Source: an uncultured Erysipelotrichaceae bacterium (GTDB taxonomy: Bacteria > Bacillota_I > Bacilli_A > Erysipelotrichales > Erysipelotrichaceae). Taken from it: a DNA stretch of 64,000 bases. The position numbers and the translations under genes are program-made. Positions 1 through 64,000 of this stretch are shown piece by piece. How positions within the stretch are numbered: the stretch's first letter is position 1; each line of letters begins with the position of its first letter. Location of the stretch: positions 1 through 64,000 of the forward strand of contig CACYXJ010000001.1 in NCBI GenBank assembly GCA_902778375.1, read 5' to 3'. The notes below the pieces were generated by a model. The model was given only the letters and a program-made list of their open reading frames with translations. It did no database searches and was not told where the DNA came from.

Positions 1-1
1 G

Positions 2-1420
<1,419 letters not shown>

Positions 1421-1442
1421 TTCCCTGAGGAGTTCCAAAACC

Positions 1443-1480
1443 AAAAAGCATCTGACCGGAAACGGAAAGATGCTTTTTTA
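1443..1480 (+). terminator. Rho-independent terminator after GH1 gene
   Basis: An 11-bp inverted repeat (AAAAAGCATCT at 1443-1453, AGATGCTTTTT at 1468-1478) ends in a T run, directly after the glycosidase stop codon. Confidence 0.85.
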
Positions 1481-1535
1481 ACTGTGCGGCTGTTATCTTT
1501 TGATATAATTACCAACTATAAGGGGAGGGAAGCCT

Positions 1536-3314
1536 ATGAGTACGATGGTTTCAAAGCGATACAAGACAAAGGAACTTCTGTCAAGGTTCGCACCGTATCT
1601 TCTGAGACAGAAGAAGCTGCTGGTCTTCGACCTGTTCTGTGCTTCCCTGACAACATTGTGCGACATTGTCCTGCCCCGCATTATGAGCACCCTGACCAAT
1701 ACCGCAATGAACGATCCGGCCTCGCTGACGGTGGCGTTCGTCATCCGCCTGGCGGTGATCTACGGTATCCTGCGGCTGATCGATATGGCCGCCTATTACT
1801 TCATGGCTTCACAGGGACATATCATGGGTGTCTATATCGAAACCGACATGCGCACCGATGCCTTCCGCCATCTGGAGCGTCTCAGCGACAGTTTCTACGC
1901 CAATACGAAAGTCGGCCAGCTGATGGGCATCATTACCAGCGACCTGTTCGATATCACCGAATTCTCACATCATTGTCCGGAAGAATTCTTCATCGCCTTC
2001 ATCAAGGGCGTGGCGGCATTTATCATTCTCTGTCAGTCCAATATCCTTCTGACGGTGATCATCTTTGCCTGCATTCCGGTTATGCTGTATGCCTCGATCA
2101 AACTGAATTTCAGTTTCCGCAATGCCACCAAGGCCCAGCGTGTGCAGATCGGCGAACTGAACTCCCAGCTTGAGGAATCACTGCTCGGTGTCAGGGTCGT
2201 CAAGGCCTTCACCGCCGAGGAATACGAACTGAGCCGCTTCAGCGACCGCAACGAGAAATTCCGCGATGTCAAAAAGAAGCGTTACTATGCCATGGCGGCA
2301 TACATGATGTCCACCCGGTTCTTCGACGGGCTGATGTATCTGACGACGATCCTGGCCGGCGGCCTGTTCATGGCCAACGGTCTGATCAATGCCGGCGACA
2401 TGGTTGCTTATATGCTGTATGTCACGACGATGATTGCGACAATCAGAAGGATCGTCGAATTTGCCGAACAGTTCCAGTCGGGACTGACCGGCATCGAACG
2501 ATTCCTGGAGATCATGGACACACCGGTGGATATCGAAGACGATCCAAATGCCAAAGAACTGGAAATCAAGGGAGGCAACATCGTATTCGACGATGTCTCG
2601 TTTGAATACCCCGATGATCACAACCGTGTCCTGCATCACATCAATCTCAATATCAAACCGGGTGAGAACCTGGCTCTGGTAGGGGAAAGCGGCGGCGGCA
2701 AGACCACACTGTCATCCCTGATCCCGCGTTTCTATGACGTGACTTCCGGACGCATCCTGATCGATGACCAGGACATCCGCAAGGTGACACTGCATTCCCT
2801 GCGCAGCGCCATCGGCGTTGTCCAGCAGGATGTATATCTCTTCTCCGGTTCGATCCTGGAAAACATTGCCTACGGCAAACAGGATGCGACCAGGGAAGAA
2901 ATCATTCAGGCCGCAAAACTTGCCGGTGCCGACAGTTTCATCAATGAACTCAAGGACGGCTACGATACCTATGTCGGTGAACGGGGCGTCAAGCTCTCCG
3001 GTGGTCAGAAGCAGCGCATTTCCATCGCCCGTGTCTTCCTGAAGAATCCGCCGATCCTGATCCTCGACGAAGCGACATCCGCCCTCGACAACCAGAGCGA
3101 GCTTCTGATCGAGGAAAGCCTCGAGAAACTCTCCAAAGGCCGCACGACATTGACCATCGCCCACCGTCTTACCACGGTCAAGGATGCCGACAGGATCATC
3201 GTCCTCAACAAGCAGGGCATCGAAGAAGAAGGAACGCACGAAGAACTGCTGCTGAAGAAAGGCACTTACTTCCGTCTTTGGAACGGACTTGCCGCAGAAG
3301 AACTGCTTGCATGA
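1536..3314 (+). CDS. ABC transporter, fused permease and ATP-binding half-transporter
   Basis: A 592-residue half-transporter of the MsbA/multidrug exporter type. Residues 1-330 or so are the six-helix membrane domain; the ATPase domain follows, with Walker A GESGGGKT, signature LSGGQKQ, Walker B ILILDEATSALD and the switch histidine in IAHRLTT. It probably works as a homodimer or with a partner encoded elsewhere, exporting lipids, drugs or peptides; the substrate cannot be read from sequence. The start is supported by AGGGGAGGG about 7 bases upstream. The N-terminus has no C39 peptidase domain (no QxxxxDCG motif), so it is not a LanT-type peptide maturation exporter. It stands alone between two terminators. 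Confidence 0.93.
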   Translation: MSTMVSKRYKTKELLSRFAPYLLRQKKLLVFDLFCASLTTLCDIVLPRIMSTLTNTAMNDPASLTVAFVIRLAVIYGILRLIDMAAYYFMASQGHIMGVYIETDMRTDAFRHLERLSDSFYANTKVGQLMGIITSDLFDITEFSHHCPEEFFIAFIKGVAAFIILCQSNILLTVIIFACIPVMLYASIKLNFSFRNATKAQRVQIGELNSQLEESLLGVRVVKAFTAEEYELSRFSDRNEKFRDVKKKRYYAMAAYMMSTRFFDGLMYLTTILAGGLFMANGLINAGDMVAYMLYVTTMIATIRRIVEFAEQFQSGLTGIERFLEIMDTPVDIEDDPNAKELEIKGGNIVFDDVSFEYPDDHNRVLHHINLNIKPGENLALVGESGGGKTTLSSLIPRFYDVTSGRILIDDQDIRKVTLHSLRSAIGVVQQDVYLFSGSILENIAYGKQDATREEIIQAAKLAGADSFINELKDGYDTYVGERGVKLSGGQKQRISIARVFLKNPPILILDEATSALDNQSELLIEESLEKLSKGRTTLTIAHRLTTVKDADRIIVLNKQGIEEEGTHEELLLKKGTYFRLWNGLAAEELLA

Positions 3315-3322
3315 ACATGAAA

Positions 3323-3382
3323 GAGGATCTGATCTCATCGAATAGTCTTTAAACTATTCAACGGTCAGATCCTCCTTTTTTT
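3323..3382. terminator. Bidirectional terminator between convergent genes
   Basis: GAGGATCTGA (3323-3332) pairs with TCAGATCCTC (3365-3374), followed by a T run, and lies between the convergent ABC transporter and the gene ending at 3381. An inner AT-rich hairpin (AATAGTCTTTAAACTATT) sits in the loop. Confidence 0.8.
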
Positions 3383-4133
3383 ATTCCAGTATTGTATATT
3401 TATCCTTTTCCTTCTGCGGCAGGCGGGCAAATTCCCTGATATCGAAGATCAGCGGCAATGATTCCCCGAACATGGTTTTCTTCACCGCCCAGAACGTTCT
3501 GCCGGTCTGGATATCCATAAGATCGCTCCAGATGTCCTCCGGCACCGGGTGCCAGTGGGTCAGAACCCGCTTTTTCCCGTCTTTCATGCAGGTCGTTCCG
3601 ATATAGCCTTCACATAACGAGGAATTCTCCAGCTGGTTGATGCTGATATCGACAAGCACGCCGTTTGGCAGCTGCCAGTAAACAGTATCGTTATCCAATG
3701 AAACTTCGCCTTTGAGATCTTCGACATTTTTCAGATCCTGATAGAGAGTTCCGATGTCGCGGTATTCCCTGGCAGGAAGGGGATGCAGAAGGATCTCCAC
3801 ATCGTGACAATACGGTTCGGGAACCGTATCGAAGTTCTGTTCCAGAAGGGGAAACGGCGGGAATTCAAAATCCTGCAGAAGCTGGATGGCATCTTCTTTG
3901 ACGTCTCCGTCCGGATCTTCGAGGATCACTTCCTGCAGGAGTTCCTTGAGTTCCTCATGAAACGGCATGATCTCGTGACGGTGTCCGTAAAAGGGATCCA
4001 TGTACCAGTCAAGGCACAGCAGCAAAGACCGCTTAGCCTGTGAATCATCACCTTTCAGAACTTCGCGGATGGCATTAATTCCAGTCTCGACGGTTTCTTT
4101 CTGATCTTTTGTGTATGTTACCATCTTTGTCAT
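3381..4133 (-). CDS. Hypothetical protein, 250 residues
   Basis: I do not recognise this family. The protein is soluble, acidic and rich in aromatic residues, with a helical first half (residues about 10-80) and a mixed second half. No signal peptide or transmembrane segment is evident. The second of two upstream ATG codons is chosen because AGGTGA lies 4 bases before 4133; the first would lack a ribosome site. It is the most downstream gene of a minus-strand series that begins near 7.3 kb, 27 bases from its upstream neighbour's stop codon, and could be co-transcribed. Confidence 0.8.
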   Translation of the reverse strand: MTKMVTYTKDQKETVETGINAIREVLKGDDSQAKRSLLLCLDWYMDPFYGHRHEIMPFHEELKELLQEVILEDPDGDVKEDAIQLLQDFEFPPFPLLEQNFDTVPEPYCHDVEILLHPLPAREYRDIGTLYQDLKNVEDLKGEVSLDNDTVYWQLPNGVLVDISINQLENSSLCEGYIGTTCMKDGKKRVLTHWHPVPEDIWSDLMDIQTGRTFWAVKKTMFGESLPLIFDIREFARLPQKEKDKYTILE

Positions 4134-4160
4134 TCTGTCACCTGCAGAAATCATATCATG

Positions 4161-4493
4161 TTACAAGCGCAGATTGTTCAGCGCATCGGGATTGTTGGCG
4201 GTGATCATTGCCAGTTTTTCGCAATGTTCCATTTCTTTGCAGTCTGCACAGGTCTCGTAATTCCTGGCTTTGGCGCACTGGCGGATCGGACAGATTGCAT
4301 CGCAGAAAGGAGTTTTCGGACCTGCGATCCGGCAGCCTGTGCAGTTGATCATTTCCGGTGTGATTTCCGCCTGGTTGAGTTCTGACCAGAGTTTTGCTAC
4401 TTCCCGGCGCAGATTGTCGTCGTTGTTGATCGTTGCCTGACGGGCCTGGCAGTTTTCACAGTCCAGTCCGCAATAGGCGATAAAGTCTTTCAT
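4161..4493 (-). CDS. DUF3795-type cysteine-rich small protein
   Basis: A 110-residue protein with the hallmarks of DUF3795: AYCGLDCENCQAR near the N-terminus, a central CTGCRIAG and FCDAICPIRQC, then CADCKEMEHC. The eleven or so cysteines in CxxC-like pairs suggest zinc or Fe-S binding; the molecular role of the family is not established. Start at 4493 is preceded by GGGAGG. It is close to the DUF998 gene upstream (about 45 bases) and probably belongs to the same transcription unit. Confidence 0.85.
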   Translation of the reverse strand: MKDFIAYCGLDCENCQARQATINNDDNLRREVAKLWSELNQAEITPEMINCTGCRIAGPKTPFCDAICPIRQCAKARNYETCADCKEMEHCEKLAMITANNPDALNNLRL

Positions 4494-4537
4494 GAGATAC
4501 CTCCCTGTTTTCTCATAACTGTTTTATATAACTGATG

Positions 4538-5179
4538 TCATTGGCCGTTCTCAAACATTCCGGCAAACAGCTGCCAGCCAAGCACGGCTGTGAATCCGAC
4601 GGCTGCAAAAACACTGAAGCGTTCGACAATGCCGAAATACTGCGGCGGAACGAGGCTCTGACCGATGGCACCGACCATCATCATGGCCAGGGCAATCGCC
4701 GCAAAGATACCAGTGCTTCTGACTTCCTTGTTTTTCAAGCCGGCAATAATCAGCAGAACCAGCGAAACGATCGACAGAAGAACGACAAGAACTGTCACGG
4801 CGATATGCATGATTTCCTGAAAAGACACGATTTCCCTGCCGGCATCCGCCAGCGGAAACATGCCGTATCCCACCGATGAAATCCAGCTCATCAGGGTAAA
4901 CAGATAAATTCCGGTGCGGAACAGCTTCGATGCCGGTTTCTGTTCGGAAACACGGATGGACACACAGGTCACACAGACGACACTGCCGACATTGTAGAAT
5001 GCCGCAAGCTGGTTCCATAACTGCCGCGACGGCGCTGATTCGGCCGACAGGTCACTGACGGCCTGCGTCATCCACTGATAACCGGGATAGGCGGACGGAG
5101 AAAATACAACAGCGGCTGTATAGGACAGAAATGCCAGGATGCCGCAAAGTCCGAACCAGTGAATCAGTTTTCTTTTCAT
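4538..5179 (-). CDS. DUF998-family membrane protein
   Basis: A 213-residue integral membrane protein with about six hydrophobic segments. The N-terminal SPSAYPGYQWMTQAVSDLSA is the characteristic DUF998 loop (a conserved YPGYxxxxQxISDLxA-like pattern). Function of the family is unknown. The start at 5179 follows AAGAAGG; an in-frame upstream ATG exists but would run through that ribosome site. It is encoded just downstream of the amidase-like gene at 5227-5916, with 47 bases between them. Confidence 0.85.
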   Translation of the reverse strand: MKRKLIHWFGLCGILAFLSYTAAVVFSPSAYPGYQWMTQAVSDLSAESAPSRQLWNQLAAFYNVGSVVCVTCVSIRVSEQKPASKLFRTGIYLFTLMSWISSVGYGMFPLADAGREIVSFQEIMHIAVTVLVVLLSIVSLVLLIIAGLKNKEVRSTGIFAAIALAMMMVGAIGQSLVPPQYFGIVERFSVFAAVGFTAVLGWQLFAGMFENGQ

Positions 5180-5226
5180 TTGAATGCCTTCTTTCTTTGA
5201 AAAACATTGTTGTTTTGTCTTCAGAT

Positions 5227-5916
5227 TCAAACTGAGAATCCGACTTTCCGAATGTCGCTGTAGTTCCTGTTCTCACACCAGTACACGGTTCGCTCCGTGA
5301 CATCGAATACCATGGACACAACAGTCGGACACACGGTCTGGGATACTGCCTGCAGGATTTCGAAACAGTCTCTGACATCGAACGTGTCATCTGCCTGTTT
5401 CAGCATTTCTTCTGCTTTCTGATATCTGTCCCAGCCCATCCAGGGATGCGTTTCGCTGTTTCCCTTGAACGGGGAGAAATTGGTCATGATCCGGTATTCC
5501 GGTTTCTCGTAATACAGACATCCCTGGCCGGGAATCACATGCATGACATTTCCTTCTGCGTCGGAAAGGGCGGACATGAAGGTCGTTCCCGGTATGCTGC
5601 AGATTCTGCCTGCTTCGGCAATTTCCTTTGTTTCCTGAAAGGTCTTCTTTCCGGTCAGAAGATCGATATCCAGCATGATGACATTGAGACTGTCTTCCCG
5701 CGGATCGCTTCTTTTGTCATACGGCCAGCAGGTCGGCATGCCGACAAAGTCGCCTCTGTCATTGGCGCCGAACAGGGGCATCCATCCTTCCGCGGCGTCA
5801 TTGATTTCGATATAGACGCCATGTTCGTCCGGTCTTACCCGCCACTCCATGCCGAGGAGGTCGAGGTTGAAGCCGGCGATGGTTTTTGTTTTGTTGACAA
5901 CGATACTGGTGCACAT
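5227..5916 (-). CDS. Choloylglycine hydrolase-like (Ntn) linear amide C-N hydrolase
   Basis: The protein begins MCTSIVV, so removal of Met would expose Cys2 as the N-terminal nucleophile, as in bile salt hydrolases and penicillin V acylases. Further family features are AGFNLDLLG after the first strand, and FGANDRGDFVGMPTCW. At 229 residues it is shorter than classical bile salt hydrolases (about 320), so the natural amide substrate is uncertain; it may be a small acylase related to the acyl-CoA:6-APA acyltransferase group. The start is unambiguous because Cys must be residue 2, and AGAGGTAAC lies just upstream. The gene follows the GNAT gene by only 4 bases. Confidence 0.82.
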   Translation of the reverse strand: MCTSIVVNKTKTIAGFNLDLLGMEWRVRPDEHGVYIEINDAAEGWMPLFGANDRGDFVGMPTCWPYDKRSDPREDSLNVIMLDIDLLTGKKTFQETKEIAEAGRICSIPGTTFMSALSDAEGNVMHVIPGQGCLYYEKPEYRIMTNFSPFKGNSETHPWMGWDRYQKAEEMLKQADDTFDVRDCFEILQAVSQTVCPTVVSMVFDVTERTVYWCENRNYSDIRKVGFSV

Positions 5917-5920
5917 ATTG

Positions 5921-6382
5921 TTACCTCTTTTGTTCAGAAAAGTATGCCATCGGTGTGAAGGTGATGCCGTCGACTGTCTGTGTTCTGTCTGTTTCCCTGA
6001 AGCCGACGGCTTTGTAGAAGGGAAGACCGTACGGGGAGGAATTCAAGGTGATCGTTTCGTCCGGATATTGTTCAAGCAGATAATGCAGCATGGCGGTGCC
6101 GATACCGCGGCGGTGATACGCTCCGTCGACGAAGAAGAAACAGATGTGTTTCCTTTCCGGCTTAAGGGCGATTTCGCCGACCAGTTTTTCCTCATCAAAA
6201 GCACCGATGTATTCCATTCCCGCAAGATATTCCTGATCATGCATGGCATGGCGGAAGGATTCCGTTCCCTGTTCGCCATAGTCAGGTGCTTCATATTCAT
6301 TGAATACCCGCCAGGCCAGTTCATGGGCGGCGGGAATTTCGTTTTCCTTCAGCCGGCGGATACAGATGCTGTTTTGTTTCAT
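5921..6382 (-). CDS. GNAT-family N-acetyltransferase
   Basis: A 153-residue acetyltransferase of the Gcn5-related fold. The acetyl-CoA pyrophosphate loop is visible as YHRRGIGTAMLHYLL and the C-terminal PFYKAVGFRETDRTQ is the usual strand-helix end of the family. The substrate is unknown. The start at 6382 is chosen over an upstream ATG because GAGGTAA precedes it at proper spacing. It is tightly linked to the Ntn hydrolase downstream. Confidence 0.85.
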   Translation of the reverse strand: MKQNSICIRRLKENEIPAAHELAWRVFNEYEAPDYGEQGTESFRHAMHDQEYLAGMEYIGAFDEEKLVGEIALKPERKHICFFFVDGAYHRRGIGTAMLHYLLEQYPDETITLNSSPYGLPFYKAVGFRETDRTQTVDGITFTPMAYFSEQKR

Positions 6383-6398
6383 GATATTTACCTCTATA

Positions 6399-6662
6399 TT
6401 ATTCCTGTCCTTTTTTCTCAAACATCGAACCGATGATCAGCCCGCCGGCCATTCCCATCATCATACCGACCGTCAGATTGTTTATGGCATAGCCTATGGC
6501 AAAACCAAGGCACAGTCCGAGCGACATTCCTTCCATGCCGTGATTCAGACGGACGTCGCCGTCCTTCTGGTTTTTTGCCGTGTATGCGAAATACCCGGCA
6601 AGCAGAAGTCCGATCATGATCCAGGGAAACGCTGCGCTGAAAAATGCATTGATATTATTCAT
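6399..6662 (-). CDS. Small membrane protein, 87 residues
   Basis: A short protein with an N-terminal hydrophobic helix (PWIMIGLLLAGYFAY) and two glycine-rich hydrophobic segments near the C-terminus, separated by a charged loop. The family is unnamed to me; glycine-rich small membrane proteins of this type are common beside regulators. The start at 6662 has AGGAGG upstream and overlaps the end of the TetR gene by 8 bases, so the two are translationally coupled. The pairing suggests that the TetR regulator controls this gene together with itself. Confidence 0.7.
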   Translation of the reverse strand: MNNINAFFSAAFPWIMIGLLLAGYFAYTAKNQKDGDVRLNHGMEGMSLGLCLGFAIGYAINNLTVGMMMGMAGGLIIGSMFEKKGQE

Positions 6663-7269
6663 TGTTCTGATCCTCCTGCTGTATACCGTACTCCTGTACA
6701 AAATGTCGGCTGAATGCCTCGATCTGTTTCATCGTGGTTTCTGTTTTGTCCGGTTCTCTGTCACAGAGATGAATCAATGCCGAGATGGGAGCGGTGTAGG
6801 CAAACGCCAGCATCGCCGGATCATTCTTTTTCAGAAGTCCCTTGTCCATCATTCCGGCAAAGACCGGTGTGAACATATCAGTCAGCCCGGTCACAAAGTG
6901 TCTGGTCGCAAGATTGCGGGCTTTCTCATCCCGGAACTGTTCGATGGAAAGCAGCTTCCTCGACATGATGATCTTCTCGTCATGGATCGTGATGTCCGCC
7001 ATCTTCATTGTCATCGCGACCAGTTCCTCAGCGCTTTCCGGTACGGGCGGCAGATGCTCTGCTGAACCGAAACGTTCTTCATAATAGGCGACCAGTTCGT
7101 CAAGAAGGGTATCCCATATTTCCTCCTTGTTTCTGAAGTGACGGTACATCGAAGACTTGACCAGTCCCAGGGAGGCTGTCAGTTCCCGGATATTCGTTCC
7201 CGCATAACCGTTTTCGGAAAACATTTCCAGGGCTTTCATCAGGATCTTTTCTTTTGTTCCTTTTGCCAT
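6655..7269 (-). CDS. TetR-family transcriptional regulator
   Basis: A 204-residue regulator. The N-terminal helix-turn-helix domain is clear: ALEMFSENGYAGTNIRELT followed by LGLVKSSMYRHFRNKEEIW. The C-terminal ligand domain is not assignable to a known effector. The gene heads a minus-strand operon with the overlapping membrane protein. A matched pair of 16-bp dyads just upstream (7292-7333) is the likely operator, so it probably represses itself and perhaps the aldo/keto reductase gene, which lies just beyond the operator and is also read leftward. Confidence 0.92.
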   Translation of the reverse strand: MAKGTKEKILMKALEMFSENGYAGTNIRELTASLGLVKSSMYRHFRNKEEIWDTLLDELVAYYEERFGSAEHLPPVPESAEELVAMTMKMADITIHDEKIIMSRKLLSIEQFRDEKARNLATRHFVTGLTDMFTPVFAGMMDKGLLKKNDPAMLAFAYTAPISALIHLCDREPDKTETTMKQIEAFSRHFVQEYGIQQEDQNNE

Positions 7270-7291
7270 AAACAATACCTCAACCAAAAAA

Positions 7292-7333
7292 GTGACCGAA
7301 CGTTCACATACAATATAGTGAACGCACGGTCAC
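7292..7333. promoter_or_regulatory. Probable TetR operator, two inverted 16-bp sites
   Basis: GTGACCGAACGTTCAC (7292-7307) and GTGAACGCACGGTCAC (7318-7333) are inverted copies matching at 14 of 16 positions; each is itself a dyad of GTGA(C/A)CG half-sites. They start 23 bases upstream of the TetR start codon, which is the usual place for an autoregulatory TetR operator. Confidence 0.75.
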
Positions 7334-7361
7334 ATGTCAATTCCCGGTTTTCAAATTCTGT

Positions 7362-8552
7362 TCATTCGTCCATATTGAGAGCCTGACGGATTTCCTTGCC
7401 TCTCTGTTTCCTTGTCTCTTCCCAGTGCGGACCTTCGGCATACAACTTTGTCAGTTCAGCCAGGGCGGCAGGTACGTCGATGCCCTGCGGACAGGCGTGG
7501 CTGCACTGGCCGCAGCCGATGCAGGCTGACGGCAGCTTGTCTTCATCCAGACCGTCCAGGCGCATGCCGGCAATGGCACTGGCATTGACCTTGTAGTCAT
7601 TGTAGACAGCCAGCAGGTAGGGAATGTTGAGTCCCATCGGGCAGCCGTCGCAGCAGTATCTGCAGGCTGTGCAGGGAACGCCGGCTTTCATGCCTTCGGC
7701 AATATCAAGCAGGGTATTCTTTTCCGCTTCGCTCAGCGGTTGGTAGGTTTCGAAGGTGTTGAGGTTGTCTTCCACCTGGAAGACTTCGTTCATGCCGGAA
7801 AGGATGACCTTGATATTGGGCAGTTCCTGCAGGAAACGGAAGGCATAGGAGGCATTGCTTGCCTGCGGATCGAACTGCTTCAGCCGTGCCGACTGCTCTT
7901 CATTCAGGTTGGCCAGCTTGCCGCCGCGGCAGGGTTCCATGACCCATACGCCAAGACCGTGATCGGTAATGATTTCATATTTCTTTTTCGCATCCTGCAG
8001 CGTCCAGTCGAGATAGTTGCATTGGATCTGCACGAATTCGAAGACACCTTCATGGCGGCTGAGGAATTCCTCCAGCAGTTCGGGACCGCCGTGGAACGAA
8101 CAGCCAAGATGTCTGATCTTTCCTTCTTCCTTCATCTTCAGGATATCGGGAATGATATGGTATTCATCGCTTTCGTAGATCTTCACCGACCATTCAGTGA
8201 TGTTGTGCAGCAGATAGAAATCGAAATAATCGGTGCTGCATTTCTGCAGCGACTGGTTGAAGAGGGCGATATTGTCGATCGGTCCCGGCAGGGAATGTCC
8301 GGGGAATTTGTCGGCGATGTAATAACTGTCGCGCGGATATTTCTTCAGTGCTTCCGCCATGGCGATCTCCGATTTGCCGCCAAGATACGGATAGGCGGTG
8401 TCAAAGTAGTTGACGCCTTTTTCTATGGCGAGATCGAACATCCTGTTGACAGTTTCCTGGTCGATTTCGCCGGTTGCCGGATCGGTTTTGAAACGCATGC
8501 AGCCGAAACCGAGACGTGACAGTTTCAGTCCCTGAAAATCACTGTAGATCAT
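7362..8552 (-). CDS. Aldo/keto reductase with C-terminal 4Fe-4S dicluster domain
   Basis: A 396-residue protein. The N-terminal barrel has the family start RLGFGCMRF, the catalytic Asp and Tyr in FDTAYPYLGGKSE and the catalytic Lys in IADKFP. The last 110 residues are a ferredoxin-like domain with clusters CTACRYCCDGCPMG and CIGCGQCSHACPQG, enough ligands for two 4Fe-4S centres. The family probably couples NAD(P)H-linked carbonyl reduction to Fe-S electron transfer in anaerobes; the substrate is unknown. It is divergent from the peroxiredoxin operon. Confidence 0.93.
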   Translation of the reverse strand: MIYSDFQGLKLSRLGFGCMRFKTDPATGEIDQETVNRMFDLAIEKGVNYFDTAYPYLGGKSEIAMAEALKKYPRDSYYIADKFPGHSLPGPIDNIALFNQSLQKCSTDYFDFYLLHNITEWSVKIYESDEYHIIPDILKMKEEGKIRHLGCSFHGGPELLEEFLSRHEGVFEFVQIQCNYLDWTLQDAKKKYEIITDHGLGVWVMEPCRGGKLANLNEEQSARLKQFDPQASNASYAFRFLQELPNIKVILSGMNEVFQVEDNLNTFETYQPLSEAEKNTLLDIAEGMKAGVPCTACRYCCDGCPMGLNIPYLLAVYNDYKVNASAIAGMRLDGLDEDKLPSACIGCGQCSHACPQGIDVPAALAELTKLYAEGPHWEETRKQRGKEIRQALNMDE

Positions 8553-8655
8553 ATTGTCCTCCTTTATACTCTTTCCGCTTTCATTTTAAACGAAATGTTA
8601 GAAATGTTGTCAACCCTGCCTGTAGTACAATGAAGACAGTTAAAGGAGATTCATT

Positions 8656-9111
8656 ATGCTTGAAGTCGGCACAAAGGCACCGGAGTTCACGCTGCCGGAC
8701 CAGAACGGAAAAGAACATTCATTAAGCGATTATAAAGGACAGAAGGTCATTCTGTATTTTTATCCCAAGGACCAGACAGGCGGATGCATCAAGGAAGCCT
8801 GTTCCTTCCGCGACCGCTATCCGCAGATCACGGAAAAGGGAGCGGTGATCCTCGGTGTTTCCAAGGATTCCGTGAAGTCACATAAGAACTTCGAGGAAAA
8901 GCAGTCATTGCCGTTTACCCTGCTTTCCGATGAGGATCATAAAGTCATTGAAATGTATGACGTCTGGAAGGAAAAGAAAATGGCCGGAAGGACATATATG
9001 GGCATTGTCAGATCGACCTATCTGATCGATGAGGACGGAGTGATCGTCAAGACCTACGGCAAGGTGAAACCGGGCGAACACGGCGACGAGGTATTGGGAG
9101 ATCTTGGATGA
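8656..9111 (+). CDS. bcp: Thioredoxin-dependent peroxiredoxin, Bcp/PrxQ type
   Basis: A 151-residue peroxiredoxin that reduces hydroperoxides in the cytoplasm. The active-site segment reads YPKDQTGGCIKEAC: the peroxidatic Cys keeps the PxxxTxxC spacing and the resolving Cys five residues on, but the usual TPGCT is TGGCI here. The remainder (FTLLSDEDHKVIEMYDVW, RSTYLIDEDGVI) is typical. The start at 8656 has AAAGGAG upstream. Its stop codon overlaps the start of yaaA (ATGA), making an oxidative-stress operon. Confidence 0.93.
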   Translation: MLEVGTKAPEFTLPDQNGKEHSLSDYKGQKVILYFYPKDQTGGCIKEACSFRDRYPQITEKGAVILGVSKDSVKSHKNFEEKQSLPFTLLSDEDHKVIEMYDVWKEKKMAGRTYMGIVRSTYLIDEDGVIVKTYGKVKPGEHGDEVLGDLG

Positions 9112-9845
9112 AGGTAATTCTTTCCCCGGCCAAGAAAATGATCCGGGCAGACGATGATTTCGCATGGCGGGATCTGCCTGTCTTTCTTGACGACAGCAGG
9201 AAACTGCTGGCGGAACTGCGCTCTTATGATGAGAAGCAACTGAAGGACATCTGGAAATGTTCCGACAAGCTGGTCAGGGAAAACATGGAAAGATTATCAG
9301 CTATGGACCTTGAACATTCGCTTTCCCCGGCTGTGTTTTCCTATGTCGGGCTGGCATTCCAGCACATGGCGCCGGGTGCCCTGACAGACAGGGGACTGGC
9401 ATGGCTGCAGGAGAACCTGCGCATCCTATCCGGTTTCTACGGCATCCTGAAACCGTTCGACGGCATTGCGCCGTACCGTCTGGAAATGCAGGCAATGCTG
9501 CCCGAAACCGGCAGCCTCTATCAGTTCTGGGGAGATAAGCTTTATCGCGAAATCGGGAATGACCTGATCCTGAATCTGGCTTCCAAGGAATACAGCGATG
9601 CCGTGCTGCCTTATGCCGGAGACAATTACATTACGATTGTCTTTGCCCAGAAGAAAAACGGCAAACTGATCCAGAAGGGAACCCTGGCCAAGATGGCAAG
9701 AGGGGAAATGGTGTACTGGCTGGCGGAAAACAACATCCAAAAGCCGGAAGATGTCAAACAGTTCAATACAGGTTATCAGTATTCTGATGAGGATTCCGAT
9801 GACCATACATATGTATTTCTGCATAGAGAAGGAGGAATATCATGA
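9108..9845 (+). CDS. yaaA: YaaA/DUF328 peroxide-stress protein
   Basis: The 245-residue protein starts MKVILSPAKKM, the conserved opening of the YaaA family, and contains the family segments LSGFYGILKPFDGIAPYRLEM and FWGDKLYREI. In Escherichia coli YaaA limits intracellular iron and DNA damage under peroxide stress. The 4-base overlap with the preceding peroxiredoxin gene is strong functional context. Its own stop codon overlaps the next start codon, so four genes from 8656 to 11304 form one translationally coupled operon. Confidence 0.93.
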   Translation: MKVILSPAKKMIRADDDFAWRDLPVFLDDSRKLLAELRSYDEKQLKDIWKCSDKLVRENMERLSAMDLEHSLSPAVFSYVGLAFQHMAPGALTDRGLAWLQENLRILSGFYGILKPFDGIAPYRLEMQAMLPETGSLYQFWGDKLYREIGNDLILNLASKEYSDAVLPYAGDNYITIVFAQKKNGKLIQKGTLAKMARGEMVYWLAENNIQKPEDVKQFNTGYQYSDEDSDDHTYVFLHREGGIS

Positions 9846-10774
9846 AAATGATCCGATATGAGAGGGACACCGACGGCTTCCATGGCGTGTATTATCCCAA
9901 TGAAAAGAAACCGTCCCATAAGGCAATGATCGTCATGCTGGGAGACGACAGCGAAGACCATCTTGTCAAATGCGGTGCCCGCTACTTCCATGATCTTTCC
10001 TGCAATGTGATGGCGCTTTCCGCCGGTAAAAAGGACTACGGCTATCACAGCTGGCCGCTGGAGGAAATCACCAGAGCCATCGATGTGATGAAGCAGGCGG
10101 GAAACGACGCATTCGGCATCGCCGGTATTTCAACGACCGGTATGATCGCCCTGACTGCCGCTTCGCTGATCCCGGATCTGACACTGACGATCGCCATGTC
10201 GGCTTCTGACTTTGTCATGCAGGGCTTTATCCGCGACGGTAAGGATGGAGCACAGGAACGGCCGGCGGAAGGGGAATCGACACTGACTTGGGGCAATGTC
10301 GGTTTGCCGTATCTTCCCTATGCCTTCGCCCATCCCGACTACTGGCAGGTACTGAAACAGGAAGCCAGGGACACCGGCAACATGGCCGCTGCCAGGATCC
10401 TGTTCGACGAATCGGAATTCCGCTGTCCTCTGCGCGAGGAAATGATGATCCGCATCGAGGATATCAAAGGCCATGTAATGCTGATCGGAGCCGAGGATGA
10501 CGCCCTCTGGGATACCTGCCGCTACAGCCGCAGAATTCTGAAGAGACTGCAGGCAAGAGAACATGAATGCACCGTCGAGGCATTGCTGTATGAACACGGC
10601 ACCCACTTTGTCATTCCCCAGGGGATGATGAAATATCTGCTGCCTGTCGGTGCCGACCTGCTGCTGCCGAAACTGTTTCCGGCCGCCAAAGGACATACCA
10701 AGGAAATCCGCCGTAACCGCAGACTTATTGATAAAGCGGTACAGAAGGCAGTCGCAGCCTGGGGCAATTCATGA
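9842..10774 (+). CDS. Alpha/beta hydrolase with BAAT/acyl-CoA thioester hydrolase-like C-terminal domain
   Basis: A 310-residue alpha/beta hydrolase. The nucleophile elbow appears as GISTTGM, followed by the acid in GAEDDALWD and the base in EHGTHF, the order expected for the BAAT C-terminal-domain family (acyl-CoA thioesterases and related esterases). No signal peptide is seen, so it acts in the cytoplasm. AAGGAGGA precedes the start, and the gene overlaps both neighbours by 4 bases. Its link to the peroxide genes is positional only. Confidence 0.8.
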   Translation: MKMIRYERDTDGFHGVYYPNEKKPSHKAMIVMLGDDSEDHLVKCGARYFHDLSCNVMALSAGKKDYGYHSWPLEEITRAIDVMKQAGNDAFGIAGISTTGMIALTAASLIPDLTLTIAMSASDFVMQGFIRDGKDGAQERPAEGESTLTWGNVGLPYLPYAFAHPDYWQVLKQEARDTGNMAAARILFDESEFRCPLREEMMIRIEDIKGHVMLIGAEDDALWDTCRYSRRILKRLQAREHECTVEALLYEHGTHFVIPQGMMKYLLPVGADLLLPKLFPAAKGHTKEIRRNRRLIDKAVQKAVAAWGNS

Positions 10775-11304
10775 TACGGCTGGAGAAATGGCCGACCCAA
10801 CGGATGGATGCCCTGAAGGAACTGTATGAACATGCCGACCAGAGTCATTGCCTGGTCAGGATCCGGGTGCCGCTGGATGTTTCCGCCACCCGCAATTACT
10901 TCCGGGCGATCAGGAGCGAAAACGTCAACGGCAAACCGTTTCTCTGCTATGCGATCCTTCTTGATGATGCGATCATCGGCAAGATCGAAGCTTCAAAGGA
11001 TATCAATGAAGACGGCGAGCTGGATCTGATCCTGAAAAAGGAATACTCCCTGCAGGGGTATGGAACCGAAGCGCTCAGACAGTTCATGAAGATGCTGGAA
11101 GAGAAACAATGGTGCCGGAGGCTGACCGCCTATGTTGACAGTGACAACAAGGCGATGATCCGGGTGCTGGAAAAGAACGGTTTTGAAAAGAAAAGGAATT
11201 TCTGCGCCGATGTTATGGCTCCTTCCGGGAATGCATACAGTCTGCGGACAGTTGCGGGAAGTGAGAATGTTTATGAATTTCCGGCTGATTTGGTGGTAGA
11301 ATAA
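10771..11304 (+). CDS. GNAT-family N-acetyltransferase
   Basis: A 177-residue GNAT protein and last gene of the bcp-yaaA operon. The acetyl-CoA loop is LQGYGTEALRQFM, with YVDSDNKAMIRVLEKNGFE as the downstream strand-helix signature of RimJ/RimL-like acetyltransferases. Substrate unknown. The start overlaps the stop of the preceding hydrolase (ATGA). Confidence 0.83.
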   Translation: MIRLEKWPTQRMDALKELYEHADQSHCLVRIRVPLDVSATRNYFRAIRSENVNGKPFLCYAILLDDAIIGKIEASKDINEDGELDLILKKEYSLQGYGTEALRQFMKMLEEKQWCRRLTAYVDSDNKAMIRVLEKNGFEKKRNFCADVMAPSGNAYSLRTVAGSENVYEFPADLVVE

Positions 11305-11326
11305 GGCGTGTTAAGAGGAAAATGAT

Positions 11327-12211
11327 ATGGCGAAAGAAAAAGTAAAGTGGGGCGACAGACGCGACGGCAAACGGGTCAAGGCACCCGGTCTGCAGACAGT
11401 CATGACGGCACTGTTCCCGAACCGTACCGACTGCGAAGTATATCTGCAGGACACAATCGACGCGACAAATCTGCTTGCCTATCTGGAAAAGAAAAACGAA
11501 GGCAGAACAGAAGACAAGATGACGATCTTCCACTGCATGATCACAGCCCTGGCAAGAATGCTGGTCGAACGGCCGCTGATGAACCGTTTCATCCAGGGAT
11601 ACCGTATTTACGAAAGAAATGAAATCAGTCTTTCCTTCGTCGCCAAACGCCGGTTTACCGACGGTGCCGAGGAAACACTGATGTACTTCATACCGGAAAT
11701 GACCGACACGGTCAACGAGATCTCGAAGAAGATCATCGGCGATGTCAAGGAAGCGCGCAAGAGCGAGCATGCCACCGGCGGAATCGACGAACTGCTCGAC
11801 AAGTTCGCCGCCTTGCCAAGACCGATCTTCGTAGCTTCGATCCGGATGATCCGCTGGATGGATTTCTGGGGCGTCAACCCGAAGTTCCTGACCGACGGCG
11901 ATCCGAACTATTCCTCGATCCTGGTTTCCAACCTCGGCAGTATCAAGTGCCCGTCCGTGTACCATCATCTGAACAACTACGGAACCAATTCCATCATGGT
12001 CACGAGTGGCACCCTGCATAAGGAAGAGATCCTGATGGAAGACGGTCACAAGGAAATCCGTGATGTCATCGATGTCGGCGCGACGATCGACGAAAGAATC
12101 GGCGACGGCTTCTACTTTGCCCGCAGCCTGAAACTGCTGAAGCATATCTGTGACAATCCGGAAATTCTGGAAAAGCCGCTCAACGAATCGTCCGGCTTTG
12201 ACTACAAGTAA
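11327..12211 (+). CDS. 2-oxoacid dehydrogenase E2-like acyltransferase domain protein
   Basis: A 294-residue protein with the chloramphenicol acetyltransferase/E2 catalytic-core fold, recognisable from MTIFHCMITALARMLVERPLMNRFI and SILVSNLGSI. There is no lipoyl or subunit-binding domain. The usual active-site DHRxxDG is DERIGDG here, so the catalytic His is replaced by Glu. It may therefore be non-catalytic or use another mechanism. GAGG precedes the start by about 9 bases; a terminator follows. Confidence 0.8.
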   Translation: MAKEKVKWGDRRDGKRVKAPGLQTVMTALFPNRTDCEVYLQDTIDATNLLAYLEKKNEGRTEDKMTIFHCMITALARMLVERPLMNRFIQGYRIYERNEISLSFVAKRRFTDGAEETLMYFIPEMTDTVNEISKKIIGDVKEARKSEHATGGIDELLDKFAALPRPIFVASIRMIRWMDFWGVNPKFLTDGDPNYSSILVSNLGSIKCPSVYHHLNNYGTNSIMVTSGTLHKEEILMEDGHKEIRDVIDVGATIDERIGDGFYFARSLKLLKHICDNPEILEKPLNESSGFDYK

Positions 12212-12236
12212 ACTGTTCACGGACAATAGCGAATGA

Positions 12237-12266
12237 ACCGTATACCTTAAAGTATGCGGTTTTTTA
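12237..12266 (+). terminator. Rho-independent terminator
   Basis: ACCGTATAC (12237-12245) pairs with GTATGCGGT (12252-12260), followed by a T run, just after the acyltransferase gene. Confidence 0.85.
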
Positions 12267-12314
12267 TATGAAAGAAGGTGTCCGGCAGTATACAATAAGG
12301 ACAGAGGAAGATTT

Positions 12315-13202
12315 ATGCTGAATCTCAGACATCTGGAGACAATGATCATTACCGCTGATGCGGGATCCTTCCGCAAGGCGGCGGAGAGAATGTATGTGAC
12401 GCCTTCAGCGATCATCAAGCAGATCGACGCCCTGGAAGAGGAAACCGGAACAGTGCTTTTTGAGCGCACCAGCCGCGGTCTGCAGCTGACGGCTGCCGGC
12501 CATTCCCTGTATACGGACGGGAAGTTGCTGCTGGAATATGCCGAGAAAAGCATTGCCAGAGCCCGCAGCAGTGCTGATGACGAAAACAATGTCCTGCGGG
12601 TCGCAACTTCGCCTGTCACCAGTGCCGATCTGATCACCGATTACTGGGTCAGGATCTATGAACAGTGGCCACAGCTGAAGATCCAGATCATTCCGTTTCA
12701 GAACACACCTGCCGATATCAGCCGTGTTTTTGCCGGTCTGGGCTCGGAAATCGATATGCTGACCGGTATTTGCGATGAAATCCATTATGCTTATCGGAAC
12801 TGTTCGGGAACTGCCCTGATGGATGACAAAGTAAAAATTGCCGTATCGAGAAGAAATCCGTTTGCCCACCGGGTGGATATCATACCGCAGGATCTGAAAG
12901 GAAGCGATATCCTTCTGATCAGTCCCGGCAGGATCCAGGCAATGGACAGCATCCGCAGGTATCTGAAAGAAGAAATAAAAGATGTCAGGATTCATGACTT
13001 CGATCATCTGGATATGCAGGTTTTCAATGACTGTGAAAAGAAAGGCTGGCTGCTTGTCACCAGCGAACAGTGGGCAAAGGCGCATCCGATGCTGAGTATC
13101 GTTGATGTTGCCTGGAAGTTCACAATACCTTATGGCATCCTGCATTCTGTTTTTCCATCCGAAAAGGTGAAAAAGTTCCTCTCGCTGATTGTTAAAGAGT
13201 GA
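12315..13202 (+). CDS. LysR-family transcriptional regulator
   Basis: A 295-residue LysR protein. The winged helix-turn-helix occupies residues 1-60 (HLETMIITADAGSFRKAAE, then VTPSAIIKQIDALEEETG and LFERTSRGLQLTAAG). The rest is the periplasmic-binding-protein-like effector domain, cytoplasmic here. It is encoded in the same direction as, and just before, two SDR genes; a perfect dyad between it and the first SDR gene may be a binding site. Effector unknown. Confidence 0.93.
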   Translation: MLNLRHLETMIITADAGSFRKAAERMYVTPSAIIKQIDALEEETGTVLFERTSRGLQLTAAGHSLYTDGKLLLEYAEKSIARARSSADDENNVLRVATSPVTSADLITDYWVRIYEQWPQLKIQIIPFQNTPADISRVFAGLGSEIDMLTGICDEIHYAYRNCSGTALMDDKVKIAVSRRNPFAHRVDIIPQDLKGSDILLISPGRIQAMDSIRRYLKEEIKDVRIHDFDHLDMQVFNDCEKKGWLLVTSEQWAKAHPMLSIVDVAWKFTIPYGILHSVFPSEKVKKFLSLIVKE

Positions 13203-13216
13203 ATACCTTTTGGTAT
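13203..13216. promoter_or_regulatory. Perfect dyad ATACC-TTTT-GGTAT, candidate LysR site
   Basis: A 5-bp palindrome with 4-base spacer starts at the LysR stop codon and lies 72 bases before the SDR start. It has no T run, so it is not a normal terminator. LysR sites are often short dyads of this kind; assignment is inference. Confidence 0.35.
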
Positions 13217-13287
13217 ACACTGATTTCCAAAAGGAGACTTCGGTTCCGCTTTTCTGACTGCTATTATACAGACAGGAGGAAAAGCCA

Positions 13288-14052
13288 ATGAGACTGAAAG
13301 ACAAGGTGGCATTGATTACCGGCGGGGGAACCGGCATCGGTTACGAGATGGCCCGCCGCTATGCGGAAGAAGGCGCGTATGTGTACATCACCGGCCGCCG
13401 TGAAGCAGTCCTGAAGGAAGCCGCTGAAAAGATCGGAAAGAATGTCGGTTATATGACAGCTGATGTCGGCAGCCGGCAGGATATGGACAGAGTGGCGGAA
13501 AAGATCAAAGAGGAACAGGGACATGTCGATATCGTTGTCGCCAATGCCGGCGTCGGAAAGTATGTATCCCTGACGGATGTCACGATGGAGGAATTCGACC
13601 GTGTCATGCATACAAATGTACTTGGTTCCTACTTCACCGTGCAGGCCTGCCTGCCGCTCATGCCGGAAGGATCCACGATCATCCTGAACACATCTGTGAC
13701 AGCATCACTTGGCCTGAAGGATTTCAGTCTGTATATCGCTGCCAAGTCGGCAGAGAAATCATTCATTCATACCTGGACCAATGAACTGCGAGACCGGAAG
13801 ATCCGCGTCAATGCCATTGCCCCGGGTATTATTCCCACAGAAGCAGCCGGCGATGAACTGGGCCGCACGGCGGAAGAGGAAAAAGAACGTCAGGCATACC
13901 GCTCGATACTGATTCCGGCCGGAAGGGTAGGACATGTCAGCGACATTGCCAATACGGCGGTATTCCTGGGAAGTGACGAATCATCTTACATCAATGGTGT
14001 GGAAATCCTGGTGGACGGCGGTCTGGCTGCCATGTATCCGGTAAAACTGTAA
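13288..14052 (+). CDS. Short-chain dehydrogenase/reductase
   Basis: A 254-residue classical SDR. The NAD(P)-binding motif is TGGGTGIGYEMA, the structural motif NAGVG follows, the catalytic Ser is in NTSVTASLG, and the catalytic Tyr-Lys is YIAAKSAEK. The end (SDESSYINGVEILVDGGL) is typical of the FabG-like group. It likely reduces a ketone or oxidises a secondary alcohol; substrate unknown. AGGAGG precedes the start. It is followed 22 bases later by a second SDR gene and is probably under LysR control. Confidence 0.92.
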   Translation: MRLKDKVALITGGGTGIGYEMARRYAEEGAYVYITGRREAVLKEAAEKIGKNVGYMTADVGSRQDMDRVAEKIKEEQGHVDIVVANAGVGKYVSLTDVTMEEFDRVMHTNVLGSYFTVQACLPLMPEGSTIILNTSVTASLGLKDFSLYIAAKSAEKSFIHTWTNELRDRKIRVNAIAPGIIPTEAAGDELGRTAEEEKERQAYRSILIPAGRVGHVSDIANTAVFLGSDESSYINGVEILVDGGLAAMYPVKL

Positions 14053-14074
14053 TAGAAAGAAAGAGGAAAACAAA

Positions 14075-14902
14075 ATGACAAAGAAAACATGGATCATTAC
14101 AGGCGCAAGTGCCGGCGGCATCGGTGAAGGAATTGCCAGAGCCGTTCTCTCTCACGGTGACAACGCTGTCATCACAGCAAGAAGCCTTGCCAAACTGGAA
14201 GGCATCGCCAACGATTATCCGGAAACCTGCCTGCCGATGACACTGGATATGTCCGATGTCGAACAGATGAAGAACATCGTCGCGAAGACAATTGAAAAGT
14301 TCGGCACAGTTGACGTTCTGATCAACAATGCCGGCCACGGCTACCGTTCTTCCGTTGAAGAAGGTGAAGATGCGGCCATCCGCGAACTGTTCGAAACAAA
14401 CCTGTTCGGTCCAATCAATATGATCAAGGCAGTCCTGCCGACAATGCGTTCCAAAGATTCCGGCGTCATCATGAACACCACCAGCATCGCCGCTGAGCGT
14501 TCCGCTGTCGGTTCCGGTTACTATGCTTCTTCCAAGGCTGCCCTCGATCTTCTCACCGACGGTCTGTGCAAGGAACTGGCACCGCTGGGCATCCGTGTCA
14601 TGGTCATCGAACCGGGTGCGTTCCGCACACACTTCTATGACGAAGCTCTCAAGAGCGCACCGCTGACAGTCGACGCCTACAAGGATTCGACATGGAAGAA
14701 CGCCAATGCCGTCAACAAGAGACAGCAGCCGGGCGATCCGATGAAAGCCGGTGAAGTTGTCTATGAAATGGCATTTGCCGAGGAAGCTCCGTTCCGTCTG
14801 CTGCTGGGCAGCGACGCTGTCAAGGCAGTTCTTACCACAGCGGAAGGAAGAATCACGGAAGCCAATAAGTTCGCAGCTGTCTCCGGAAAAACAAATTTCT
14901 GA
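14075..14902 (+). CDS. Short-chain dehydrogenase/reductase
   Basis: A 275-residue SDR with cofactor motif TGASAGGIGEGIA (a longer glycine loop than the usual TGASSGIG), structural NNAGHG, catalytic Ser in NTTSIAAE and YYASSKAA for the Tyr-Lys pair. It is of the type often annotated oxidoreductase/retinol-dehydrogenase-like in bacteria. AAGAGG lies before the start. It appears to be the second gene of a two-gene SDR unit and is followed by a strong terminator. Confidence 0.92.
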   Translation: MTKKTWIITGASAGGIGEGIARAVLSHGDNAVITARSLAKLEGIANDYPETCLPMTLDMSDVEQMKNIVAKTIEKFGTVDVLINNAGHGYRSSVEEGEDAAIRELFETNLFGPINMIKAVLPTMRSKDSGVIMNTTSIAAERSAVGSGYYASSKAALDLLTDGLCKELAPLGIRVMVIEPGAFRTHFYDEALKSAPLTVDAYKDSTWKNANAVNKRQQPGDPMKAGEVVYEMAFAEEAPFRLLLGSDAVKAVLTTAEGRITEANKFAAVSGKTNF

Positions 14903-14913
14903 TTGCCTCACAG

Positions 14914-14937
14914 CCGGTCATATGACCGGTTTTTTCT
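14914..14937 (+). terminator. Rho-independent terminator
   Basis: The perfect palindrome CCGGTCATATGACCGG (14914-14929) is followed by a run of T, directly after the SDR stop codon. Confidence 0.88.
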
Positions 14938-15051
14938 TTTTGCGGTTTCTCTTCCGTGAAGTATGAATAACAGTAAAAAGGAAAAGATATGAGATACAAT
15001 GAAAAAGAGCCACCATCGCTATGGCACTTAAAACGTAAGGAGAATCGAATG

Positions 15052-15341
15052 ATGGAAAAAACAAACCGGAAGCAGTCAACGATGAACTGCTGAAACTCAT
15101 CAGCGGCGGCACAGTGGAGGAAACACAGGAACTTCTCGACTGGTGCAACCGTCACGGCGCAGGTATCTCACGAAGCGCTGATCATGAGCATATCGACGCT
15201 TCTATTCTTAACTTCCTTGTCAACGCTTATCCGGAACTTGAACCTATGAATATCTATATCCAGAACGAAGGTCCGAACTATGTAGGCGGAAAGCCACAAA
15301 AAGTTTTCATGGATTTCCTGAGAAAAAAATACGGAGACTGA
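15052..15341 (+). pseudogene. Double-glycine-leader small protein, frameshifted in a poly-A run
   Basis: A good ribosome site (TAAGGAG) precedes ATG at 15049/15052, but that frame stops after about 15 codons. From base 15057 another frame reads KPEAVNDELLKLISGG and then continues for about 77 residues to 15341. Adding one A to the six-A run at 15056-15061 would join the two frames into a protein of about 97 residues starting MEKNKPEAV. The Gly-Gly motif follows the pattern of bacteriocin-type leaders; the rest is acidic and unfamiliar, ending FLRKKYGD. It could be a true pseudogene, a slippage-dependent gene or a read error. Confidence 0.6.
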
Positions 15342-15396
15342 CAGAAACCGGCAGTCATCAGATTTCTGTACTGTTTGACAGAGTTTTTCTGCCGGC

Positions 15397-15855
15397 TTAT
15401 CGTACCGTCCAGTCCATCCAGTCACCGCAGGCCTGAAAGCCTGCTTTTTCATATGCCGGCCGGCCCCATTCGGAGGTCCTGAGATAAATGATTTCGAAAC
15501 CTTCTTCTTTTGCCTTTTCCTGCAGAAGATGAAGGACTCTTGCGGCATATCCCCGGTGGCGTTTTTCCGGTACGGTGTACATGTTGAGAATATATCCGTT
15601 TCTGCCCTGGGGTTTGAAGAAACTCGGCGGAATCGGCAGCGCGATCAGACCGCCTGTGGCAATCAGCCGGCCGTCTTCTTCGATGATGACCTGATGCAGT
15701 TTTCCGCTGCCAAGGTTTTCCGCAAACCAGTCGCTGACGGCAGACCGGATATCAACATCGGGATGTTCCTCTTCATCATCAAGCTGCCGGATGCGGGTGC
15801 CGGTAAGCAGTGCAATATCGTCCATGCCGGCAAAGCGGACTGTTTCGTTTTTCAT
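15397..15855 (-). CDS. GNAT-family N-acetyltransferase
   Basis: A 152-residue GNAT. The acetyl-CoA loop is KRHRGYAARVLHLLQ, preceded by the strand YILNMYTVPE, and the C-terminal YEKAGFQACGDWMDW is the expected end. It belongs to the group that acts on small molecules or protein N-termini; substrate unknown. The start at 15855 is supported by AGGAGA and preferred over an ATG six codons upstream. Confidence 0.88.
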   Translation of the reverse strand: MKNETVRFAGMDDIALLTGTRIRQLDDEEEHPDVDIRSAVSDWFAENLGSGKLHQVIIEEDGRLIATGGLIALPIPPSFFKPQGRNGYILNMYTVPEKRHRGYAARVLHLLQEKAKEEGFEIIYLRTSEWGRPAYEKAGFQACGDWMDWTVR

Positions 15856-15991
15856 AAAGGTTCTCCTGATCAATCTGTATTCATCATAGCAGACACAGTC
15901 CGATCTTCCTTACTGTTGCTTTGGAGTCAGGCTTTGTTAAGGGAAAAGAAGAGGGAAAGAGTATAATATTAAGGAAACATGGAGCAATAAA

Positions 15992-16714
15992 ATGAATGAA
16001 CAGATGATCACGATATGGCGTCTGGAAACAGACGAGAATGATAAACCGGGTGTTCCGGAAAATCTCAGAACAGCCTTTACAGGACCGTCTTCCCTGATTC
16101 CGTTCCTCAATACGGCGGATATTCAGGAGGATGTCATGGACCTGCATGACGGCACGGCATATCACTTTCTTTATCACCGGGCGTCATTGCCGGTATGGAG
16201 CGTATATATTGTCAAATATGTCAGGACTTCTTCTTCCTGGCGGACAGCCGACCTGATCCCGGATGATATCGCGGCTGCCGTCTTTGCCCGCAGTCATTAT
16301 CTCAATGTAGAAGAGAACGACTTCGCAAACGGCCAGCTGATTTCCCTTGGCCGGGCTGTCAGCTGCTTCCTGATGGATGAAGGTGAGGAAACCTGGAGCC
16401 GGATGTGCCTTGAACTGTACAACTGCCTGCTGAATCAGGCCTGTACCTATCTCAACGGCTACAGTGACGACATGGAAACACGCGGCGGCATGCGTCTGAT
16501 GTTTGTCTCCAGGGAGGTCAAACAGCGTCTGGAGACTGCCAGTCCCAAAGTCCTGCCGCTGGAACTGCTGATCCGTGACATTGCCGAAGATGACGCCGAA
16601 AGCAGGGGACTTGCGATCATGAGCGACAACCTGTGGCAGTTCACCGCCATACTGCCCAAGGAGACGGTGCAGCAGCTGTATGCCCTCTACCTGGCAGAGA
16701 TACAGGGATCGTGA
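15992..16714 (+). CDS. Hypothetical protein, 240 residues
   Basis: I do not recognise a family. The protein is soluble and acidic, with no signal peptide or membrane span; cysteines are scattered (FLMDEGEETWSRMCLELYNC). The start has AACATGGAGCAATAAA upstream, with GGAG about 7 bases before the ATG. It stands alone between the divergent GNAT gene and the HU gene. Confidence 0.75.
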   Translation: MNEQMITIWRLETDENDKPGVPENLRTAFTGPSSLIPFLNTADIQEDVMDLHDGTAYHFLYHRASLPVWSVYIVKYVRTSSSWRTADLIPDDIAAAVFARSHYLNVEENDFANGQLISLGRAVSCFLMDEGEETWSRMCLELYNCLLNQACTYLNGYSDDMETRGGMRLMFVSREVKQRLETASPKVLPLELLIRDIAEDDAESRGLAIMSDNLWQFTAILPKETVQQLYALYLAEIQGS

Positions 16715-16721
16715 TCAACAG

Positions 16722-16750
16722 TTGCATTTTTGCGGCTGTGTGAGTAAAAT
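16722..16750 (+). promoter_or_regulatory. Sigma-A-type promoter of the HU gene
   Basis: TTGCAT (16722-16727) and TAAAAT (16745-16750) are separated by 17 bases, 31 bases upstream of the HU start codon. Confidence 0.6.
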
Positions 16751-16780
16751 GTAATGGTTTTACGCAAGGAGGTATGTAAA

Positions 16781-17074
16781 ATGGGTAAAGCAATTTTAGT
16801 AAAGTCCAAGAAGGATATCGTCGAAAGAGTCGCTGACAACTGCGGTCTGACAAAGAAGGCAGCTGAAACAGTTGTTGCTGAAGTATTCAACGAAATCATC
16901 GATACACTGGCCGACGGTGGCGAAATCTCCATCAGCGGCTTCGGCAAGTTCGAAGTCAAGGAACGTGCTGCCAGAGAAGGCATCAACCCGGCAACAGGCG
17001 AAAAGATCCAGATCGCCGCTTCCAAGACACCGGGCTTCAAGGCTGCCAAGGCTCTCAAAGACGCCGTTAAGTAA
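16781..17074 (+). CDS. hup: HU-family DNA-binding protein
   Basis: A 97-residue histone-like protein that bends and compacts DNA as a dimer. The signature GFGKFEVKERAAREGINPATG, the arm that enters the minor groove, is complete, as are the N-terminal helices (KKDIVERVADNCGLTKKAAE). The start is the ATG after AAGGAGGTATGTAAA; a longer frame upstream ignores this site. A typical single-gene unit with its own promoter and terminator. Confidence 0.95.
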   Translation: MGKAILVKSKKDIVERVADNCGLTKKAAETVVAEVFNEIIDTLADGGEISISGFGKFEVKERAAREGINPATGEKIQIAASKTPGFKAAKALKDAVK

Positions 17075-17089
17075 GAACAGCTGAATGAA

Positions 17090-17114
17090 GAATACCCTGC
17101 AGGGTATTCTTTTC
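17090..17114 (+). terminator. Rho-independent terminator of the HU gene
   Basis: The palindrome GAATACCCTGCAGGGTATTC (17090-17109) is followed by TTTTC. Confidence 0.85.
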
Positions 17115-17181
17115 TTATCCGGTCATGACAATGACATCCAAAGACAAATCGGGTATGATTAGGTGGTAAAAGGAAGCAAGC

Positions 17182-17625
17182 ATGGAAGAAATCAGCAAGA
17201 AAGACATGAAAAAACTGCTGAAGTGGCAGCAGTTCCTGCTCGATATGGCATTTGCCATGCAGGATCTGACCAAAGACATGGACGGCCAGAAGATCTTCAT
17301 CGAGCCGCTGAAGAAGCACAGCGCCGATATGTATGCCAATGCCAGGATCGTCCAGAAGGTGACCGGCGAGGAACTCGAGGCGACTGACAAGGAAGCCAAG
17401 GACGGCAGAAGCACCATCAAGTACTTCTCGCTCAGACGTCTGTTCTCCGTCATGTCAGGCACCATCAAGGAAGATGCCAGATTCCATGAGATCTATGTGA
17501 AAAACTATCCGGCGATCAAGCCTGTCATTGACAGTGAGAAGCGCATTGCCGAATCCGTCAAGAAACTTGAGGATATCGCCAAGAAGCAGAAAAAGATCCA
17601 TAAAAAAATCGGACTGAAGAAATGA
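17182..17625 (+). CDS. Hypothetical helical, lysine-rich protein
   Basis: A 147-residue, mostly alpha-helical, strongly basic protein with a lysine-rich C-terminus (SVKKLEDIAKKQKKIHKK). No known domain is recognised; the composition would suit nucleic-acid binding but nothing proves that. The GGAAGCAAGC before the ATG is a weak ribosome site. It ends inside a hairpin terminator shared with the convergent phosphodiesterase gene. Confidence 0.7.
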   Translation: MEEISKKDMKKLLKWQQFLLDMAFAMQDLTKDMDGQKIFIEPLKKHSADMYANARIVQKVTGEELEATDKEAKDGRSTIKYFSLRRLFSVMSGTIKEDARFHEIYVKNYPAIKPVIDSEKRIAESVKKLEDIAKKQKKIHKKIGLKK

Positions 17626-17642
17626 TCTTCAGTCCTTTTTCA
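17611..17642. terminator. Terminator between convergent genes
   Basis: GGACTGAAG (17611-17619) pairs with CTTCAGTCC (17627-17635), then TTTTT. The left arm is within the coding sequence and the T run reaches the stop codon of the convergent gene. Confidence 0.85.
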
Positions 17643-18116
17643 TAACAGTTCGATCGCGTTTTTCTTTTCCGCTTTGATTACACCGTCTTCGATCGTCACG
17701 ACCATGAAGGTCCGCGGACTGCCGTCGCGGCTTTTCCATAATGAGCCGGGATTGAGCAGGCGGATGCCGTTGACGGTACCGTCATAATACGTGTGGGAAT
17801 GACCGAAGAAGACGGCATCATAGCCGTTCTTCCGGGCATAGCGGGCAACCGCGCCGTAATCGGGAGCGGCACCGACGAACAGGTCATGACCGTGCTTGAT
17901 CAGGATCCGGAGGGAACCGGCTGTAAATGACAGTTCCATAGGATAGTAATCGGCACCGTCGAGGTTGCCGCGGACAGTTGTAAAACCTTCCGCCTTATCC
18001 GGCGAGACGAGAATGTCGCCGCAGTGGATATAACGGTCAGCATCAGGGAACTTTTCCCTGACAGTCTTCAGGACAGAGGAATTGGTATGGGTATCGCTGA
18101 CAAGTATGATTTTCAT
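17640..18116 (-). CDS. YfcE/MJ0936-type metallophosphoesterase
   Basis: A 158-residue calcineurin-like phosphoesterase. Metal-binding motifs are in order: SDTHTNSS, HCGD, GNLDG, GHD and GHSHTYYDG. Proteins of this size hydrolyse phosphodiesters in vitro with Mn or Ni; the natural substrate is usually unknown. Start at 18116 lacks a strong ribosome site but the DxH motif lies at residues 7-9 as expected for the family. Confidence 0.92.
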   Translation of the reverse strand: MKIILVSDTHTNSSVLKTVREKFPDADRYIHCGDILVSPDKAEGFTTVRGNLDGADYYPMELSFTAGSLRILIKHGHDLFVGAAPDYGAVARYARKNGYDAVFFGHSHTYYDGTVNGIRLLNPGSLWKSRDGSPRTFMVVTIEDGVIKAEKKNAIELL

Positions 18117-18198
18117 AGCATTATTATATCTTTATTCTTGTTTATTGATACCTGTATATGGTTTAATATGGTGCTGTGGTTAAGAAAGAGGTATAACC

Positions 18199-18498
18199 AT
18201 GGTGAAGAAAGGAGCAGCAGAAATGAAAGATTCAGAACTCAAAGAAATCACCGGCGGCAATTCATCGGAATTTGATGCAATCGTAAGATGGATCAGGCAG
18301 AACGATCCGAAGAATTATTCTCCGGCCATGGAGAATGACAGGATCCTTGTTGTCCGCTGGATGAAGAATAATCTGCCGGGATTCAAAAAGTGCAGCTTTC
18401 ATCAGGACGGCGCAAACGAGTATTACTTCCAGAACAGCGGCGATGATCCGCTCAACAACACCGAGCTGCTCAGACTGATGCAGAATACGCTTGGCTGA
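18199..18498 (+). CDS. Small protein with double-glycine leader
   Basis: The reading frame has two plausible starts: 18199 (after AAGAGG) and 18223 (after AAAGGAG), the second giving the short leader MKDSELKEITGG. The leader looks like a bacteriocin-type double-glycine signal (acidic, hydrophobic residues at -4 and -7, Gly-Gly). The 79 residues after Gly-Gly are mixed polar, with one Cys, and unlike a classical bacteriocin; the C-terminal DDPLNNTELLRLMQNTLG is helical. Function unknown. It is one of several such genes in the window. Confidence 0.65.
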   Translation: MVKKGAAEMKDSELKEITGGNSSEFDAIVRWIRQNDPKNYSPAMENDRILVVRWMKNNLPGFKKCSFHQDGANEYYFQNSGDDPLNNTELLRLMQNTLG

Positions 18499-18508
18499 TC
18501 AAAAACAT

Positions 18509-18550
18509 AAAAAGGTTTCTCATACCTTCTGGTGCGGGAAACCTTTTGCT
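18509..18550 (+). terminator. Rho-independent terminator
   Basis: AAAAGGTTTC pairs with GAAACCTTTT across a short loop, just after the double-glycine gene. Confidence 0.8.
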
Positions 18551-18684
18551 TATCATAAGCAATAACACATGAAATATGTTTGGATGATATGACCGTGCCA
18601 TTTTTATGACAGGGCAGACCGGCAAAAGAATTATTGTTTTGAAGCTGAATTGACTATAATGAACATAGCAGGAGAACATGACCT

Positions 18685-18849
18685 ATGCCCGAAGAGAAAG
18701 ATATCGAAGAACTGCGGAAAGAACTGGAGGACTACTATGGAACAGCAATGGTATCAGGGATGCCGATGGCTGTGATCGACCTGTCCCGTGTTTCCGAAAT
18801 GAGCGATGAGGAAATCGAAGAAGAAGCAAGAAAGCTGCATCTTGACTGA
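18685..18849 (+). CDS. Small acidic protein, 54 residues
   Basis: The peptide is strongly acidic, with a central GMPMAVIDLSRVSEMSDEE segment reminiscent of a small Firmicutes family in which a GFPMAxxDL motif is followed by a DEEL helix (recalled, not searched). GGAG lies about 10 bases before the ATG, and a terminator follows the stop codon immediately, which supports a real gene. Function unknown. Confidence 0.6.
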   Translation: MPEEKDIEELRKELEDYYGTAMVSGMPMAVIDLSRVSEMSDEEIEEEARKLHLD

Positions 18850-18851
18850 AG

Positions 18852-18882
18852 AGACGTCCTGGTAAAAGACGTCTTTTTTTAT
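18852..18882 (+). terminator. Rho-independent terminator
   Basis: AGACGTC (18852-18858) pairs with GACGTCT (18868-18874), then a T run, right after the 54-residue gene. Confidence 0.85.
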
Positions 18883-18921
18883 GCCCTGTGTATCAGAAAA
18901 AAGATGCCGCTGTGTGCGGCA

Positions 18922-19740
18922 TCAGTTTTCGATTTCTTTTTTCAGAAGCGGATCTGTCTTTTTCGGCCGCATGACAAAGGCGAAAGCTGCAAGATAAACC
19001 GTCAGCCAGACTGCCACGGTCATCCATCCGCCGCGGTCGGAATTGTTCAGGATACTGCTTGTCGTGGCACTGTTTGACAGGATGCCGTTGGCAATCATGC
19101 CTGCACCGTCATATAAGGCATGAATGGCGATCAGGAACCAGAGGTTCTTGCCGGTACGGAAATAGATCGCTCCGAGATACATGCCGTTGGCGATATTGAC
19201 GATACTCTGGATCAGGGCGGCAGAGAAAGAAACATCCTGCCGCAGTGCGTTGGTCAGATGAGTGAGACCGAATACGAGGCCGGTGCACAGGATGGCAAGA
19301 CATACGTGCAGCAGACTGTCTTCCTTGAAATACTTGTGGAAGGCATTTTGGATCAGACCGCGGAACAATATTTCTTCGGCGAAACCGACCAGGAACATAA
19401 AACCGAAAAACAGAAGCACTTCATAGAAGGGGACTTCCGGCTGCAGGAGAGAACCAAGGCTCAGAAAGCCAAAGAAAGCAATGATCACATAGAAGACACC
19501 GGCGGAAGGCCAGCCGCTTTTCAGTTTGCTGGAATCGGTTTTGAATATATCCGTTTTTTTCAGAAGGATGGCAGAAAGCAGAGCCGGACCTGCCAGGAAC
19601 AGTTCTCCGACAAAGCCGCTGATGATGTCACTTTCGATTTTTTCGGTAAACAATTTGCCGACGATTCTGTAGATGACCAGGCTGATTGTCATTGCGGCAA
19701 CCGCCAGCAGAACATCCTTGACACTTTCTTTCAATTTCAT
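18922..19740 (-). CDS. CPBP-family intramembrane metalloprotease
   Basis: A 272-residue membrane protein with about eight hydrophobic helices. The family motifs are all present: EEILFRG (glutamates and Arg), FGLTHLTN (His) and IAIHALYDG (His). CPBP/Abi proteases in Gram-positive bacteria are often encoded near bacteriocins and may serve processing or immunity; others have unrelated roles. Placement near double-glycine peptide genes is suggestive only. Start at 19740; no strong ribosome site is visible. Confidence 0.9.
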   Translation of the reverse strand: MKLKESVKDVLLAVAAMTISLVIYRIVGKLFTEKIESDIISGFVGELFLAGPALLSAILLKKTDIFKTDSSKLKSGWPSAGVFYVIIAFFGFLSLGSLLQPEVPFYEVLLFFGFMFLVGFAEEILFRGLIQNAFHKYFKEDSLLHVCLAILCTGLVFGLTHLTNALRQDVSFSAALIQSIVNIANGMYLGAIYFRTGKNLWFLIAIHALYDGAGMIANGILSNSATTSSILNNSDRGGWMTVAVWLTVYLAAFAFVMRPKKTDPLLKKEIEN

Positions 19741-19847
19741 AAGTAATAAACCGCCTTATTGTCCTTATTGTACTGCATGAATGGTGCGTTTGTTACAGCA
19801 GATGCATGTTTTTGCATTATGTTCTCAAGATGAATCGCAACATTATT

Positions 19848-19876
19848 TTGACTGACGGTCAAACAAGGTATATGAT
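19848..19876 (+). promoter_or_regulatory. Promoter with dyad over the -35 box, upstream of the DUF1232 gene
   Basis: TTGACT (19848-19853) and TATGAT (19871-19876) have a 17-base spacer. The -35 box forms part of an imperfect dyad, TTGACTGACGGTCAA, that could be an operator. Confidence 0.55.
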
Positions 19877-19924
19877 ATGCATGTAGAAGCGTTTATACTG
19901 ATCATAAGACGGAGGTAAAACATA

Positions 19925-20437
19925 ATGTCTGAAGAATTCAACGCCAACAACATCGAAGAAGTCCTGAGATCAGGTGCAAAGAAAGCAGAAGACTATCTGA
20001 AGAATCCGGAAGGACTGGAAGCTCTGCTGCAGAAGCTGGAAGCCACAATGAAGGATATTCCCTATGTAGGTGAAAGTGCTTCCCGTCTGCCGCTCATGAT
20101 TTCCATGATCCGCAGCTACATCCTGCAGGAATACACGGAGGTATCTCCGAGAGTCATCGGCTCCCTGGTCGGACTTGTCCTCTATCTGCTGAAGAAAAAG
20201 GATCTGATCCCGGATGACATTCCGATTATCGGCAGACTCGACGACATCGCTGCCATCGCTCTGGTACTGTGGTTCACAGAACCGGATCTGAAAGCATATT
20301 CCGAGTGGCGTGCAAACAAGGGTGCTGTCAAAGCAGCCGAACCGGCAGAAGAATGCTGCGCGGATAAAGAAGAGTGCTGCCCGGAAACAGAAGAAACATG
20401 CGAATGCGCAGCTGAAGAAACAACAGAAGAAGAATAA
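19925..20437 (+). CDS. DUF1232 (YkvA-like) protein with cysteine-rich acidic tail
   Basis: A 170-residue protein. Residues about 65-120 carry the DUF1232 core, LKKKDLIPDDIPIIGRLDDIA, usually a small membrane-associated hairpin. The last 35 residues are an acidic cysteine-rich tail with repeated CC pairs (EECCADKEECCPETEETCEC), which could bind metal; such tails are not part of the standard domain. GGAGG lies upstream of the start and a promoter with a dyad lies 49 bases further. Role unknown. Confidence 0.85.
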   Translation: MSEEFNANNIEEVLRSGAKKAEDYLKNPEGLEALLQKLEATMKDIPYVGESASRLPLMISMIRSYILQEYTEVSPRVIGSLVGLVLYLLKKKDLIPDDIPIIGRLDDIAAIALVLWFTEPDLKAYSEWRANKGAVKAAEPAEECCADKEECCPETEETCECAAEETTEEE

Positions 20438-20461
20438 ACAGGAATCACATCACTTAAGAAA

Positions 20462-20502
20462 TGCGCCGGAGGGCAGCTGATCTCTGGCGTATTTTCTTTA
20501 AC
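20462..20502 (+). terminator. Probable terminator
   Basis: AAATGCGCCGGAG pairs with CTCTGGCGTATTT using G-U pairs, followed by TCTTT. Confidence 0.65.
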
Positions 20503-20534
20503 AGACCTGAAGAACAGAAAGAGAAGAGAACACC

Positions 20535-21248
20535 ATGAAATTTATTGTAAAGACAACCGGAAAAGTTTATGACTACAAACGCAAAGCCTATGCGATCGAA
20601 GCTGAAACAAGGGAAGAGGCGGAGCGAATCGCCTGTGAGAAATTCAACAAGGAATTTGCTGTTGTTGACAACGATCTGAAGGTTGCCGGATCCTCGGTGA
20701 AATACAGAACGTATATCGCTCTTGCCGCCCTGGCAATTTCGGTCGTTCTGGCACTGATCGGTTTCAAGTCACCGCAGATGCTTGGTGCTCAGACGATCCG
20801 CCCGGATCTCAAGTCATGTCTGTACGGAGTGATCATCTATCTTCTTCTGATCTTCAAGATCAAGGGAATTACCAATTCATTCCGCAATATCACCGATATC
20901 ATTCTTGCCGTATTGATGAGCCTTGCCATCGGTTCCCTGCTGCAGCTGCTGGTTGCCAAGATGCCGTTTGCCGGTTTCTTTGACCTGATTCATCTGGATA
21001 TCCGGATTGCTGTACTGGCACTGGCAGTCATTGCCTGGCTGGGATCCGGTATATTGAGTCTGATCTGTGCGGCGGTATTTGTCGGGCTGATCTCCTACAG
21101 CATTTCCCATCTCGGTCCGGTTCTGATGAATTTCATGGGTATTCTCTATCTGGTATGCACGGCAGTCGGTATTGTCGCATATCTGAGTTCTTTGCCGGCA
21201 CTCTATCAGGGATTCATGGATCTCAAAGCAAAGTTCGTGAAGAACTGA
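20535..21248 (+). CDS. Hypothetical membrane protein, 237 residues
   Basis: The first 55 residues are a soluble, mixed-charge domain (KAYAIEAETREEAERIA) and the remainder has five or six hydrophobic helices. I do not recognise the family. The start at 20535 has AGAGAAGAG upstream, a modest ribosome site. It is followed by a bidirectional terminator facing the convergent 21330-22763 gene. Confidence 0.75.
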   Translation: MKFIVKTTGKVYDYKRKAYAIEAETREEAERIACEKFNKEFAVVDNDLKVAGSSVKYRTYIALAALAISVVLALIGFKSPQMLGAQTIRPDLKSCLYGVIIYLLLIFKIKGITNSFRNITDIILAVLMSLAIGSLLQLLVAKMPFAGFFDLIHLDIRIAVLALAVIAWLGSGILSLICAAVFVGLISYSISHLGPVLMNFMGILYLVCTAVGIVAYLSSLPALYQGFMDLKAKFVKN

Positions 21249-21286
21249 AAAAGTGTAAACTTTTGCTGTATACATATGATATGCAA

Positions 21287-21328
21287 AAACAGAGTCCTCA
21301 TTCGTCAGAATGAAGGCTCTGTTTGCTT
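21287..21328. terminator. Bidirectional terminator
   Basis: AAACAGAG...CTCATTC pairs with GAATGAAGG...CTCTGTTT across a short loop between two convergent genes, with A and T runs on the two sides. Confidence 0.82.
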
Positions 21329-21329
21329 T

Positions 21330-22763
21330 CTACAGCATTGTCCTTGTGATCTTGGAGACAATGTTTTTTCCTTCCCGGTGGTCGCTTCCGCTTTTGGAGA
21401 TCGTCGTATAGTATCTTGGATCATTGCGGTAGGTCAGTTTGTAATGCTTGCCGTCTTCTGATATCTCAAAGCCCATATCCATCAGTTCCTGGCGCATCGG
21501 GGCAGACATTGTCTTGTATCCGGTCATCAGTGTCTTGAGACGTTCATGGATCTCTCTGAGCCGGTGCGGGTATTCGTTATGGTCGAGTATATCCTTGAGG
21601 ACGTCATATCTGCGGGTTTCTGTCTGGGTATTCTTCAGATTGTCATCGATTGCGTCCATGATGATTTCCCTGATTTCGTCGTGGAAGAGTTCCTCTTCCT
21701 GTCCCATATAAATCAGCGGCTGGCTGTCGGTGCTGCTGATTCTTCTCCGCAGTCCCATCAGTTCTGCTTCCTGGGCCTGGTTGATCCTGCTCAGTTCATC
21801 GAACTGTTCCTTCATTTTGACATAGTCCTGTTCGTAGACCTCCAGGAGGGCTTCGGTTTCTTCTGCCGTCTGCTGTTTCTCTTCCTCCGCTTTTCTTCTT
21901 TCTTCGATCTGTCTGTTCAGATGGCTGGAGAGAAGGGAGTGGCTGACACCCTGCCAGGAATACAGAGGATCCAGCAGCTGCAGGTTGCTGTATTCCATGA
22001 CCGCTCTTCTGACTTTTTCCATCAGGGAAACATCATAGCCGGATTCGGCATGGTACAGGTATCTTCTGTGACCGATGGATTCATTGGGGTAATAGATGCC
22101 TATGGCACCGTAGTATTCATTCTGTCCGCTGCATATGTCCTTGATGTGCCTGTCCAGCCATGTGCTTCTTTCGGCAAAGACATGGGCGATGCCTTTGACA
22201 CGGGAAGCGAGCAGTCCGATGTCTACCGGGTCTTCATCATAGTAGGTGCGGGAAACATAGATGACCGGCAGGTTATAGTGCCTGTACCCGTTGATCACAT
22301 CGCCAAGCAGTTTCAGGTTCTCTTCGGTGATCATATACGGTTCTCTGATGACTGGCAGGTCATGATCGTCTTCCAGATATCCGTGCCGGATCAGAAGGGT
22401 GATGAAATGCGGGGTGCTGAACTGGGTATAGCTCATCAATGCCTCTTCCTGATAACTGCGGTCGAGACGGATGGACATCTTATGGTCATTGAAATTCATG
22501 ATATAGTCTGTGGTCCAGACAATACCGTTTTCCGTTGTTGTCTTGTTGTAGCGGACGGCTGTGATGTTTTTTTCTTCGTGGTCGACGATATGAAGCCACA
22601 GGTTCTCATCGCCGAAGCGGATATCTGTTTCATTGTTCCAGACCAGACCGTCGATGATGTTTTCCTGATAGGTGCTGGTCTGATTCCATTCGATGACAAG
22701 ATCGATGAAGTTCTTCTTTGTCATGGACGGTTTGATATTCAACAATGTACTGAACAGCAACAT
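21330..22763 (-). CDS. Uncharacterised coiled-coil protein, divergent from lanM
   Basis: A 477-residue soluble protein of no family I recognise. The first 280 or so residues form a mixed alpha/beta region; about residues 285-360 are a long charged coiled coil (ERRKAEEEKQQTAEETEALL); the C-terminus ends in a small domain with YRNDPRYYTTISKSGSDHRE. The start at 22763 is fixed by AGGAGGTTTCAGAC; the open frame continues upstream into lanM but has no support there. It lies 111 bases from lanM in opposite orientation; a role in peptide maturation is not indicated by sequence. The modular coiled-coil form would also suit a defence protein. Confidence 0.8.
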   Translation of the reverse strand: MLLFSTLLNIKPSMTKKNFIDLVIEWNQTSTYQENIIDGLVWNNETDIRFGDENLWLHIVDHEEKNITAVRYNKTTTENGIVWTTDYIMNFNDHKMSIRLDRSYQEEALMSYTQFSTPHFITLLIRHGYLEDDHDLPVIREPYMITEENLKLLGDVINGYRHYNLPVIYVSRTYYDEDPVDIGLLASRVKGIAHVFAERSTWLDRHIKDICSGQNEYYGAIGIYYPNESIGHRRYLYHAESGYDVSLMEKVRRAVMEYSNLQLLDPLYSWQGVSHSLLSSHLNRQIEERRKAEEEKQQTAEETEALLEVYEQDYVKMKEQFDELSRINQAQEAELMGLRRRISSTDSQPLIYMGQEEELFHDEIREIIMDAIDDNLKNTQTETRRYDVLKDILDHNEYPHRLREIHERLKTLMTGYKTMSAPMRQELMDMGFEISEDGKHYKLTYRNDPRYYTTISKSGSDHREGKNIVSKITRTML

Positions 22764-22874
22764 GTCTGAAACCTCCTGATTGATGATCGATAAAAGGATT
22801 ATCTGCTGATGAAATTGTATCAAAAACGGGATAGGGGTAACATAATAGTGTTGAACCTGCATTGAGGTAATTCC

Positions 22875-25601
22875 ATGTCTGAAAGAGATGAACTGTTTGA
22901 AAGAAAGATCGCTTCCGGGATCCTGGAGGAGATGGGCTGCAGCCGCTTCGAAGTGAATGCGGACCATTTTGAAATCAATGAAGAAGCAAGAGCCAGCATT
23001 GACGACGGACTGATCGTCAGGATCAGAAAGATCATGCATCCTGCTCTTTTCAGAATGTTCCTGGAATATCTGAACGAACAGGATATGCTGGATTCCTATA
23101 TCGATGATGACAATTCCGAAGAACTGGATCCTCTGCGGCAGAGTTTCGCGGAAACAGTGACACTGTCCGTACTGCAGCAGAAGGTTCCTTCCCTCGTCAG
23201 ACTGATTCAGAAAACATATGAAACCTACCGGTCTGTGATCCTGGAAATGATACAGCGGATGGACCTTGCATATGAAGATATCTGTACAAAGCTGTTGCAG
23301 GAGAATCATTTTAAAACCCTGACGGGTGTGAAAGCCGACAGCGGCGATGTGCATAATTGCGGCCATACAACGACGATCCTGACGACTGATGCCGGAAAGG
23401 TCGTATACAAACCGCATGATGTACGGATCGATGTGAAATCAAAGGAACTGATCGATACTTTCTTTTCCGATGTCATGCAGGCACCAGCCGTATGCTGTTA
23501 TGAAGACTACGGCTTTGTCGAATTCGTTGTCAGCCAGCCGGCGGACACGGATGAGAAGGCAAGGCAGTACTGCTACAACCTGGGCGGTCTTTCGACAATG
23601 GTGCTGATGCTGGGCAGCAGCGACCTGCACCACAGCAATGTCCTTTCCAGGGGAGTTTATCCTGTTATTATCGATTACGAACTGATGATGACACCGGGCA
23701 GGGATACCAAGGAGAATTCATTGGCGCACGATCTGCGGTATTCGCTGTTGTACAGTTCCCTGATGCCGCAGCGGAGGGAAGAAATCGAAATGAGCATTCT
23801 TTTCGCCAAGGATGAAAAGAATCTCAGTTCCCCGCTGGTCGACGGCGAAAGGAAATGCGTCACGGATTATCCCGATGCCTTCTTTGAAGGTTTCAGAAAT
23901 ACCTACAGAAGATGCATGGAACAGAAAGAGGAACTGAAGGAGTTCGTCCGTTCCATGAAGGAAATCTATGTCCGACATATCTACCGCAATACCGGTGCCT
24001 ACAGCGTTCTTCTCGACAAGACACTGGAACCGGCATGGATCGAAGACCCTTCCATGAAAGATGAAGTGTTCAAGCAGCTTTCAGTTGCCATGAAAAGAAG
24101 CGGGGCGGAGAAGACCAATGAAATCACATGGGCGGAAACGGAAGCGATCCTGCGCGGCGATATTCCTTATATGTATATCAGAACCGATACCCGCGACCTG
24201 TATATGGACGGCAGGATCGTATATCATGACTTCTTTTCCAAGAGCTGCATCGATACTGTCCTTTCCCGGATCGACTATCTCAATGACCGGGATTTGGAAT
24301 TCGAGGAAGCACTGCTGCAGAAGGCAATGACCCGGGTGATCCGGCGCAAGCGTAAACCATATGAGATCCGTGAGCGGATCCTGGCCAGAAGAGAGATCAG
24401 CAATGAGTCACTGCTTTCGCATGCGGAAAAGATTTTCCGCGAGATTGCGGAAGATGCTGTCAATACACCCTCCGGCGATATCTGCTGGTTCGGTGTGAAC
24501 TACTTCATGGAAACCGGCATGGAACTCTACGGCAGGGGACTGATTGACGGCATTTCCGGGCTCGCGGTATTCTTTGCAGCCCTGCACAGAATGACATCTG
24601 ATCAGGCAATCAAAGAAAAAGCGGAAGAGCTGGTTGAATACATCATGTTACGGCAGGAAAGATATACGGACAGTATCAGCAATATGGATGTGATCTATCC
24701 CAATATCGAAAGCATTTCCATGTCCAACGGTCTTTGCGGCAAGATGTTTGCCTGCTATCTGGCAGGGAAATACATGAATAACAGCCATTACCTTGAAATC
24801 TGCAGGAAGATGATCCGCCTGCTTCCGAAGATGGACCTGCAGTTTGAGAAGACGGATATCTATAACGGTCTTGCCGGACTTCTGAAGATGCTCTGCCGCT
24901 ATGATGAATTCTTCAACGAGCCGGGAATGAAGGAATTCTGCAATTCCCTGGCAGACAGGATCCTGGCTTCTGCCAGCATTCCCTATAAAGACACAAAGAT
25001 CTGGCGGACATTGTCCAATACCTGGGCAATTTCAGGTGCGGGACATGGTCAGTCCGGTGTCGCTTCCGCTCTGTATATGGCCGGAAAGCGGCTGCACAGA
25101 GAGGACCTGATCGAAGCTGCCCGGGCAGGCTTTGACTTTGAAACTGATGCCTACAGTGTCAAGGTTGGGGCATGGCCGGACCGCAGAAGAAGCGATAGAG
25201 CCGAAGAATACATGACCGGTTACTGCTCGGGTGCGCCGGGTATCGGCATGAATGCTTTATTGCTGGAATATGAAGGCCATGAAGAGACCTTGAAAAGAGC
25301 CCTGCGGAGCACCTTGAAAGAACCGCTGATGTACAAGGATTTCCTGTGCTGCGGCAACAGCGCCATGGTGGAATTCCTGCTGCTTGCCGGAACGAAGCTG
25401 CAGCAGCAGGACCTGGTGGAAGAAGCAAGGACAAGAATGGCAATGGTCATTGCCAGAGCGGAAAGAAACGGCCATTACCAGTGCATTAACAAAAGCATGA
25501 ACCACGTCTTCAATTCGAGTCTTTTCTACGGCACGGCGGGAATCGGCTATGAGATGCTGCGGCTGATTTCACCGGACACAACGGAATGCCTGCTTCTGTA
25601 A
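22875..25601 (+). CDS. lanM: Class II lanthipeptide synthetase LanM (CCG-type cyclase)
   Basis: A 908-residue bifunctional enzyme. The N-terminal dehydratase (DUF4135-like) phosphorylates and eliminates Ser/Thr in precursor peptides; visible catalytic residues are Lys179 in VVYKPHD, Asp250-His252-Asn255 in DLHHSN, and Asp267/Glu269 in IIDYE. The C-terminal LanC-like cyclase adds Cys thiols to form lanthionine rings; zinc ligands are Cys784 (YCSGAPGIG) and Cys825-Cys826 in CCGN. Most LanC/LanM proteins have CHG; CCG gives three Cys ligands, as in the substrate-tolerant ProcM group. Length is near the lower end for LanM. TGAGGTAA precedes the start. Five precursor genes follow, starting 77 bases after the stop. 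Confidence 0.95.
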   Translation: MSERDELFERKIASGILEEMGCSRFEVNADHFEINEEARASIDDGLIVRIRKIMHPALFRMFLEYLNEQDMLDSYIDDDNSEELDPLRQSFAETVTLSVLQQKVPSLVRLIQKTYETYRSVILEMIQRMDLAYEDICTKLLQENHFKTLTGVKADSGDVHNCGHTTTILTTDAGKVVYKPHDVRIDVKSKELIDTFFSDVMQAPAVCCYEDYGFVEFVVSQPADTDEKARQYCYNLGGLSTMVLMLGSSDLHHSNVLSRGVYPVIIDYELMMTPGRDTKENSLAHDLRYSLLYSSLMPQRREEIEMSILFAKDEKNLSSPLVDGERKCVTDYPDAFFEGFRNTYRRCMEQKEELKEFVRSMKEIYVRHIYRNTGAYSVLLDKTLEPAWIEDPSMKDEVFKQLSVAMKRSGAEKTNEITWAETEAILRGDIPYMYIRTDTRDLYMDGRIVYHDFFSKSCIDTVLSRIDYLNDRDLEFEEALLQKAMTRVIRRKRKPYEIRERILARREISNESLLSHAEKIFREIAEDAVNTPSGDICWFGVNYFMETGMELYGRGLIDGISGLAVFFAALHRMTSDQAIKEKAEELVEYIMLRQERYTDSISNMDVIYPNIESISMSNGLCGKMFACYLAGKYMNNSHYLEICRKMIRLLPKMDLQFEKTDIYNGLAGLLKMLCRYDEFFNEPGMKEFCNSLADRILASASIPYKDTKIWRTLSNTWAISGAGHGQSGVASALYMAGKRLHREDLIEAARAGFDFETDAYSVKVGAWPDRRRSDRAEEYMTGYCSGAPGIGMNALLLEYEGHEETLKRALRSTLKEPLMYKDFLCCGNSAMVEFLLLAGTKLQQQDLVEEARTRMAMVIARAERNGHYQCINKSMNHVFNSSLFYGTAGIGYEMLRLISPDTTECLLL

Positions 25602-25677
25602 AAAAACAGCATCGAAAATCACTTGAAACTTATAAAAAATGAATATATGATGGTATGCTATTTAGGAGGGAGTTTAT

Positions 25678-25896
25678 ATGGAAAAAACAACGCTGGCTTC
25701 TTTGAAAGAAAAGAGCAGAGAAGAAAGAGCGCAGTTCTTTAACAGCAGCAAAGTTGAACTGATGGATGAACTCCTGGATGCTGTTAACGGCGGAACCACA
25801 GCAGCTATGGGGGAGAATCCCAATTCTGAGGCTGCTTATGGTAACCACTGGTTCTCGTCTTTTGGATATGTATGCAACGGCACAGTGATTTGCTGA
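25678..25896 (+). CDS. Lanthipeptide precursor 1 (LanA-like)
   Basis: A 72-residue precursor: a 39-residue leader ending LLDAVNGG and a 33-residue core beginning TTAAMGENPNSE. The core ends WFSSFGYVCNGTVIC, with two Cys in the conserved CxGxxxC spacing and Ser pairs before them for rings; extra Thr at core positions 1 and 2. AGGAGGGAG precedes the start. It is the first of five tandem precursors behind lanM and the most divergent in its N-terminal core. Confidence 0.92.
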   Translation: MEKTTLASLKEKSREERAQFFNSSKVELMDELLDAVNGGTTAAMGENPNSEAAYGNHWFSSFGYVCNGTVIC

Positions 25897-25918
25897 GAAA
25901 CAGAAAAGAGGTATGGAA

Positions 25919-26110
25919 ATGTTAGAAATGAACAGAGAAGAAAGAAAGTGTTTCCTTGAAAACAACAAGCCGGAACTGTCCGACAGTATGCTCGATGCAG
26001 TGAACGATGACTGTGGAACAGAAGTGGAAAACCCGGATTCCGACTGCCCGTATAAAGGCAACTGGATTTCCTCAGAAGGTTTTGTCTGCAAAGGCGAAGT
26101 TCAGTGCTGA
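25919..26110 (+). CDS. Lanthipeptide precursor 2 (LanA-like)
   Basis: A short precursor of 63 residues from ATG 25919 (65 from 25913; the GAGG at 25908-25911 fits 25919 better). The leader is shortened at its N-terminus and the cleavage motif is AVNDD, so Gly-Gly is replaced by Asp-Asp. The core, starting CGTEVENPDSDCPYKGNW, has four Cys in all, including the conserved final CKGEVQC. The Asp-Asp site may alter or block cleavage by a Gly-Gly peptidase. Confidence 0.85.
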   Translation: MLEMNREERKCFLENNKPELSDSMLDAVNDDCGTEVENPDSDCPYKGNWISSEGFVCKGEVQC

Positions 26111-26139
26111 GGTAAAAATAAAGAACGAGGGAGAAGACT

Positions 26140-26370
26140 ATGGATAAAGAACTACTTGAATCCCTGAAGAACAAGAGCAGGGATGAACGCAGGGCTTATT
26201 TTGAAGAGCATAAAACTGAACTGCTTGAAAACGCACTTCTGTCCGTCAACGGCGGATACGAGGAAATGCTGCCAGAGTACAGAAACCCGAACTCTGACTG
26301 TCCCGATTATTTTGGCTACTGGCAGACATCCTGGAATTTCATCTGCAGAGGACAGTTGATCTGCATGTAA
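26140..26370 (+). CDS. Lanthipeptide precursor 3 (LanA-like)
   Basis: 76 residues: leader ending LLSVNGG and a core of 37 residues with YRNPNSDCPDYFGYW, TSWNFICRGQLIC and one extra Met at the end. Three core Cys. The leader follows the common pattern KELLESLK.KSR.ER..YF shared by precursors 3 to 6. GAGGGAG lies upstream. Confidence 0.93.
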   Translation: MDKELLESLKNKSRDERRAYFEEHKTELLENALLSVNGGYEEMLPEYRNPNSDCPDYFGYWQTSWNFICRGQLICM

Positions 26371-26400
26371 GCAACCCTTGGAAAAACGGAGGAAAAGATC

Positions 26401-26631
26401 ATGGAGAAAGAATTATTGGAAACCTTGAAGACCAAGAACAGGGAAGAACGTCTGTCTTATTTCAACGAACACAAATCCGAGCTTCTTGACGAGGCGCTTC
26501 AGTCTGTTAACGGCGGAGCAGATGAATTTCCGGAGGAATACAGAAACCCGGATTCAGAAGTTCCTGATCGTTTTGGCAACTGGCTTTCATCCTGGAATTT
26601 TGTATGCCGGGGCCGTGAAATCTGCAAATAA
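26401..26631 (+). CDS. Lanthipeptide precursor 4 (LanA-like)
   Basis: 76 residues with leader ending LQSVNGG. The core contains YRNPDSEVPDRFGNW and SSWNFVCRGREIC, ending in Lys; two Cys. It is closest to precursor 3 in the core and to precursors 5 and 6 in the leader (FNEHKSELLD). GGAGG precedes the start. Confidence 0.93.
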   Translation: MEKELLETLKTKNREERLSYFNEHKSELLDEALQSVNGGADEFPEEYRNPDSEVPDRFGNWLSSWNFVCRGREICK

Positions 26632-26660
26632 TTGAACGATATTAAACAGGAGGTTTGAAA

Positions 26661-26888
26661 ATGGAGAAAGAATTACTGGAATCCCTGAAGGCAAAGAGCA
26701 GGGAAGAGCGTATGGAGTATTTCAACGCACACAAATCTGAGCTTCTTGACGATTCTCTCGAAGCAGTCAGCGGCGGCTATGATCTCAAAGACAGAAACCC
26801 CAACACAGAATCTCGCGGCGACAACGACGGAAACGGCAACTACTACACATCCTGGGGCTGGACCTGCCAGGGTGAAGTCCGCTGCTGA
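26661..26888 (+). CDS. Lanthipeptide precursor 5 (LanA-like)
   Basis: 75 residues; start at 26661 is set by AGGAGG seven bases upstream. Leader ends LEAVSGG. The 36-residue core is YDLKDRNPNTESRGDNDGNG followed by NYYTSWGWTCQGEVRC, with two Cys and several Ser/Thr. The core differs by a single residue from that of the precursor at 57330-57557. A terminator follows at 26957. Confidence 0.94.
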   Translation: MEKELLESLKAKSREERMEYFNAHKSELLDDSLEAVSGGYDLKDRNPNTESRGDNDGNGNYYTSWGWTCQGEVRC

Positions 26889-26956
26889 GTACAGGAAGCA
26901 TTGATCGCGGACAAAACTGCCGGTACACATCCGGCGGCCAGGAACCACATAAAACA

Positions 26957-26985
26957 AAGGGAGAAATGATAATCTCCCTTTTTTC
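26957..26985. terminator. Terminator after the precursor array
   Basis: GGGAGA (26959-26964) and TCTCCC (26973-26978) with flanking A and T runs, between the last precursor and the convergent lipoprotein gene. Confidence 0.82.
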
Positions 26986-26990
26986 ATGCC

Positions 26991-27959
26991 TTATTTCCTG
27001 TAATGTTCCTGCCAGTAATCCTCGGCGTCTTCGAAGTCATAGAAGTCGTCTGGATGCCAGTACCAGAATTCATACGGATCGGAATAATCACATACATCGA
27101 ATGGATCATTCCGGCAGCTATTGTCATCTTTTCTGTTTGATGGCGTATAGCCGGAATTCTGCTGTCTCTGCCATTCAAACAGATACTGCTGGTATGCTGC
27201 CATGACTGTTTCCCTGTCTTTGGCATATTGAGCCTGTAAAGAAGCAGGCAGTAATGAGGCATCCTTATTATGCATGCTGGTGTAGGCAAGCGTATAATCC
27301 CCGTCGAGGTAGTATTCCATTGCATATGCATAATCGTGCAAAGCGAGGAATAGTTTCCTTGTTTCCTCATCGATCAGACCTGTTTCATACCAGTACTGAT
27401 CTTTCAGTTTATTAAGATACTGTTCATGCACTTTTCCGGCTGCTTCTTCATATTTCTGCTGTTCAAGAAGAGAAGTAATGGCCGGGATGCTTTCATGAAA
27501 AGCTGCGGCGTATGCATCTGCCAGTTCCGTATAATAGATTTTATATTGTTTGTTGAAAGCACTCAGCATTTCATCATAATGCGGCTTCAGTTCTTCCGGG
27601 ATCTTTGTTCGGCTGACTCCGTTTTGGAAAGCTTCTTTGGCTTCATCCAGCTGTCCATCTTCCGCTAGCAGCAATGCTTCAAGATATCTTCTGAGATTCT
27701 TTAATTCCCCGACATGTTCCTTGTAAAGAGGATCATCAATAGTACAGAAATCATCGATCAGCACAATCGCCCGGTCATATTCATTATCCAGAAACAGCTG
27801 ATAGATCTCTTCTTTCCTGGAAGTTATATCACCCGGTTTCCATACTTCTTCTGCTACAGACTCTGCAGTATGAAGTGTGTTGCCAATAGTGTTACCGGTG
27901 CAGGACATCATGAAAACAGCTGTACAGATCATTATCATTTTCAGCAGTCTTTTCTTCAT
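26991..27959 (-). CDS. Putative lipoprotein, 322 residues
   Basis: The N-terminus has a lipoprotein signal: KKR, a hydrophobic stretch and the lipobox MMSC with Cys20. The mature protein is helical, with TPR-like pairs (EEIYQLFLDNEYDRAIVLID, and YEEAAGKVHEQYLNKLKDQY). The C-terminus is remarkable for tyrosine, tryptophan and aspartate content (DPYEFWYWHPDDFYDFEDAEDY). Family unknown. Its relation to the lanthipeptide locus, if any, is only positional; surface lipoproteins can act in immunity. Confidence 0.82.
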   Translation of the reverse strand: MKKRLLKMIMICTAVFMMSCTGNTIGNTLHTAESVAEEVWKPGDITSRKEEIYQLFLDNEYDRAIVLIDDFCTIDDPLYKEHVGELKNLRRYLEALLLAEDGQLDEAKEAFQNGVSRTKIPEELKPHYDEMLSAFNKQYKIYYTELADAYAAAFHESIPAITSLLEQQKYEEAAGKVHEQYLNKLKDQYWYETGLIDEETRKLFLALHDYAYAMEYYLDGDYTLAYTSMHNKDASLLPASLQAQYAKDRETVMAAYQQYLFEWQRQQNSGYTPSNRKDDNSCRNDPFDVCDYSDPYEFWYWHPDDFYDFEDAEDYWQEHYRK

Positions 27960-28190
27960 GATTGACTCATACTCCTTCTGGCAGAAAACAAGAGGTTATC
28001 AAATGTGTGCTATAAGCTGATTCTACAACATTCATGCATATGATTTCTCTTATATAATTAATCTGCCACAAGAACTGTACAGGAAATGTGCCAGTCAACA
28101 GGAAAATCATGTGATTTTAACTTTTTATACTAGTTATAGTTAATTTAGCGTACGGAAACGATAATATTAGAATAGAGTGAGGAGATTCCA

Positions 28191-31100
28191 ATGGTATTAA
28201 AGAAATCGGCCCATCAGTTATTCACAGATCGTGATGAACCCAGGAAAGCTTACTGGGATGCTTTAAGAGTACTTGAGGAGCATCCACGTCAAACCTATGT
28301 AATTACATATTACGGTGAAGGCGGTATAGGAAAATCCTGACTTTTATCCGAATTGAAGAGGAACACGGAAAGAATGTATGAAGAAGGAAGTATTCCTGTT
28401 TTTGATGACGGTTTCTCCTTCAGGGGCGAATACATACCTGTTCTCTATAATCTTGAGACTTCTACCGATACCATTGAAATACTGTGTCAATTGCGTTACG
28501 CATTGTATCAATTAAAACCTGATCTGGCCTTTCCTCTGTTTGACTGCGCTGTGAAAAAATACATGGATCTATCCGGCAAAAAGCTGGCACAGCCATCCGG
28601 TTCCAGTTCTTTGGTTTTGGAAAAATATGGCAACTTTCTGGATACGGCAGCCATGTTCATACCTGGATTAGGAACACTGAATTCAGTTTATTCCTATGTT
28701 AAAAAGGGAGGGTCTGTATTGAATGCAGCAATGCAGAAAATCGAAGATAAACAGATTCGTGAACTATACAAGGAATACTTTGAAGCGATCTCCTACAGTG
28801 AAACAGTAGATGATATCTCTGACAATATCGTTGAATTCTTCAAAACTGACCTCAACAACAGCGAAAGAGACTATTCGATCGTATTCATGATTGATACCTT
28901 TGAAGTGCTCAGTTATAACACAGGTTTAAAAGATCAAAGCTGGATTACAAAAGAACTGGCAAAGAATACTGAAAACACATTATGGGTGTTTGCGGGAAGA
29001 AACAGAATCTATCCCGGAGGAGATGAGAATGAACATCTTCTGGGAGATCTCTCCAGGGAAGATACACTTTATTATCTGCGTGAAAAGATAGGCATCACGG
29101 ATGAAAGTATCAATGAAAGAATATATGAGATTTCCCACGGAACACCTATATTCCTGGATATCTGTGTACAGAATTACAGAAATGAAGGAAATCCTTCCAT
29201 AGAAGAATACAAGAATCTGGATAAAGAACTGCTTCTGAAGAGGTATATCAAATATCTCAGTGACAGCGAGAGACTTGTTATAAGACTTATGTCTTCCATG
29301 AGTCACTGGAATGATGCTGACTATAAGTACGTTTTTAATGATGTTCACAATAATAGTTATTCTCAATACAGTGAAGCTTATAACAATGTCGTAAAATCCA
29401 CGATGATTGAAAAAGACAATGAAGACAGATGGTTCTTACACAGAGCAGTGAGAGCAGGTATTTATGAGGACCCTGATTATCCTGGCGAAGTAAAATCTGC
29501 GACATTGACTGCGATTCTTGCCCTCTATGCCGCAAGGGCTAAGGAAGGCGAAAATGCCAATTATTATTGCGACAGGATCATTGAATTGATTCGCTCACTT
29601 GCCTCATACAAAGAACAGCTTAGTGATGACGATACAAAACTGTTAAGGGATGCTGTGTTTGAGTTCCTGCCGGAATTGTATTCCAAAGGCACTTCGAGGA
29701 TCAGGGAAATGAATGCCCTGTTTGATGAATACTCAGATTTCCTGTGCCATTCGGAACTCTCTAAAGCACATATATTGGTTATCAAGTGGGGAATGCTGAA
29801 TTATCTTGGAAAGTACTCGGATCCTGATTATACAGGAGATTATTCCTATCGTATCTATGAGAAGGAATATGGACCGGATGATCCTGATACGTTAGAATGC
29901 CTGCGCAGACTGTCCGAAAGCCATTTGACAAACGGACATTATATGGAAGCGTTTGAATATGCGGAAAAGTTATACAGCCGTTGTAAACGGATCTTTGGAG
30001 AAGAAGATCATAAAACCCTGGTTGCGATGGGCACACTGGCAGATGCCTGCGAGTGCCTTGGCCGGTATAAGCAGGCAATCGAACTGTACCAGAGAAAATA
30101 TGATCTGTTTCTCAAAATGAATGACGGCAAGGAAGATGATCAGACTATATCTGCTCTGCAGGGCATTGCACAGATCCACAAGGATCTGCATGATTACAAC
30201 AAGGCACTGGAAGAGCAAAAAAGAATCTGTGCATACTACGTTGGCAAATTCGGAGAGAATCATCCGGACAGTATAATGAGTCTGAACGACCTCGCATTAT
30301 CCTATAGTGATTTTGGAGACTATCAAACAGCAAAGGAAATGTATGAAGAAGCCTATAGGAAATCATCTGAACTGTTGGGGAAAGACCATCCCGAAACGCT
30401 TGTTCATTTAAGCAATATTGCAAGTGTATACAATGACATGGGCGATTACGGGAAGTCTCTTCAGTTATATACAGAATTGTATGAAACTCGAAGAACCATT
30501 CTCGGAAAAGATCATTTGAAAACGATCTGGTCATTGAACGCAGTCGGAAACGAATATCAAAATCAAGGCCATTTTACAAAAGCGAGAACATGTTTTAAAG
30601 AAGCTTATGAATTATCGTTAAATCGATATGGTGAAGATCATCCGACAACGATTACCTGTCTTGAAAATATAGCTCTGCTTGATAAAGATTTGGAATTATA
30701 TGATGATGCAGTCTCACTTTATGAAAAGATTTACGAATTGAGACAGAGATCACTCGGCGAAGAAAATCCATCTACGATCAGTGCATTGGGCCAGATTGCA
30801 GATATAACCAGATTGGCGGGAGATATCTCTAAAGCATTGGAATACTACGAGGAGGTTTATGAAAAGAGAAAGCGTGTATTTGGTGAGGATAATCCGGATA
30901 CAGTCAAAACTCTGACATCTATTGCATACTGTTACTCCCGACAGGGTAATCATAATGAAGCACTGGATCTTGACCAACAGGCATACAGACTGATTGTACA
31001 AAGAGAAGGAAAGGATACAGCAAATGCACTGAATACGCTCTTTGATGTCGGAAGAGAACTCGAGTGGCTGAAAAGATACAAAGAATCACTTGACGTCATG

Positions 31101-31583
31101 GAAGAGGTTTATGAAGGACAGGTCAAAAGAGCGGGAGAAACAAGCAATGCTGCTCTAAAGGTTCTGTACGCAAAAAGCAGACTTTATAAAAGTCTGGGTG
31201 ATTATAAAAAGGCTTTGAAATATGCCCTGGACACTTATAACCTGTCAGTGAAATCTTTCGGCACTGATAGTATAAATACATGTGTATACAAAAGCGAACT
31301 TGGCATCGCGTATTATAATGTCAAAGACTACGAAAAGGCTCTTGAGGTATTTGACACGCTCCATACAAAGCTCGTCAGAGTATATGGCAGAAACAACGAT
31401 CATACACTTATTATTCTTAACTGGAAAGGCTGTACACTGTATTATCTGGGAAGAAACAAAGAAGCTCTGAATGCACTGAAAGAAGTGTTTGACAGCTATA
31501 TCGGTATATTCGGTGAAAATCATCCCAGAACCGCAGCAATTCAAAGCTGGATTAAAAGAATAATGAAAGAAATGGACACCTAA
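28191..31583 (+). pseudogene. STAND/NB-ARC-like NTPase with kinesin-light-chain-type TPRs, interrupted by TGA
   Basis: From ATG 28191 (GTGAGGAG upstream) the frame reads 49 codons, ending TYYGEGGIGKS, then TGA at 28338-28340, then stays open in the same frame to 31583. Joined, it would be about 1,130 residues. The N-terminal segment supplies the Walker A motif of a STAND-type NTPase; residues about 150-420 are NTPase and winged-helix-like; from about 560 on are ten or more 42-residue TPRs of the kinesin light chain type (GEDHPTTITCLENIALL). STAND proteins with TPRs often act in phage sensing. A TCA-to-TGA change after GKS would explain the stop. Translation could restart inside, but would lack the P-loop. 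Confidence 0.85.
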
Positions 31584-31589
31584 AGATTA

Positions 31590-31622
31590 CAGACCGTCTC
31601 ATATCCAGGACGGTCTGTTTAG
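31590..31622 (+). terminator. Rho-independent terminator
   Basis: CAGACCGTC (31590-31598) pairs with GACGGTCTG (31609-31617), then TTT. Confidence 0.82.
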
Positions 31623-31771
31623 TATTGGAAGCAGAAATCAGAGGATAAAGTATATTGTTTATTTGGTTGTTTTCTGCTGAAGTTTAAGTCTTTTGCCGCA
31701 GGGACTTAAATTACGAAGATATGCAGTATAATATGAGTGACCTGTTTTCAAATCCGGGGAGGTGAAGATCC

Positions 31772-32245
31772 ATGGAAAAAAGACCCGATTTGCATATCGA
31801 TATTCCAGATCTGGAGTTCGATGAAACCGAACAAACATTAGTTTTACCAAAACAGAATACGACTATGGACGAAGCATCACAAAACAATGACACCGCAGTA
31901 TTCCGGACAGAAGAAATACTGACAATCATAGAGAATAAAGTGAATCAGGAACCGAAGCGCAGAAAAAGAAACAGAGTTAAAGATGTGTTTAAGAAAAGGA
32001 ATAATGAAAGAGAACAGGATATGGCAGACGAATTACTTGCAGAAGATATCGAAGAAGTAGTAGGCGGCAATGGGGCGGATATAAACAATCAGTACAGCTG
32101 CCCCAACTGCAACAGCAGAGATTTTACCCGAACCTTGCGTCGTATTTCACCAACCAAAACCATTGTGGTGAACAAATGCAATCTATGCGGCACAACGTGG
32201 AAAAACAGCTACGACAATTCAGGTTCTAATGATGATTTACAGTAG
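31772..32245 (+). CDS. Double-glycine-motif protein with C-terminal zinc ribbon
   Basis: A 157-residue protein. The first 85 residues are charged and low-complexity. Then MADELLAEDIEEVVGG resembles a complete double-glycine leader, and the following 60 residues hold a zinc ribbon (YSCPNCNSRDF and NKCNLCGTTW). A GGGGAGGTGA ribosome site precedes ATG 31772, so the long start is preferred, though Met84 would give a leader of normal size. No known family. It shares its plan, leader-like region, Gly-Gly and two CxxC knuckles, with the genes at 32377 and 42545. Confidence 0.75.
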   Translation: MEKRPDLHIDIPDLEFDETEQTLVLPKQNTTMDEASQNNDTAVFRTEEILTIIENKVNQEPKRRKRNRVKDVFKKRNNEREQDMADELLAEDIEEVVGGNGADINNQYSCPNCNSRDFTRTLRRISPTKTIVVNKCNLCGTTWKNSYDNSGSNDDLQ

Positions 32246-32376
32246 TTGGTATTTCACAAGACGCCTGATTATTATCGTCTGAAATAATATGTATATCATC
32301 AGTTTCTGAAAGATATTGTCAAACTATAATATAAATAATAAAATGTAGTGCTAAAAAAGAAGAGGAGAACAGTATT

Positions 32377-32871
32377 ATGACAAAACTCAACAACGAAGAA
32401 ACAATCGAAAAAGTTACCGGTGGAACAGATAAGATGGCTGACCTGAAAAAATCTCTTGCTGACATGATTGGCGAAGATGTGATGAAAAAGCTGGAGAATG
32501 TCTACAGCGATGTTGAAGTATGCAAGATCCTTGCTGAAAACGGCATCGATCTTGAGAAAGTTGAAAAGAGGATCGCCGACGCAGGTCTGAATATGAAAAG
32601 AATCGGACTGCAGCTTCCGGATGACAATCTGTCCGAAATCAGCGGCGGCTTCTACGATAAAGATCAGGATGATGATATCGACTGCCCGAATTGCGGTAAT
32701 GACATCAGAGATGACTTTTCCAGACAGTGGTTTGCATCTCTGACATCCCCGGCGGAAAGTATTTACCGCTGCAAAAAATGCGGTATGTTTACTGCAGTAA
32801 TGGGTAAAGACATGGTCATTTACTCGGATTTCAACCTGGATGTACTTGTCGATCACCTCAAAAAACTATAA
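32377..32871 (+). CDS. Protein with two double-glycine motifs and a zinc ribbon
   Basis: A 164-residue protein in three parts: residues 1-16 end NEETIEKVTGG; residues about 17-85 are a helical domain with Nif11-like character and end DDNLSEISGGF; the last 70 residues are a zinc ribbon with IDCPNCGND and YRCKKCGMF. It thus contains two separate leader-like Gly-Gly motifs. AGAGGAG precedes the start. Function unknown; the helical domain before the second Gly-Gly is similar in length and character to Nif11-type leader peptides of RiPP precursors. Confidence 0.75.
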   Translation: MTKLNNEETIEKVTGGTDKMADLKKSLADMIGEDVMKKLENVYSDVEVCKILAENGIDLEKVEKRIADAGLNMKRIGLQLPDDNLSEISGGFYDKDQDDDIDCPNCGNDIRDDFSRQWFASLTSPAESIYRCKKCGMFTAVMGKDMVIYSDFNLDVLVDHLKKL

Positions 32872-32937
32872 AGACCGGTCTGCACAGGGTTTTCTGTGAC
32901 TTGTTCAAAACGGAAATCAGCAGTGAAGAAACCGGAG

Positions 32938-32969
32938 TTGACTGTTCCGCAGGGGAATGGTCTTATAAT
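32938..32969 (+). promoter_or_regulatory. MerR-type promoter, 20-bp spacer with operator dyad
   Basis: TTGACT (32938-32943) and TATAAT (32964-32969) are 20 bases apart, too far for ordinary sigma-A use, and the spacer with its edge carries the dyad GACTGTTCC-gcag-GGAATGGTC-like. Long spacers with internal dyads are the hallmark of MerR-family activation. It lies 32 bases upstream of the DUF4230 gene. Confidence 0.6.
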
Positions 32970-33001
32970 ACTGACTGATACAGCAGTTAACGGAGGCTCA
33001 C

Positions 33002-33847
33002 ATGGAAGAGAACAAACCGATTGAAGAGAATGCAACATTGGAAGAGAATGAATCTTCAGCAAAAGACGACAATAAGATGAACGATTTCAACGAGGAAGAA
33101 TTCCTGAAGAAAGTTGAACAGGCTGCCCGCAAAGGTGCGAAATCAAAAGGCACCTGGTTGCAGACACTGCTGCAGAATCTTCCAACCATTCTGACCATCC
33201 TGATGGTATTTATGATCGGGGCACGGGTAAAGGCATTTGGCAACGGGGTCAGTTCTCTGTTCCATTTTGACAATGGTGTCCAGGAACATGATCTGGCGCT
33301 GGATGACAACGGCATCTTTGGATACACAGCTGCCGATTTTGAGAATGCCATTCTCGGTGATTCGGAAAAGCTGAAGAAACTGGAAGTGTTCCAGCAGGAA
33401 GTATCCGACGCCACAACGATTACAGAAACAGGCTTTATCAACTGGAGTGCCCTCAGCAAAACCAAACTGATTACTTACAATGGCACAGCTGTATATACTG
33501 TTGACCTTTCGACTCTGAAAGCGAATGATATTGATATCAATATCGGCGAGAAGATCATTACCCTTAAGATTCCGCATGCCGAACAGGAAGAGATCAACAT
33601 TCCTGAGGATGCCATTCAGTTCGGTGATACCGACCGGGGACTGCTGGCATTCGGAGATCTGAAAATGACACCGGAACAGATCAGTGAAGTCCAAGGCGGA
33701 GCGAGAGAGAAGATGGAAGAAAAGCTGAAGTCTGACAATGTTCAGGCAACAGCTGACCGCTTTGCTGTATTGACTGTCTGGGAACTGTATTCACCGATCA
33801 TCAAGGGTGTCGCCAGAGACTACTCACTGGAAGTTGAATTCCGTTAA
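33002..33847 (+). CDS. DUF4230-family membrane-anchored protein
   Basis: A 281-residue protein with an acidic N-terminal tail, a single membrane helix (residues about 60-78, NLPTILTILMVFMIGARVKA) and an extracellular or cytoplasmic C-terminal domain matching DUF4230 (TYNGTAVYTVDLSTLK, ITLKIPHAE). Function of the family is unknown. CGGAGG precedes the start. The upstream promoter has the geometry of MerR-controlled genes, so expression may respond to a small-molecule or stress signal. Confidence 0.78.
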   Translation: MEENKPIEENATLEENESSAKDDNKMNDFNEEEFLKKVEQAARKGAKSKGTWLQTLLQNLPTILTILMVFMIGARVKAFGNGVSSLFHFDNGVQEHDLALDDNGIFGYTAADFENAILGDSEKLKKLEVFQQEVSDATTITETGFINWSALSKTKLITYNGTAVYTVDLSTLKANDIDINIGEKIITLKIPHAEQEEINIPEDAIQFGDTDRGLLAFGDLKMTPEQISEVQGGAREKMEEKLKSDNVQATADRFAVLTVWELYSPIIKGVARDYSLEVEFR

Positions 33848-33881
33848 AAATGGATAATACGAAATAAACAGACAATTAAAG

Positions 33882-33904
33882 AGGGAGAATTGGTTCTCCC
33901 TTTT
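33882..33904 (+). terminator. Rho-independent terminator
   Basis: GGGAGAA-TTGG-TTCTCCC (33883-33900) followed by TTTT. Confidence 0.85.
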
Positions 33905-34001
33905 CACGTAGTATTATTGTTAATTCCATAACAATTCAAAAGTGTAGAATTGAATGTTTTCGGTATGCTTGGAAATATTAGATTAGAACTGATATGTTAT
34001 T

Positions 34002-35711
34002 GTGATAGCCAAACGTATTGCAAAAGAGTATTCTCTGCAGACTATTCAAAGAGAAGATTCGGATAACGAAAAGTATTGGCCGATTCTGTTCTTTGGCAGA
34101 TATGCTGATAAAAACGAAGACGGGACATACATTTACAGACTCAGGGAACCGGTGTCAGCAGCGATTCAATCCATGATAAACAAAGGAGTATTTGTTGATA
34201 TGAACAGTAATGTGGATTATCCAAAAAACATAATTCTTTATGGCCCTCCTGGGACAGGTAAAACGTATCATACTGTAATATATGCTGTTTCCATAATAGA
34301 AAAGCGCAATATTGAGGATGTCATAGCTGAAAACTATTCTGATGTGAAATCGCGATATGACAGCTATGTTGAGAAGAGTCAGATCGCATTTACAACATTT
34401 CATCAGTCTTATGGATATGAAGAGTTTGTTGAAGGAATCAAACCCGTGATGAGTGAATCAGAAGAGGAGGAGACCAATATAGAATACACAATTGAAAGAG
34501 GTGTATTCAGAAAGTTCTGCGAGCAGGCAATGACACCTGCCAAATCAAAGAATTCAGCTGATTCTGTTCTGTTTAATAAAGACCCCGTTATCTGGAAAGT
34601 GTCATTGGATGGAACAGGGGACAATCCTGTCCGCAAAGATTGTCTTGAAAACGGACATATCCGCATTGGATGGGATGAGTACGGAGAACATGTCACCGAT
34701 GAAACAGATTTTGCTCAACATGGTGGTAAGGTTGTTCTGAATGCATTTATTAATAAAATGCGTGAAGGTGACATAGTTCTCAGTTGCTACAGTGCGTCAA
34801 TGATCGATGCGATCGGTGTTATAACCGGTGAATATGAGTGGCATCCGGAATATGCCAGACTGCGCAGGTTAAGAACTGTCAAATGGCTGGCAAAGGATCT
34901 TCGCTACAATATCGTTGAAATGAATGGCGGTTCGACAATGACGCTTGCAACGGTATATAAAATGAGTGTTTCTTTAGCCGATGTTCTCAGTGTTCTGGAA
35001 ACAGCCAATTCTGATCATCAGAAAACACTTATTTCTCCAAATCAGGAACGCTATGTATTTATTATTGATGAAATCAACAGGGGAAACATTGCTAAAGTAT
35101 TTGGTGAGTTAATCACTTTGATTGAACCTTCGAAACGAATCGGACAGCCTGAAGAAGTCAAACTGCTGCTTCCATATTCAAAGAAGACATTTGGTGTACC
35201 CAACAACGTGTATATCATTGGAACAATGAATACCGCTGACAGATCAATCGCTATCATGGATACTGCTCTCAGAAGAAGATTCAACTTTATTGAAATGCTT
35301 CCTGATGAGTCGCTTCTTGATGATATCGATGATATAGATGGAATCAACGTTTCAGCAATGCTGAAGAAAATGAATCAGAGAATCAGCCTTCTCCTTGACC
35401 GGGAGCATACAATCGGACATTCATATTTCATGCCTCTGAAAGATATGCCGTCTATTGAAATGCTGAAAACCATTTTTAAAAACAGTATTATTCCTTTATT
35501 GCAGGAGTACTTCTTTGATGATTACGAAAAAATCAGACTTGTATTTGCTGATAATCAAAAGAACAATTCAGAGGTAGAATTCATTACACGTTATGAAACG
35601 GTTGCCAATGATCTGTTTGGCAATACAGATGCAGTCGAAGAACTGATCATCAATTATTCGATAAATGAAAGTGCTCTGCTTCGGCCTGAATCATATATTG
35701 GTATTTATTAG
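34002..35711 (+). CDS. mcrB: McrB-type GTPase/AAA+ subunit of a modification-dependent restriction system
   Basis: A 569-residue McrB-like protein. Walker A is LYGPPGTGKTYHT (about residues 78-90), followed by the McrB segment FTTFHQSYGYEEFVEGIKP, Walker B FIIDEINRGNI (about 351) and the McrB signature MNTADRSIAIMDTALRRRF (about 407). Between Walker A and B, residues about 190-335 form an inserted EVE/PUA-like domain (IWKVSLDGTGDN, IRIGWDEYGE, GDIVLSCY). Such domains read modified bases. Start: only GTG 34002 is available; there is no strong ribosome site and an upstream stop at 33990, so the 5' end may be truncated or the start unusual. Works with the adjacent McrC. Confidence 0.9.
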   Translation: MIAKRIAKEYSLQTIQREDSDNEKYWPILFFGRYADKNEDGTYIYRLREPVSAAIQSMINKGVFVDMNSNVDYPKNIILYGPPGTGKTYHTVIYAVSIIEKRNIEDVIAENYSDVKSRYDSYVEKSQIAFTTFHQSYGYEEFVEGIKPVMSESEEEETNIEYTIERGVFRKFCEQAMTPAKSKNSADSVLFNKDPVIWKVSLDGTGDNPVRKDCLENGHIRIGWDEYGEHVTDETDFAQHGGKVVLNAFINKMREGDIVLSCYSASMIDAIGVITGEYEWHPEYARLRRLRTVKWLAKDLRYNIVEMNGGSTMTLATVYKMSVSLADVLSVLETANSDHQKTLISPNQERYVFIIDEINRGNIAKVFGELITLIEPSKRIGQPEEVKLLLPYSKKTFGVPNNVYIIGTMNTADRSIAIMDTALRRRFNFIEMLPDESLLDDIDDIDGINVSAMLKKMNQRISLLLDREHTIGHSYFMPLKDMPSIEMLKTIFKNSIIPLLQEYFFDDYEKIRLVFADNQKNNSEVEFITRYETVANDLFGNTDAVEELIINYSINESALLRPESYIGIY

Positions 35712-35716
35712 GATTT

Positions 35717-37042
35717 ATGAAAGCATATACGATTAAGGAATTTCAATCATTTATTAGCAGAAAAGACAAAGAACAGGTTGGTTCTGATTTCGTTGTGCTT
35801 GAAGATAAAACATTTGATTCCCTGGAGCAGTTTATTCTTGAAAACCAGAAAGAACCGGAAGACGACACCCAAGCCTGGCAGTTGCTGTCTATCTCTGTAA
35901 AACGGGGGAAAAAGGTTATCTCAGCCAGGAATTATGTTGGCTTGATTACAATGAATGACGGTACGATGATCCAGATATTGCCGAAACTTGAAAATGCAGA
36001 TGATACTACAGCGACAAAACTGTTAAAGGAAATGCTGTCGACAGTCAAGGAATTGCCGTTTAAGTCATTTAACACAGCAAATGTAGCAGCTGACAGACTC
36101 CCACTGCTGGAAGTATTTATCAGGATGTTTCTGACTGAAGTTGGACTATTAATCAAGCGCGGTCTGAAATTTGGTTATGTTGAGAAAAACAATAATGAGC
36201 GCTTTCTTAAAGGCAAGTTGGATATCAATAACCAGATTCGTAATAATCTTATTCACAGAGAAAGAGTATATGTTCAATATGATGATTTTGAAGCGAACAG
36301 ACCAGAGAATCGATTGATAAAATCAACACTGCAGTATTTAAAACCAAGAATTCGTGACAGCAAAAATCTGAGAGACTGCAACCGGTATTTACTGATAATG
36401 GCAGATATTGAAGAGTCATTAGATATTGCCAGTGATTTTTCAAAATGTTCTTCCGGTAGAAATATGAAGGAGTATGAACAATTACTGCAATGGTGCCGTA
36501 TATTTCTTCAAAACAGAAGTTTTACGTCTTTCAAAGGAAGTGAAGTTGCTTTTGCACTTCTTTTCCCGATGGAAACTCTGTTTGAAAGCTTTGTGGCAGA
36601 AAAACTGAAAAAGAGAATGGCTAATACTGAATACTATGTTTCAACACAGGATAGAGGTCATTATTTGTTTGATCAGCCAAGAAAATTTGCTTTAAGGCCG
36701 GATATAGTTGTAACTAACAAAGAGAACAATTCAAAAGTAATACTTGATACAAAATGGAAAGTACTGTCAGCACTGGATCGGAATAATTACGGAATCGCAC
36801 AGTCTGATATGTATCAGATGTATATCTATCAGAAGAAATATAATGCTAAAAAAGTTGTACTTCTATATCCATACAACAGTACATTTGCTGATTTAAAAGA
36901 ATCCATAATTTATTTTTCCAACGAAGATAAACCAGTGACGATACAGGTCGCATTAATTGATTTGATGAATATGAATGATAGTATCAGTCAGATTGCTGCA
37001 ATAATCAAAAAAGCAACAGATAATATTTCTGAAAATTATTAA
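35717..37042 (+). CDS. mcrC: McrC-type endonuclease subunit
   Basis: A 441-residue McrC protein. The central part (NNNERFLKGKLDINNQIRNN, RPENRLIKSTL) and the C-terminal PD-(D/E)xK nuclease site, RPDIVV followed by VILDTKWKVL, are intact. It cleaves DNA when recruited by the GTP-driven McrB ring on modified sites. It starts 6 bases after the mcrB stop, with a weak AGGA site overlapping that stop codon; translation is probably coupled. Confidence 0.92.
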   Translation: MKAYTIKEFQSFISRKDKEQVGSDFVVLEDKTFDSLEQFILENQKEPEDDTQAWQLLSISVKRGKKVISARNYVGLITMNDGTMIQILPKLENADDTTATKLLKEMLSTVKELPFKSFNTANVAADRLPLLEVFIRMFLTEVGLLIKRGLKFGYVEKNNNERFLKGKLDINNQIRNNLIHRERVYVQYDDFEANRPENRLIKSTLQYLKPRIRDSKNLRDCNRYLLIMADIEESLDIASDFSKCSSGRNMKEYEQLLQWCRIFLQNRSFTSFKGSEVAFALLFPMETLFESFVAEKLKKRMANTEYYVSTQDRGHYLFDQPRKFALRPDIVVTNKENNSKVILDTKWKVLSALDRNNYGIAQSDMYQMYIYQKKYNAKKVVLLYPYNSTFADLKESIIYFSNEDKPVTIQVALIDLMNMNDSISQIAAIIKKATDNISENY

Positions 37043-37117
37043 CTCTGGCGGTTTTTTTGTGTCATGAGGAATGTATATAATTAAATAATCGATATTATCT
37101 GCAGTGGAGGGTATGTG

Positions 37118-37586
37118 ATGAAATCCAACTTTGAATTTCTTAATCAATACTGGGAAGACCTTTCTGAAATCGGCAAACTTGCAGAAGGATATTTATCTAT
37201 AACGATAAACTGGCAGATCATTGAACAATATCTGTGTTGTCGCAAGAACAAAAAAACTTGTTGAGGATTATAAAACGCAACTTAATAAAGCTGGAATCAA
37301 AACATATTTAATCAAAAGAAACAATGCAGATGATCGGAATTTTGATGGTGTTCGTGTAGCGACAATGCATCGTGTAAAAGGCTTAGAGTTTCAATATGTT
37401 TTCGTGGTCGCTGTTAATAACCGCATCGTTCCTTTGACTTCTGCCATTAACAAAACTGATGCTGTTTCTGAATCTGAAACGACTGCGGCTGAAAAGTGCC
37501 TTCTTTATGTTGCGTTAACACGTGCGCAAAAAGGTGCATATATTACCAGTTATGGTAAAAAATCAAGTTTTCTGGGCATTCAGTAA
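37118..37586 (+). pseudogene. Decayed fusion of an HsdR-like N-terminus and a UvrD-type helicase C-terminus
   Basis: ATG 37118, after GGAGGG, starts MKSNFEFLNQYWEDLSEIGK, a pattern that opens many DUF4145/type I restriction R-like proteins. After about 28 codons similarity ends and the frame stops at 37264. From 37209 a different frame gives ICVVARTKKLVEDYKTQL, then helicase motif V (ATMHRVKGLEFQYVFVV) and motif VI (KCLLYVALTRAQKGA) of a superfamily 1 helicase, ending at 37586. All upstream helicase motifs are missing. The simplest reading is a large internal deletion, perhaps joining two genes. Confidence 0.75.
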
Positions 37587-37599
37587 CGAGGTGAATATA

Positions 37600-38418
37600 A
37601 TGAATGTAAATCAAATACATAATAAAGCATTCAAAAAAGCAAAGAAAAAACTGCCAAAGAAATCAATAGTTGAGATTCTAGAGAAAGCTTATAAAAACCG
37701 TGGTGACAAAGAATTAAAACAAATTGCTCTCGAAGTTGCTCTTGAATACAAAGCTTTTGGAAAAGAGTATTTAAAACAAGCGGTTGTACTAGGAATTGAT
37801 GAGTCCTTGAAGAATTCAGATAATGAGTTTTTGAGGGGCTTAGGGAAAGAAAAAATCGGTAAAGCTCTGGTAGATTCCTCAGCAAAAGTATTCAAAACAG
37901 TACGTGCTTATATGAATCAGGATATTTCTGAAGAGCAACTTGTAGCAGGTCTGTATCAAAAAGAATTCAAGGAATTGATGATAAAAATCATGAAGGAACT
38001 GAATCTCGATGCAGAAACAATCCAAAAGAATCCTGGAAGTCTTGTGAATGTTACATGGGCAGCCATTAGTTATAATGCATTTATGGGAGCTTATAAAGAA
38101 TTGCAGAAAGCATACAATGATCTTGAATTGGCAAGAGAAGAAAGAATCAGAATTGAAGCTGAATGCCGTAAGGCTGTGAGTTGTATTGCTGAATCACGTA
38201 AAGAAATGGAAGAGAGAGTATCTGCATATCTCAGTGAGCACATGGAGGCTTTTGAAACCGGATTTGCAATGATGGATCAGGCAATTCTGGAGAATGATAC
38301 AGAAGGTTTCATCAAAGGCAATGTTGAGATTCAGAAGATGCTTAACTACGATGTTCAGTTTACCAATCAGGAAGAATTCGATTTATTGATGGAATCGGAC
38401 GAATCCTTCAAATTATAG
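37600..38418 (+). CDS. Uncharacterised helical protein, first gene of a GTPase-associated module
   Basis: A 272-residue, lysine-rich, alpha-helical protein of no recognised family. The first 50 residues are very basic (AFKKAKKKLPKKSIVEILEK); the rest includes a coiled coil (ELQKAYNDLELAREERIRIEA). The start at 37600 follows GAGGTG; the longer frame reading back into the helicase remnant is rejected. Three further genes follow closely in the same direction (19, 13 and 309 bases apart). Confidence 0.75.
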   Translation: MNVNQIHNKAFKKAKKKLPKKSIVEILEKAYKNRGDKELKQIALEVALEYKAFGKEYLKQAVVLGIDESLKNSDNEFLRGLGKEKIGKALVDSSAKVFKTVRAYMNQDISEEQLVAGLYQKEFKELMIKIMKELNLDAETIQKNPGSLVNVTWAAISYNAFMGAYKELQKAYNDLELAREERIRIEAECRKAVSCIAESRKEMEERVSAYLSEHMEAFETGFAMMDQAILENDTEGFIKGNVEIQKMLNYDVQFTNQEEFDLLMESDESFKL

Positions 38419-38436
38419 AAAGGCAGAGTGCGAATA

Positions 38437-39210
38437 ATGGGTTTATTTGACAAAATGAAGAAGACACTGGAAGAAGGTGCTGAAAATGTAAAGAAAGCAA
38501 CTCAAAATCTTTCAGAGTCTGTAAAAGATATCAATATTTCTGAATCTGTTAAAGAACTGTCAAAGAAGGGCGAGACAGCAATTCAGGGACTTAAAGACAA
38601 CAGCACAGAAATGATCAAAAACGCAAGAGAAGCTCTTTCAAAAAAAGAAGAACCGAATGATTTGATCACAAATGAGGATGCGTTAAAGGTGTTCTATTTT
38701 CAGATGGCTGCAGATGACACTATTAATGTAGAAGAAGAACAGAAATTCATGGAAATCGGAAGAGATTTGGATCCCGATTTTGAGTCTTATAAGGAAAACC
38801 TCATTCAAAAATGCAAAGAGTCTATTAATAGAGAAAGCGATCCAGATTATTATCTGGACAATATCACCGAAAGTATTGGGGAAGCAATTAAGCACTCTCA
38901 GCAGACAAGCGCAGGTACTGTTCATCCAAAACTATTGCTTTGGAATCTGATTGCAATTTCTGTTTCGGATCATGAATATCTGGAAGTAGAGAAGAAGATG
39001 TTAAGAAGTGTGATTCGTTGGCTACATATTGACAGGGATGTTCTGCTTGAAATGGAAAGCACCGTGCAAACTTTATTGGCTTTACAGGAGGAAGAAGAGT
39101 GGCTCCGGTCTTCAGACCGGCAGTATTCTGAAGTTGAAAAACATCTGAATGAAATATCAGATCGTAAAGTTGCGATTATGCGGAGTATACATGCTCTGAT
39201 AATGGATTGA
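38437..39210 (+). CDS. TerB-like protein with amphipathic N-terminal repeats
   Basis: A 257-residue protein. Residues 1-70 are amphipathic helices with 11-residue-like periodicity (MKKTLEEGAENVKKATQNLS, SVKELSKKGETAIQGLK), typical of surfaces that lie on membranes. Residues about 85-200 resemble the TerB tellurite-resistance/metal-binding fold (FYFQMAADDTINVEEEQKFM, WNLIAISVSDHEYLEVEKKM), with acidic loops that could bind metal. The C-terminus is a coiled coil. AAAGG lies upstream. Part of the 37600-41779 module. Confidence 0.7.
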   Translation: MGLFDKMKKTLEEGAENVKKATQNLSESVKDINISESVKELSKKGETAIQGLKDNSTEMIKNAREALSKKEEPNDLITNEDALKVFYFQMAADDTINVEEEQKFMEIGRDLDPDFESYKENLIQKCKESINRESDPDYYLDNITESIGEAIKHSQQTSAGTVHPKLLLWNLIAISVSDHEYLEVEKKMLRSVIRWLHIDRDVLLEMESTVQTLLALQEEEEWLRSSDRQYSEVEKHLNEISDRKVAIMRSIHALIMD

Positions 39211-39223
39211 AAGGAGTAAAAAC

Positions 39224-40228
39224 ATGCCGTTACCGATTTTATTCATTGGAACTGCAATTGCGACAGGTCTGTTTGGATCTGGTAAAACTGCCAAAGCAGT
39301 TATTAACAGTAATAAAGCAAAAGAAATCAATAAGCTTGCTAATGAAGGTGTTATTAATGCTACAGAGAAACTGGATATGCAAAGACAGGAAGTTCAGACT
39401 TCTTTGGAAAACCTGGGCTCATTGAAACTGTTTGTTCTGAAAAATAATGTCAACTCCTTTTTAGACACTTTTGAGCAGATAAAGAATGTCGATTTTACAG
39501 AATCAACCGGGCTTGAAGAACTGCAGAATCTTCACATTGATCAGCAAACCTTTGCAGAACTGCGTGAACTTGGAAATTTTGCGATAGATGTAGCAGGTGG
39601 AGTGGCTGCGGGTGCTGTTGGCGGTGCATTAACCGCTATTGGTGCATACGGTGCAGCAACAACATTTGCAGCAGCATCTACGGGAACCGCGATTGCAACA
39701 TTATCCGGAGCTGCTGCCACAAATGCAACACTGGCATTTTTTGGCGGAGGTTCACTTGCTGCCGGTGGACTTGGTATTGCTGGAGGTATGATGGTACTAG
39801 GTGGCCTTGTTGCCGGTCCTGCATTGATGGTTATGGGCTTGATTACCGGTGCAAAAGCAGATGAAAAACTGGAAAAAGCAATGGCTAACCAGGCTCAGGC
39901 AGAAGAAACAATAGAAGCACTGAACACAGCATCTTTCCAATGTACGGCAATTCGCCGCAGAACAAATATGTTCTATAATCTTCTTGCACATTTGGATTCT
40001 TACTTCTTAAAGCAGATTTGGGTTATGGAAGATATCGTAAAAGAGGAAGGTACTGATTACAGAGCTTATAAACCTGAATCAAAAAAGGCTGTTGCGGCTG
40101 CAGTATCCACCGCTGCATCAATTAAGGCTGTTTTGGATACACCCATACTTACTGATGAAGGAAGTCTGACTGAACAATCGGAAGAAATGTCAAAGCAGAT
40201 AGCTGAGTTGATTTATAAGCAAAATTGA
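39224..40228 (+). CDS. Glycine-zipper membrane protein, candidate effector
   Basis: A 334-residue protein with helical ends and a long central hydrophobic, glycine- and alanine-rich stretch (residues about 125-215: GGVAAGAVGGALTAIGAYGA, then further GxxxG repeats). Such segments span or insert into membranes, as in channel-like toxins and glycine-zipper proteins. The flanking coiled coils are cytoplasmic in character, with no signal peptide. GAAAGGAG precedes the start. It lies directly after the TerB-like gene and before the terminator, so the first three genes probably share one transcript. Confidence 0.7.
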   Translation: MPLPILFIGTAIATGLFGSGKTAKAVINSNKAKEINKLANEGVINATEKLDMQRQEVQTSLENLGSLKLFVLKNNVNSFLDTFEQIKNVDFTESTGLEELQNLHIDQQTFAELRELGNFAIDVAGGVAAGAVGGALTAIGAYGAATTFAAASTGTAIATLSGAAATNATLAFFGGGSLAAGGLGIAGGMMVLGGLVAGPALMVMGLITGAKADEKLEKAMANQAQAEETIEALNTASFQCTAIRRRTNMFYNLLAHLDSYFLKQIWVMEDIVKEEGTDYRAYKPESKKAVAAAVSTAASIKAVLDTPILTDEGSLTEQSEEMSKQIAELIYKQN

Positions 40229-40537
40229 GTAGCTATATCCCATTGATATTAATAGTTAAAGACAAGTACATTGATATACTTGTCTTTTCTATAATGAGGA
40301 GAAGTTTTCAATTGTCTCATTTTAGGAGTTTCATACTTTTCCTTTGTGGATGTTTCAGGTAATAGAATAAAATGAGAAAACTAAATATACCTATAATCTG
40401 CTGATACGTATGTTTATAGTTGGTTCATGGTATACTGCAAATAACAAGAAGCAATCATCCACTATAACCATGCCAATAATTGCATATGTGAATAGATTAT
40501 ATGATTGTTTTGACAGTGAAAAAACTAGGAGTAGTAT
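40229..40537. other. Intergenic region with terminator, upstream of the GTPase gene
   Basis: A 309-base, AT-rich gap. It contains the terminator at 40258-40290 and a possible promoter TATACT near 40430; nothing else recognisable. The GTPase gene may thus have its own transcript. Confidence 0.6.
40258..40290 (+). terminator. Rho-independent terminator
   Basis: AAAGACAAGTA (40258-40268) pairs perfectly with TACTTGTCTTT (40277-40287), then TCT. Confidence 0.88.
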
Positions 40538-41779
40538 ATGCTGAGAAAAATAATAAAAGGAAAGCCGCAGTATCAGAGAATCATTGATCTGGAAGACGAT
40601 AAGATTAATGTTTTGCTTTTAGGTACTTCCGGATGCGGAAAGAGCACTCTGATTAATTCTATTCTTGGTACGGAAAGCGCAGAAACAGGTGCCGGCCAGG
40701 CTGTGACAAAGAATATCAGTGTTTATCAGGATGATGAACTGCCTTTCAGAATGATTGATACTGTCGGATATGAATATGGCTTCTTTAAGCAGAACAAGAT
40801 AAAGAATGACTTAGTAAAGTTCTGTAAAGAAGGTGTCAAGAAAAACGAAATTGACAAGCTGATTCATATGATCTGGTTCTGTATTGATGGAACTGTGAAG
40901 CGTGTTGATCAGGTTGTCCTTGATTACATAAAAAGCGTCACTAATGACTGGAAAAATGTGCCGATCATTATTGTCTTCACGAAATCCTATTCAGATGTTG
41001 AAATCAACGAAAACATTGAAATGGCTAAAGAAGCTATCATCACTTACAATGCCAGGCATAAGAAGAAACTGGATGTCAGGGATATTATTCCTGTCGTGGC
41101 AAAAACATATCAGATTACACAGAGTGTGAGTGTTCCTCCGAAAGGTTTGGATGTTCTCGTAACCAGGACCAATGAACTGGCTCCGGAAGCTAAGAGACTG
41201 GCGGAAAGCACAATCAAGGAAATCGATCTGAAACTGAAAAGAGATGCGGCAAGTTCATATGTAACTACAAGCACTTTTGCTGCGGCCACAGTCGGAGCTG
41301 TTCCGGTTTCTTTTCCTGATGCAACAGTTCTGGTTCCTTTGCAGACCTTTATGATGAGAGGAATTGCCAAAACATATGGCATCTCGGAAGGATCTGATAC
41401 GAACAAAATAATTGATCAGATCCTAAAGGTTGGCGGAACAACGATAGCCGGAAAGACACTGATCAATCTGCTGAAGAATATTCCGGGATTTAACGTAGCA
41501 GCTTCAGTGATTAATGCGGTAGTTGCCGGTGTCGTTACTTATGCGGCAGGGGAAGCCAGTACGATTCTCTTTGAAAAGATGTATACCGGGGAAATTGATA
41601 CTGCGGGTATCGACTGGGAGAAAGAAATAGCAGTATTATTCAGTCAATATATCCCGGACGTGGTAAATATTATCAATGAATTGTTGTCAAAGAACGGGGA
41701 ATTCAATATAAGCAGGTTCCTTGAAGTACTGTTAAGGAAAAAGGACAATAAGACAAAAAACAATGAAAACGAGCAATAA
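40538..41779 (+). CDS. Era/HSR1-type GTPase with DUF697-like membrane domain
   Basis: A 413-residue protein. The GTPase domain has G1 LLGTSGCGKSTLINS, G3 DTVGYE and a variant G4 VFTKSYSD (TKxY instead of NKxD, as in other GTPases of this group). The C-terminal half, with two hydrophobic parts (AATVGAVPVSFPDATVLVPL and VAASVINAVVAGVVTYAAGE), resembles DUF697 (YcjF-like), which associates with membranes. CTAGGAG precedes the start. It follows the three-gene cluster with a terminator between them; functional linkage is inferred from direction, proximity and shared membrane features. Confidence 0.88.
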   Translation: MLRKIIKGKPQYQRIIDLEDDKINVLLLGTSGCGKSTLINSILGTESAETGAGQAVTKNISVYQDDELPFRMIDTVGYEYGFFKQNKIKNDLVKFCKEGVKKNEIDKLIHMIWFCIDGTVKRVDQVVLDYIKSVTNDWKNVPIIIVFTKSYSDVEINENIEMAKEAIITYNARHKKKLDVRDIIPVVAKTYQITQSVSVPPKGLDVLVTRTNELAPEAKRLAESTIKEIDLKLKRDAASSYVTTSTFAAATVGAVPVSFPDATVLVPLQTFMMRGIAKTYGISEGSDTNKIIDQILKVGGTTIAGKTLINLLKNIPGFNVAASVINAVVAGVVTYAAGEASTILFEKMYTGEIDTAGIDWEKEIAVLFSQYIPDVVNIINELLSKNGEFNISRFLEVLLRKKDNKTKNNENEQ

Positions 41780-41836
41780 ATGCTCATACAGGGGGATAAA
41801 TACTGTTTTTCAACCACTTTTTTAGTTAAAAATAAG

Positions 41837-41853
41837 GGGACACACCGTGTCCC
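41837..41853. repeat. Perfect inverted repeat GGGACAC-acc-GTGTCCC
   Basis: A 7-bp stem with a 3-base loop between the GTPase and the XRE regulator. No T run follows on the plus strand; on the minus strand it is followed by TTATTTTT, so it could terminate leftward transcription, or be an operator for the XRE protein that starts 80 bases later. Confidence 0.6.
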
Positions 41854-41932
41854 AACAGCCAAATGCTCACTTTATGTCCTTCATTCTGTCGTGTCTGGAG
41901 GCTATGCTGAGGCCGTAAAGGAGGACTGACTG

Positions 41933-42439
41933 ATGGATCAGGTCAAAATCGGAAGGTATTTACAGGAATTGAGAAAAGAGAAGGGTCTTACTCAGGAACA
42001 GCTTGCTGACAAGATGGGCGTAGCCAGAAGAACGGTATCCCGCTGGGAAACAGGAAACAACCTGCCTGACCTGGACATTCTCATTGAGCTGTCTGATCTC
42101 TATGAAGTCGGTCTTCGTGAACTGCTAGACGGAGAAAGGAAGAGTGAGGACATGAACAAGGAAATGGAAGAAACAGTATTGAAGGTAGCAGAGTACAGCA
42201 ACGAGGAAAAGACAAGATTCACACAGAGACTGCATTGGATGTTTGTTGCAGGATTCATCGGATTCATCTTATTTATGGTGATTTCAATCATGGGACTGGA
42301 AAACACGGCTCCCTATGAGACGATTGCCAGCTTTGGCTTAGGAGTCTCATTTGGGATGATTATCATCGGTGTCATATTCACCAGCAAATATGCATCCCGG
42401 ATCAGAGAGTTCAAGATGCGTCTGCTTGGAAGGCAGTAA
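41933..42439 (+). CDS. XRE-family regulator with C-terminal membrane segments
   Basis: A 168-residue protein. The Cro/CI-type helix-turn-helix is at residues 6-60 (LQELRKEKGLTQEQLADKMG, RRTVSRWETGNNLPDLD). Two hydrophobic helices follow (residues about 105-150), so the regulator is membrane-tethered. Such fusions commonly respond to cell-envelope signals or control neighbouring transporter genes. AAAGGAGGACTGACTG precedes the start. Its target is unknown; a perfect inverted repeat 80 bases upstream could be its operator. Confidence 0.9.
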   Translation: MDQVKIGRYLQELRKEKGLTQEQLADKMGVARRTVSRWETGNNLPDLDILIELSDLYEVGLRELLDGERKSEDMNKEMEETVLKVAEYSNEEKTRFTQRLHWMFVAGFIGFILFMVISIMGLENTAPYETIASFGLGVSFGMIIIGVIFTSKYASRIREFKMRLLGRQ

Positions 42440-42544
42440 AAACAAAACATCTCAGCGTTACAGACAGTTAAGAAAGATTCTGTGTTACTGAACAGAATGA
42501 CAGTATATAATGAACTGCAGAGGATATCTGCCGGGAGGTACATC

Positions 42545-42976
42545 ATGGATATTAAAGACATCATCCTTAATGCGAAAAGTGTTGAACAGTTCAGGGACCT
42601 GATGAAGGAAGAAGGAAGAGAACTGTCCCAGGAAGAAGCAGAATCAATGTTTTCATATCTCGTAAAGGGAGAAGAACTCTCTGAAAATGAACTGACAGCT
42701 GTGAGTGGCGGCTGGGGAGGAGACTATCGTGACTATGCCTCGGAAGGCTGTGAAGCTACCGTTGAGATAGGAAGTGACTGCTGGGGCATAGACGGCGGAT
42801 GCGAAATGGTCAACGTCCGTTACGAACATGCTCCATGCAACACCTGTCCGAGTTGCGGTGCACAGACTGTCTATAGGAACGATGGAGGCGTTAATGTCTT
42901 CTATTACACATGCCGTTCCTGCGGTGCCCGATTCATTAAATGGCCGGATAAGAAAAAATGGGATAAAATCAACTGA
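42545..42976 (+). CDS. Nif11-leader-like double-glycine protein with zinc ribbon
   Basis: A 143-residue protein. Residues 1-57 look like a Nif11-type RiPP leader: SVEQFRDLMKEEGRELSQEE, then LSENELTAVSGG. After Gly-Gly come WGGDYRDYAS, several Cys (EGCEAT, SDCWG, GGCEM) and a C-terminal zinc ribbon (NTCPSCGAQ and YTCRSCGARF). GGGAGGT fixes the start. It could be a true modified peptide, an exported zinc-ribbon protein, or a regulator with a chance Gly-Gly. Confidence 0.78.
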   Translation: MDIKDIILNAKSVEQFRDLMKEEGRELSQEEAESMFSYLVKGEELSENELTAVSGGWGGDYRDYASEGCEATVEIGSDCWGIDGGCEMVNVRYEHAPCNTCPSCGAQTVYRNDGGVNVFYYTCRSCGARFIKWPDKKKWDKIN

Positions 42977-43001
42977 TCTGATAACAAAGACAATCATTAC
43001 T

Positions 43002-43035
43002 GCAGCAGTTCCTTATGTGAGCTGCTGCTTTTTTC
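43002..43035 (+). terminator. Rho-independent terminator
   Basis: GCAGCAG (43002-43008) pairs with CTGCTGC (43022-43028), followed by TTTTTT. Confidence 0.82.
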
Positions 43036-43045
43036 ATTTCTTCAA

Positions 43046-43068
43046 TAAAAAAGGGAGATTTCTCTCCC
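43046..43068 (-). terminator. Terminator of the NifX-SlyD fusion gene
   Basis: GGGAGA-TTTC-TCTCCC (43053-43068); read leftward the hairpin is followed by TTTTTTATT. Confidence 0.82.
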
Positions 43069-43071
43069 TGA

Positions 43072-43926
43072 TCAGAGTATCTCCACAAGCTCGATATGGA
43101 AGTTCAGTTCCTTGCCTGCCATTTCATGGTTGGCATCGAAGGTGATTTCCGTATCGGTCTTTTCTTTTACCAGTACCGGAATCGGATAGCCCTGCGGTGT
43201 CTGCAGATAGACTTTCTGGTTTGCTTCCAGGTTTTCCGAACCGGGAAGGCCGCTGATCGGCATTGTGAACACGGCTGTCGGATCATAAGGCCCGTATGCC
43301 TGTTCCGGCATCAGATGAACATCAAGGGATTCACCTTGTGCCATATGCAGCACTGCTTCATCAAAACCGCGGATCATCATTCCCGCACCGCAGATGAATT
43401 CCAGCGGTTCATTCCTGTCGTAGGAGGAATCGAACTGGGTGCCGTCATCGAAGGTGCCTCTGTAATGTACTCTTACTGTCTTTCCAGAATTGGGTCCTTC
43501 CATGATGATCTGAGGACCGCATCCGGCACATCCGCCGCACTGGGCAGGATCACATTCTTCATTCGCACAGCAGGATTCTTCTTCCTGGTGGTGCTCATGA
43601 TGGTTACAATTGACATCTTCCGATACCAGTTCACCTCTCAGGAAAGAGCGCACTGCCTCATCGGCGTCACCCTGGGCGCCGGAGCACACTACAACTCCTG
43701 CTTCAGCGAGAGCATTCTTTGCACCCTGGCCCATGCCGCCGCAGATCAGAAGATCCACACCAAGGGATCTGAGATATTCTGCCAGTGCTTCATGACCGAT
43801 GCCGTCATTGCCGATGACTTCCGTATTCAGGATCTCACCGTCCTTAACCTCATATATCTTGAATGATTCCGTTCTTCCAAAATGCTGGAATACATTGCCC
43901 TTTTCATATGTTACTGCGATTTTCAT
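43072..43926 (-). CDS. Fusion of NifX/NafY-like cofactor-binding domain and SlyD-type FKBP prolyl isomerase
   Basis: A 284-residue two-domain protein. Residues 1-105 match the dinitrogenase Fe-Mo cofactor family (MKIAVTYEKGNVFQHFGRTE, LICGGMGQGAKNALAEAGV). A linker rich in His and Cys follows (NCNHHEHHQ, SCCANEECDPAQCGGCAGCG). Residues about 140-284 are FKBP/SlyD: VRVHYRGTFDDGTQFDSSYD, MIRGFDEAVLHM, PEQAYGPYDPTAVF. SlyD proteins are metal-binding folding helpers, so the fusion suggests a metal-handling chaperone. The start at 43926 is set by AAGGAGACAGCAAT; an upstream ATG at 44001 is less likely. Confidence 0.9.
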   Translation of the reverse strand: MKIAVTYEKGNVFQHFGRTESFKIYEVKDGEILNTEVIGNDGIGHEALAEYLRSLGVDLLICGGMGQGAKNALAEAGVVVCSGAQGDADEAVRSFLRGELVSEDVNCNHHEHHQEEESCCANEECDPAQCGGCAGCGPQIIMEGPNSGKTVRVHYRGTFDDGTQFDSSYDRNEPLEFICGAGMMIRGFDEAVLHMAQGESLDVHLMPEQAYGPYDPTAVFTMPISGLPGSENLEANQKVYLQTPQGYPIPVLVKEKTDTEITFDANHEMAGKELNFHIELVEIL

Positions 43927-44007
43927 ATTGCTGTCTCCTTTGTTCACACTGTTTCCATTATCCATGATTTTGCCATAATGGCAAATTATATGCGTAAACA
44001 AATAAAA

Positions 44008-44034
44008 AGGATCCCTCCGAAGGAAGGATCTTTG
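44008..44034 (-). terminator. Terminator of the permease gene
   Basis: GATCCCTCC-GAA-GGAAGGATC (44010-44030) pairs with one G-U; read leftward it ends in TTTTTATT. Confidence 0.8.
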
Positions 44035-44040
44035 AACTTC

Positions 44041-45393
44041 TCAATATGTAAATCCCAGCATGGACAGCAGGACAATGGCCGCTGCCGCGATTAAGGTGAA
44101 GATGACTGTGATCATGAAGATATATTTATAAGCAGTAGCATGTGTTTCCTGACATACATCCAGTGTTGCCAGAATTCCGCCGCAATGCGGCAGGGAATCA
44201 AGGCCGCAGGATGATACAGAGATGATACGGTGCAGGGCATTGAGTTGTGCCTGTGTTGTCAGCTGTGATGTCCAACTGCTGACCAGCGCTTCCGAGCTCA
44301 GGGCGATGTTGATACCACCGGAAGCAGAACCGGTCACACCGGCCAGGATCGTGACTGAGAGGGCAGCCGAGAGGAACGGGTTCATGTTCAGACCGGTGAC
44401 CATGGCAACCAGGGAAGCATAGCCGCTGGTGGCTTTGATGACTGAACCGAAGCCGACAACTGTCGCAAATGAGAGAAGGGGACCGAAGCTGCTGGCAGCA
44501 CCTGTCTTTAAGGCACTTACCATTTCCTTTTTCTGACCTTTTCCAATACCCAGAACAAGAAGATAGATTATGGCAATGATCATGGCGGTACATACCGGAG
44601 CGAAGGAATTCATTGCTTTCAGAGAATAAGAACCGAATGACACTCTCTCAAAAAGGATATAGAGAACGATCAGAAGAATGACTGGCAGGAAGGCAGGAAG
44701 CGGAGAAGGCAGCGATGCCTCGTCCATTTCCCTGATCGAACCGGGACGCAGGGAACTTTCTTCAAAATGCTCACCGCGCTCTCTGCTCTTTCTGACTTCA
44801 TGTTCCAGATATACCCAGCCTAGACCGAACATGATCGCTGTGGCAATCAGTCCCAGCACCGGCGCAGCAGTACTTGTCGTACCCAGATATGCTGTTGGAA
44901 TGATATTGTTCAGCTGCGGTGTGCCGGGAAGGGCAGTCAGGGCAAAGGTTGCCTGTCCCAGCTGGATCATAGCCGGCAGCAGCTTTTTCGTAATATCCGC
45001 TTTCCGGATCAGATTGACACCGATCGGAAAGACGGTAAAGGCAACGACCATCGCTGTCACACCGCCATAAACCAGCAATGCCGTGGTAATGGAAATGACC
45101 AGTACGACAGATTTGCTTCCGAACAGCTTGATAAAGTAATTGGCAATGGCATTGGCACATCCCGTTTCTGACATCAACTGACCGTAGATCGTAGCGAAAA
45201 AGAAGATCGGAAAGTAGGTGCCAAATGTGGAACCGATGCCGTTGAACAACGCTGTAAGAGCTGTCCAGGGTTCCATCAGATTGAATATGGCAACCGTAAG
45301 GGAAGCTGCCAGTGCCGCATAGGTGACCGGCACCCGTTTATAAATCAGTATTGATAATACTGCAAGTCCCAGAATCAGACCGAAAATGCCCAT
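44041..45393 (-). CDS. GntP-family permease
   Basis: A 450-residue permease with about twelve hydrophobic helices, resembling the gluconate/hydroxy-acid transporter family: FGTYFPIFFFATIYGQLM, LLVYGGVTAMVVAFTVFPIG, ALPGTPQLNNIIPT and GVTGSASGGINIALS. It likely imports an organic acid. AGGAGG precedes the start. It lies directly downstream of the metallo-hydrolase gene in the same direction, so the two may form a uptake-and-conversion unit controlled by the divergent TetR protein. Confidence 0.9.
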   Translation of the reverse strand: MGIFGLILGLAVLSILIYKRVPVTYAALAASLTVAIFNLMEPWTALTALFNGIGSTFGTYFPIFFFATIYGQLMSETGCANAIANYFIKLFGSKSVVLVISITTALLVYGGVTAMVVAFTVFPIGVNLIRKADITKKLLPAMIQLGQATFALTALPGTPQLNNIIPTAYLGTTSTAAPVLGLIATAIMFGLGWVYLEHEVRKSRERGEHFEESSLRPGSIREMDEASLPSPLPAFLPVILLIVLYILFERVSFGSYSLKAMNSFAPVCTAMIIAIIYLLVLGIGKGQKKEMVSALKTGAASSFGPLLSFATVVGFGSVIKATSGYASLVAMVTGLNMNPFLSAALSVTILAGVTGSASGGINIALSSEALVSSWTSQLTTQAQLNALHRIISVSSCGLDSLPHCGGILATLDVCQETHATAYKYIFMITVIFTLIAAAAIVLLSMLGFTY

Positions 45394-45432
45394 AAGAGAA
45401 CCTCCTGCCTTTCAGGCATTATGAAAACGCCT

Positions 45433-45453
45433 GCGGAAGGAGCATCCTTCCGC
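45433..45453. repeat. Hairpin GCGGAAGGA-gca-TCCTTCCGC between two genes
   Basis: A perfect 9-bp stem with a 3-base loop lies between the hydrolase stop codon and the permease start (minus strand). There is only a weak T run leftward, so it may attenuate transcription or stabilise one mRNA end. Confidence 0.6.
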
Positions 45454-45484
45454 AAACGTCAATTAACAATGTATTTGATTATGA

Positions 45485-46177
45485 TCAGCTGTTGGTTTCA
45501 ATCAGGTTCTTAAGTGCGGTTTCCACCTGTTCACGGGTGAATGGTCCTCCATGTCCGGAATATGCGCACTTCAGACCTGCATCAAGCAGTTTCTGTCCGC
45601 TTTCCTTGAGTTTCTCATCATCCAGTGACAGGACAGCGAATGTGCATAAGCCTTCGCCAAACGGATCCAGAACTGTATCACCGACAAATGCTTCGCCGCT
45701 GTCAAAAACAACAGAGACAGCATCCAGTGTATGACCCGGCGTCATGATGACTTTGGCACTGAAGCCATAAGGATGAAGATCTGTTTCTTCTGTTACCGGA
45801 ATATCGATTTCCACCGGCTGGGGAATATCCAGCGGTGCCGGATTGGCAATGTTGTCATAGAAAGCCTGACCGACAGCATTACGCGGACGGTATGGTGTGA
45901 ACTTGCCTGTGTTGAGGAAGTTTGCCGTATCGGCGTGAGCCAGGATCTTGGCACCGGTCAATGCCTTGGCATGATTGACACCGCCGCAGTGATCCATATG
46001 GCCATGGGTCAGAACGATCAGCGATACAGTGGAGAAGTCAACACCGCTCATCGCTGCCTTCAGTGTCCAGCCCGGAAAGTTCAGATAGCAGCCGGTATCT
46101 ACCAGCATGGTCTTACCGTTTTCCTCGATTGCATAAAAATTGGTGATTGGTCCTACAGAGATTGTTTTTACTTCCAT
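45485..46177 (-). CDS. Metallo-beta-lactamase-fold hydrolase
   Basis: A 230-residue protein with the fold's metal motif THGHMDHCGG, the second His in MTPGHTLDAV, the Asp in GDTVLDP and the last His in SGHGGPFT. Members hydrolyse thioesters, lactones or other esters; the substrate is not evident. The start at 46177 is set by AGGAGG. It is upstream of the GntP permease and divergent from a TetR gene. Confidence 0.9.
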   Translation of the reverse strand: MEVKTISVGPITNFYAIEENGKTMLVDTGCYLNFPGWTLKAAMSGVDFSTVSLIVLTHGHMDHCGGVNHAKALTGAKILAHADTANFLNTGKFTPYRPRNAVGQAFYDNIANPAPLDIPQPVEIDIPVTEETDLHPYGFSAKVIMTPGHTLDAVSVVFDSGEAFVGDTVLDPFGEGLCTFAVLSLDDEKLKESGQKLLDAGLKCAYSGHGGPFTREQVETALKNLIETNS

Positions 46178-46311
46178 GATTCCTCCTGCATTTCGTATAA
46201 ACAACGAAATATACGATTTTCTAAATTCATCATAGCACCAATTATGAAATTAGTATATATATTTAAATTTACGAAATTAAAAAAGAATTCTTTTGTGTCT
46301 GTGTTATAATT

Positions 46312-46959
46312 ATGACCATGTATAAGACCGGTATCGAAACAAAGCAGAATATCCTGGATTGCGCTAAGGAACTGTTCTACAAAAACGGATACAAGCAGAC
46401 AAGCGTACAGCAGATCTGCCATGCCGCAGATGCCAAGCTTGGCACTTTTACCTATTATTTTCCAAAGAAACAGGACCTGCTCAGTTATATATACACAGAC
46501 TACATGCAGAAATGTGTCGACTATGTGGAAAGCAACACAAAAAAACTGTCACCGCCAAGGAAGCATCTTTATACTGTCATGATGTATTACGGCAAGCTGT
46601 ATACCGACCCCAGAATCACATCCTTCCATCAGGAAGTCATGGAGATCGGTTCCATGAATGTCTGGTTCCATAATCCACGGGTTTTGATTTCCGGATATTC
46701 CGGAAGGGCAACTGAGGACAGCGATGATGAATTCTACGACCTATGTGTACAGGCGGACAACGCGGTACGAAGAGAACTGAATCTGGAATTCATCAGTCAG
46801 GGAAAATTCAATCTTTCTGATATCAGGGAACTGATGCACAAGATCTACATGGTTAATGCCCGTCTCTTCCAGTTGAGCCAGGAACAGACAGAAAAAGATC
46901 TGGAAGCAGCTTTTCAGTTCCTGTGTAAACATCAAGATGCTGCAATCAGATTACTATAA
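46312..46959 (+). CDS. TetR-family transcriptional regulator
   Basis: A 215-residue regulator. The helix-turn-helix is KELFYKNGYKQTSVQQICH, then KLGTFTYYFPKKQDLLSY. The ligand domain is of unknown specificity. It is divergent from the hydrolase-permease pair and is the likely regulator of that pair. Start may be 46312 or 46318 (both ATG); neither has a clear ribosome site and the mRNA may be leaderless or nearly so, since TATAAT lies at 46305-46310. Confidence 0.9.
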   Translation: MTMYKTGIETKQNILDCAKELFYKNGYKQTSVQQICHAADAKLGTFTYYFPKKQDLLSYIYTDYMQKCVDYVESNTKKLSPPRKHLYTVMMYYGKLYTDPRITSFHQEVMEIGSMNVWFHNPRVLISGYSGRATEDSDDEFYDLCVQADNAVRRELNLEFISQGKFNLSDIRELMHKIYMVNARLFQLSQEQTEKDLEAAFQFLCKHQDAAIRLL

Positions 46960-46985
46960 GTCTCATTATAGTGAGGCTTTTATTA
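46958..46985 (+). terminator. Rho-independent terminator
   Basis: AAGTCTCA pairs with TGAGGCTT across TTATAG, then TTT. Confidence 0.7.
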
Positions 46986-47291
46986 TGTTCGAATTATTAT
47001 GAATTGATGTACTAATAAATGCTGAAAGAGAAAGTGTTTTATTCAAGATGAGTGACTATCAGCAACTTAACCGTTTTGTATTACAACGAACAAACTATGC
47101 TAACTACTATATATGGTGTCAATTAGAATCCCTATGTATCAGAAAAACAGTGATATGGTATTCTTTTCATCATAACTACTATCTGAATAATCATTATCTT
47201 GGTTAATTCATAATAATTGGACCTACTGGGTCCAGTTTCTACTGTGTGTGTGAAATACAATATAAGTGTCAAAGGAAAGAAGGAAAAACAA
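46986..47291. other. AT-rich intergenic region
   Basis: No convincing gene. The region is very AT-rich and contains one palindrome, at 47218-47234, close to the next gene. Confidence 0.6.
47218..47234. promoter_or_regulatory. Palindrome TGGACC-N5-GGTCCA, candidate operator
   Basis: A perfect 6-bp dyad with a 5-base spacer, 58 bases before the gene at 47292. A nearly identical site is at 48292-48308, before the HTH/TPR gene; that protein is the natural candidate binder. Confidence 0.6.
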
Positions 47292-47981
47292 ATGACGAAA
47301 AAGGTAATGAAGAAGTACAAAATCGCAGTAGGTATCTGTGGTCCAACAATCTTGTATTCAAGTGTAATAAAAGCACAGAATCGGGAAGAGGCAGTAGAAA
47401 GATTTATTGCTGATTCAGAAGGACAGTATTCAACAGCAGATAAAGAAACACTGCTGCAACATATCCATGAAATTGATAACTGTAAATCAACATCAGATAA
47501 TTCAGATAGAACATCAATGAAAGATTATGACTTGAATAAAGTGATTAGTGGGGATCAGGTTGCTTTCATTTGTGTCAGACGTAATGAAGAAGGCTACAGG
47601 AGATATAGCATTCAGAAGGGAACTATCCAGAATTTCACAGCCTCTTCAGCAGTAATTGATTGTCCTGACTTGGGACAATCATTCCGGATTGTCGAAACTT
47701 CAGGAAGCTATACAGGCAATAAAATTCAAGAGTATAGATTAAAAAAGGTTGCATTGATGAAAGAGTATTTACCTGCCATAAATGGATTTGAACCAACAGA
47801 TGCATTGGGACAGGAATTAAAACTCGGCGATGTCGTCGCATATATGGATGATATATACCAGGATTCGTGCGCTGGATTTATTAAGGGCACAGTAACAAAA
47901 ATCACAGCTAAGTTAGTCGAAATGGATGGATCCAAGAGAAAAACTCACGATAAGGTTGTGGTAATTGAGAGTAGCAACTGA
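47292..47981 (+). CDS. Hypothetical protein, 229 residues
   Basis: The protein begins MTKKVMKKYKIAVGICGPTI and has a mostly beta-strand C-terminal half (GQELKLGDVVAYMDDIYQDS, FIKGTVTKITAKLVEMDGSK) suggestive of a small barrel such as an SH3-like or KOW-like fold. I do not recognise the family. AAAGGAAAGAAGG precedes the start at 47292. A palindrome 58 bases upstream suggests control by the adjacent HTH protein. Confidence 0.75.
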   Translation: MTKKVMKKYKIAVGICGPTILYSSVIKAQNREEAVERFIADSEGQYSTADKETLLQHIHEIDNCKSTSDNSDRTSMKDYDLNKVISGDQVAFICVRRNEEGYRRYSIQKGTIQNFTASSAVIDCPDLGQSFRIVETSGSYTGNKIQEYRLKKVALMKEYLPAINGFEPTDALGQELKLGDVVAYMDDIYQDSCAGFIKGTVTKITAKLVEMDGSKRKTHDKVVVIESSN

Positions 47982-48048
47982 CGCCAAACCTTCATGAACA
48001 GCTAAACTGCAATAATACCGTTTATGTATTACTGAAGTTATTGACTGG

Positions 48049-48076
48049 CGGTTTCCCTGGCTGGAAACCGTTTTTT
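48049..48076 (+). terminator. Rho-independent terminator
   Basis: CGGTTTCC (48049-48056) pairs with GGAAACCG (48063-48070), then TTTTTT. Confidence 0.88.
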
Positions 48077-48291
48077 CATGACAATGTATGCATAATGGAG
48101 TCAATTATCATTGGCGCATTTTTTGCGAGGGCAAGGTATTACTATATTATCGTTAAGGAAGATAAAACTATGAATAATAAAAGAATTAATGAGGTTGGGT
48201 GTTCTTTGGCATATTTCATCAGAATATGGATTACTGATGGCAGAGATAAATAGCAGTTAAAAAAGAAATTGTATCAATTGAGGATAGAATT

Positions 48292-48308
48292 TGGACCCGA
48301 TAGGGCCA
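48292..48308. promoter_or_regulatory. Palindrome TGGACC-N5-GGGCCA, second copy of the candidate operator
   Basis: Matches the site at 47218-47234 in both half-sites (one mismatch) with the same 5-base spacer; 66 bases before the HTH/TPR gene. Confidence 0.6.
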
Positions 48309-48373
48309 TTCAAAACAGACCGTATTATCTATACTGGAATCACCAAGAAAGATGAGGATAAAAGAGGATAAAA

Positions 48374-50356
48374 ATGGATAATAATGAAAACTATATCAAT
48401 CAAGAGATTATTCGATTAATTAAGAGTGGTGTGGACCCGCGAATTATTCAGGATCGTATTGCTGAAGAGGATAAGAAATCGTATAGTCCAAACTTTGTAA
48501 CTTTCATGCAGGATATGTTGGATAAATATCACGTAAAGAGAACTGAAATAGCAAGAAGAACCGGTATTTCTCAGGATTACCTATATAAAGTATTGAATGG
48601 ATCAAAGAAAACAGCAGAGAAGGATTATGTCACAGCAATTTGTATCGCTGTCGGGATGAATATTCCTGAAACACAACATGCTCTTGCTATCAATGAAATG
48701 GCACTTCTGAACAGCCGCGATCTTAGAGAACATCTATTGCTTACATGCATATCAGAACAAAAGGGTGTATACAAAACTAATCAGTGGCTTGAAAGTGCGA
48801 ATTTCCCATTGCTAAGGGTTAGTAAAGACATGGAAGAATACACACCCCGCTTACAGTATTCAGAAGATGATATTTCTCATGATCTTTTTTCAAAGAAAAA
48901 ACACTATAAAGAAGTGAGCAGAGAAGTATTTGCAGAACACTGTGGAAATGCTCCTTTTGATTATGCATATTGGGCAAATATTGTTGTACAAGATGAGGAC
49001 GCGAATCTGTATCATGTTCAGGGATTCTATTTCCCGGACTATACGGTTTTCACTGTTCTTGATGATGAAAATTATAAAAGGCATGAGGAATATACAAAAG
49101 GGCAGGAGGAACGGAGAAAGAATGCATCCGAGGAGTCTGATGAGTTTTACGAATCCTTACTTGATGACTTTTATGAATCGGATGACATCCAACCACAGTG
49201 GACTACTATGGAAGAATATGAGGATATCGATTCTGCTGAAGATTCTGATTTCTTCCGATACTTCCTGGAAATTGAAAGAGCTACTGATGACAAAGTCAAG
49301 GAAGTTTTTGCTGAGATTACTGACACAGCCAATTATGGATTTAGAGTCAATTTTAAGATTGATGGCGGTAAGTATGTAAGCTATGCAGAACAGTATGATG
49401 CAGAATTGCCTGCTGAAAAACAATACTTTCAAGTAGTTGAGACAGATGGTCACATCGTTTATTCCGCTTCGCACGAAAGTGTCTTTATGTGGATAGAATT
49501 AGGAAGTATTTATTCTGCTGTCTTTGGTGACAGAGAAGACCCAAAGTATTTTATTGAAATTGACAATGAAGAAGACCTCTATAAACTGCCAGTTCGCACA
49601 CGTTTTATCTTCAATGCAATGAAGGCAAGCATGCATGACTTTGCAAACAAGTATTCCGGAGGATTTGCTGAAGTTAGTGAAGAAATGCTCCTTAAAGAGC
49701 AGATTGAAAGTGCTGCAGAGACGGCTGCGTGGTGCAATATGAATGGAGATTATGAGAAATCGTTGGAACAGAATATGAAAGTATTAGAATTGGCTCAGCA
49801 GTGTGAAGGTCAATATCAAACTAATGAATTAGCCACAATTCTTTCGACGATGCAGAAAATCGCCATTTTAAACAATAATATGGGCAATAAAAATGCAGCC
49901 AAAGAGTGGGAAGATAAGATCCTGGCATATCGTGATAGAGTTTTAGAGACGCTTGATAACGATGAGGATGATGCGGATATAGTTGCAGCTTTGTTTGCAC
50001 ACAGCCTTATGGATCAAGCAGATCACGCCCAGTTAAATAGGGATTTTGAAAAGCTCAAGAATTTCTCAAAAGAAACAATCGATATTTTGGAACCGCGTTG
50101 TACAGATACAGATTCAGCAGTCATTTTGTTCAAAGCATATAGTAGGTATTCCTTCTGGCTTGATGAAGAGAACAAATCTGATATTGCAATGGAATATTAC
50201 GAAAAAGGGGAGAGGCTAATTAGAAAATACCACTTGGAAAGAGAACTTTTCTGGCAAAATATATCTTCCTTCTATAACAACTATGCATGGGTGTTATGGA
50301 ATCGTTTTGAGAATGAGGAAGCAATAATCTATTATGGCAAAGCTATCCATATATGA
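48374..50356 (+). CDS. HTH- and TPR-containing protein, possibly truncated at the C-terminus
   Basis: A 660-residue protein. A lambda-repressor-like HTH lies at residues about 50-85 (KRTEIARRTGISQDYLYKVL). A large mixed region follows (about 120-430), with an acidic low-complexity stretch. From about 440 on there are TPR-like helices (CNMNGDYEKSLEQNMKVLEL, YNNYAWVLWNRFENEEAIIY). The last repeat ends abruptly with GKAIHI. If two bases were added to the AT repeat at the end (CATATATGA), the frame would go on YENKISKESGW and stop at TAA 50420. So it may be frameshifted. Two palindromes upstream suggest autoregulation. Confidence 0.82.
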   Translation: MDNNENYINQEIIRLIKSGVDPRIIQDRIAEEDKKSYSPNFVTFMQDMLDKYHVKRTEIARRTGISQDYLYKVLNGSKKTAEKDYVTAICIAVGMNIPETQHALAINEMALLNSRDLREHLLLTCISEQKGVYKTNQWLESANFPLLRVSKDMEEYTPRLQYSEDDISHDLFSKKKHYKEVSREVFAEHCGNAPFDYAYWANIVVQDEDANLYHVQGFYFPDYTVFTVLDDENYKRHEEYTKGQEERRKNASEESDEFYESLLDDFYESDDIQPQWTTMEEYEDIDSAEDSDFFRYFLEIERATDDKVKEVFAEITDTANYGFRVNFKIDGGKYVSYAEQYDAELPAEKQYFQVVETDGHIVYSASHESVFMWIELGSIYSAVFGDREDPKYFIEIDNEEDLYKLPVRTRFIFNAMKASMHDFANKYSGGFAEVSEEMLLKEQIESAAETAAWCNMNGDYEKSLEQNMKVLELAQQCEGQYQTNELATILSTMQKIAILNNNMGNKNAAKEWEDKILAYRDRVLETLDNDEDDADIVAALFAHSLMDQADHAQLNRDFEKLKNFSKETIDILEPRCTDTDSAVILFKAYSRYSFWLDEENKSDIAMEYYEKGERLIRKYHLERELFWQNISSFYNNYAWVLWNRFENEEAIIYYGKAIHI

Positions 50357-51210
50357 AAATAAGATCTCAAAAGAATCTGGCTGGTATTCCTTGCTCTGCA
50401 ATGTGTCTTATTGGAGATAACGAATTAAATGAGATTCTAAGAAAAATTGAAAATCCACAGCATACTGATTGGCAGTTAAATAGAATAGAGGATCCAGATG
50501 AGAAAGCAGAAGTAAGAGATATTATCCGTGAATTACAAGATAAAATTACTGATTACGTTCGGGAAGTAATAAAATCGGATAAATCGACGGAGACTGATAT
50601 TGAAGGAGCAGGAGACTACTTACCAGAAGTTGGACAAAAGGGAGATAGTGGGGATAAACAAGAACAGTTAGCAGTAGAAAAACCCACAATAAAAAAACGC
50701 AAAAAAAATAAGAATAAAGTCAAAATAGGCGTAACAAATGATCCGGATTCTGAAGCAACACAGCCAGATATTGGTGGACACGATGATGAAGGAGAGGGCT
50801 CACCAGTTCCTGAAGGACATAATAGCGGGAGAGGCGGCGATAATCATGATACTGACCGGGAAAAGGGCACGAAGGAAGGAGATAACGATATTTTGAAAAT
50901 TGTTCAATTGACCGGAATGAATTATAAGTATTTCTTTGTAGGTAATAAACATGATGGAAAATATGTAATAGTTTTTGATTCTTTATATAGTGTTTCTGGA
51001 TGTGACTTACAGTTGTCATATATGGATGATTCTGGAACTAAATATAAAACAAATATTATATCGGCAACCATGAATGGAAAACCTGTTTCCGTTAAAGCTG
51101 GTCACATAGAAGGCTTTGAATTGGAAGAAGGAAAAAAGTATAAGTTTGAAGTCGAGACAGATTTAACAGACTTATATACTTGTGAGGTGAAGATTTATGC
51201 AGATAGGTAA
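50353..51210 (+). CDS. ATPase-fragment-like protein with acidic/basic linker and C-terminal beta domain
   Basis: 285 residues, overlapping the preceding gene by 4 bases but without a convincing ribosome site. Residues about 23-95 (RKIENPQHTDWQLNRIEDPD and following helices) recall the C-terminal part of GHKL-type ATPases in Z1/DUF6339 defence operons, a recollection I could not verify. Then come a charged, low-complexity linker (KKRKKNKNKVKIG, GEGSPVPEGHNSGRGGD) and a beta-rich domain. The abrupt start makes it likely that the N-terminal ATPase part has been lost. It overlaps the next gene by 14 bases. Confidence 0.6.
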   Translation: MKIRSQKNLAGIPCSAMCLIGDNELNEILRKIENPQHTDWQLNRIEDPDEKAEVRDIIRELQDKITDYVREVIKSDKSTETDIEGAGDYLPEVGQKGDSGDKQEQLAVEKPTIKKRKKNKNKVKIGVTNDPDSEATQPDIGGHDDEGEGSPVPEGHNSGRGGDNHDTDREKGTKEGDNDILKIVQLTGMNYKYFFVGNKHDGKYVIVFDSLYSVSGCDLQLSYMDDSGTKYKTNIISATMNGKPVSVKAGHIEGFELEEGKKYKFEVETDLTDLYTCEVKIYADR

Positions 51211-52105
51211 TAAACTATTTCCGTATCCAATTCTAAACAGAACAAAAAACCTAAGTGCTTATAAGACAAGTAATTTTTACTTCGAATATGATGAAACTGA
51301 CGATGAGGCGGATTTTGTGTTGCATAATGCTCATTATGTTCTGCAAAATGACGAATTAAGGGATTTAGTCGCAAATGGGAAAGCAGAAGTGAAGCTTCTT
51401 GTTGAGTGTTCCCCGACTGTATTTCGCGAAAACTATGCAATAACAGAAGAGCCGAGTGATATACGGATTCCATTTGGCTCACTTAAAGACCGCGTGGTTA
51501 TATCCTGTTTTATGTATGCAAAAGAGAATATTACCTGTTTCTCTAGTTCTGATTTTTTAGAGGATTATTCGGGTTATCAATTTGATATTGATAAATATTC
51601 AATCCTTGCTGTTGATGACGGATATACAACAAGAATAGAATATGACGACACAATTGATGATAAAGTCTCTTCGATTTTCCTGATTATTAGCAATGAAGAC
51701 ACAGATGTGATCAAATATAGAAATCAAGGAACAAAAATTGTCATCGATGTCCCTAGTGATGCATTTACCGCTTATGACACTTTGAAAACTAATGAGTACA
51801 CCAGAAATATCTTTTTTGGACTGTTAGCTATTCCGGCATTACAGTTTATGTTGCAGCAAGTTCAAGTAGATATGAAAGTAAATGATACCACTCTTGACGA
51901 CGAAACTGTGGATTTTGTGTGGCTCGAATCAGTTAGAAATGCTTATAAACGGATTAATGATAATGATTTAGATGATTCAACATTCTTAAAAGCAGATGTT
52001 GAGGTTTTGGCGCAAGAACTCTTAAACAAGAGTAGTTCCAAAGCGTTGGATGACGTTTTCGGAATTATTACACAGCAACAGATGGAGGCACTAATCGATG
52101 AGTAA
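51197..52105 (+). CDS. Hypothetical protein of a DUF6339-associated cluster
   Basis: A 302-residue soluble protein of no named family that I know. The first part is beta-rich (FYFEYDETDDEADFVLHNAH, KAEVKLLVECSPTVFRENYA), suggesting a protein-binding or nuclease-accessory domain; the C-terminal third is helical. GAGGTGAAG lies before ATG 51197. It overlaps both neighbours, so the three genes 50353-52895 are one translationally coupled unit. Confidence 0.75.
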   Translation: MQIGNKLFPYPILNRTKNLSAYKTSNFYFEYDETDDEADFVLHNAHYVLQNDELRDLVANGKAEVKLLVECSPTVFRENYAITEEPSDIRIPFGSLKDRVVISCFMYAKENITCFSSSDFLEDYSGYQFDIDKYSILAVDDGYTTRIEYDDTIDDKVSSIFLIISNEDTDVIKYRNQGTKIVIDVPSDAFTAYDTLKTNEYTRNIFFGLLAIPALQFMLQQVQVDMKVNDTTLDDETVDFVWLESVRNAYKRINDNDLDDSTFLKADVEVLAQELLNKSSSKALDDVFGIITQQQMEALIDE

Positions 52106-52895
52106 AATACATATTCATTACATGACCGATGAGGCAATAGAAACCTTAAAGAAAAACCAAAAGAAAGTGACAGAATATATGAAAGCCAATCAAAATAATA
52201 GTAGTTGGATTTCGAATGTGTATTCTGGAGATTTATATACTGAAAAAAAGTTTATGATAGATGATTTTTCTTTAAGACTAGCTTCGAGTTCGAATAAGTA
52301 TACTGAAGAAGTGGGATACGAAAATGCGATTACAATATACGAAGCATTAAAAGATCTGCCTGCTTATGTTTTGACAGACGAACGATTCTGGGCTTGGATA
52401 AATTTTGATTACTGTTATAAAGCCGCCATGCAAGCAATGCCAATCACATCGAAATCAACTTTTATCAATCACTGGGTATTCGGTGCTGGCCAGCGCAGAG
52501 GAGTTTTCTTTGGGGTTTTTTCCCGCGAATTTTATAGAGTAGCATTGTCAGTTGATAATCAATCACCTGATAAATATGAATATACGAAATTTGTATATGA
52601 TAATCCGGAGAGGATTCGTAATCTTACATGGAGAGCAAATTCCAGTAATAGAAAATTGGTGCTAAGTGCAATTAAAGCTGAAAAAAAGGCATTTGATTAT
52701 TGTGACTCAATACCTGAAATGAGCGAATTATATAAAAAAGCAGAAAGAGGTCAGTATAATCTCTATACAGAATTGGCAAAATATATTTCTTTGTATGGTA
52801 GTGTAAGGTTGATTGATGTTGTTTCAGAAGAAGACATGATAGATGAAATCTATTCGGAAATGATAAGATTCATTAACGAAAAACGCGAGAATTAA
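52098..52895 (+). CDS. DUF6339-like protein
   Basis: A 265-residue protein. The region KDLPAYVLTDERFWAWINFD and FGAGQRRGVFFGVFSREFYR is the pattern I associate with DUF6339, a family found in defence islands with Z1 and PD-(D/E)xK proteins. The identification is from memory. No catalytic motif is obvious. It begins 8 bases before the end of the previous gene. GATGGAGG lies upstream. Confidence 0.7.
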   Translation: MSKIHIHYMTDEAIETLKKNQKKVTEYMKANQNNSSWISNVYSGDLYTEKKFMIDDFSLRLASSSNKYTEEVGYENAITIYEALKDLPAYVLTDERFWAWINFDYCYKAAMQAMPITSKSTFINHWVFGAGQRRGVFFGVFSREFYRVALSVDNQSPDKYEYTKFVYDNPERIRNLTWRANSSNRKLVLSAIKAEKKAFDYCDSIPEMSELYKKAERGQYNLYTELAKYISLYGSVRLIDVVSEEDMIDEIYSEMIRFINEKREN

Positions 52896-53057
52896 AGAAA
52901 AGTATAAATATCTTCAAATCATAAACGTGTTTCGAGTTTTCTTCTAGATTCTCCTTGTTGCAGAAGTTCAGATTATTTAGTTGGCTTGTTCTGATCGTTT
53001 TGATGGCGGTATTACAATTTGAATAACAGTATTTGAACACTAGGAACAATTCGACAT

Positions 53058-53092
53058 AAAAAGGAGTCAGTTCAATTACAGACTCCTTTTAA
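53058..53092. terminator. Bidirectional terminator
   Basis: AAAAGGAGTC (53059-53068) and GACTCCTTTT (53081-53090) form a perfect 10-bp stem between the convergent genes ending at 52895 and 53110. Confidence 0.9.
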
Positions 53093-53109
53093 TCAATAAT
53101 TCTTTTGAC

Positions 53110-53427
53110 TTACCCCGGAAATCTCTGTCTCAGCATGGCCATGATTTCCTCATGACTGTAGGTGGGAAGGGTACCATCAGCGATTGCCTGGGCGTCATAT
53201 GTCGGCGCATAGACATTGCTGTCGTTGACACGGGTATTGATATATCCGGCTTCGATACCGATGGACTGGAAGTAGGCGGAGAAATTGCCGCGCAGGTCTC
53301 CCATGAGCCGTGCATAGCCGGCCGGATCATGCTGCTTTACGAACTCATAGATTTCATCTGTTTCCTTGAATGTACCGCCGCTGATATTTTCCATCATTTC
53401 ATCATCCAGTAGAAATTTGCCTGCCAT
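53110..53427 (-). CDS. Small protein with double-glycine leader
   Basis: A 105-residue protein. Residues 1-18 (MAGKFLLDDEMMENISGG) form a leader-like segment with acidic residues, hydrophobic positions and Gly-Gly. The remaining 87 residues are mixed helical with aromatic residues (GDLRGNFSAYFQSIGIEAGY) and no Cys. CGGAGG lies upstream. It resembles the protein at 18199 in plan (QNDPKNY versus KQHDPAGYARL after the leader), so they may be one family. Function unknown. Confidence 0.72.
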   Translation of the reverse strand: MAGKFLLDDEMMENISGGTFKETDEIYEFVKQHDPAGYARLMGDLRGNFSAYFQSIGIEAGYINTRVNDSNVYAPTYDAQAIADGTLPTYSHEEIMAMLRQRFPG

Positions 53428-53593
53428 ATCTGCCGCCTCCTGATCTTTATATTACGAAAGTCATTATACTATGAAAAAAGAATGAAAGAATGGATAAAAA
53501 AAGTATTAATTTCACATTATTCTGACATAATGTTTTTGTAGCAGTCTGGTACAATATTCTGCTACTGGTGAAATAGATAGAGAGGTATGTTGA

Positions 53594-54220
53594 ATGTCTG
53601 AAAAGAAACAGAGGAAACTGACGGAAAGGGAAGCTGAGAGACTGAAACAGTTTGAAAAAGTCAGTGCTGAGATGGAGGAAAAAGGCTATCACAAAACAGA
53701 ACAGACGATGAGTGCAGTCAAGGCCAATATCTTTGCGCTGGCACTGTCCGCCCCGATTCTGATCGTGGGATTTGTCCTGTATTTCGTGATCGGCAAAAGC
53801 ACAGGAGACTTTTACTGGAATTCTCTTGTCTTTCTGGTTGTGATCGTTGCTCTGATACCTGTTCATGAACTGATTCATGGTCTGACCTGGAGTATTTATG
53901 CACCTAATGGCTGGAAGGACATCGATTTCGGAATCATGGCACAGTATCTGACACCGTACTGCACATGCAAATCACCTTTAGCAAAAGTACCTTACATTAT
54001 CGGCACTCTGATGCCGGGAATCATTCTCGGTATTCTGCCGACAGTCTACGCAATTCTCAGCGGATCCTTCATGGCGCTTATGATTGGCCTGATCATGATC
54101 ATCAGTGCCGGCGGTGATATGGCAATTGTCATGAATCTGCTGAAGCACAGATCCGCATACCGGGAGTTGCTGGTCTTTGACCATCCGACCGAAATCGGAT
54201 GCTGCATTTTTGAGAAGTAA
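53594..54220 (+). CDS. DUF3267 membrane metalloprotease-like protein
   Basis: A 208-residue membrane protein with a coiled N-terminus and four or five hydrophobic helices. The sequence VHELIHGLTW gives an HExxH zinc motif inside a helix, and a second acidic site may be in the final loops. This matches DUF3267, proposed zinc metalloproteases. The plus-strand ATG at 53594 has GAGG upstream. It is followed 16 bases later by a lipoprotein gene. Confidence 0.87.
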   Translation: MSEKKQRKLTEREAERLKQFEKVSAEMEEKGYHKTEQTMSAVKANIFALALSAPILIVGFVLYFVIGKSTGDFYWNSLVFLVVIVALIPVHELIHGLTWSIYAPNGWKDIDFGIMAQYLTPYCTCKSPLAKVPYIIGTLMPGIILGILPTVYAILSGSFMALMIGLIMIISAGGDMAIVMNLLKHRSAYRELLVFDHPTEIGCCIFEK

Positions 54221-54235
54221 CAAGGAGTTTTACAA

Positions 54236-54649
54236 ATGAAAAAAGGAACATTACTGCTTTCCGCACTGATGCTGGCGGGACTTGCCTCCTGCGGTGTCAA
54301 AGCGGAATCTGCCGAAATTGATTACGGCACCACTTCCAAATTCGCGAAAGAGGATCTGGAAGAGGCATTCAAACTGGTAAAGGACACACTCTCCACATGG
54401 GATGTCAGCCAGATCAAAAACATCCGCTATGGCTCCGATGCCAACAGCAACGATGAGAACCTGGCCTGGCTCAACAGTCTGAAAGATGATGACGAAACAT
54501 ACACTGAGTGCATCATGGTGGAGACAGACTTCCACACCAAAGAGGATGCGGAAGGCGCCTGGGAAGCAGATGCTGACTACAACGATTATCAGTGGTGGCT
54601 TGCCCGTACTGAAAACGGCGAATGGCAGCTGATGACCTGGGGCTATTGA
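54236..54649 (+). CDS. Lipoprotein with C-terminal DYQWWL domain
   Basis: A 137-residue protein with a lipobox (LASC, Cys19). The last 80 residues form a small domain with RYGSDANSNDENLAWLNS, DFHTKEDA and DYNDYQWWLARTENGEWQLM, ending WGY. The same domain forms the C-terminus of the carboxypeptidase encoded at 54759. Function unknown; export to the cell surface is clear from the signal. CAAGGAG precedes the start. Confidence 0.85.
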   Translation: MKKGTLLLSALMLAGLASCGVKAESAEIDYGTTSKFAKEDLEEAFKLVKDTLSTWDVSQIKNIRYGSDANSNDENLAWLNSLKDDDETYTECIMVETDFHTKEDAEGAWEADADYNDYQWWLARTENGEWQLMTWGY

Positions 54650-54667
54650 TCTAAAAAACAATTTCTG

Positions 54668-54700
54668 ACGGGGTATGGGTGCACATGCCCCGTTTTTTTG
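54668..54700 (+). terminator. Rho-independent terminator
   Basis: ACGGGG (54668-54673) pairs with CCCCGT (54688-54693), and inner bases ATGGGTGCACAT add to the stem; then TTTTTTT. Confidence 0.85.
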
Positions 54701-54758
54701 TACAATGGAAACAGCAGTATATTTCATTTCCTGAACATAGAGAAAATGAGGTACAACT

Positions 54759-55667
54759 ATGAACTATCTGGTTCTTGTCAATAAACTCAATCCGATACCG
54801 GAAGACTGGACAAACAAAATCCAAACAGAGCACTTCACCAACTGCATCGGTGAGGATGTGGAAGTGGAGTCCAGAGCCTATCAGGCTTATCTCGGTCTGA
54901 AAGAAGAACTGAAAACACAGGATATCGAAGTCGATCTTGATTCCGCTTTAAGAAGTTTTCAGGTGCAGCAGGAGATCATGGAGACCTTCACTAAGGAATA
55001 CGGATCGGAATATGCCGCCAAGGTTGTCGCGGTACCGGGGCTTTCCGAACACCATACCGGTCTGGCACTGGATCTGTTTCTGATTGTTGACGGCCAGCCG
55101 ACCATCCTGAATGAGGAAATGGTTGACTATCCAGAGATATGGGAACAGATTCATCAGAAACTGTCGAAATATGGCTTTATACTCCGTTACCCGGAAGGCA
55201 GGGAACATATTACCGGCTATACCTATGAACCATGGCATATCCGCTATATTGACGACAAAGAAAAAGCAGCGGAAATCATGGCTGAAGGCATATCCCTGGA
55301 AGAATATCTGGGTGCGGTCAGCCGCAGTGAAGCAGTCACTGATCTTGGAACATCCGCTCTTTACAGCGGGGAAGAACGCAGGGAGATGGCTGTCCTGATC
55401 AAATGCCGTATTGCCGCAAACAGGGGATGTGTGCTGCACAGTCTGCGCTATGGCGGAGACGATACAGCAAGCAAGGAAAACCTTGCCTGGCTCAATCAAC
55501 ATGAACATGGCGGCAGTTATACAAAATCAGCAGGATTTCTGATGGACTTCCATTCACCAAAGGAGAACACCGGATCATATAATCCCGATTATGAGTACAA
55601 AGACTACCAGTGGTGGCTTGGCTACGACGAAACAGGCGGCTGGGAAATCGTGGATTTCGGATATTAA
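54759..55667 (+). CDS. VanY-type D-Ala-D-Ala carboxypeptidase with extra C-terminal domain
   Basis: A 302-residue protein. Residues about 20-195 are a zinc peptidase of the VanY/M15 family: zinc motif PGLSEHHTGLALDLF (His and Asp ligands), and EPWHIRY with the last His ligand and catalytic Glu. It would trim the terminal D-Ala from peptidoglycan stems. No signal peptide is visible, which is odd for such an enzyme. Residues about 225-302 are a domain homologous to the neighbouring lipoprotein (SLRYGGDDTASKENLAWLNQ, YKDYQWWLGYDETGGW). ATGAGGTACAACT precedes the start. Confidence 0.88.
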   Translation: MNYLVLVNKLNPIPEDWTNKIQTEHFTNCIGEDVEVESRAYQAYLGLKEELKTQDIEVDLDSALRSFQVQQEIMETFTKEYGSEYAAKVVAVPGLSEHHTGLALDLFLIVDGQPTILNEEMVDYPEIWEQIHQKLSKYGFILRYPEGREHITGYTYEPWHIRYIDDKEKAAEIMAEGISLEEYLGAVSRSEAVTDLGTSALYSGEERREMAVLIKCRIAANRGCVLHSLRYGGDDTASKENLAWLNQHEHGGSYTKSAGFLMDFHSPKENTGSYNPDYEYKDYQWWLGYDETGGWEIVDFGY

Positions 55668-55726
55668 GCGGCAATATAATAAAAATAACAACAATCATCA
55701 TTGTGTATTACTGAAGGAGATGCGGT

Positions 55727-57298
55727 ATGAGTCGTACAGCTTTGTTTATCAGTATCATTGCATTGGTTCTGGCAGTTCTTGGATACTTTCTGCTGCGCAA
55801 AAGGAGTGCAGAATCGCCTGACAGAGTAGGTAAGTATTCCGCCGGCCAGTACATGGGAATCATCATGATGGGTCTGATCCTGTGCATGGCGGCGCTATGT
55901 ATCTGTGTGCTTCTGGCCAGACAGGTCAGCAATGCCGATGTGGTGACGGATCTTCTTTCCATGCAGGGAATCACTCTGACGATCACCGGCACGGCAATTG
56001 CCATGGTGACGATCGTCACTGCCGTGCAGAATTACGACCGTGAGAAGAAGGATAAGGAACTGGAGGAAAGGATTCTCGGTAACATCGAAAAGAAAATGCA
56101 GGAACTGGATGCGTTCCAGAGCGAACTGCGGGAACTGTTCGACAGCAGCCGGAATGAGAACAGACAGTTCCTGGATCAGGCGGAAGAGGAAATGCAGAAA
56201 CAGACACTGGCATATGAGAATCTCAGAAAAGATCTGAGCGACAATGTCAGGGTTCTCTTCGACTGCAATTCCGAAGATGACGTGCATTTAAGAATACGCA
56301 TCGAGAACTACCGTAAGCTGCTGAAGGAAAACCCGTCCAACCTGAATGTCGGACTGGCTCTGATCGATGCCCTGGCAAGAAGGGCGAATATCGACGCCGA
56401 TGAAGACCAGATGCGGGAGAATGACGAGATCATCTTCATTGCCGATTCATTTATGACCGACAAGGAGAACATGGAACCGCTGGAGTGGATCAACCTCGAT
56501 ATCAAGAAAGCCAATGCCTGCTATTCCAACGGCAGACTGTGTGTCGACTCTGTCGATCCAAAGGAGCGTGAGAAAGCAGCGGAATACTTCCAGGAAGCAC
56601 TCAATATTTTCAATGAACTGCTGGTTTCCAATGATGTGCCCAAGGAACTGACAGGATATCTGCACGGATACCTCGGACTCTGTTTCTTCTGGAAATACAA
56701 ATCGTCCGACAACAAGGATCTTTCCGCTCTGGATGAATCGATCCGCCATTACGAACAGTGCGTTCTCTGCCACCCCAATGATGCCAAGATGCTGAACAGT
56801 CTGGCTGTCTCCAAGCAGAACCGGGCAAGACAGATTCCGGACAAACAGCAGAAGATCAAACAGCTGCTGTCTGTCCGAGGTGACTATACCCGTGCGATCG
56901 CCGCCGATCCGAGGCGACAGAAAAGCTGGCTCAATATCGCTTCGATCAATGCCGATGTCGTGCATATGCTGCTGAATATCGATATCCGCAAACCGGATAT
57001 CAAGATCGTGCAGCCGGATGAAGACACAGCTGAACAGATCCGGGATCTGTGCGATGAGGGAATTGAACATATCGAAAAGGCGATGATGATCAATCCCGGA
57101 CTGATCGACCTGTATCATAAGTATGCCGATCTTGCCTTATGCAAGGCTATTGTTTCCCCGGACAATGACAGACCGGCACTGCTGGCGGAAGCGAAAAAGA
57201 GGATCGAATACGGCGAACTGCTGGACCGGGACAACAAGCAGCTGCAATATGCACGCAATTTGTTTAAAGCAGTCAGCAATAGGGAAAGCGTTGTATAA
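55727..57298 (+). CDS. Membrane-anchored coiled-coil and TPR protein
   Basis: A 523-residue protein with two N-terminal membrane helices (residues about 4-22 and 43-65) and perhaps a third near 85-105. A coiled coil follows (KDKELEERILGNIEKKMQEL), then TPR-like helices from about residue 195 (EREKAAEYFQEALNIFNELL, DESIRHYEQCVLCHPNDAKM). No enzyme motif. It may be a scaffold or sensor. AAGGAGATGCGGT precedes the start. The lanthipeptide precursor gene follows 31 bases later and could share the transcript. Confidence 0.82.
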   Translation: MSRTALFISIIALVLAVLGYFLLRKRSAESPDRVGKYSAGQYMGIIMMGLILCMAALCICVLLARQVSNADVVTDLLSMQGITLTITGTAIAMVTIVTAVQNYDREKKDKELEERILGNIEKKMQELDAFQSELRELFDSSRNENRQFLDQAEEEMQKQTLAYENLRKDLSDNVRVLFDCNSEDDVHLRIRIENYRKLLKENPSNLNVGLALIDALARRANIDADEDQMRENDEIIFIADSFMTDKENMEPLEWINLDIKKANACYSNGRLCVDSVDPKEREKAAEYFQEALNIFNELLVSNDVPKELTGYLHGYLGLCFFWKYKSSDNKDLSALDESIRHYEQCVLCHPNDAKMLNSLAVSKQNRARQIPDKQQKIKQLLSVRGDYTRAIAADPRRQKSWLNIASINADVVHMLLNIDIRKPDIKIVQPDEDTAEQIRDLCDEGIEHIEKAMMINPGLIDLYHKYADLALCKAIVSPDNDRPALLAEAKKRIEYGELLDRDNKQLQYARNLFKAVSNRESVV

Positions 57299-57329
57299 TA
57301 AAAACAGGAGAATACAAAGGAGAAAAACA

Positions 57330-57557
57330 ATGGATAAAGAATTACTGGAATCCCTGAAGGGAAAGAGCAGGGAAGAACGTCTGGCTTATTTCAACGAACA
57401 CAAATCCGAATTTCTCGACAGCACGCTCGAATCTGTCAGCGGCGGCTATGATCTCAAAGACAGAAATCCCAACACGGAATCCCGCGGCGACAACGACGGA
57501 AACGGCAACTACTATACATCCTGGGGCTGGACCTGCCAGGGTGTAGTCCGCTGCTGA
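57330..57557 (+). CDS. Lanthipeptide precursor 6 (LanA-like), remote copy
   Basis: 75 residues, with start at 57330 after AAAGGAG (a longer open frame upstream is not supported). Leader ends LESVSGG. The core differs from that of precursor 5 (26661) at one position only: CQGVVRC instead of CQGEVRC. The leader differs at several positions, and downstream DNA is unrelated, so this is a dispersed gene copy 30 kb from lanM. It would be modified in trans by that LanM. A terminator follows. Confidence 0.93.
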   Translation: MDKELLESLKGKSREERLAYFNEHKSEFLDSTLESVSGGYDLKDRNPNTESRGDNDGNGNYYTSWGWTCQGVVRC

Positions 57558-57578
57558 GAACAGAACAAAAACACTGAA

Positions 57579-57608
57579 AGGGAAGACATCTGTGCTTCCT
57601 TTTTTTCA
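57579..57608 (+). terminator. Rho-independent terminator
   Basis: GGAAG pairs with CTTCC across ACATCTGTG, followed by TTTTTTT. Confidence 0.7.
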
Positions 57609-57752
57609 TGACTGTGAACAGGAGCGCTTCAATCTCCGGCTGAGCATGCCATGCCCAATAGAAAAACATCTGGCAAAAACATGGCAAACAAGTACAATAA
57701 TAATTGAAAGTTAGAATAAACTAACAATTGTGAGCCTGAAAATGAGGAACGT

Positions 57753-58385
57753 ATGAAAACCTATATACCGGAGCGTATGACGGCAGACAGCCGCTATCAG
57801 AATTACTTTCCGACCCTGCCGCCGAAGATCCGGGGAGAAGTCCATTCCCGGATGAATGAACTGCTGGAAGAAGAAAAGGCATACTGCGACAAGGGAAATT
57901 ATGCCCATATGTGTCAGATCATCACGTCCATTGCCTTATATGAAGTTCTGCAGAAGAACGGCTGCAGTGAAGAGGAAGCGTACCGTATTGTCAGTGAAGA
58001 GATGTGGAAGTTTCTGAATCCTGCCGGGATGCAGAAACTGGCAAAAGTGCCGTTCTTTCTGGCATTGATGAAACGGATCGTACCGGCCGGCTTCCGGAAA
58101 GGATCCGGATACGGCTGGCGGTATACATGGCACCGGGATGATCCGAAGAACATGTTCCGCTTTGAATGCAATGCCTGTATCTATCATCAGATCCTCGGTC
58201 GCAGGAATCTTTTGAAACTGGGAGCCATGTGCTGTCATGCGGACATCATCAACTACGGGAACCTTCCGTATACGGACTTCATCCGTACCCGCACACTCTG
58301 TCAGGGTGGCGATGTATGTGACTTCTGTTTTGTCCGTCATGAAACTGATGCCGGCAATGGCTGGCAGCGTACGAAAAGCATTTGA
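57753..58385 (+). CDS. L-2-amino-thiazoline-4-carboxylate hydrolase-like protein, copy 1
   Basis: A 210-residue protein resembling the ATC hydrolase family (PF14196-type): N-terminal helices, then YTWHRDDPKNMFRFECNACI, LGAMCCHADIINYG, and the C-terminal RTRTLCQGGDVCDFCFVR with conserved Cys. In Pseudomonas the namesake opens the thiazoline ring on the way to cysteine; most bacterial relatives have unknown substrates. A second, more divergent relative follows 13 bases after the stop. ATGAGGAACGT precedes the start. Confidence 0.8.
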   Translation: MKTYIPERMTADSRYQNYFPTLPPKIRGEVHSRMNELLEEEKAYCDKGNYAHMCQIITSIALYEVLQKNGCSEEEAYRIVSEEMWKFLNPAGMQKLAKVPFFLALMKRIVPAGFRKGSGYGWRYTWHRDDPKNMFRFECNACIYHQILGRRNLLKLGAMCCHADIINYGNLPYTDFIRTRTLCQGGDVCDFCFVRHETDAGNGWQRTKSI

Positions 58386-58398
58386 AGGAGAATGAAAC

Positions 58399-59169
58399 AT
58401 GACAGGGAATCATATTCCATTGGAGGAACTATCCTATTGCAGGAAGGTCAGAAAATGGCTGGATGACCGCTATGGCAGTCAGGCGGAAGAAGTATGGCGG
58501 ACAGTCAGGGAAAACTATAACAGCTTTCTGGCTGAGATGGAGGACGTGGGCGGACGGAAGAACGGACATGCGCAGGCAATCTACGGCGGTCTGCTGATAT
58601 TCGCCCTCTATACCGCGCTTCCCGATCAGCCACCCATCACGGAACTGCAGGATTTCGTGCAGAATCTGTTTATGGCGCCTTTTACCAGACTCGGAAGAAT
58701 CTTTGATCTGAACCGGGAGTTTGACATGCGGCTGATCGACACTGTTTTTCAGATGACCGGCAAAAGAGACCGGAAAGATGCGCGTAAGTATCCGGCCGGC
58801 TTCATCAATGTCAGCGAGCCGTATAATGAAGAACATCATGCGTCCCGCTATCACTTTACCCAATGCCCGAATGCGGAGTTTGCCAGGAAACATGATCTTC
58901 TTCATGTGCTGCCATTGCTTTGCAACTGCGATTTCTTCGGCATTCAGGAGATTCATGGCCAGCTGATCCGCCGCGGTACCTGCGAAAACAGTACTGTCTG
59001 TGATTATCTGGTAGTCGGAAACCGGAATCCGCTCGTTGATGAATACGAAACGGTCACGGATGAAGGAGGCTTTCTCGTCAGCCGCATCCGGAAGAAAAAA
59101 GGGGAGAGGAACTGTGATGAACATGACAGGAACGAAGAAATCACAGATTCCGGAGGGAAGGAATGCTGA
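58399..59169 (+). CDS. ATC-hydrolase-like protein, copy 2
   Basis: A 256-residue protein with the same plan as its upstream neighbour: helical first half, then the segments YHFTQCPNAEFARKHDLLHV, LCNCDFFGIQEIHGQLIRRG and the closing TCENSTVCDYLVVGN. Longer than copy 1 and with a charged tail. Active site residues of the family are not established in enough detail to judge function. AAGGAG lies upstream. It overlaps the next gene by 7 bases, so 57753-59672 is one operon. Confidence 0.72.
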   Translation: MTGNHIPLEELSYCRKVRKWLDDRYGSQAEEVWRTVRENYNSFLAEMEDVGGRKNGHAQAIYGGLLIFALYTALPDQPPITELQDFVQNLFMAPFTRLGRIFDLNREFDMRLIDTVFQMTGKRDRKDARKYPAGFINVSEPYNEEHHASRYHFTQCPNAEFARKHDLLHVLPLLCNCDFFGIQEIHGQLIRRGTCENSTVCDYLVVGNRNPLVDEYETVTDEGGFLVSRIRKKKGERNCDEHDRNEEITDSGGKEC

Positions 59170-59672
59170 CGGAAATTCTTACTGCTGCAATCATTTGCAT
59201 AACGGAATTCACCGTCATCGTGATCGCTTCACCTATGGCAAAACCATCCCTTGTCCTGCGTTTTCTGCCTGAAGACGTGCGGGAAGCCGCGAAACACCAT
59301 CCTGAACCGCCGCTGTACAAACAGATGATCGCTCACTGCCTGCTGGCAGTTTTCCTGCTTGTTTTTCTGGGAGCCATTGTTTTTCTGGGCATTGATGGCA
59401 TCCGGAAAGGCTATGGTTTCTGGCGGCTGACCGGCCGGTTTCTGTTCGTTCTTTATTTATGCAAACTCTTTGACATTCTTGTGCAGGATCAATGGCTGGT
59501 GTTGACATATGGATATTATAAAAAGCTTTATCCGGAGACAGAAAACTGTGCCGGCTGGCAGGACCGTTCCTTCAATAAAGCGGAACAGACCAGACGGATC
59601 GTGATTTATCCGTTTCTGTGTCTGCTTCTGGCTGCTGTTTTTATTTTCCTGCAGCACGCCGGACTGATCTGA
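59163..59672 (+). CDS. Hypothetical membrane protein, 169 residues
   Basis: Four hydrophobic helices (residues about 4-26, 55-80, 90-115 and 148-168). Family unrecognised. GGAGGGAAGGA lies directly before the start at 59163, within the end of the previous gene, with which it overlaps. It may anchor or transport something for the two ATC-hydrolase-like proteins; that is inference from operon structure. Confidence 0.75.
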   Translation: MLTEILTAAIICITEFTVIVIASPMAKPSLVLRFLPEDVREAAKHHPEPPLYKQMIAHCLLAVFLLVFLGAIVFLGIDGIRKGYGFWRLTGRFLFVLYLCKLFDILVQDQWLVLTYGYYKKLYPETENCAGWQDRSFNKAEQTRRIVIYPFLCLLLAAVFIFLQHAGLI

Positions 59673-59844
59673 GAAAACTGCATGCTTCACCATTACTGTG
59701 CAAATCCTGCTCCATGGATTCATTAGAATACAGGCCTTCTGGTTAAACGGAAGGTTTTATACTTCAGCCGGGATAATGAATCTTTATTGAAACAATGTCA
59801 TAATAGAAACAGAGATCATTTCATATATAAGGAGAATAATTATT

Positions 59845-61341
59845 ATGGGATTTTCAAAAGATTTTCTTTGGGGCGGTGCGACCGCTGCCAATCAGTATGA
59901 AGGCGGTGTCCATGAAGGCGGTGCCGGCCTCAGTACAGCTGATGTCATGACCAATGGCTCGCATACCGTAAGACGCCAGGTTACCTGGGTAAAACCGGAT
60001 GGCGAAACAGGTTCCACACCATTATGTTTCGGTTCACCGGAAAGACACCTTCCCGAAGGGGCGATACCGGCGGAACTCGACGATCCGAAATACTACTATC
60101 CTTCCCATATCGCTTCCGATTTCTATCATCATTACAAGGAAGATATCAGACTCTGTGCCGAAGAGGGATTCAACTGCCTTCGTTTCTCCATGAAGTGGAG
60201 CAGACTGTTCCCGAACGGTGACGATGAAGTACCGAATGAAGAAGGAATCAAATTCTATAACGATGTGTTCGATGAATGTAAGAAATACGGCATCGAACCG
60301 CTTGTCACGCTTTCCCATTACGAAACACCGCTGGCTCTGGCAGCCAAGTACAACGGCTGGGACAACAGATATCTGGTGGACAAATTCGTCAGGTATGCGG
60401 AAACATGCTTCGAAAGATTTGCCGGCAAGGTCAAGTACTATCTGACATTTAACGAGATCAACTGCATTGAATACGCTCCATATGTCACTGCCGGACTGAT
60501 CCATGCCGATCCGCAGAACATCGTCAATGCCACATTCCATCAGTTCCTGGCTTCTTCACTCACTGTCAAAGCTGCTCATGAGAAGTATCCGGATATCAGG
60601 ATCGGCATGATGCTGGCATATGGACCGACCTACGCATACACGACCGATCCGGAAGATCAGCTGCTTGCTCTGCAGAGATCCAATTCCGTTCTGTTCTATG
60701 CCGACGTACAGATGCTTGGCAGATATCCGAACTACAAACTGGCGGAATATGAAAGAGAAGGACTCGTCATTCCGGCACAGGAAGGCGATCTGGACATCAT
60801 TGCCAAATATCCGTGCGACTTCCTTTCCTTCAGCTGCTATGGTTCCCATGTCGTGACCTACCATGACGAGAACGAAGAAGCAGGCGAAGGCAACGGCGGC
60901 ACCCAGATGCACATGGTCAAGAACCCGTATCTGAAGACCAATGCCTGGGGCTGGGCAACCGACCCGCAGTGCCTGCGCATTACCCTGAACACATTCTATG
61001 ACAGATACCATTGCGACCTGTTCTGTGTCGAAAACGGTATCGGCTGGAATGACAAGTTCGAAGACGGAACTGTCCATGATGACTACCGTATCGATTACAT
61101 GCGCGCCAACATCAAGTCAATGCGTGACGCGGTCGTATTCGACGGCATCCCGCTGATGGGATATCTGTACTGGGGCTGTGTGGACATGGTTTCCAACGGC
61201 GAAGGCGAAATGGCCAAGAGATACGGCCAGATCTATGTCGATGCCGACAACTATGGCCAGGGAACCTTCAAGCGTACAACGAAGGACTCCTATTACTGGT
61301 ATCAGAAGTGCATCAAGTCCAACGGCGAAGACCTCGACTGA
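59845..61341 (+). CDS. 6-phospho-beta-glucosidase-type glycoside hydrolase family 1
   Basis: A complete 498-residue GH1 enzyme. It begins MGFSKDFLWGGATAANQYEGG, the family's N-terminal signature. The acid/base Glu is in TFNEIN (about residue 205) and the nucleophile in CVENGIG (about 396). The final DMVSNGEGEMAKRYGQIYVD region carries the Lys-Tyr pair expected in 6-phospho-glycosidases. It would hydrolyse phosphorylated aryl- or oligo-beta-glucosides imported by a PTS. AAGGAG precedes the start; a UUCG-loop terminator follows. It is a paralogue of the partial gene at the window start. Confidence 0.94.
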   Translation: MGFSKDFLWGGATAANQYEGGVHEGGAGLSTADVMTNGSHTVRRQVTWVKPDGETGSTPLCFGSPERHLPEGAIPAELDDPKYYYPSHIASDFYHHYKEDIRLCAEEGFNCLRFSMKWSRLFPNGDDEVPNEEGIKFYNDVFDECKKYGIEPLVTLSHYETPLALAAKYNGWDNRYLVDKFVRYAETCFERFAGKVKYYLTFNEINCIEYAPYVTAGLIHADPQNIVNATFHQFLASSLTVKAAHEKYPDIRIGMMLAYGPTYAYTTDPEDQLLALQRSNSVLFYADVQMLGRYPNYKLAEYEREGLVIPAQEGDLDIIAKYPCDFLSFSCYGSHVVTYHDENEEAGEGNGGTQMHMVKNPYLKTNAWGWATDPQCLRITLNTFYDRYHCDLFCVENGIGWNDKFEDGTVHDDYRIDYMRANIKSMRDAVVFDGIPLMGYLYWGCVDMVSNGEGEMAKRYGQIYVDADNYGQGTFKRTTKDSYYWYQKCIKSNGEDLD

Positions 61342-61358
61342 AACAATCACTGACACAA

Positions 61359-61386
61359 GGCATATCCTTCGGGATATGTCTTTTTC
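61359..61386 (+). terminator. Rho-independent terminator with UUCG loop
   Basis: CATATCC-TTCG-GGATATG (61361-61378) followed by TCTTTTTC. Confidence 0.9.
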
Positions 61387-61747
61387 TTATTGTCCCGTCC
61401 AGAAGGCGCAGCTGGAACCTACATTCCGTGCCAGTCAGTTCTGACGGCAGGGACAGTTTTCCTTATCTGCTGCCGAAAAATTAGTGGAAGCCGCGCAACT
61501 GTGAGTTGCGCGGAGGTTAGGTAGTAAAGGCGGCATCCTTCTGTCATCCTTCCGGTTTCCTTGTTGGTGCCATGACCGAAGAAGATGTAATTGCTGAGAC
61601 TCAGAAACTGAAAGAAGACTGCGAAGTATTCTTTTTTGTACAGCCGCGTTACTGCGCATGGCGTGTTTTTTGCTGTCTGCATGAATAAACTTAGTTTTAA
61701 AGGTATATGTAACTAATAAAAAAGGAGCAAACAGCAATGACTTGAAG
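61387..61747. other. Intergenic region with a strong hairpin and a small open frame
   Basis: A perfect 10-bp hairpin lies at 61491-61513. A 38-codon frame at 61572-61688 (MTEEDVIAETQKLKEDCEVF...) has no clear ribosome site and may be a gene remnant. Otherwise nothing recognisable. Confidence 0.5.
61491..61513. repeat. Perfect hairpin CCGCGCAACT-GTG-AGTTGCGCGG
   Basis: A GC-rich 10-bp perfect stem with a 3-base loop and no T run on either side, so not a normal terminator. Confidence 0.75.
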
Positions 61748-61779
61748 TTGACTGTTCCCTTAGGGAACACCAGTACAAT
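61748..61779 (+). promoter_or_regulatory. MerR-type promoter, 20-bp spacer with perfect dyad
   Basis: TTGACT (61748-61753) and TACAAT (61774-61779) are 20 bases apart and enclose the perfect dyad TGTTCCC-TTA-GGGAACA (61753-61769). The arrangement copies that at 32938-32969. It lies 35 bases before the lipoprotein start. Confidence 0.65.
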
Positions 61780-61813
61780 CAAAATAAATCAATTTTGGAG
61801 GAAAACTATCATT

Positions 61814-62674
61814 ATGAAAAAGGGATGTGTGTTTATTTTACTAATCAGTATTCTTGGACTTGCGGGTTGTCATCAGCACGAATGGATTGAAGCAACTTGC
61901 ACAGAACCGAAAACATGTGCTACATGCAATGAAACAGAGGGTGAGCCTCTTGGCCATGAGTGGATCGAGGCAACATGTGACAAACCAAAAATATGCAAGA
62001 GATGCGGCGAAGAGTCCGGCAAAAGCCTTGGGCATTCTGTAAAAGAGTACGCCGTCACAAAAGAAGCCACTTGTGGTGAAGATGGTTCTAAAGAAGGTGT
62101 ATGCACCAGATGCGGAAAAACGGTTAAAGAGACAATTAAAGCAACAGGGGAACATTCTTATAATGATTGGGAAGTAACAAAAGAAGCGACCTGTACTGAA
62201 GAAGGATCTCAGAAAAGAACCTGTTCTGTATGCGGAAAGACAGAAGAACAAAAAATAAACAAACTGGATCATGTCGATGATAATGAATGGGTAGTAACAA
62301 AACCAGCTACTGAAACTTCATCTGGTGTTCGGGAAACACATTGTGAAATGTGCGGAAAAACCATGCAAAGAGAAACATTTGAATTGACGACGGAAGAAAA
62401 AAACGCATTGAAATCCGCAAAGAATTATTTGAAATTTATGGCTTTTTCCAGGTCTGGTCTGATTGAGCAGTTGGAATTTGAAGGATACAGTACAGAAGCT
62501 GCGGAAAAAGCTGTTGATTCTCTTAATGTTGACTGGAATGAACAGGCTGCAAAATCAGCAAAAAATTATCTTGATTTTATGTCGTTCTCAAGATCCGGTC
62601 TGATTGATCAGCTGATGTTTGAAGGTTACACATATGAACAGGCTGAATATGGTGTAACAGCCAACGGATATTAA
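61814..62674 (+). CDS. Ltp-family (superinfection-exclusion-type) lipoprotein with CxxC repeats
   Basis: A 286-residue lipoprotein; the lipobox is LAGC with Cys19, and ATG 61814 gives a proper signal peptide. Residues about 20-200 hold five or six short repeats of the type CxxCGKT with spaced Cys and His (EATCTEEGSQKRTCSVCGKT), likely zinc-binding. Residues about 215-285 hold two Ltp repeats (AKNYLKFMAFSRSGLIEQLE and AKNYLDFMSFSRSGLIDQLM). Ltp repeats were described in the lipoprotein of Streptococcus thermophilus phage TP-J34, which blocks phage DNA injection. AGGAGG-like TTGGAGGA lies upstream. Confidence 0.85.
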   Translation: MKKGCVFILLISILGLAGCHQHEWIEATCTEPKTCATCNETEGEPLGHEWIEATCDKPKICKRCGEESGKSLGHSVKEYAVTKEATCGEDGSKEGVCTRCGKTVKETIKATGEHSYNDWEVTKEATCTEEGSQKRTCSVCGKTEEQKINKLDHVDDNEWVVTKPATETSSGVRETHCEMCGKTMQRETFELTTEEKNALKSAKNYLKFMAFSRSGLIEQLEFEGYSTEAAEKAVDSLNVDWNEQAAKSAKNYLDFMSFSRSGLIDQLMFEGYTYEQAEYGVTANGY

Positions 62675-62822
62675 GGCATCATTTGTAGATGCAGAATTAT
62701 CAACAGTTGAATCAACTCAATGATTTGAGAATGTGTTGATAAACGTTATAGCCTCATAGAATAAATGAAGTATAATCATCTGTAGTAACATTATTGGTTC
62801 AAGGATTAAATGGAGTGCCATC

Positions 62823-63503
62823 ATGAGCGAGAAACAAAATAATGAAACTAACAAAGAGCGGAAAACAAATCTGGTTCCTGCAATATGTACTCAGTGCGGG
62901 GGATCATTAGAAGTAGATCCTGCTACAGATGCTGCAGTATGTCCGTTCTGCGGAACACCGTTCATCGTTGAGAAAGCGATCAATCAGTACAATACGACTC
63001 ATATTAATAACAGAATCAATATTAATCAGAATGTTCGGGTCCAACATGGCAAACGCGGTATCTTTGAGTCTGCGATGGAAGTACTGGATAATCAGTTGGA
63101 GAGAGAACACAATGCTTCAATCAGAGCTCAGGAATTAAAACTAGAGAAAGAAAAACTGGAACTTCTTAAACAGGAACAACGCAGACAGAGAACACAGGAA
63201 TTCATCGTAAAAGCAGAACGAACGGTAAAAGATGAAAAAACTCGCAGTGGTTTGAAAAAGATTCTGCATTATATCATTCTTTTCTATGCATGGCTTCTGA
63301 TATTTCCGATTCCCCTAAGCGGTATTATCAATAAAAAAGAGAATCTTACTGATCAGCAGAAGAAACTCTATATCACTATTGCCTGGATCGCATATGCCGC
63401 TTTTGTGATTTACGCTGTTTTGACCGGTGATTCAAGGAAGGCAACTTCTGCTTTGACAACACGGCGGATGCTGAACGTTTTTCAGGTTAATCAAATGGTA
63501 TAG
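62823..63503 (+). CDS. Zinc-ribbon protein with C-terminal membrane helices
   Basis: A 226-residue protein. A zinc ribbon lies at residues about 18-45 (ICTQCGGSLEVDP, CPFCGTPFIVEKA), a form usual in small membrane-associated regulators. A coiled coil follows (LKLEKEKLELLKQEQRRQRT), and two hydrophobic helices near residues 155-205. Function unknown. The ATG at 62823 has GGAG at -9, a modest site. Confidence 0.75.
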   Translation: MSEKQNNETNKERKTNLVPAICTQCGGSLEVDPATDAAVCPFCGTPFIVEKAINQYNTTHINNRININQNVRVQHGKRGIFESAMEVLDNQLEREHNASIRAQELKLEKEKLELLKQEQRRQRTQEFIVKAERTVKDEKTRSGLKKILHYIILFYAWLLIFPIPLSGIINKKENLTDQQKKLYITIAWIAYAAFVIYAVLTGDSRKATSALTTRRMLNVFQVNQMV

Positions 63504-63529
63504 TATACTTTATCAATCAACACTTAGAA

Positions 63530-63570
63530 GGGACTTAACAAGTATTTGATTAATTGTTAAGTCTTTTTCA
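63530..63570 (+). terminator. Rho-independent terminator
   Basis: GACTTAACAA (63532-63541) pairs perfectly with TTGTTAAGTC (63554-63563), then TTTTTC. Confidence 0.88.
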
Positions 63571-63783
63571 TATATTGCCATCAAAGATATGTGCATTTGA
63601 TTCCGAAAAATGAATTTGAACTAAAAAAACGGATAGAGAATTGAATAATTACCTGTCATACAACATAAACTACATTGTTGCTTTTTTGAATGCAAACAGG
63701 AATATCGTATAATAGAAACAGAAGCTTTCTGCAGTGAAAAACACAATAATATTCCTATTTTTCTCTATTTACAGGTGCAGTTT

Positions 63784-64000
63784 ATGAAAAAGCCAACATT
63801 TAAAGACCGTTTCAGCTACTGGTTTGACAACAGGATGTCAAAAGGCAGTATGAGTCTGATCAGGATCCTGATCGTGTTCACGATCCTGATTATCCTGGCC
63901 TTGACATTCTTTATCATGATCACCGGAACAAACGGTGACAGAAGCATTATTGAAGTCATCTGGGACAACATGTCCACCATCATCAATGCCTGGATGCCGG
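63784..64000 (+). CDS. CASTOR/POLLUX-like ion channel, 3'-partial
   Basis: The first 72 codons are visible. MKKPTFKDRFSYWFDNRMSK is followed by a membrane helix (IRILIVFTILIILALTFFIM) and then DRSIIEVIWDNMSTIINAWM, the pore-region start of the family in which WD...T...NAWMP is conserved. These channels carry cations under control of a C-terminal RCK-like domain, which would lie past the window end. The start is the first ATG, with AGGTG 9 bases upstream. Confidence 0.7.
   Translation, partial: MKKPTFKDRFSYWFDNRMSKGSMSLIRILIVFTILIILALTFFIMITGTNGDRSIIEVIWDNMSTIINAWMP

Follow-up and report, generated by a model that had tools for sequence, protein, structure and literature searches.

Does a lanthipeptide synthetase (LanM) of the CCG type that is followed directly by a row of precursor genes mark a combinatorial pathway? 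The CCG zinc site is widely taken as the mark of substrate-promiscuous LanMs behind combinatorial peptide diversity, and the initial annotation of the window, i.e., the whole stretch of 64,000 nucleotides analyzed here, read the locus as a multi-product system of this kind, resembling ProcM. The host is a gut-type Erysipelotrichaceae bacterium, and a literature search for lanthipeptides in Erysipelotrichaceae returned no relevant paper. Judging from the sequences, we consider it likely that a single CCG LanM modifies at least eight paralogous GG-leader precursors, five adjoining the enzyme gene and three at other sites of the genome.

The LanM gene lies on the + strand at 22875..25601 (ATG at 22875, stop at 25601) and encodes 908 residues, which were assigned using family models, residue alignment and Foldseek. 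The protein matches TIGR03897 with an E-value of 3e-156 and 521.7 bits against a cut-off of 304, and both DUF4135 and LANC_like are matched in Pfam. It thus shows the fusion of a DUF4135 dehydratase with a LanC-like cyclase, above the family cut-off, that characterizes class II synthetases, as had been called at the outset. The dehydratase residues are K179, D250, H252, N255, D267, R367, R371 and T373, those of the cyclase H724, C784, C825 and C826. In comparison to CHG LanMs (LcnDR2, SalM and others, 21-24% identical), every shared dehydratase and cyclase residue is kept, the sole change being His to Cys at position 826. The zinc site had been read exactly: Cys784 and CCGN at 825-828 give a cyclase with three Cys zinc ligands, and CCGN is present in 13/13 clade members. 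In a tree of the CCGN clade and nine LanMs without CCGN, a fully supported branch sets the clade apart. The best cyanobacterial LanM match is a Trichormus plasmid copy of the CHG type. Foldseek retrieved LicM2 (E 2e-16) and CylM (E 2e-15) with a structure model of LanM whose mean pLDDT of only 63 is too weak for zinc geometry. One DUF4135 gene, and with it one LanM, was found in the genome.

Directly after LanM, five precursor ORFs on the + strand were confirmed within 1.21 kb, inside the 1.3 kb originally given. A Shine-Dalgarno-like purine-rich stretch stands 5' of each. Since a profile including homologues of other genera recognizes each ORF at E 1e-29 to 1e-33, they are not chance ORFs. 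Precursor 1 (25678..25896) has the core ...NPNSEAAYGNHWFSSFGYVCNGTVIC. Precursor 2 (25913..26110) has a shorter leader, in which VNDD replaces VNGG where cleavage is expected, and a core with three Cys; the ATG at 25919 is its probable start, as the one at 25913 lies directly against AGAGG. The core of precursor 3 (26140..26370) likewise contains three Cys, with one residue past the last. Precursor 4 (26401..26631) has homologues in sister species, L005_au and L006_bu, that lie away from LanM. For precursor 5 (26661..26888), ATG 26661 is a better start than TTG 26655, and its core differs by one residue from that of precursor 6 (see below). The common CxGxxxC ending reported before was recovered in all five, two of which carry one extra residue. 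No counterpart of the precursor family was found among the NCBIfam and Pfam models or in the plasmid collection, where copies of precursor 5 were not found either, and a PHROGs search for a phage link gave no relevant match.

Between LanM and the array, a promoter-like site (TTGAAA-17-TATGAT, 10/12, + strand) at 25623..25651 is the top-scoring of nine sites found, against 5.5 expected by chance; it is suggestive of a means to raise precursor output above that of the enzyme. A stem-loop at 26956..26981, between the array and a convergent gene, is listed on the - strand, and T also follows on the + strand, which hints at a possible terminator. The convergent gene (26991..27959, - strand) encodes a lipoprotein without a match in a Pfam search. 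Because its homologue adjoins a precursor in genome G196 but stands alone in G197, the lipoprotein is only a candidate accessory or immunity protein.

Among 70 genomes of the genus, the LanM subfamily and the precursors occur in the same nine (Fisher p 1.5e-11), G256 being counted as precursor-positive by a leader fragment at a contig end directly after LanM, while a C25-type exporter is found in 7/9 LanM-positive and 2/61 LanM-negative genomes (p 1e-6) and a C4-type exporter in 9/9 and 8/61, respectively, none of these figures being corrected for phylogeny. No C25-type exporter was seen in G196/G250 and G256.

No exporter gene adjoins the LanM studied here, and the products would leave through ABC pairs of the NHLM/NHLP type with genes at other sites; the best matches of the two-gene exporter pairs are TIGR03796/TIGR03797 (NHLP/NHLM). 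The C25-type pair, unlinked in this genome, reaches neither cut-off (602 of 853 and 469 of 709). In its C39 domain the catalytic Cys is replaced by Asn in 11/11 copies read and the His by Tyr in 9/9 readable copies, i.e., an active C39 peptidase is missing from the LanM-associated exporter. The C4-type NHLP exporter has an intact C39 domain (ECG/NHF). As the C25-type C39 domain lacks its catalytic residues, the leader would most likely be cut off by this second, C39-intact exporter or by another protease. Alternatively, the C25-type pair might be unrelated to the pathway, and the C4-type exporter alone might cleave and export all products. Its presence in every LanM-positive genome of the genus and the two LanM-negative genomes that carry the C25-type agree with this version, which we take seriously but rather doubt, as the C25-type is mostly limited to LanM-positive genomes and adjoins LanM and precursors in two distant relatives of other genera (L009 and L011).

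A combinatorial pathway would combine a promiscuous CCG LanM and constant leaders with cores diversified into many unrelated ring patterns. The CCG motif, the GG leaders and one LanM with many dispersed precursors all fit such a pathway; the cores, however, do not. Over 30 precursors, mean identity is 52.0% in the core and 52.4% in the leader, and the cores have one scaffold in common, NPx[ST]...[ST]S-x4-C-x5-C, so that their description as divergent was overstated. NPx[ST], the second Ser and the two Cys, six residues apart, are found in 30/30 precursors, and [ST] ahead of the second Ser in 29/30, with Ala in L005_du. Members with four Cys exist, and a paired gain of two Cys is seen in L011_3u and G227_1. 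From NP to the C-terminus the substrates measure 26-30 residues on an aromatic-rich scaffold. Most comparisons show purifying selection on the core: for the majority of pairs, orthologous as well as paralogous, its pN lies far below pS (0.02 against 0.55 for G000_7u/L005_cu), whereas in one pair, G000_5/L007_1, both are about equal. The leaders share the motifs REER and V[NS]GG and end in GG or GA in 28/30 precursors, the exceptions being precursor 2 (DD) and L006_du (DG), and are thus of the double-Gly type; none of 24 precursors matched Nif11 at E 0.1, which also speaks against a combinatorial pathway. We consider such a pathway improbable and read the precursors as a fixed-scaffold family of putative paralogous lanthipeptides.

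The other part of the original interpretation, that a single enzyme has many precursors in a host other than a marine cyanobacterium, gained support, although its set of five precursors was incomplete. Precursor 6 (57330..57557, + strand), which had been overlooked, lies 30 kb from the array at a locus in common with G196:C36 and G197:C7. Outside the window, a seventh precursor is located at 89858 on the same contig, about 63 kb past the array, and an eighth on another contig. At least eight precursors (E 8e-27 to 1e-33) would thus be served by a single candidate enzyme, five beside LanM and three unlinked, dispersed like prochlorosin genes. Contamination as the origin of the unlinked copies was rejected, those at 57330 and 89858 being on the LanM contig and the loci having neighbors in common with sister species. 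At least seven relatives were found by an exact short-pattern search of genome contigs. In the sister species G196 and G197, whose LanM is 80% identical, no precursor lies within 10 kb of LanM, and five and four precursors, respectively, are found elsewhere. Because all precursors are unlinked in these two species and dispersed loci keep common neighbor genes across up to three species, action of the CCG LanM in trans, like that of ProcM, is most likely. The five tandem copies could also represent an ordinary single-locus class II lantibiotic with tandem variants, the unlinked copies being decaying leftovers no longer served by LanM. Decay does occur in the system, as shown by G149 and G166, where C-terminal pieces of LanM are found; nevertheless, the unlinked copies are intact, constrained and at shared loci, and G196 and G197 have no others, so that we regard this scenario as unlikely.

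Under the preferred reading, a CCG LanM acting in trans on one scaffold, the enzyme would most likely recognize the common leader through REER and V[NS]GG and dehydrate the conserved Ser/Thr of NPx[ST] and of the [ST]S pair. The two invariant Cys would be added to the [ST]S pair; since both Ser/Thr stand upstream of both Cys, two rings built from the four can only be nested or crossed, and the small rings of the initial annotation are conjectural. Precursors with an extra Cys just past NPx[ST] may bear a third ring. The Ala in L005_du, the missing double-Gly of precursor 2, the four-Cys members, the lack of a C25-type exporter in G196/G250 and G256 and the co-occurrence of the C4-type exporter count against this reading, as does the possibility that the two conserved Cys form a disulfide instead. 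That the products are not lanthionine peptides at all, LanM acting only as a dehydratase or the Cys pairing as disulfides, fits the invariant Cys spacing and the paired Cys gains but is very unlikely in view of the invariant Ser, the near-invariant [ST]S pair, the three-Cys forms and the strict co-occurrence with a LanM of intact cyclase residues.

Lacticin 481/mersacidin-type systems have a GG-type leader and, as predicted here, LanM biochemistry in common with this one; however, the LanMs compared are of the CHG type, and the precursors gave no credible match at E 0.1 to NHLP or known lantibiotic precursor families, including lacticin and mersacidin types. Flavecins are alpha/beta two-component peptides made by two LanMs from one cluster, in contrast to one LanM, one scaffold and dispersed genes here. 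Their producer, the rumen bacterium Ruminococcus flavefaciens FD-1, has many class II precursors, with 12 FlvT substrates (PMC6363468). The lah cluster of Lachnospiraceae C6A11 (LahA1-9, LahT) is another case of Bacillota lanthipeptides with many double-Gly precursors (PMC6363468), but with Nif11-type leaders, diverse cores and an active LahT C39 domain, whereas here the leader family is another, the cores are conserved and the C39-like domain of the LanM-associated exporter lacks catalytic residues. The NHLP/NHLM systems likewise use two-gene ABC pairs, from which the C25-type differs by its sub-threshold scores and its lost C39 Cys and His, and the precursors by their lack of a Nif11 match. 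ProcM of Prochlorococcus MIT9313, which makes prochlorosins, and SyncM are single CCG-type LanMs with many GG-leader precursors across the genome (PMC10027976, PMC10783134). The system described here resembles them in motif and gene layout. Prochlorosin cores are non-conserved (PMC10783134) behind a conserved leader; in this Bacillota gut lineage they follow one conserved scaffold, behind leaders without a Nif11 match.

We tentatively propose, as a plausible though far from certain extension, a Bacillota CCG LanM that acts in trans on dispersed precursors yet stays restricted to a single core scaffold, the dead-C39 exporter serving in recruitment and export and another exporter or a protease in the cleavage of the leader. 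The pathway would offer a natural case of a dead-C39 exporter in lanthipeptide biosynthesis, provided that the exporter is assigned correctly, and a LanM with short substrates on one aromatic-rich scaffold. In this CCG clade the predicted substrates are many and dispersed, yet their cores are constrained, which makes motif, dispersal and core diversification separable and testable; if the reading is true, the CCG motif and gene dispersal alone need not accompany core diversification.

The gene at 22875-25601 encodes a class II lanthipeptide synthetase (LanM) of 908 aa, as the initial annotation had proposed: it scores 521.7 bits against TIGR03897 (cut-off 304) and carries the Pfam domains DUF4135 and LANC_like. 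No second DUF4135 gene was present in the window's genome. The best solved-structure matches to the predicted fold, a moderate model with a mean pLDDT of 63, were LicM2 and CylM. Alignment with LanMs of the CHG zinc-site type showed that the family-wide residues K179, D250, H252, N255, D267, R367, R371, H724, C784 and C825 are retained, and the sole altered zinc ligand is position 826, where His is replaced by Cys. The earlier reading of Cys784 and CCGN at 825-828 was exactly right. CCGN is retained in 13/13 members of the LanM clade, and in a tree of these and nine LanMs lacking CCGN, a fully supported branch separated the two groups. A divergent CCGN LanM, 27% identical, was seen at L123 (G227:C184, 6662-9262) in a genome that also carries two main-clade LanMs.

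Five precursor genes follow the LanM gene at 25678-26888, confirming the initial annotation, which had however missed part of the set. A profile built from these precursors and their homologues detected eight in the window's genome, including a sixth in the window (57330-57557), one outside it on the LanM's contig (C1:89858-90091) and one on another contig (C15:56194-56412). In the window's own assembly, only one of the eight precursors lies off C1, the contig that carries the LanM. The sister species G196 and G197 encode LanMs (L005 and L006) 80-81% identical to the window's; neither has a precursor within 10 kb of it, and five and four precursors, respectively, lie elsewhere. The dispersed loci are not randomly placed. 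The 57330 copy has two adjoining genes in common with its counterparts in G196:C36 and G197:C7, the C15 copy shares neighbour genes with copies in G196:C1 and G197:C26, and the neighbourhood of C1:89858 matches that of a copy in G196:C62. Such shared positions and intact frames disfavour contamination or decay as the source of the dispersed precursors.

Close LanM relatives were found in Solobacterium/Erysipelotrichaceae assemblies, several of ruminant origin, and in the two Oscillospiraceae Saccharofermentans RUI031 and Ruminococcaceae YRB3002. Within the window's genus, the LanM subfamily occurs in 9/70 genomes and precursors in the same nine, G256 being included for a partial leader that immediately follows LanM where the contig ends (Fisher p 1.5e-11, uncorrected for phylogeny). 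Among 392 genomes sampled across the phylum, the genome of the window was the only one with a convincing precursor match. Nearly all genomes compared are drafts, so an absent gene may be an assembly gap. Isolated C-terminal fragments of CCG-subfamily LanMs in two relatives without precursors, L020 (G149:C42, 3789-4187) and L021 (G166:C54, 14125-14415), are remnants of a lost system.

No transporter gene adjoins the window's LanM. At L009 and L011, a two-gene NHLM-like ABC pair comes after LanM; the homologue of this pair in the window's genome lies at C25 6464-10879 (C25-type). This exporter is present in 7/9 LanM-positive versus 2/61 LanM-negative genomes of the genus. A second exporter, C4-type (C4:1308-5751, above NHLP cut-offs), also co-occurs with LanM (9/9 versus 8/61), making both candidates for serving the products. 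The C39 domain of the C25-type, dead by its residues, reads GEN and YY where the active domain of the C4-type reads ECG and NHF; the Asn was found in 11/11 C25-type copies read and the Tyr in all nine with that position readable. Since dead C39 domains recruit substrate in Gram-negative toxin exporters (PMC6363468), recruitment and cleavage may be divided between the C25-type and C4-type exporters. C25-type exporters with a dead C39 domain were also seen in two genus members without a detected LanM, at L136 (G173:C12, 6020-10447) and L137 (G209:C17, 2174-5962).

Other genes in the window were also noted. A lipoprotein (26991-27959, minus strand) occurs in 3/14 genomes searched, all closely related and LanM-bearing; in two of the three its gene converges on a precursor gene. 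In a STAND-like NTPase with TPR repeats (28191-31583, plus strand), an in-frame TGA breaks the reading frame immediately behind the P-loop (GEGGIGKS*); the gene is either disrupted or misassembled. The protein at 42482-42976 (plus strand) weakly matches a Nif11-type leader (E 6e-4, below the cut-off) and has VSGG with a subsequent zinc-ribbon-like Cys pattern; it is possibly a GG-leader export substrate outside the lanthipeptide precursor family. In small plus-strand proteins at 18199-18498, 31772-32245 and 32377-32871, a leader-like segment precedes a Gly-Gly stretch; the second and third of these also have zinc-ribbon-like CxxC pairs.

Class II lanthipeptides, CCG LanMs and multi-precursor rumen clusters are already known (PMC10027976; PMC6363468; PMC13289728). 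A literature search of partial coverage returned no account of the precursor family, of a single LanM serving dispersed precursors in an Erysipelotrichaceae lineage, or of dead C39 domains in LanM-associated exporters.

The chemistry of the putative peptides is predicted from the precursor sequences. All 30 precursors from ten genomes contain NPx[ST], the two core Cys and a Ser five residues before the first Cys, which is directly preceded by a further S/T in 29 of them. As this [ST]S pair lies wholly N-terminal to the two Cys, bridging of both Cys by the pair would give two rings, with 4 and 11 intervening residues if they are nested and 5 and 10 if they are crossed. An extra Cys just after NPx[ST] could form a third ring in some precursors. 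Precursor 2, with VNDD in place of VNGG and a shortened leader, may be poorly processed.

Averaged over all pairs of the 30 precursors, leaders are 52.4% and cores 52.0% identical (56.9% and 47.8% among those of the window's genome). Core pN was well below pS in most orthologue and paralogue pairs, e.g., G000_7u/L005_cu (pS 0.55, pN 0.02) and precursors 5/6 (pS 0.18, pN 0.01), the pair precursor 5/L007_1 being an exception. The initial annotation had proposed a ProcM-like combinatorial system, and the likeness holds for the arrangement, one LanM with many dispersed precursors. Prochlorosins, however, combine a Nif11 leader with a non-conserved core (PMC10783134), the two traits that mark such a combinatorial set, and neither was found when this precursor family was tested for them. 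The system thus resembles that of ProcM in arrangement but, with its conserved core, is unlikely to be a combinatorial prochlorosin set.
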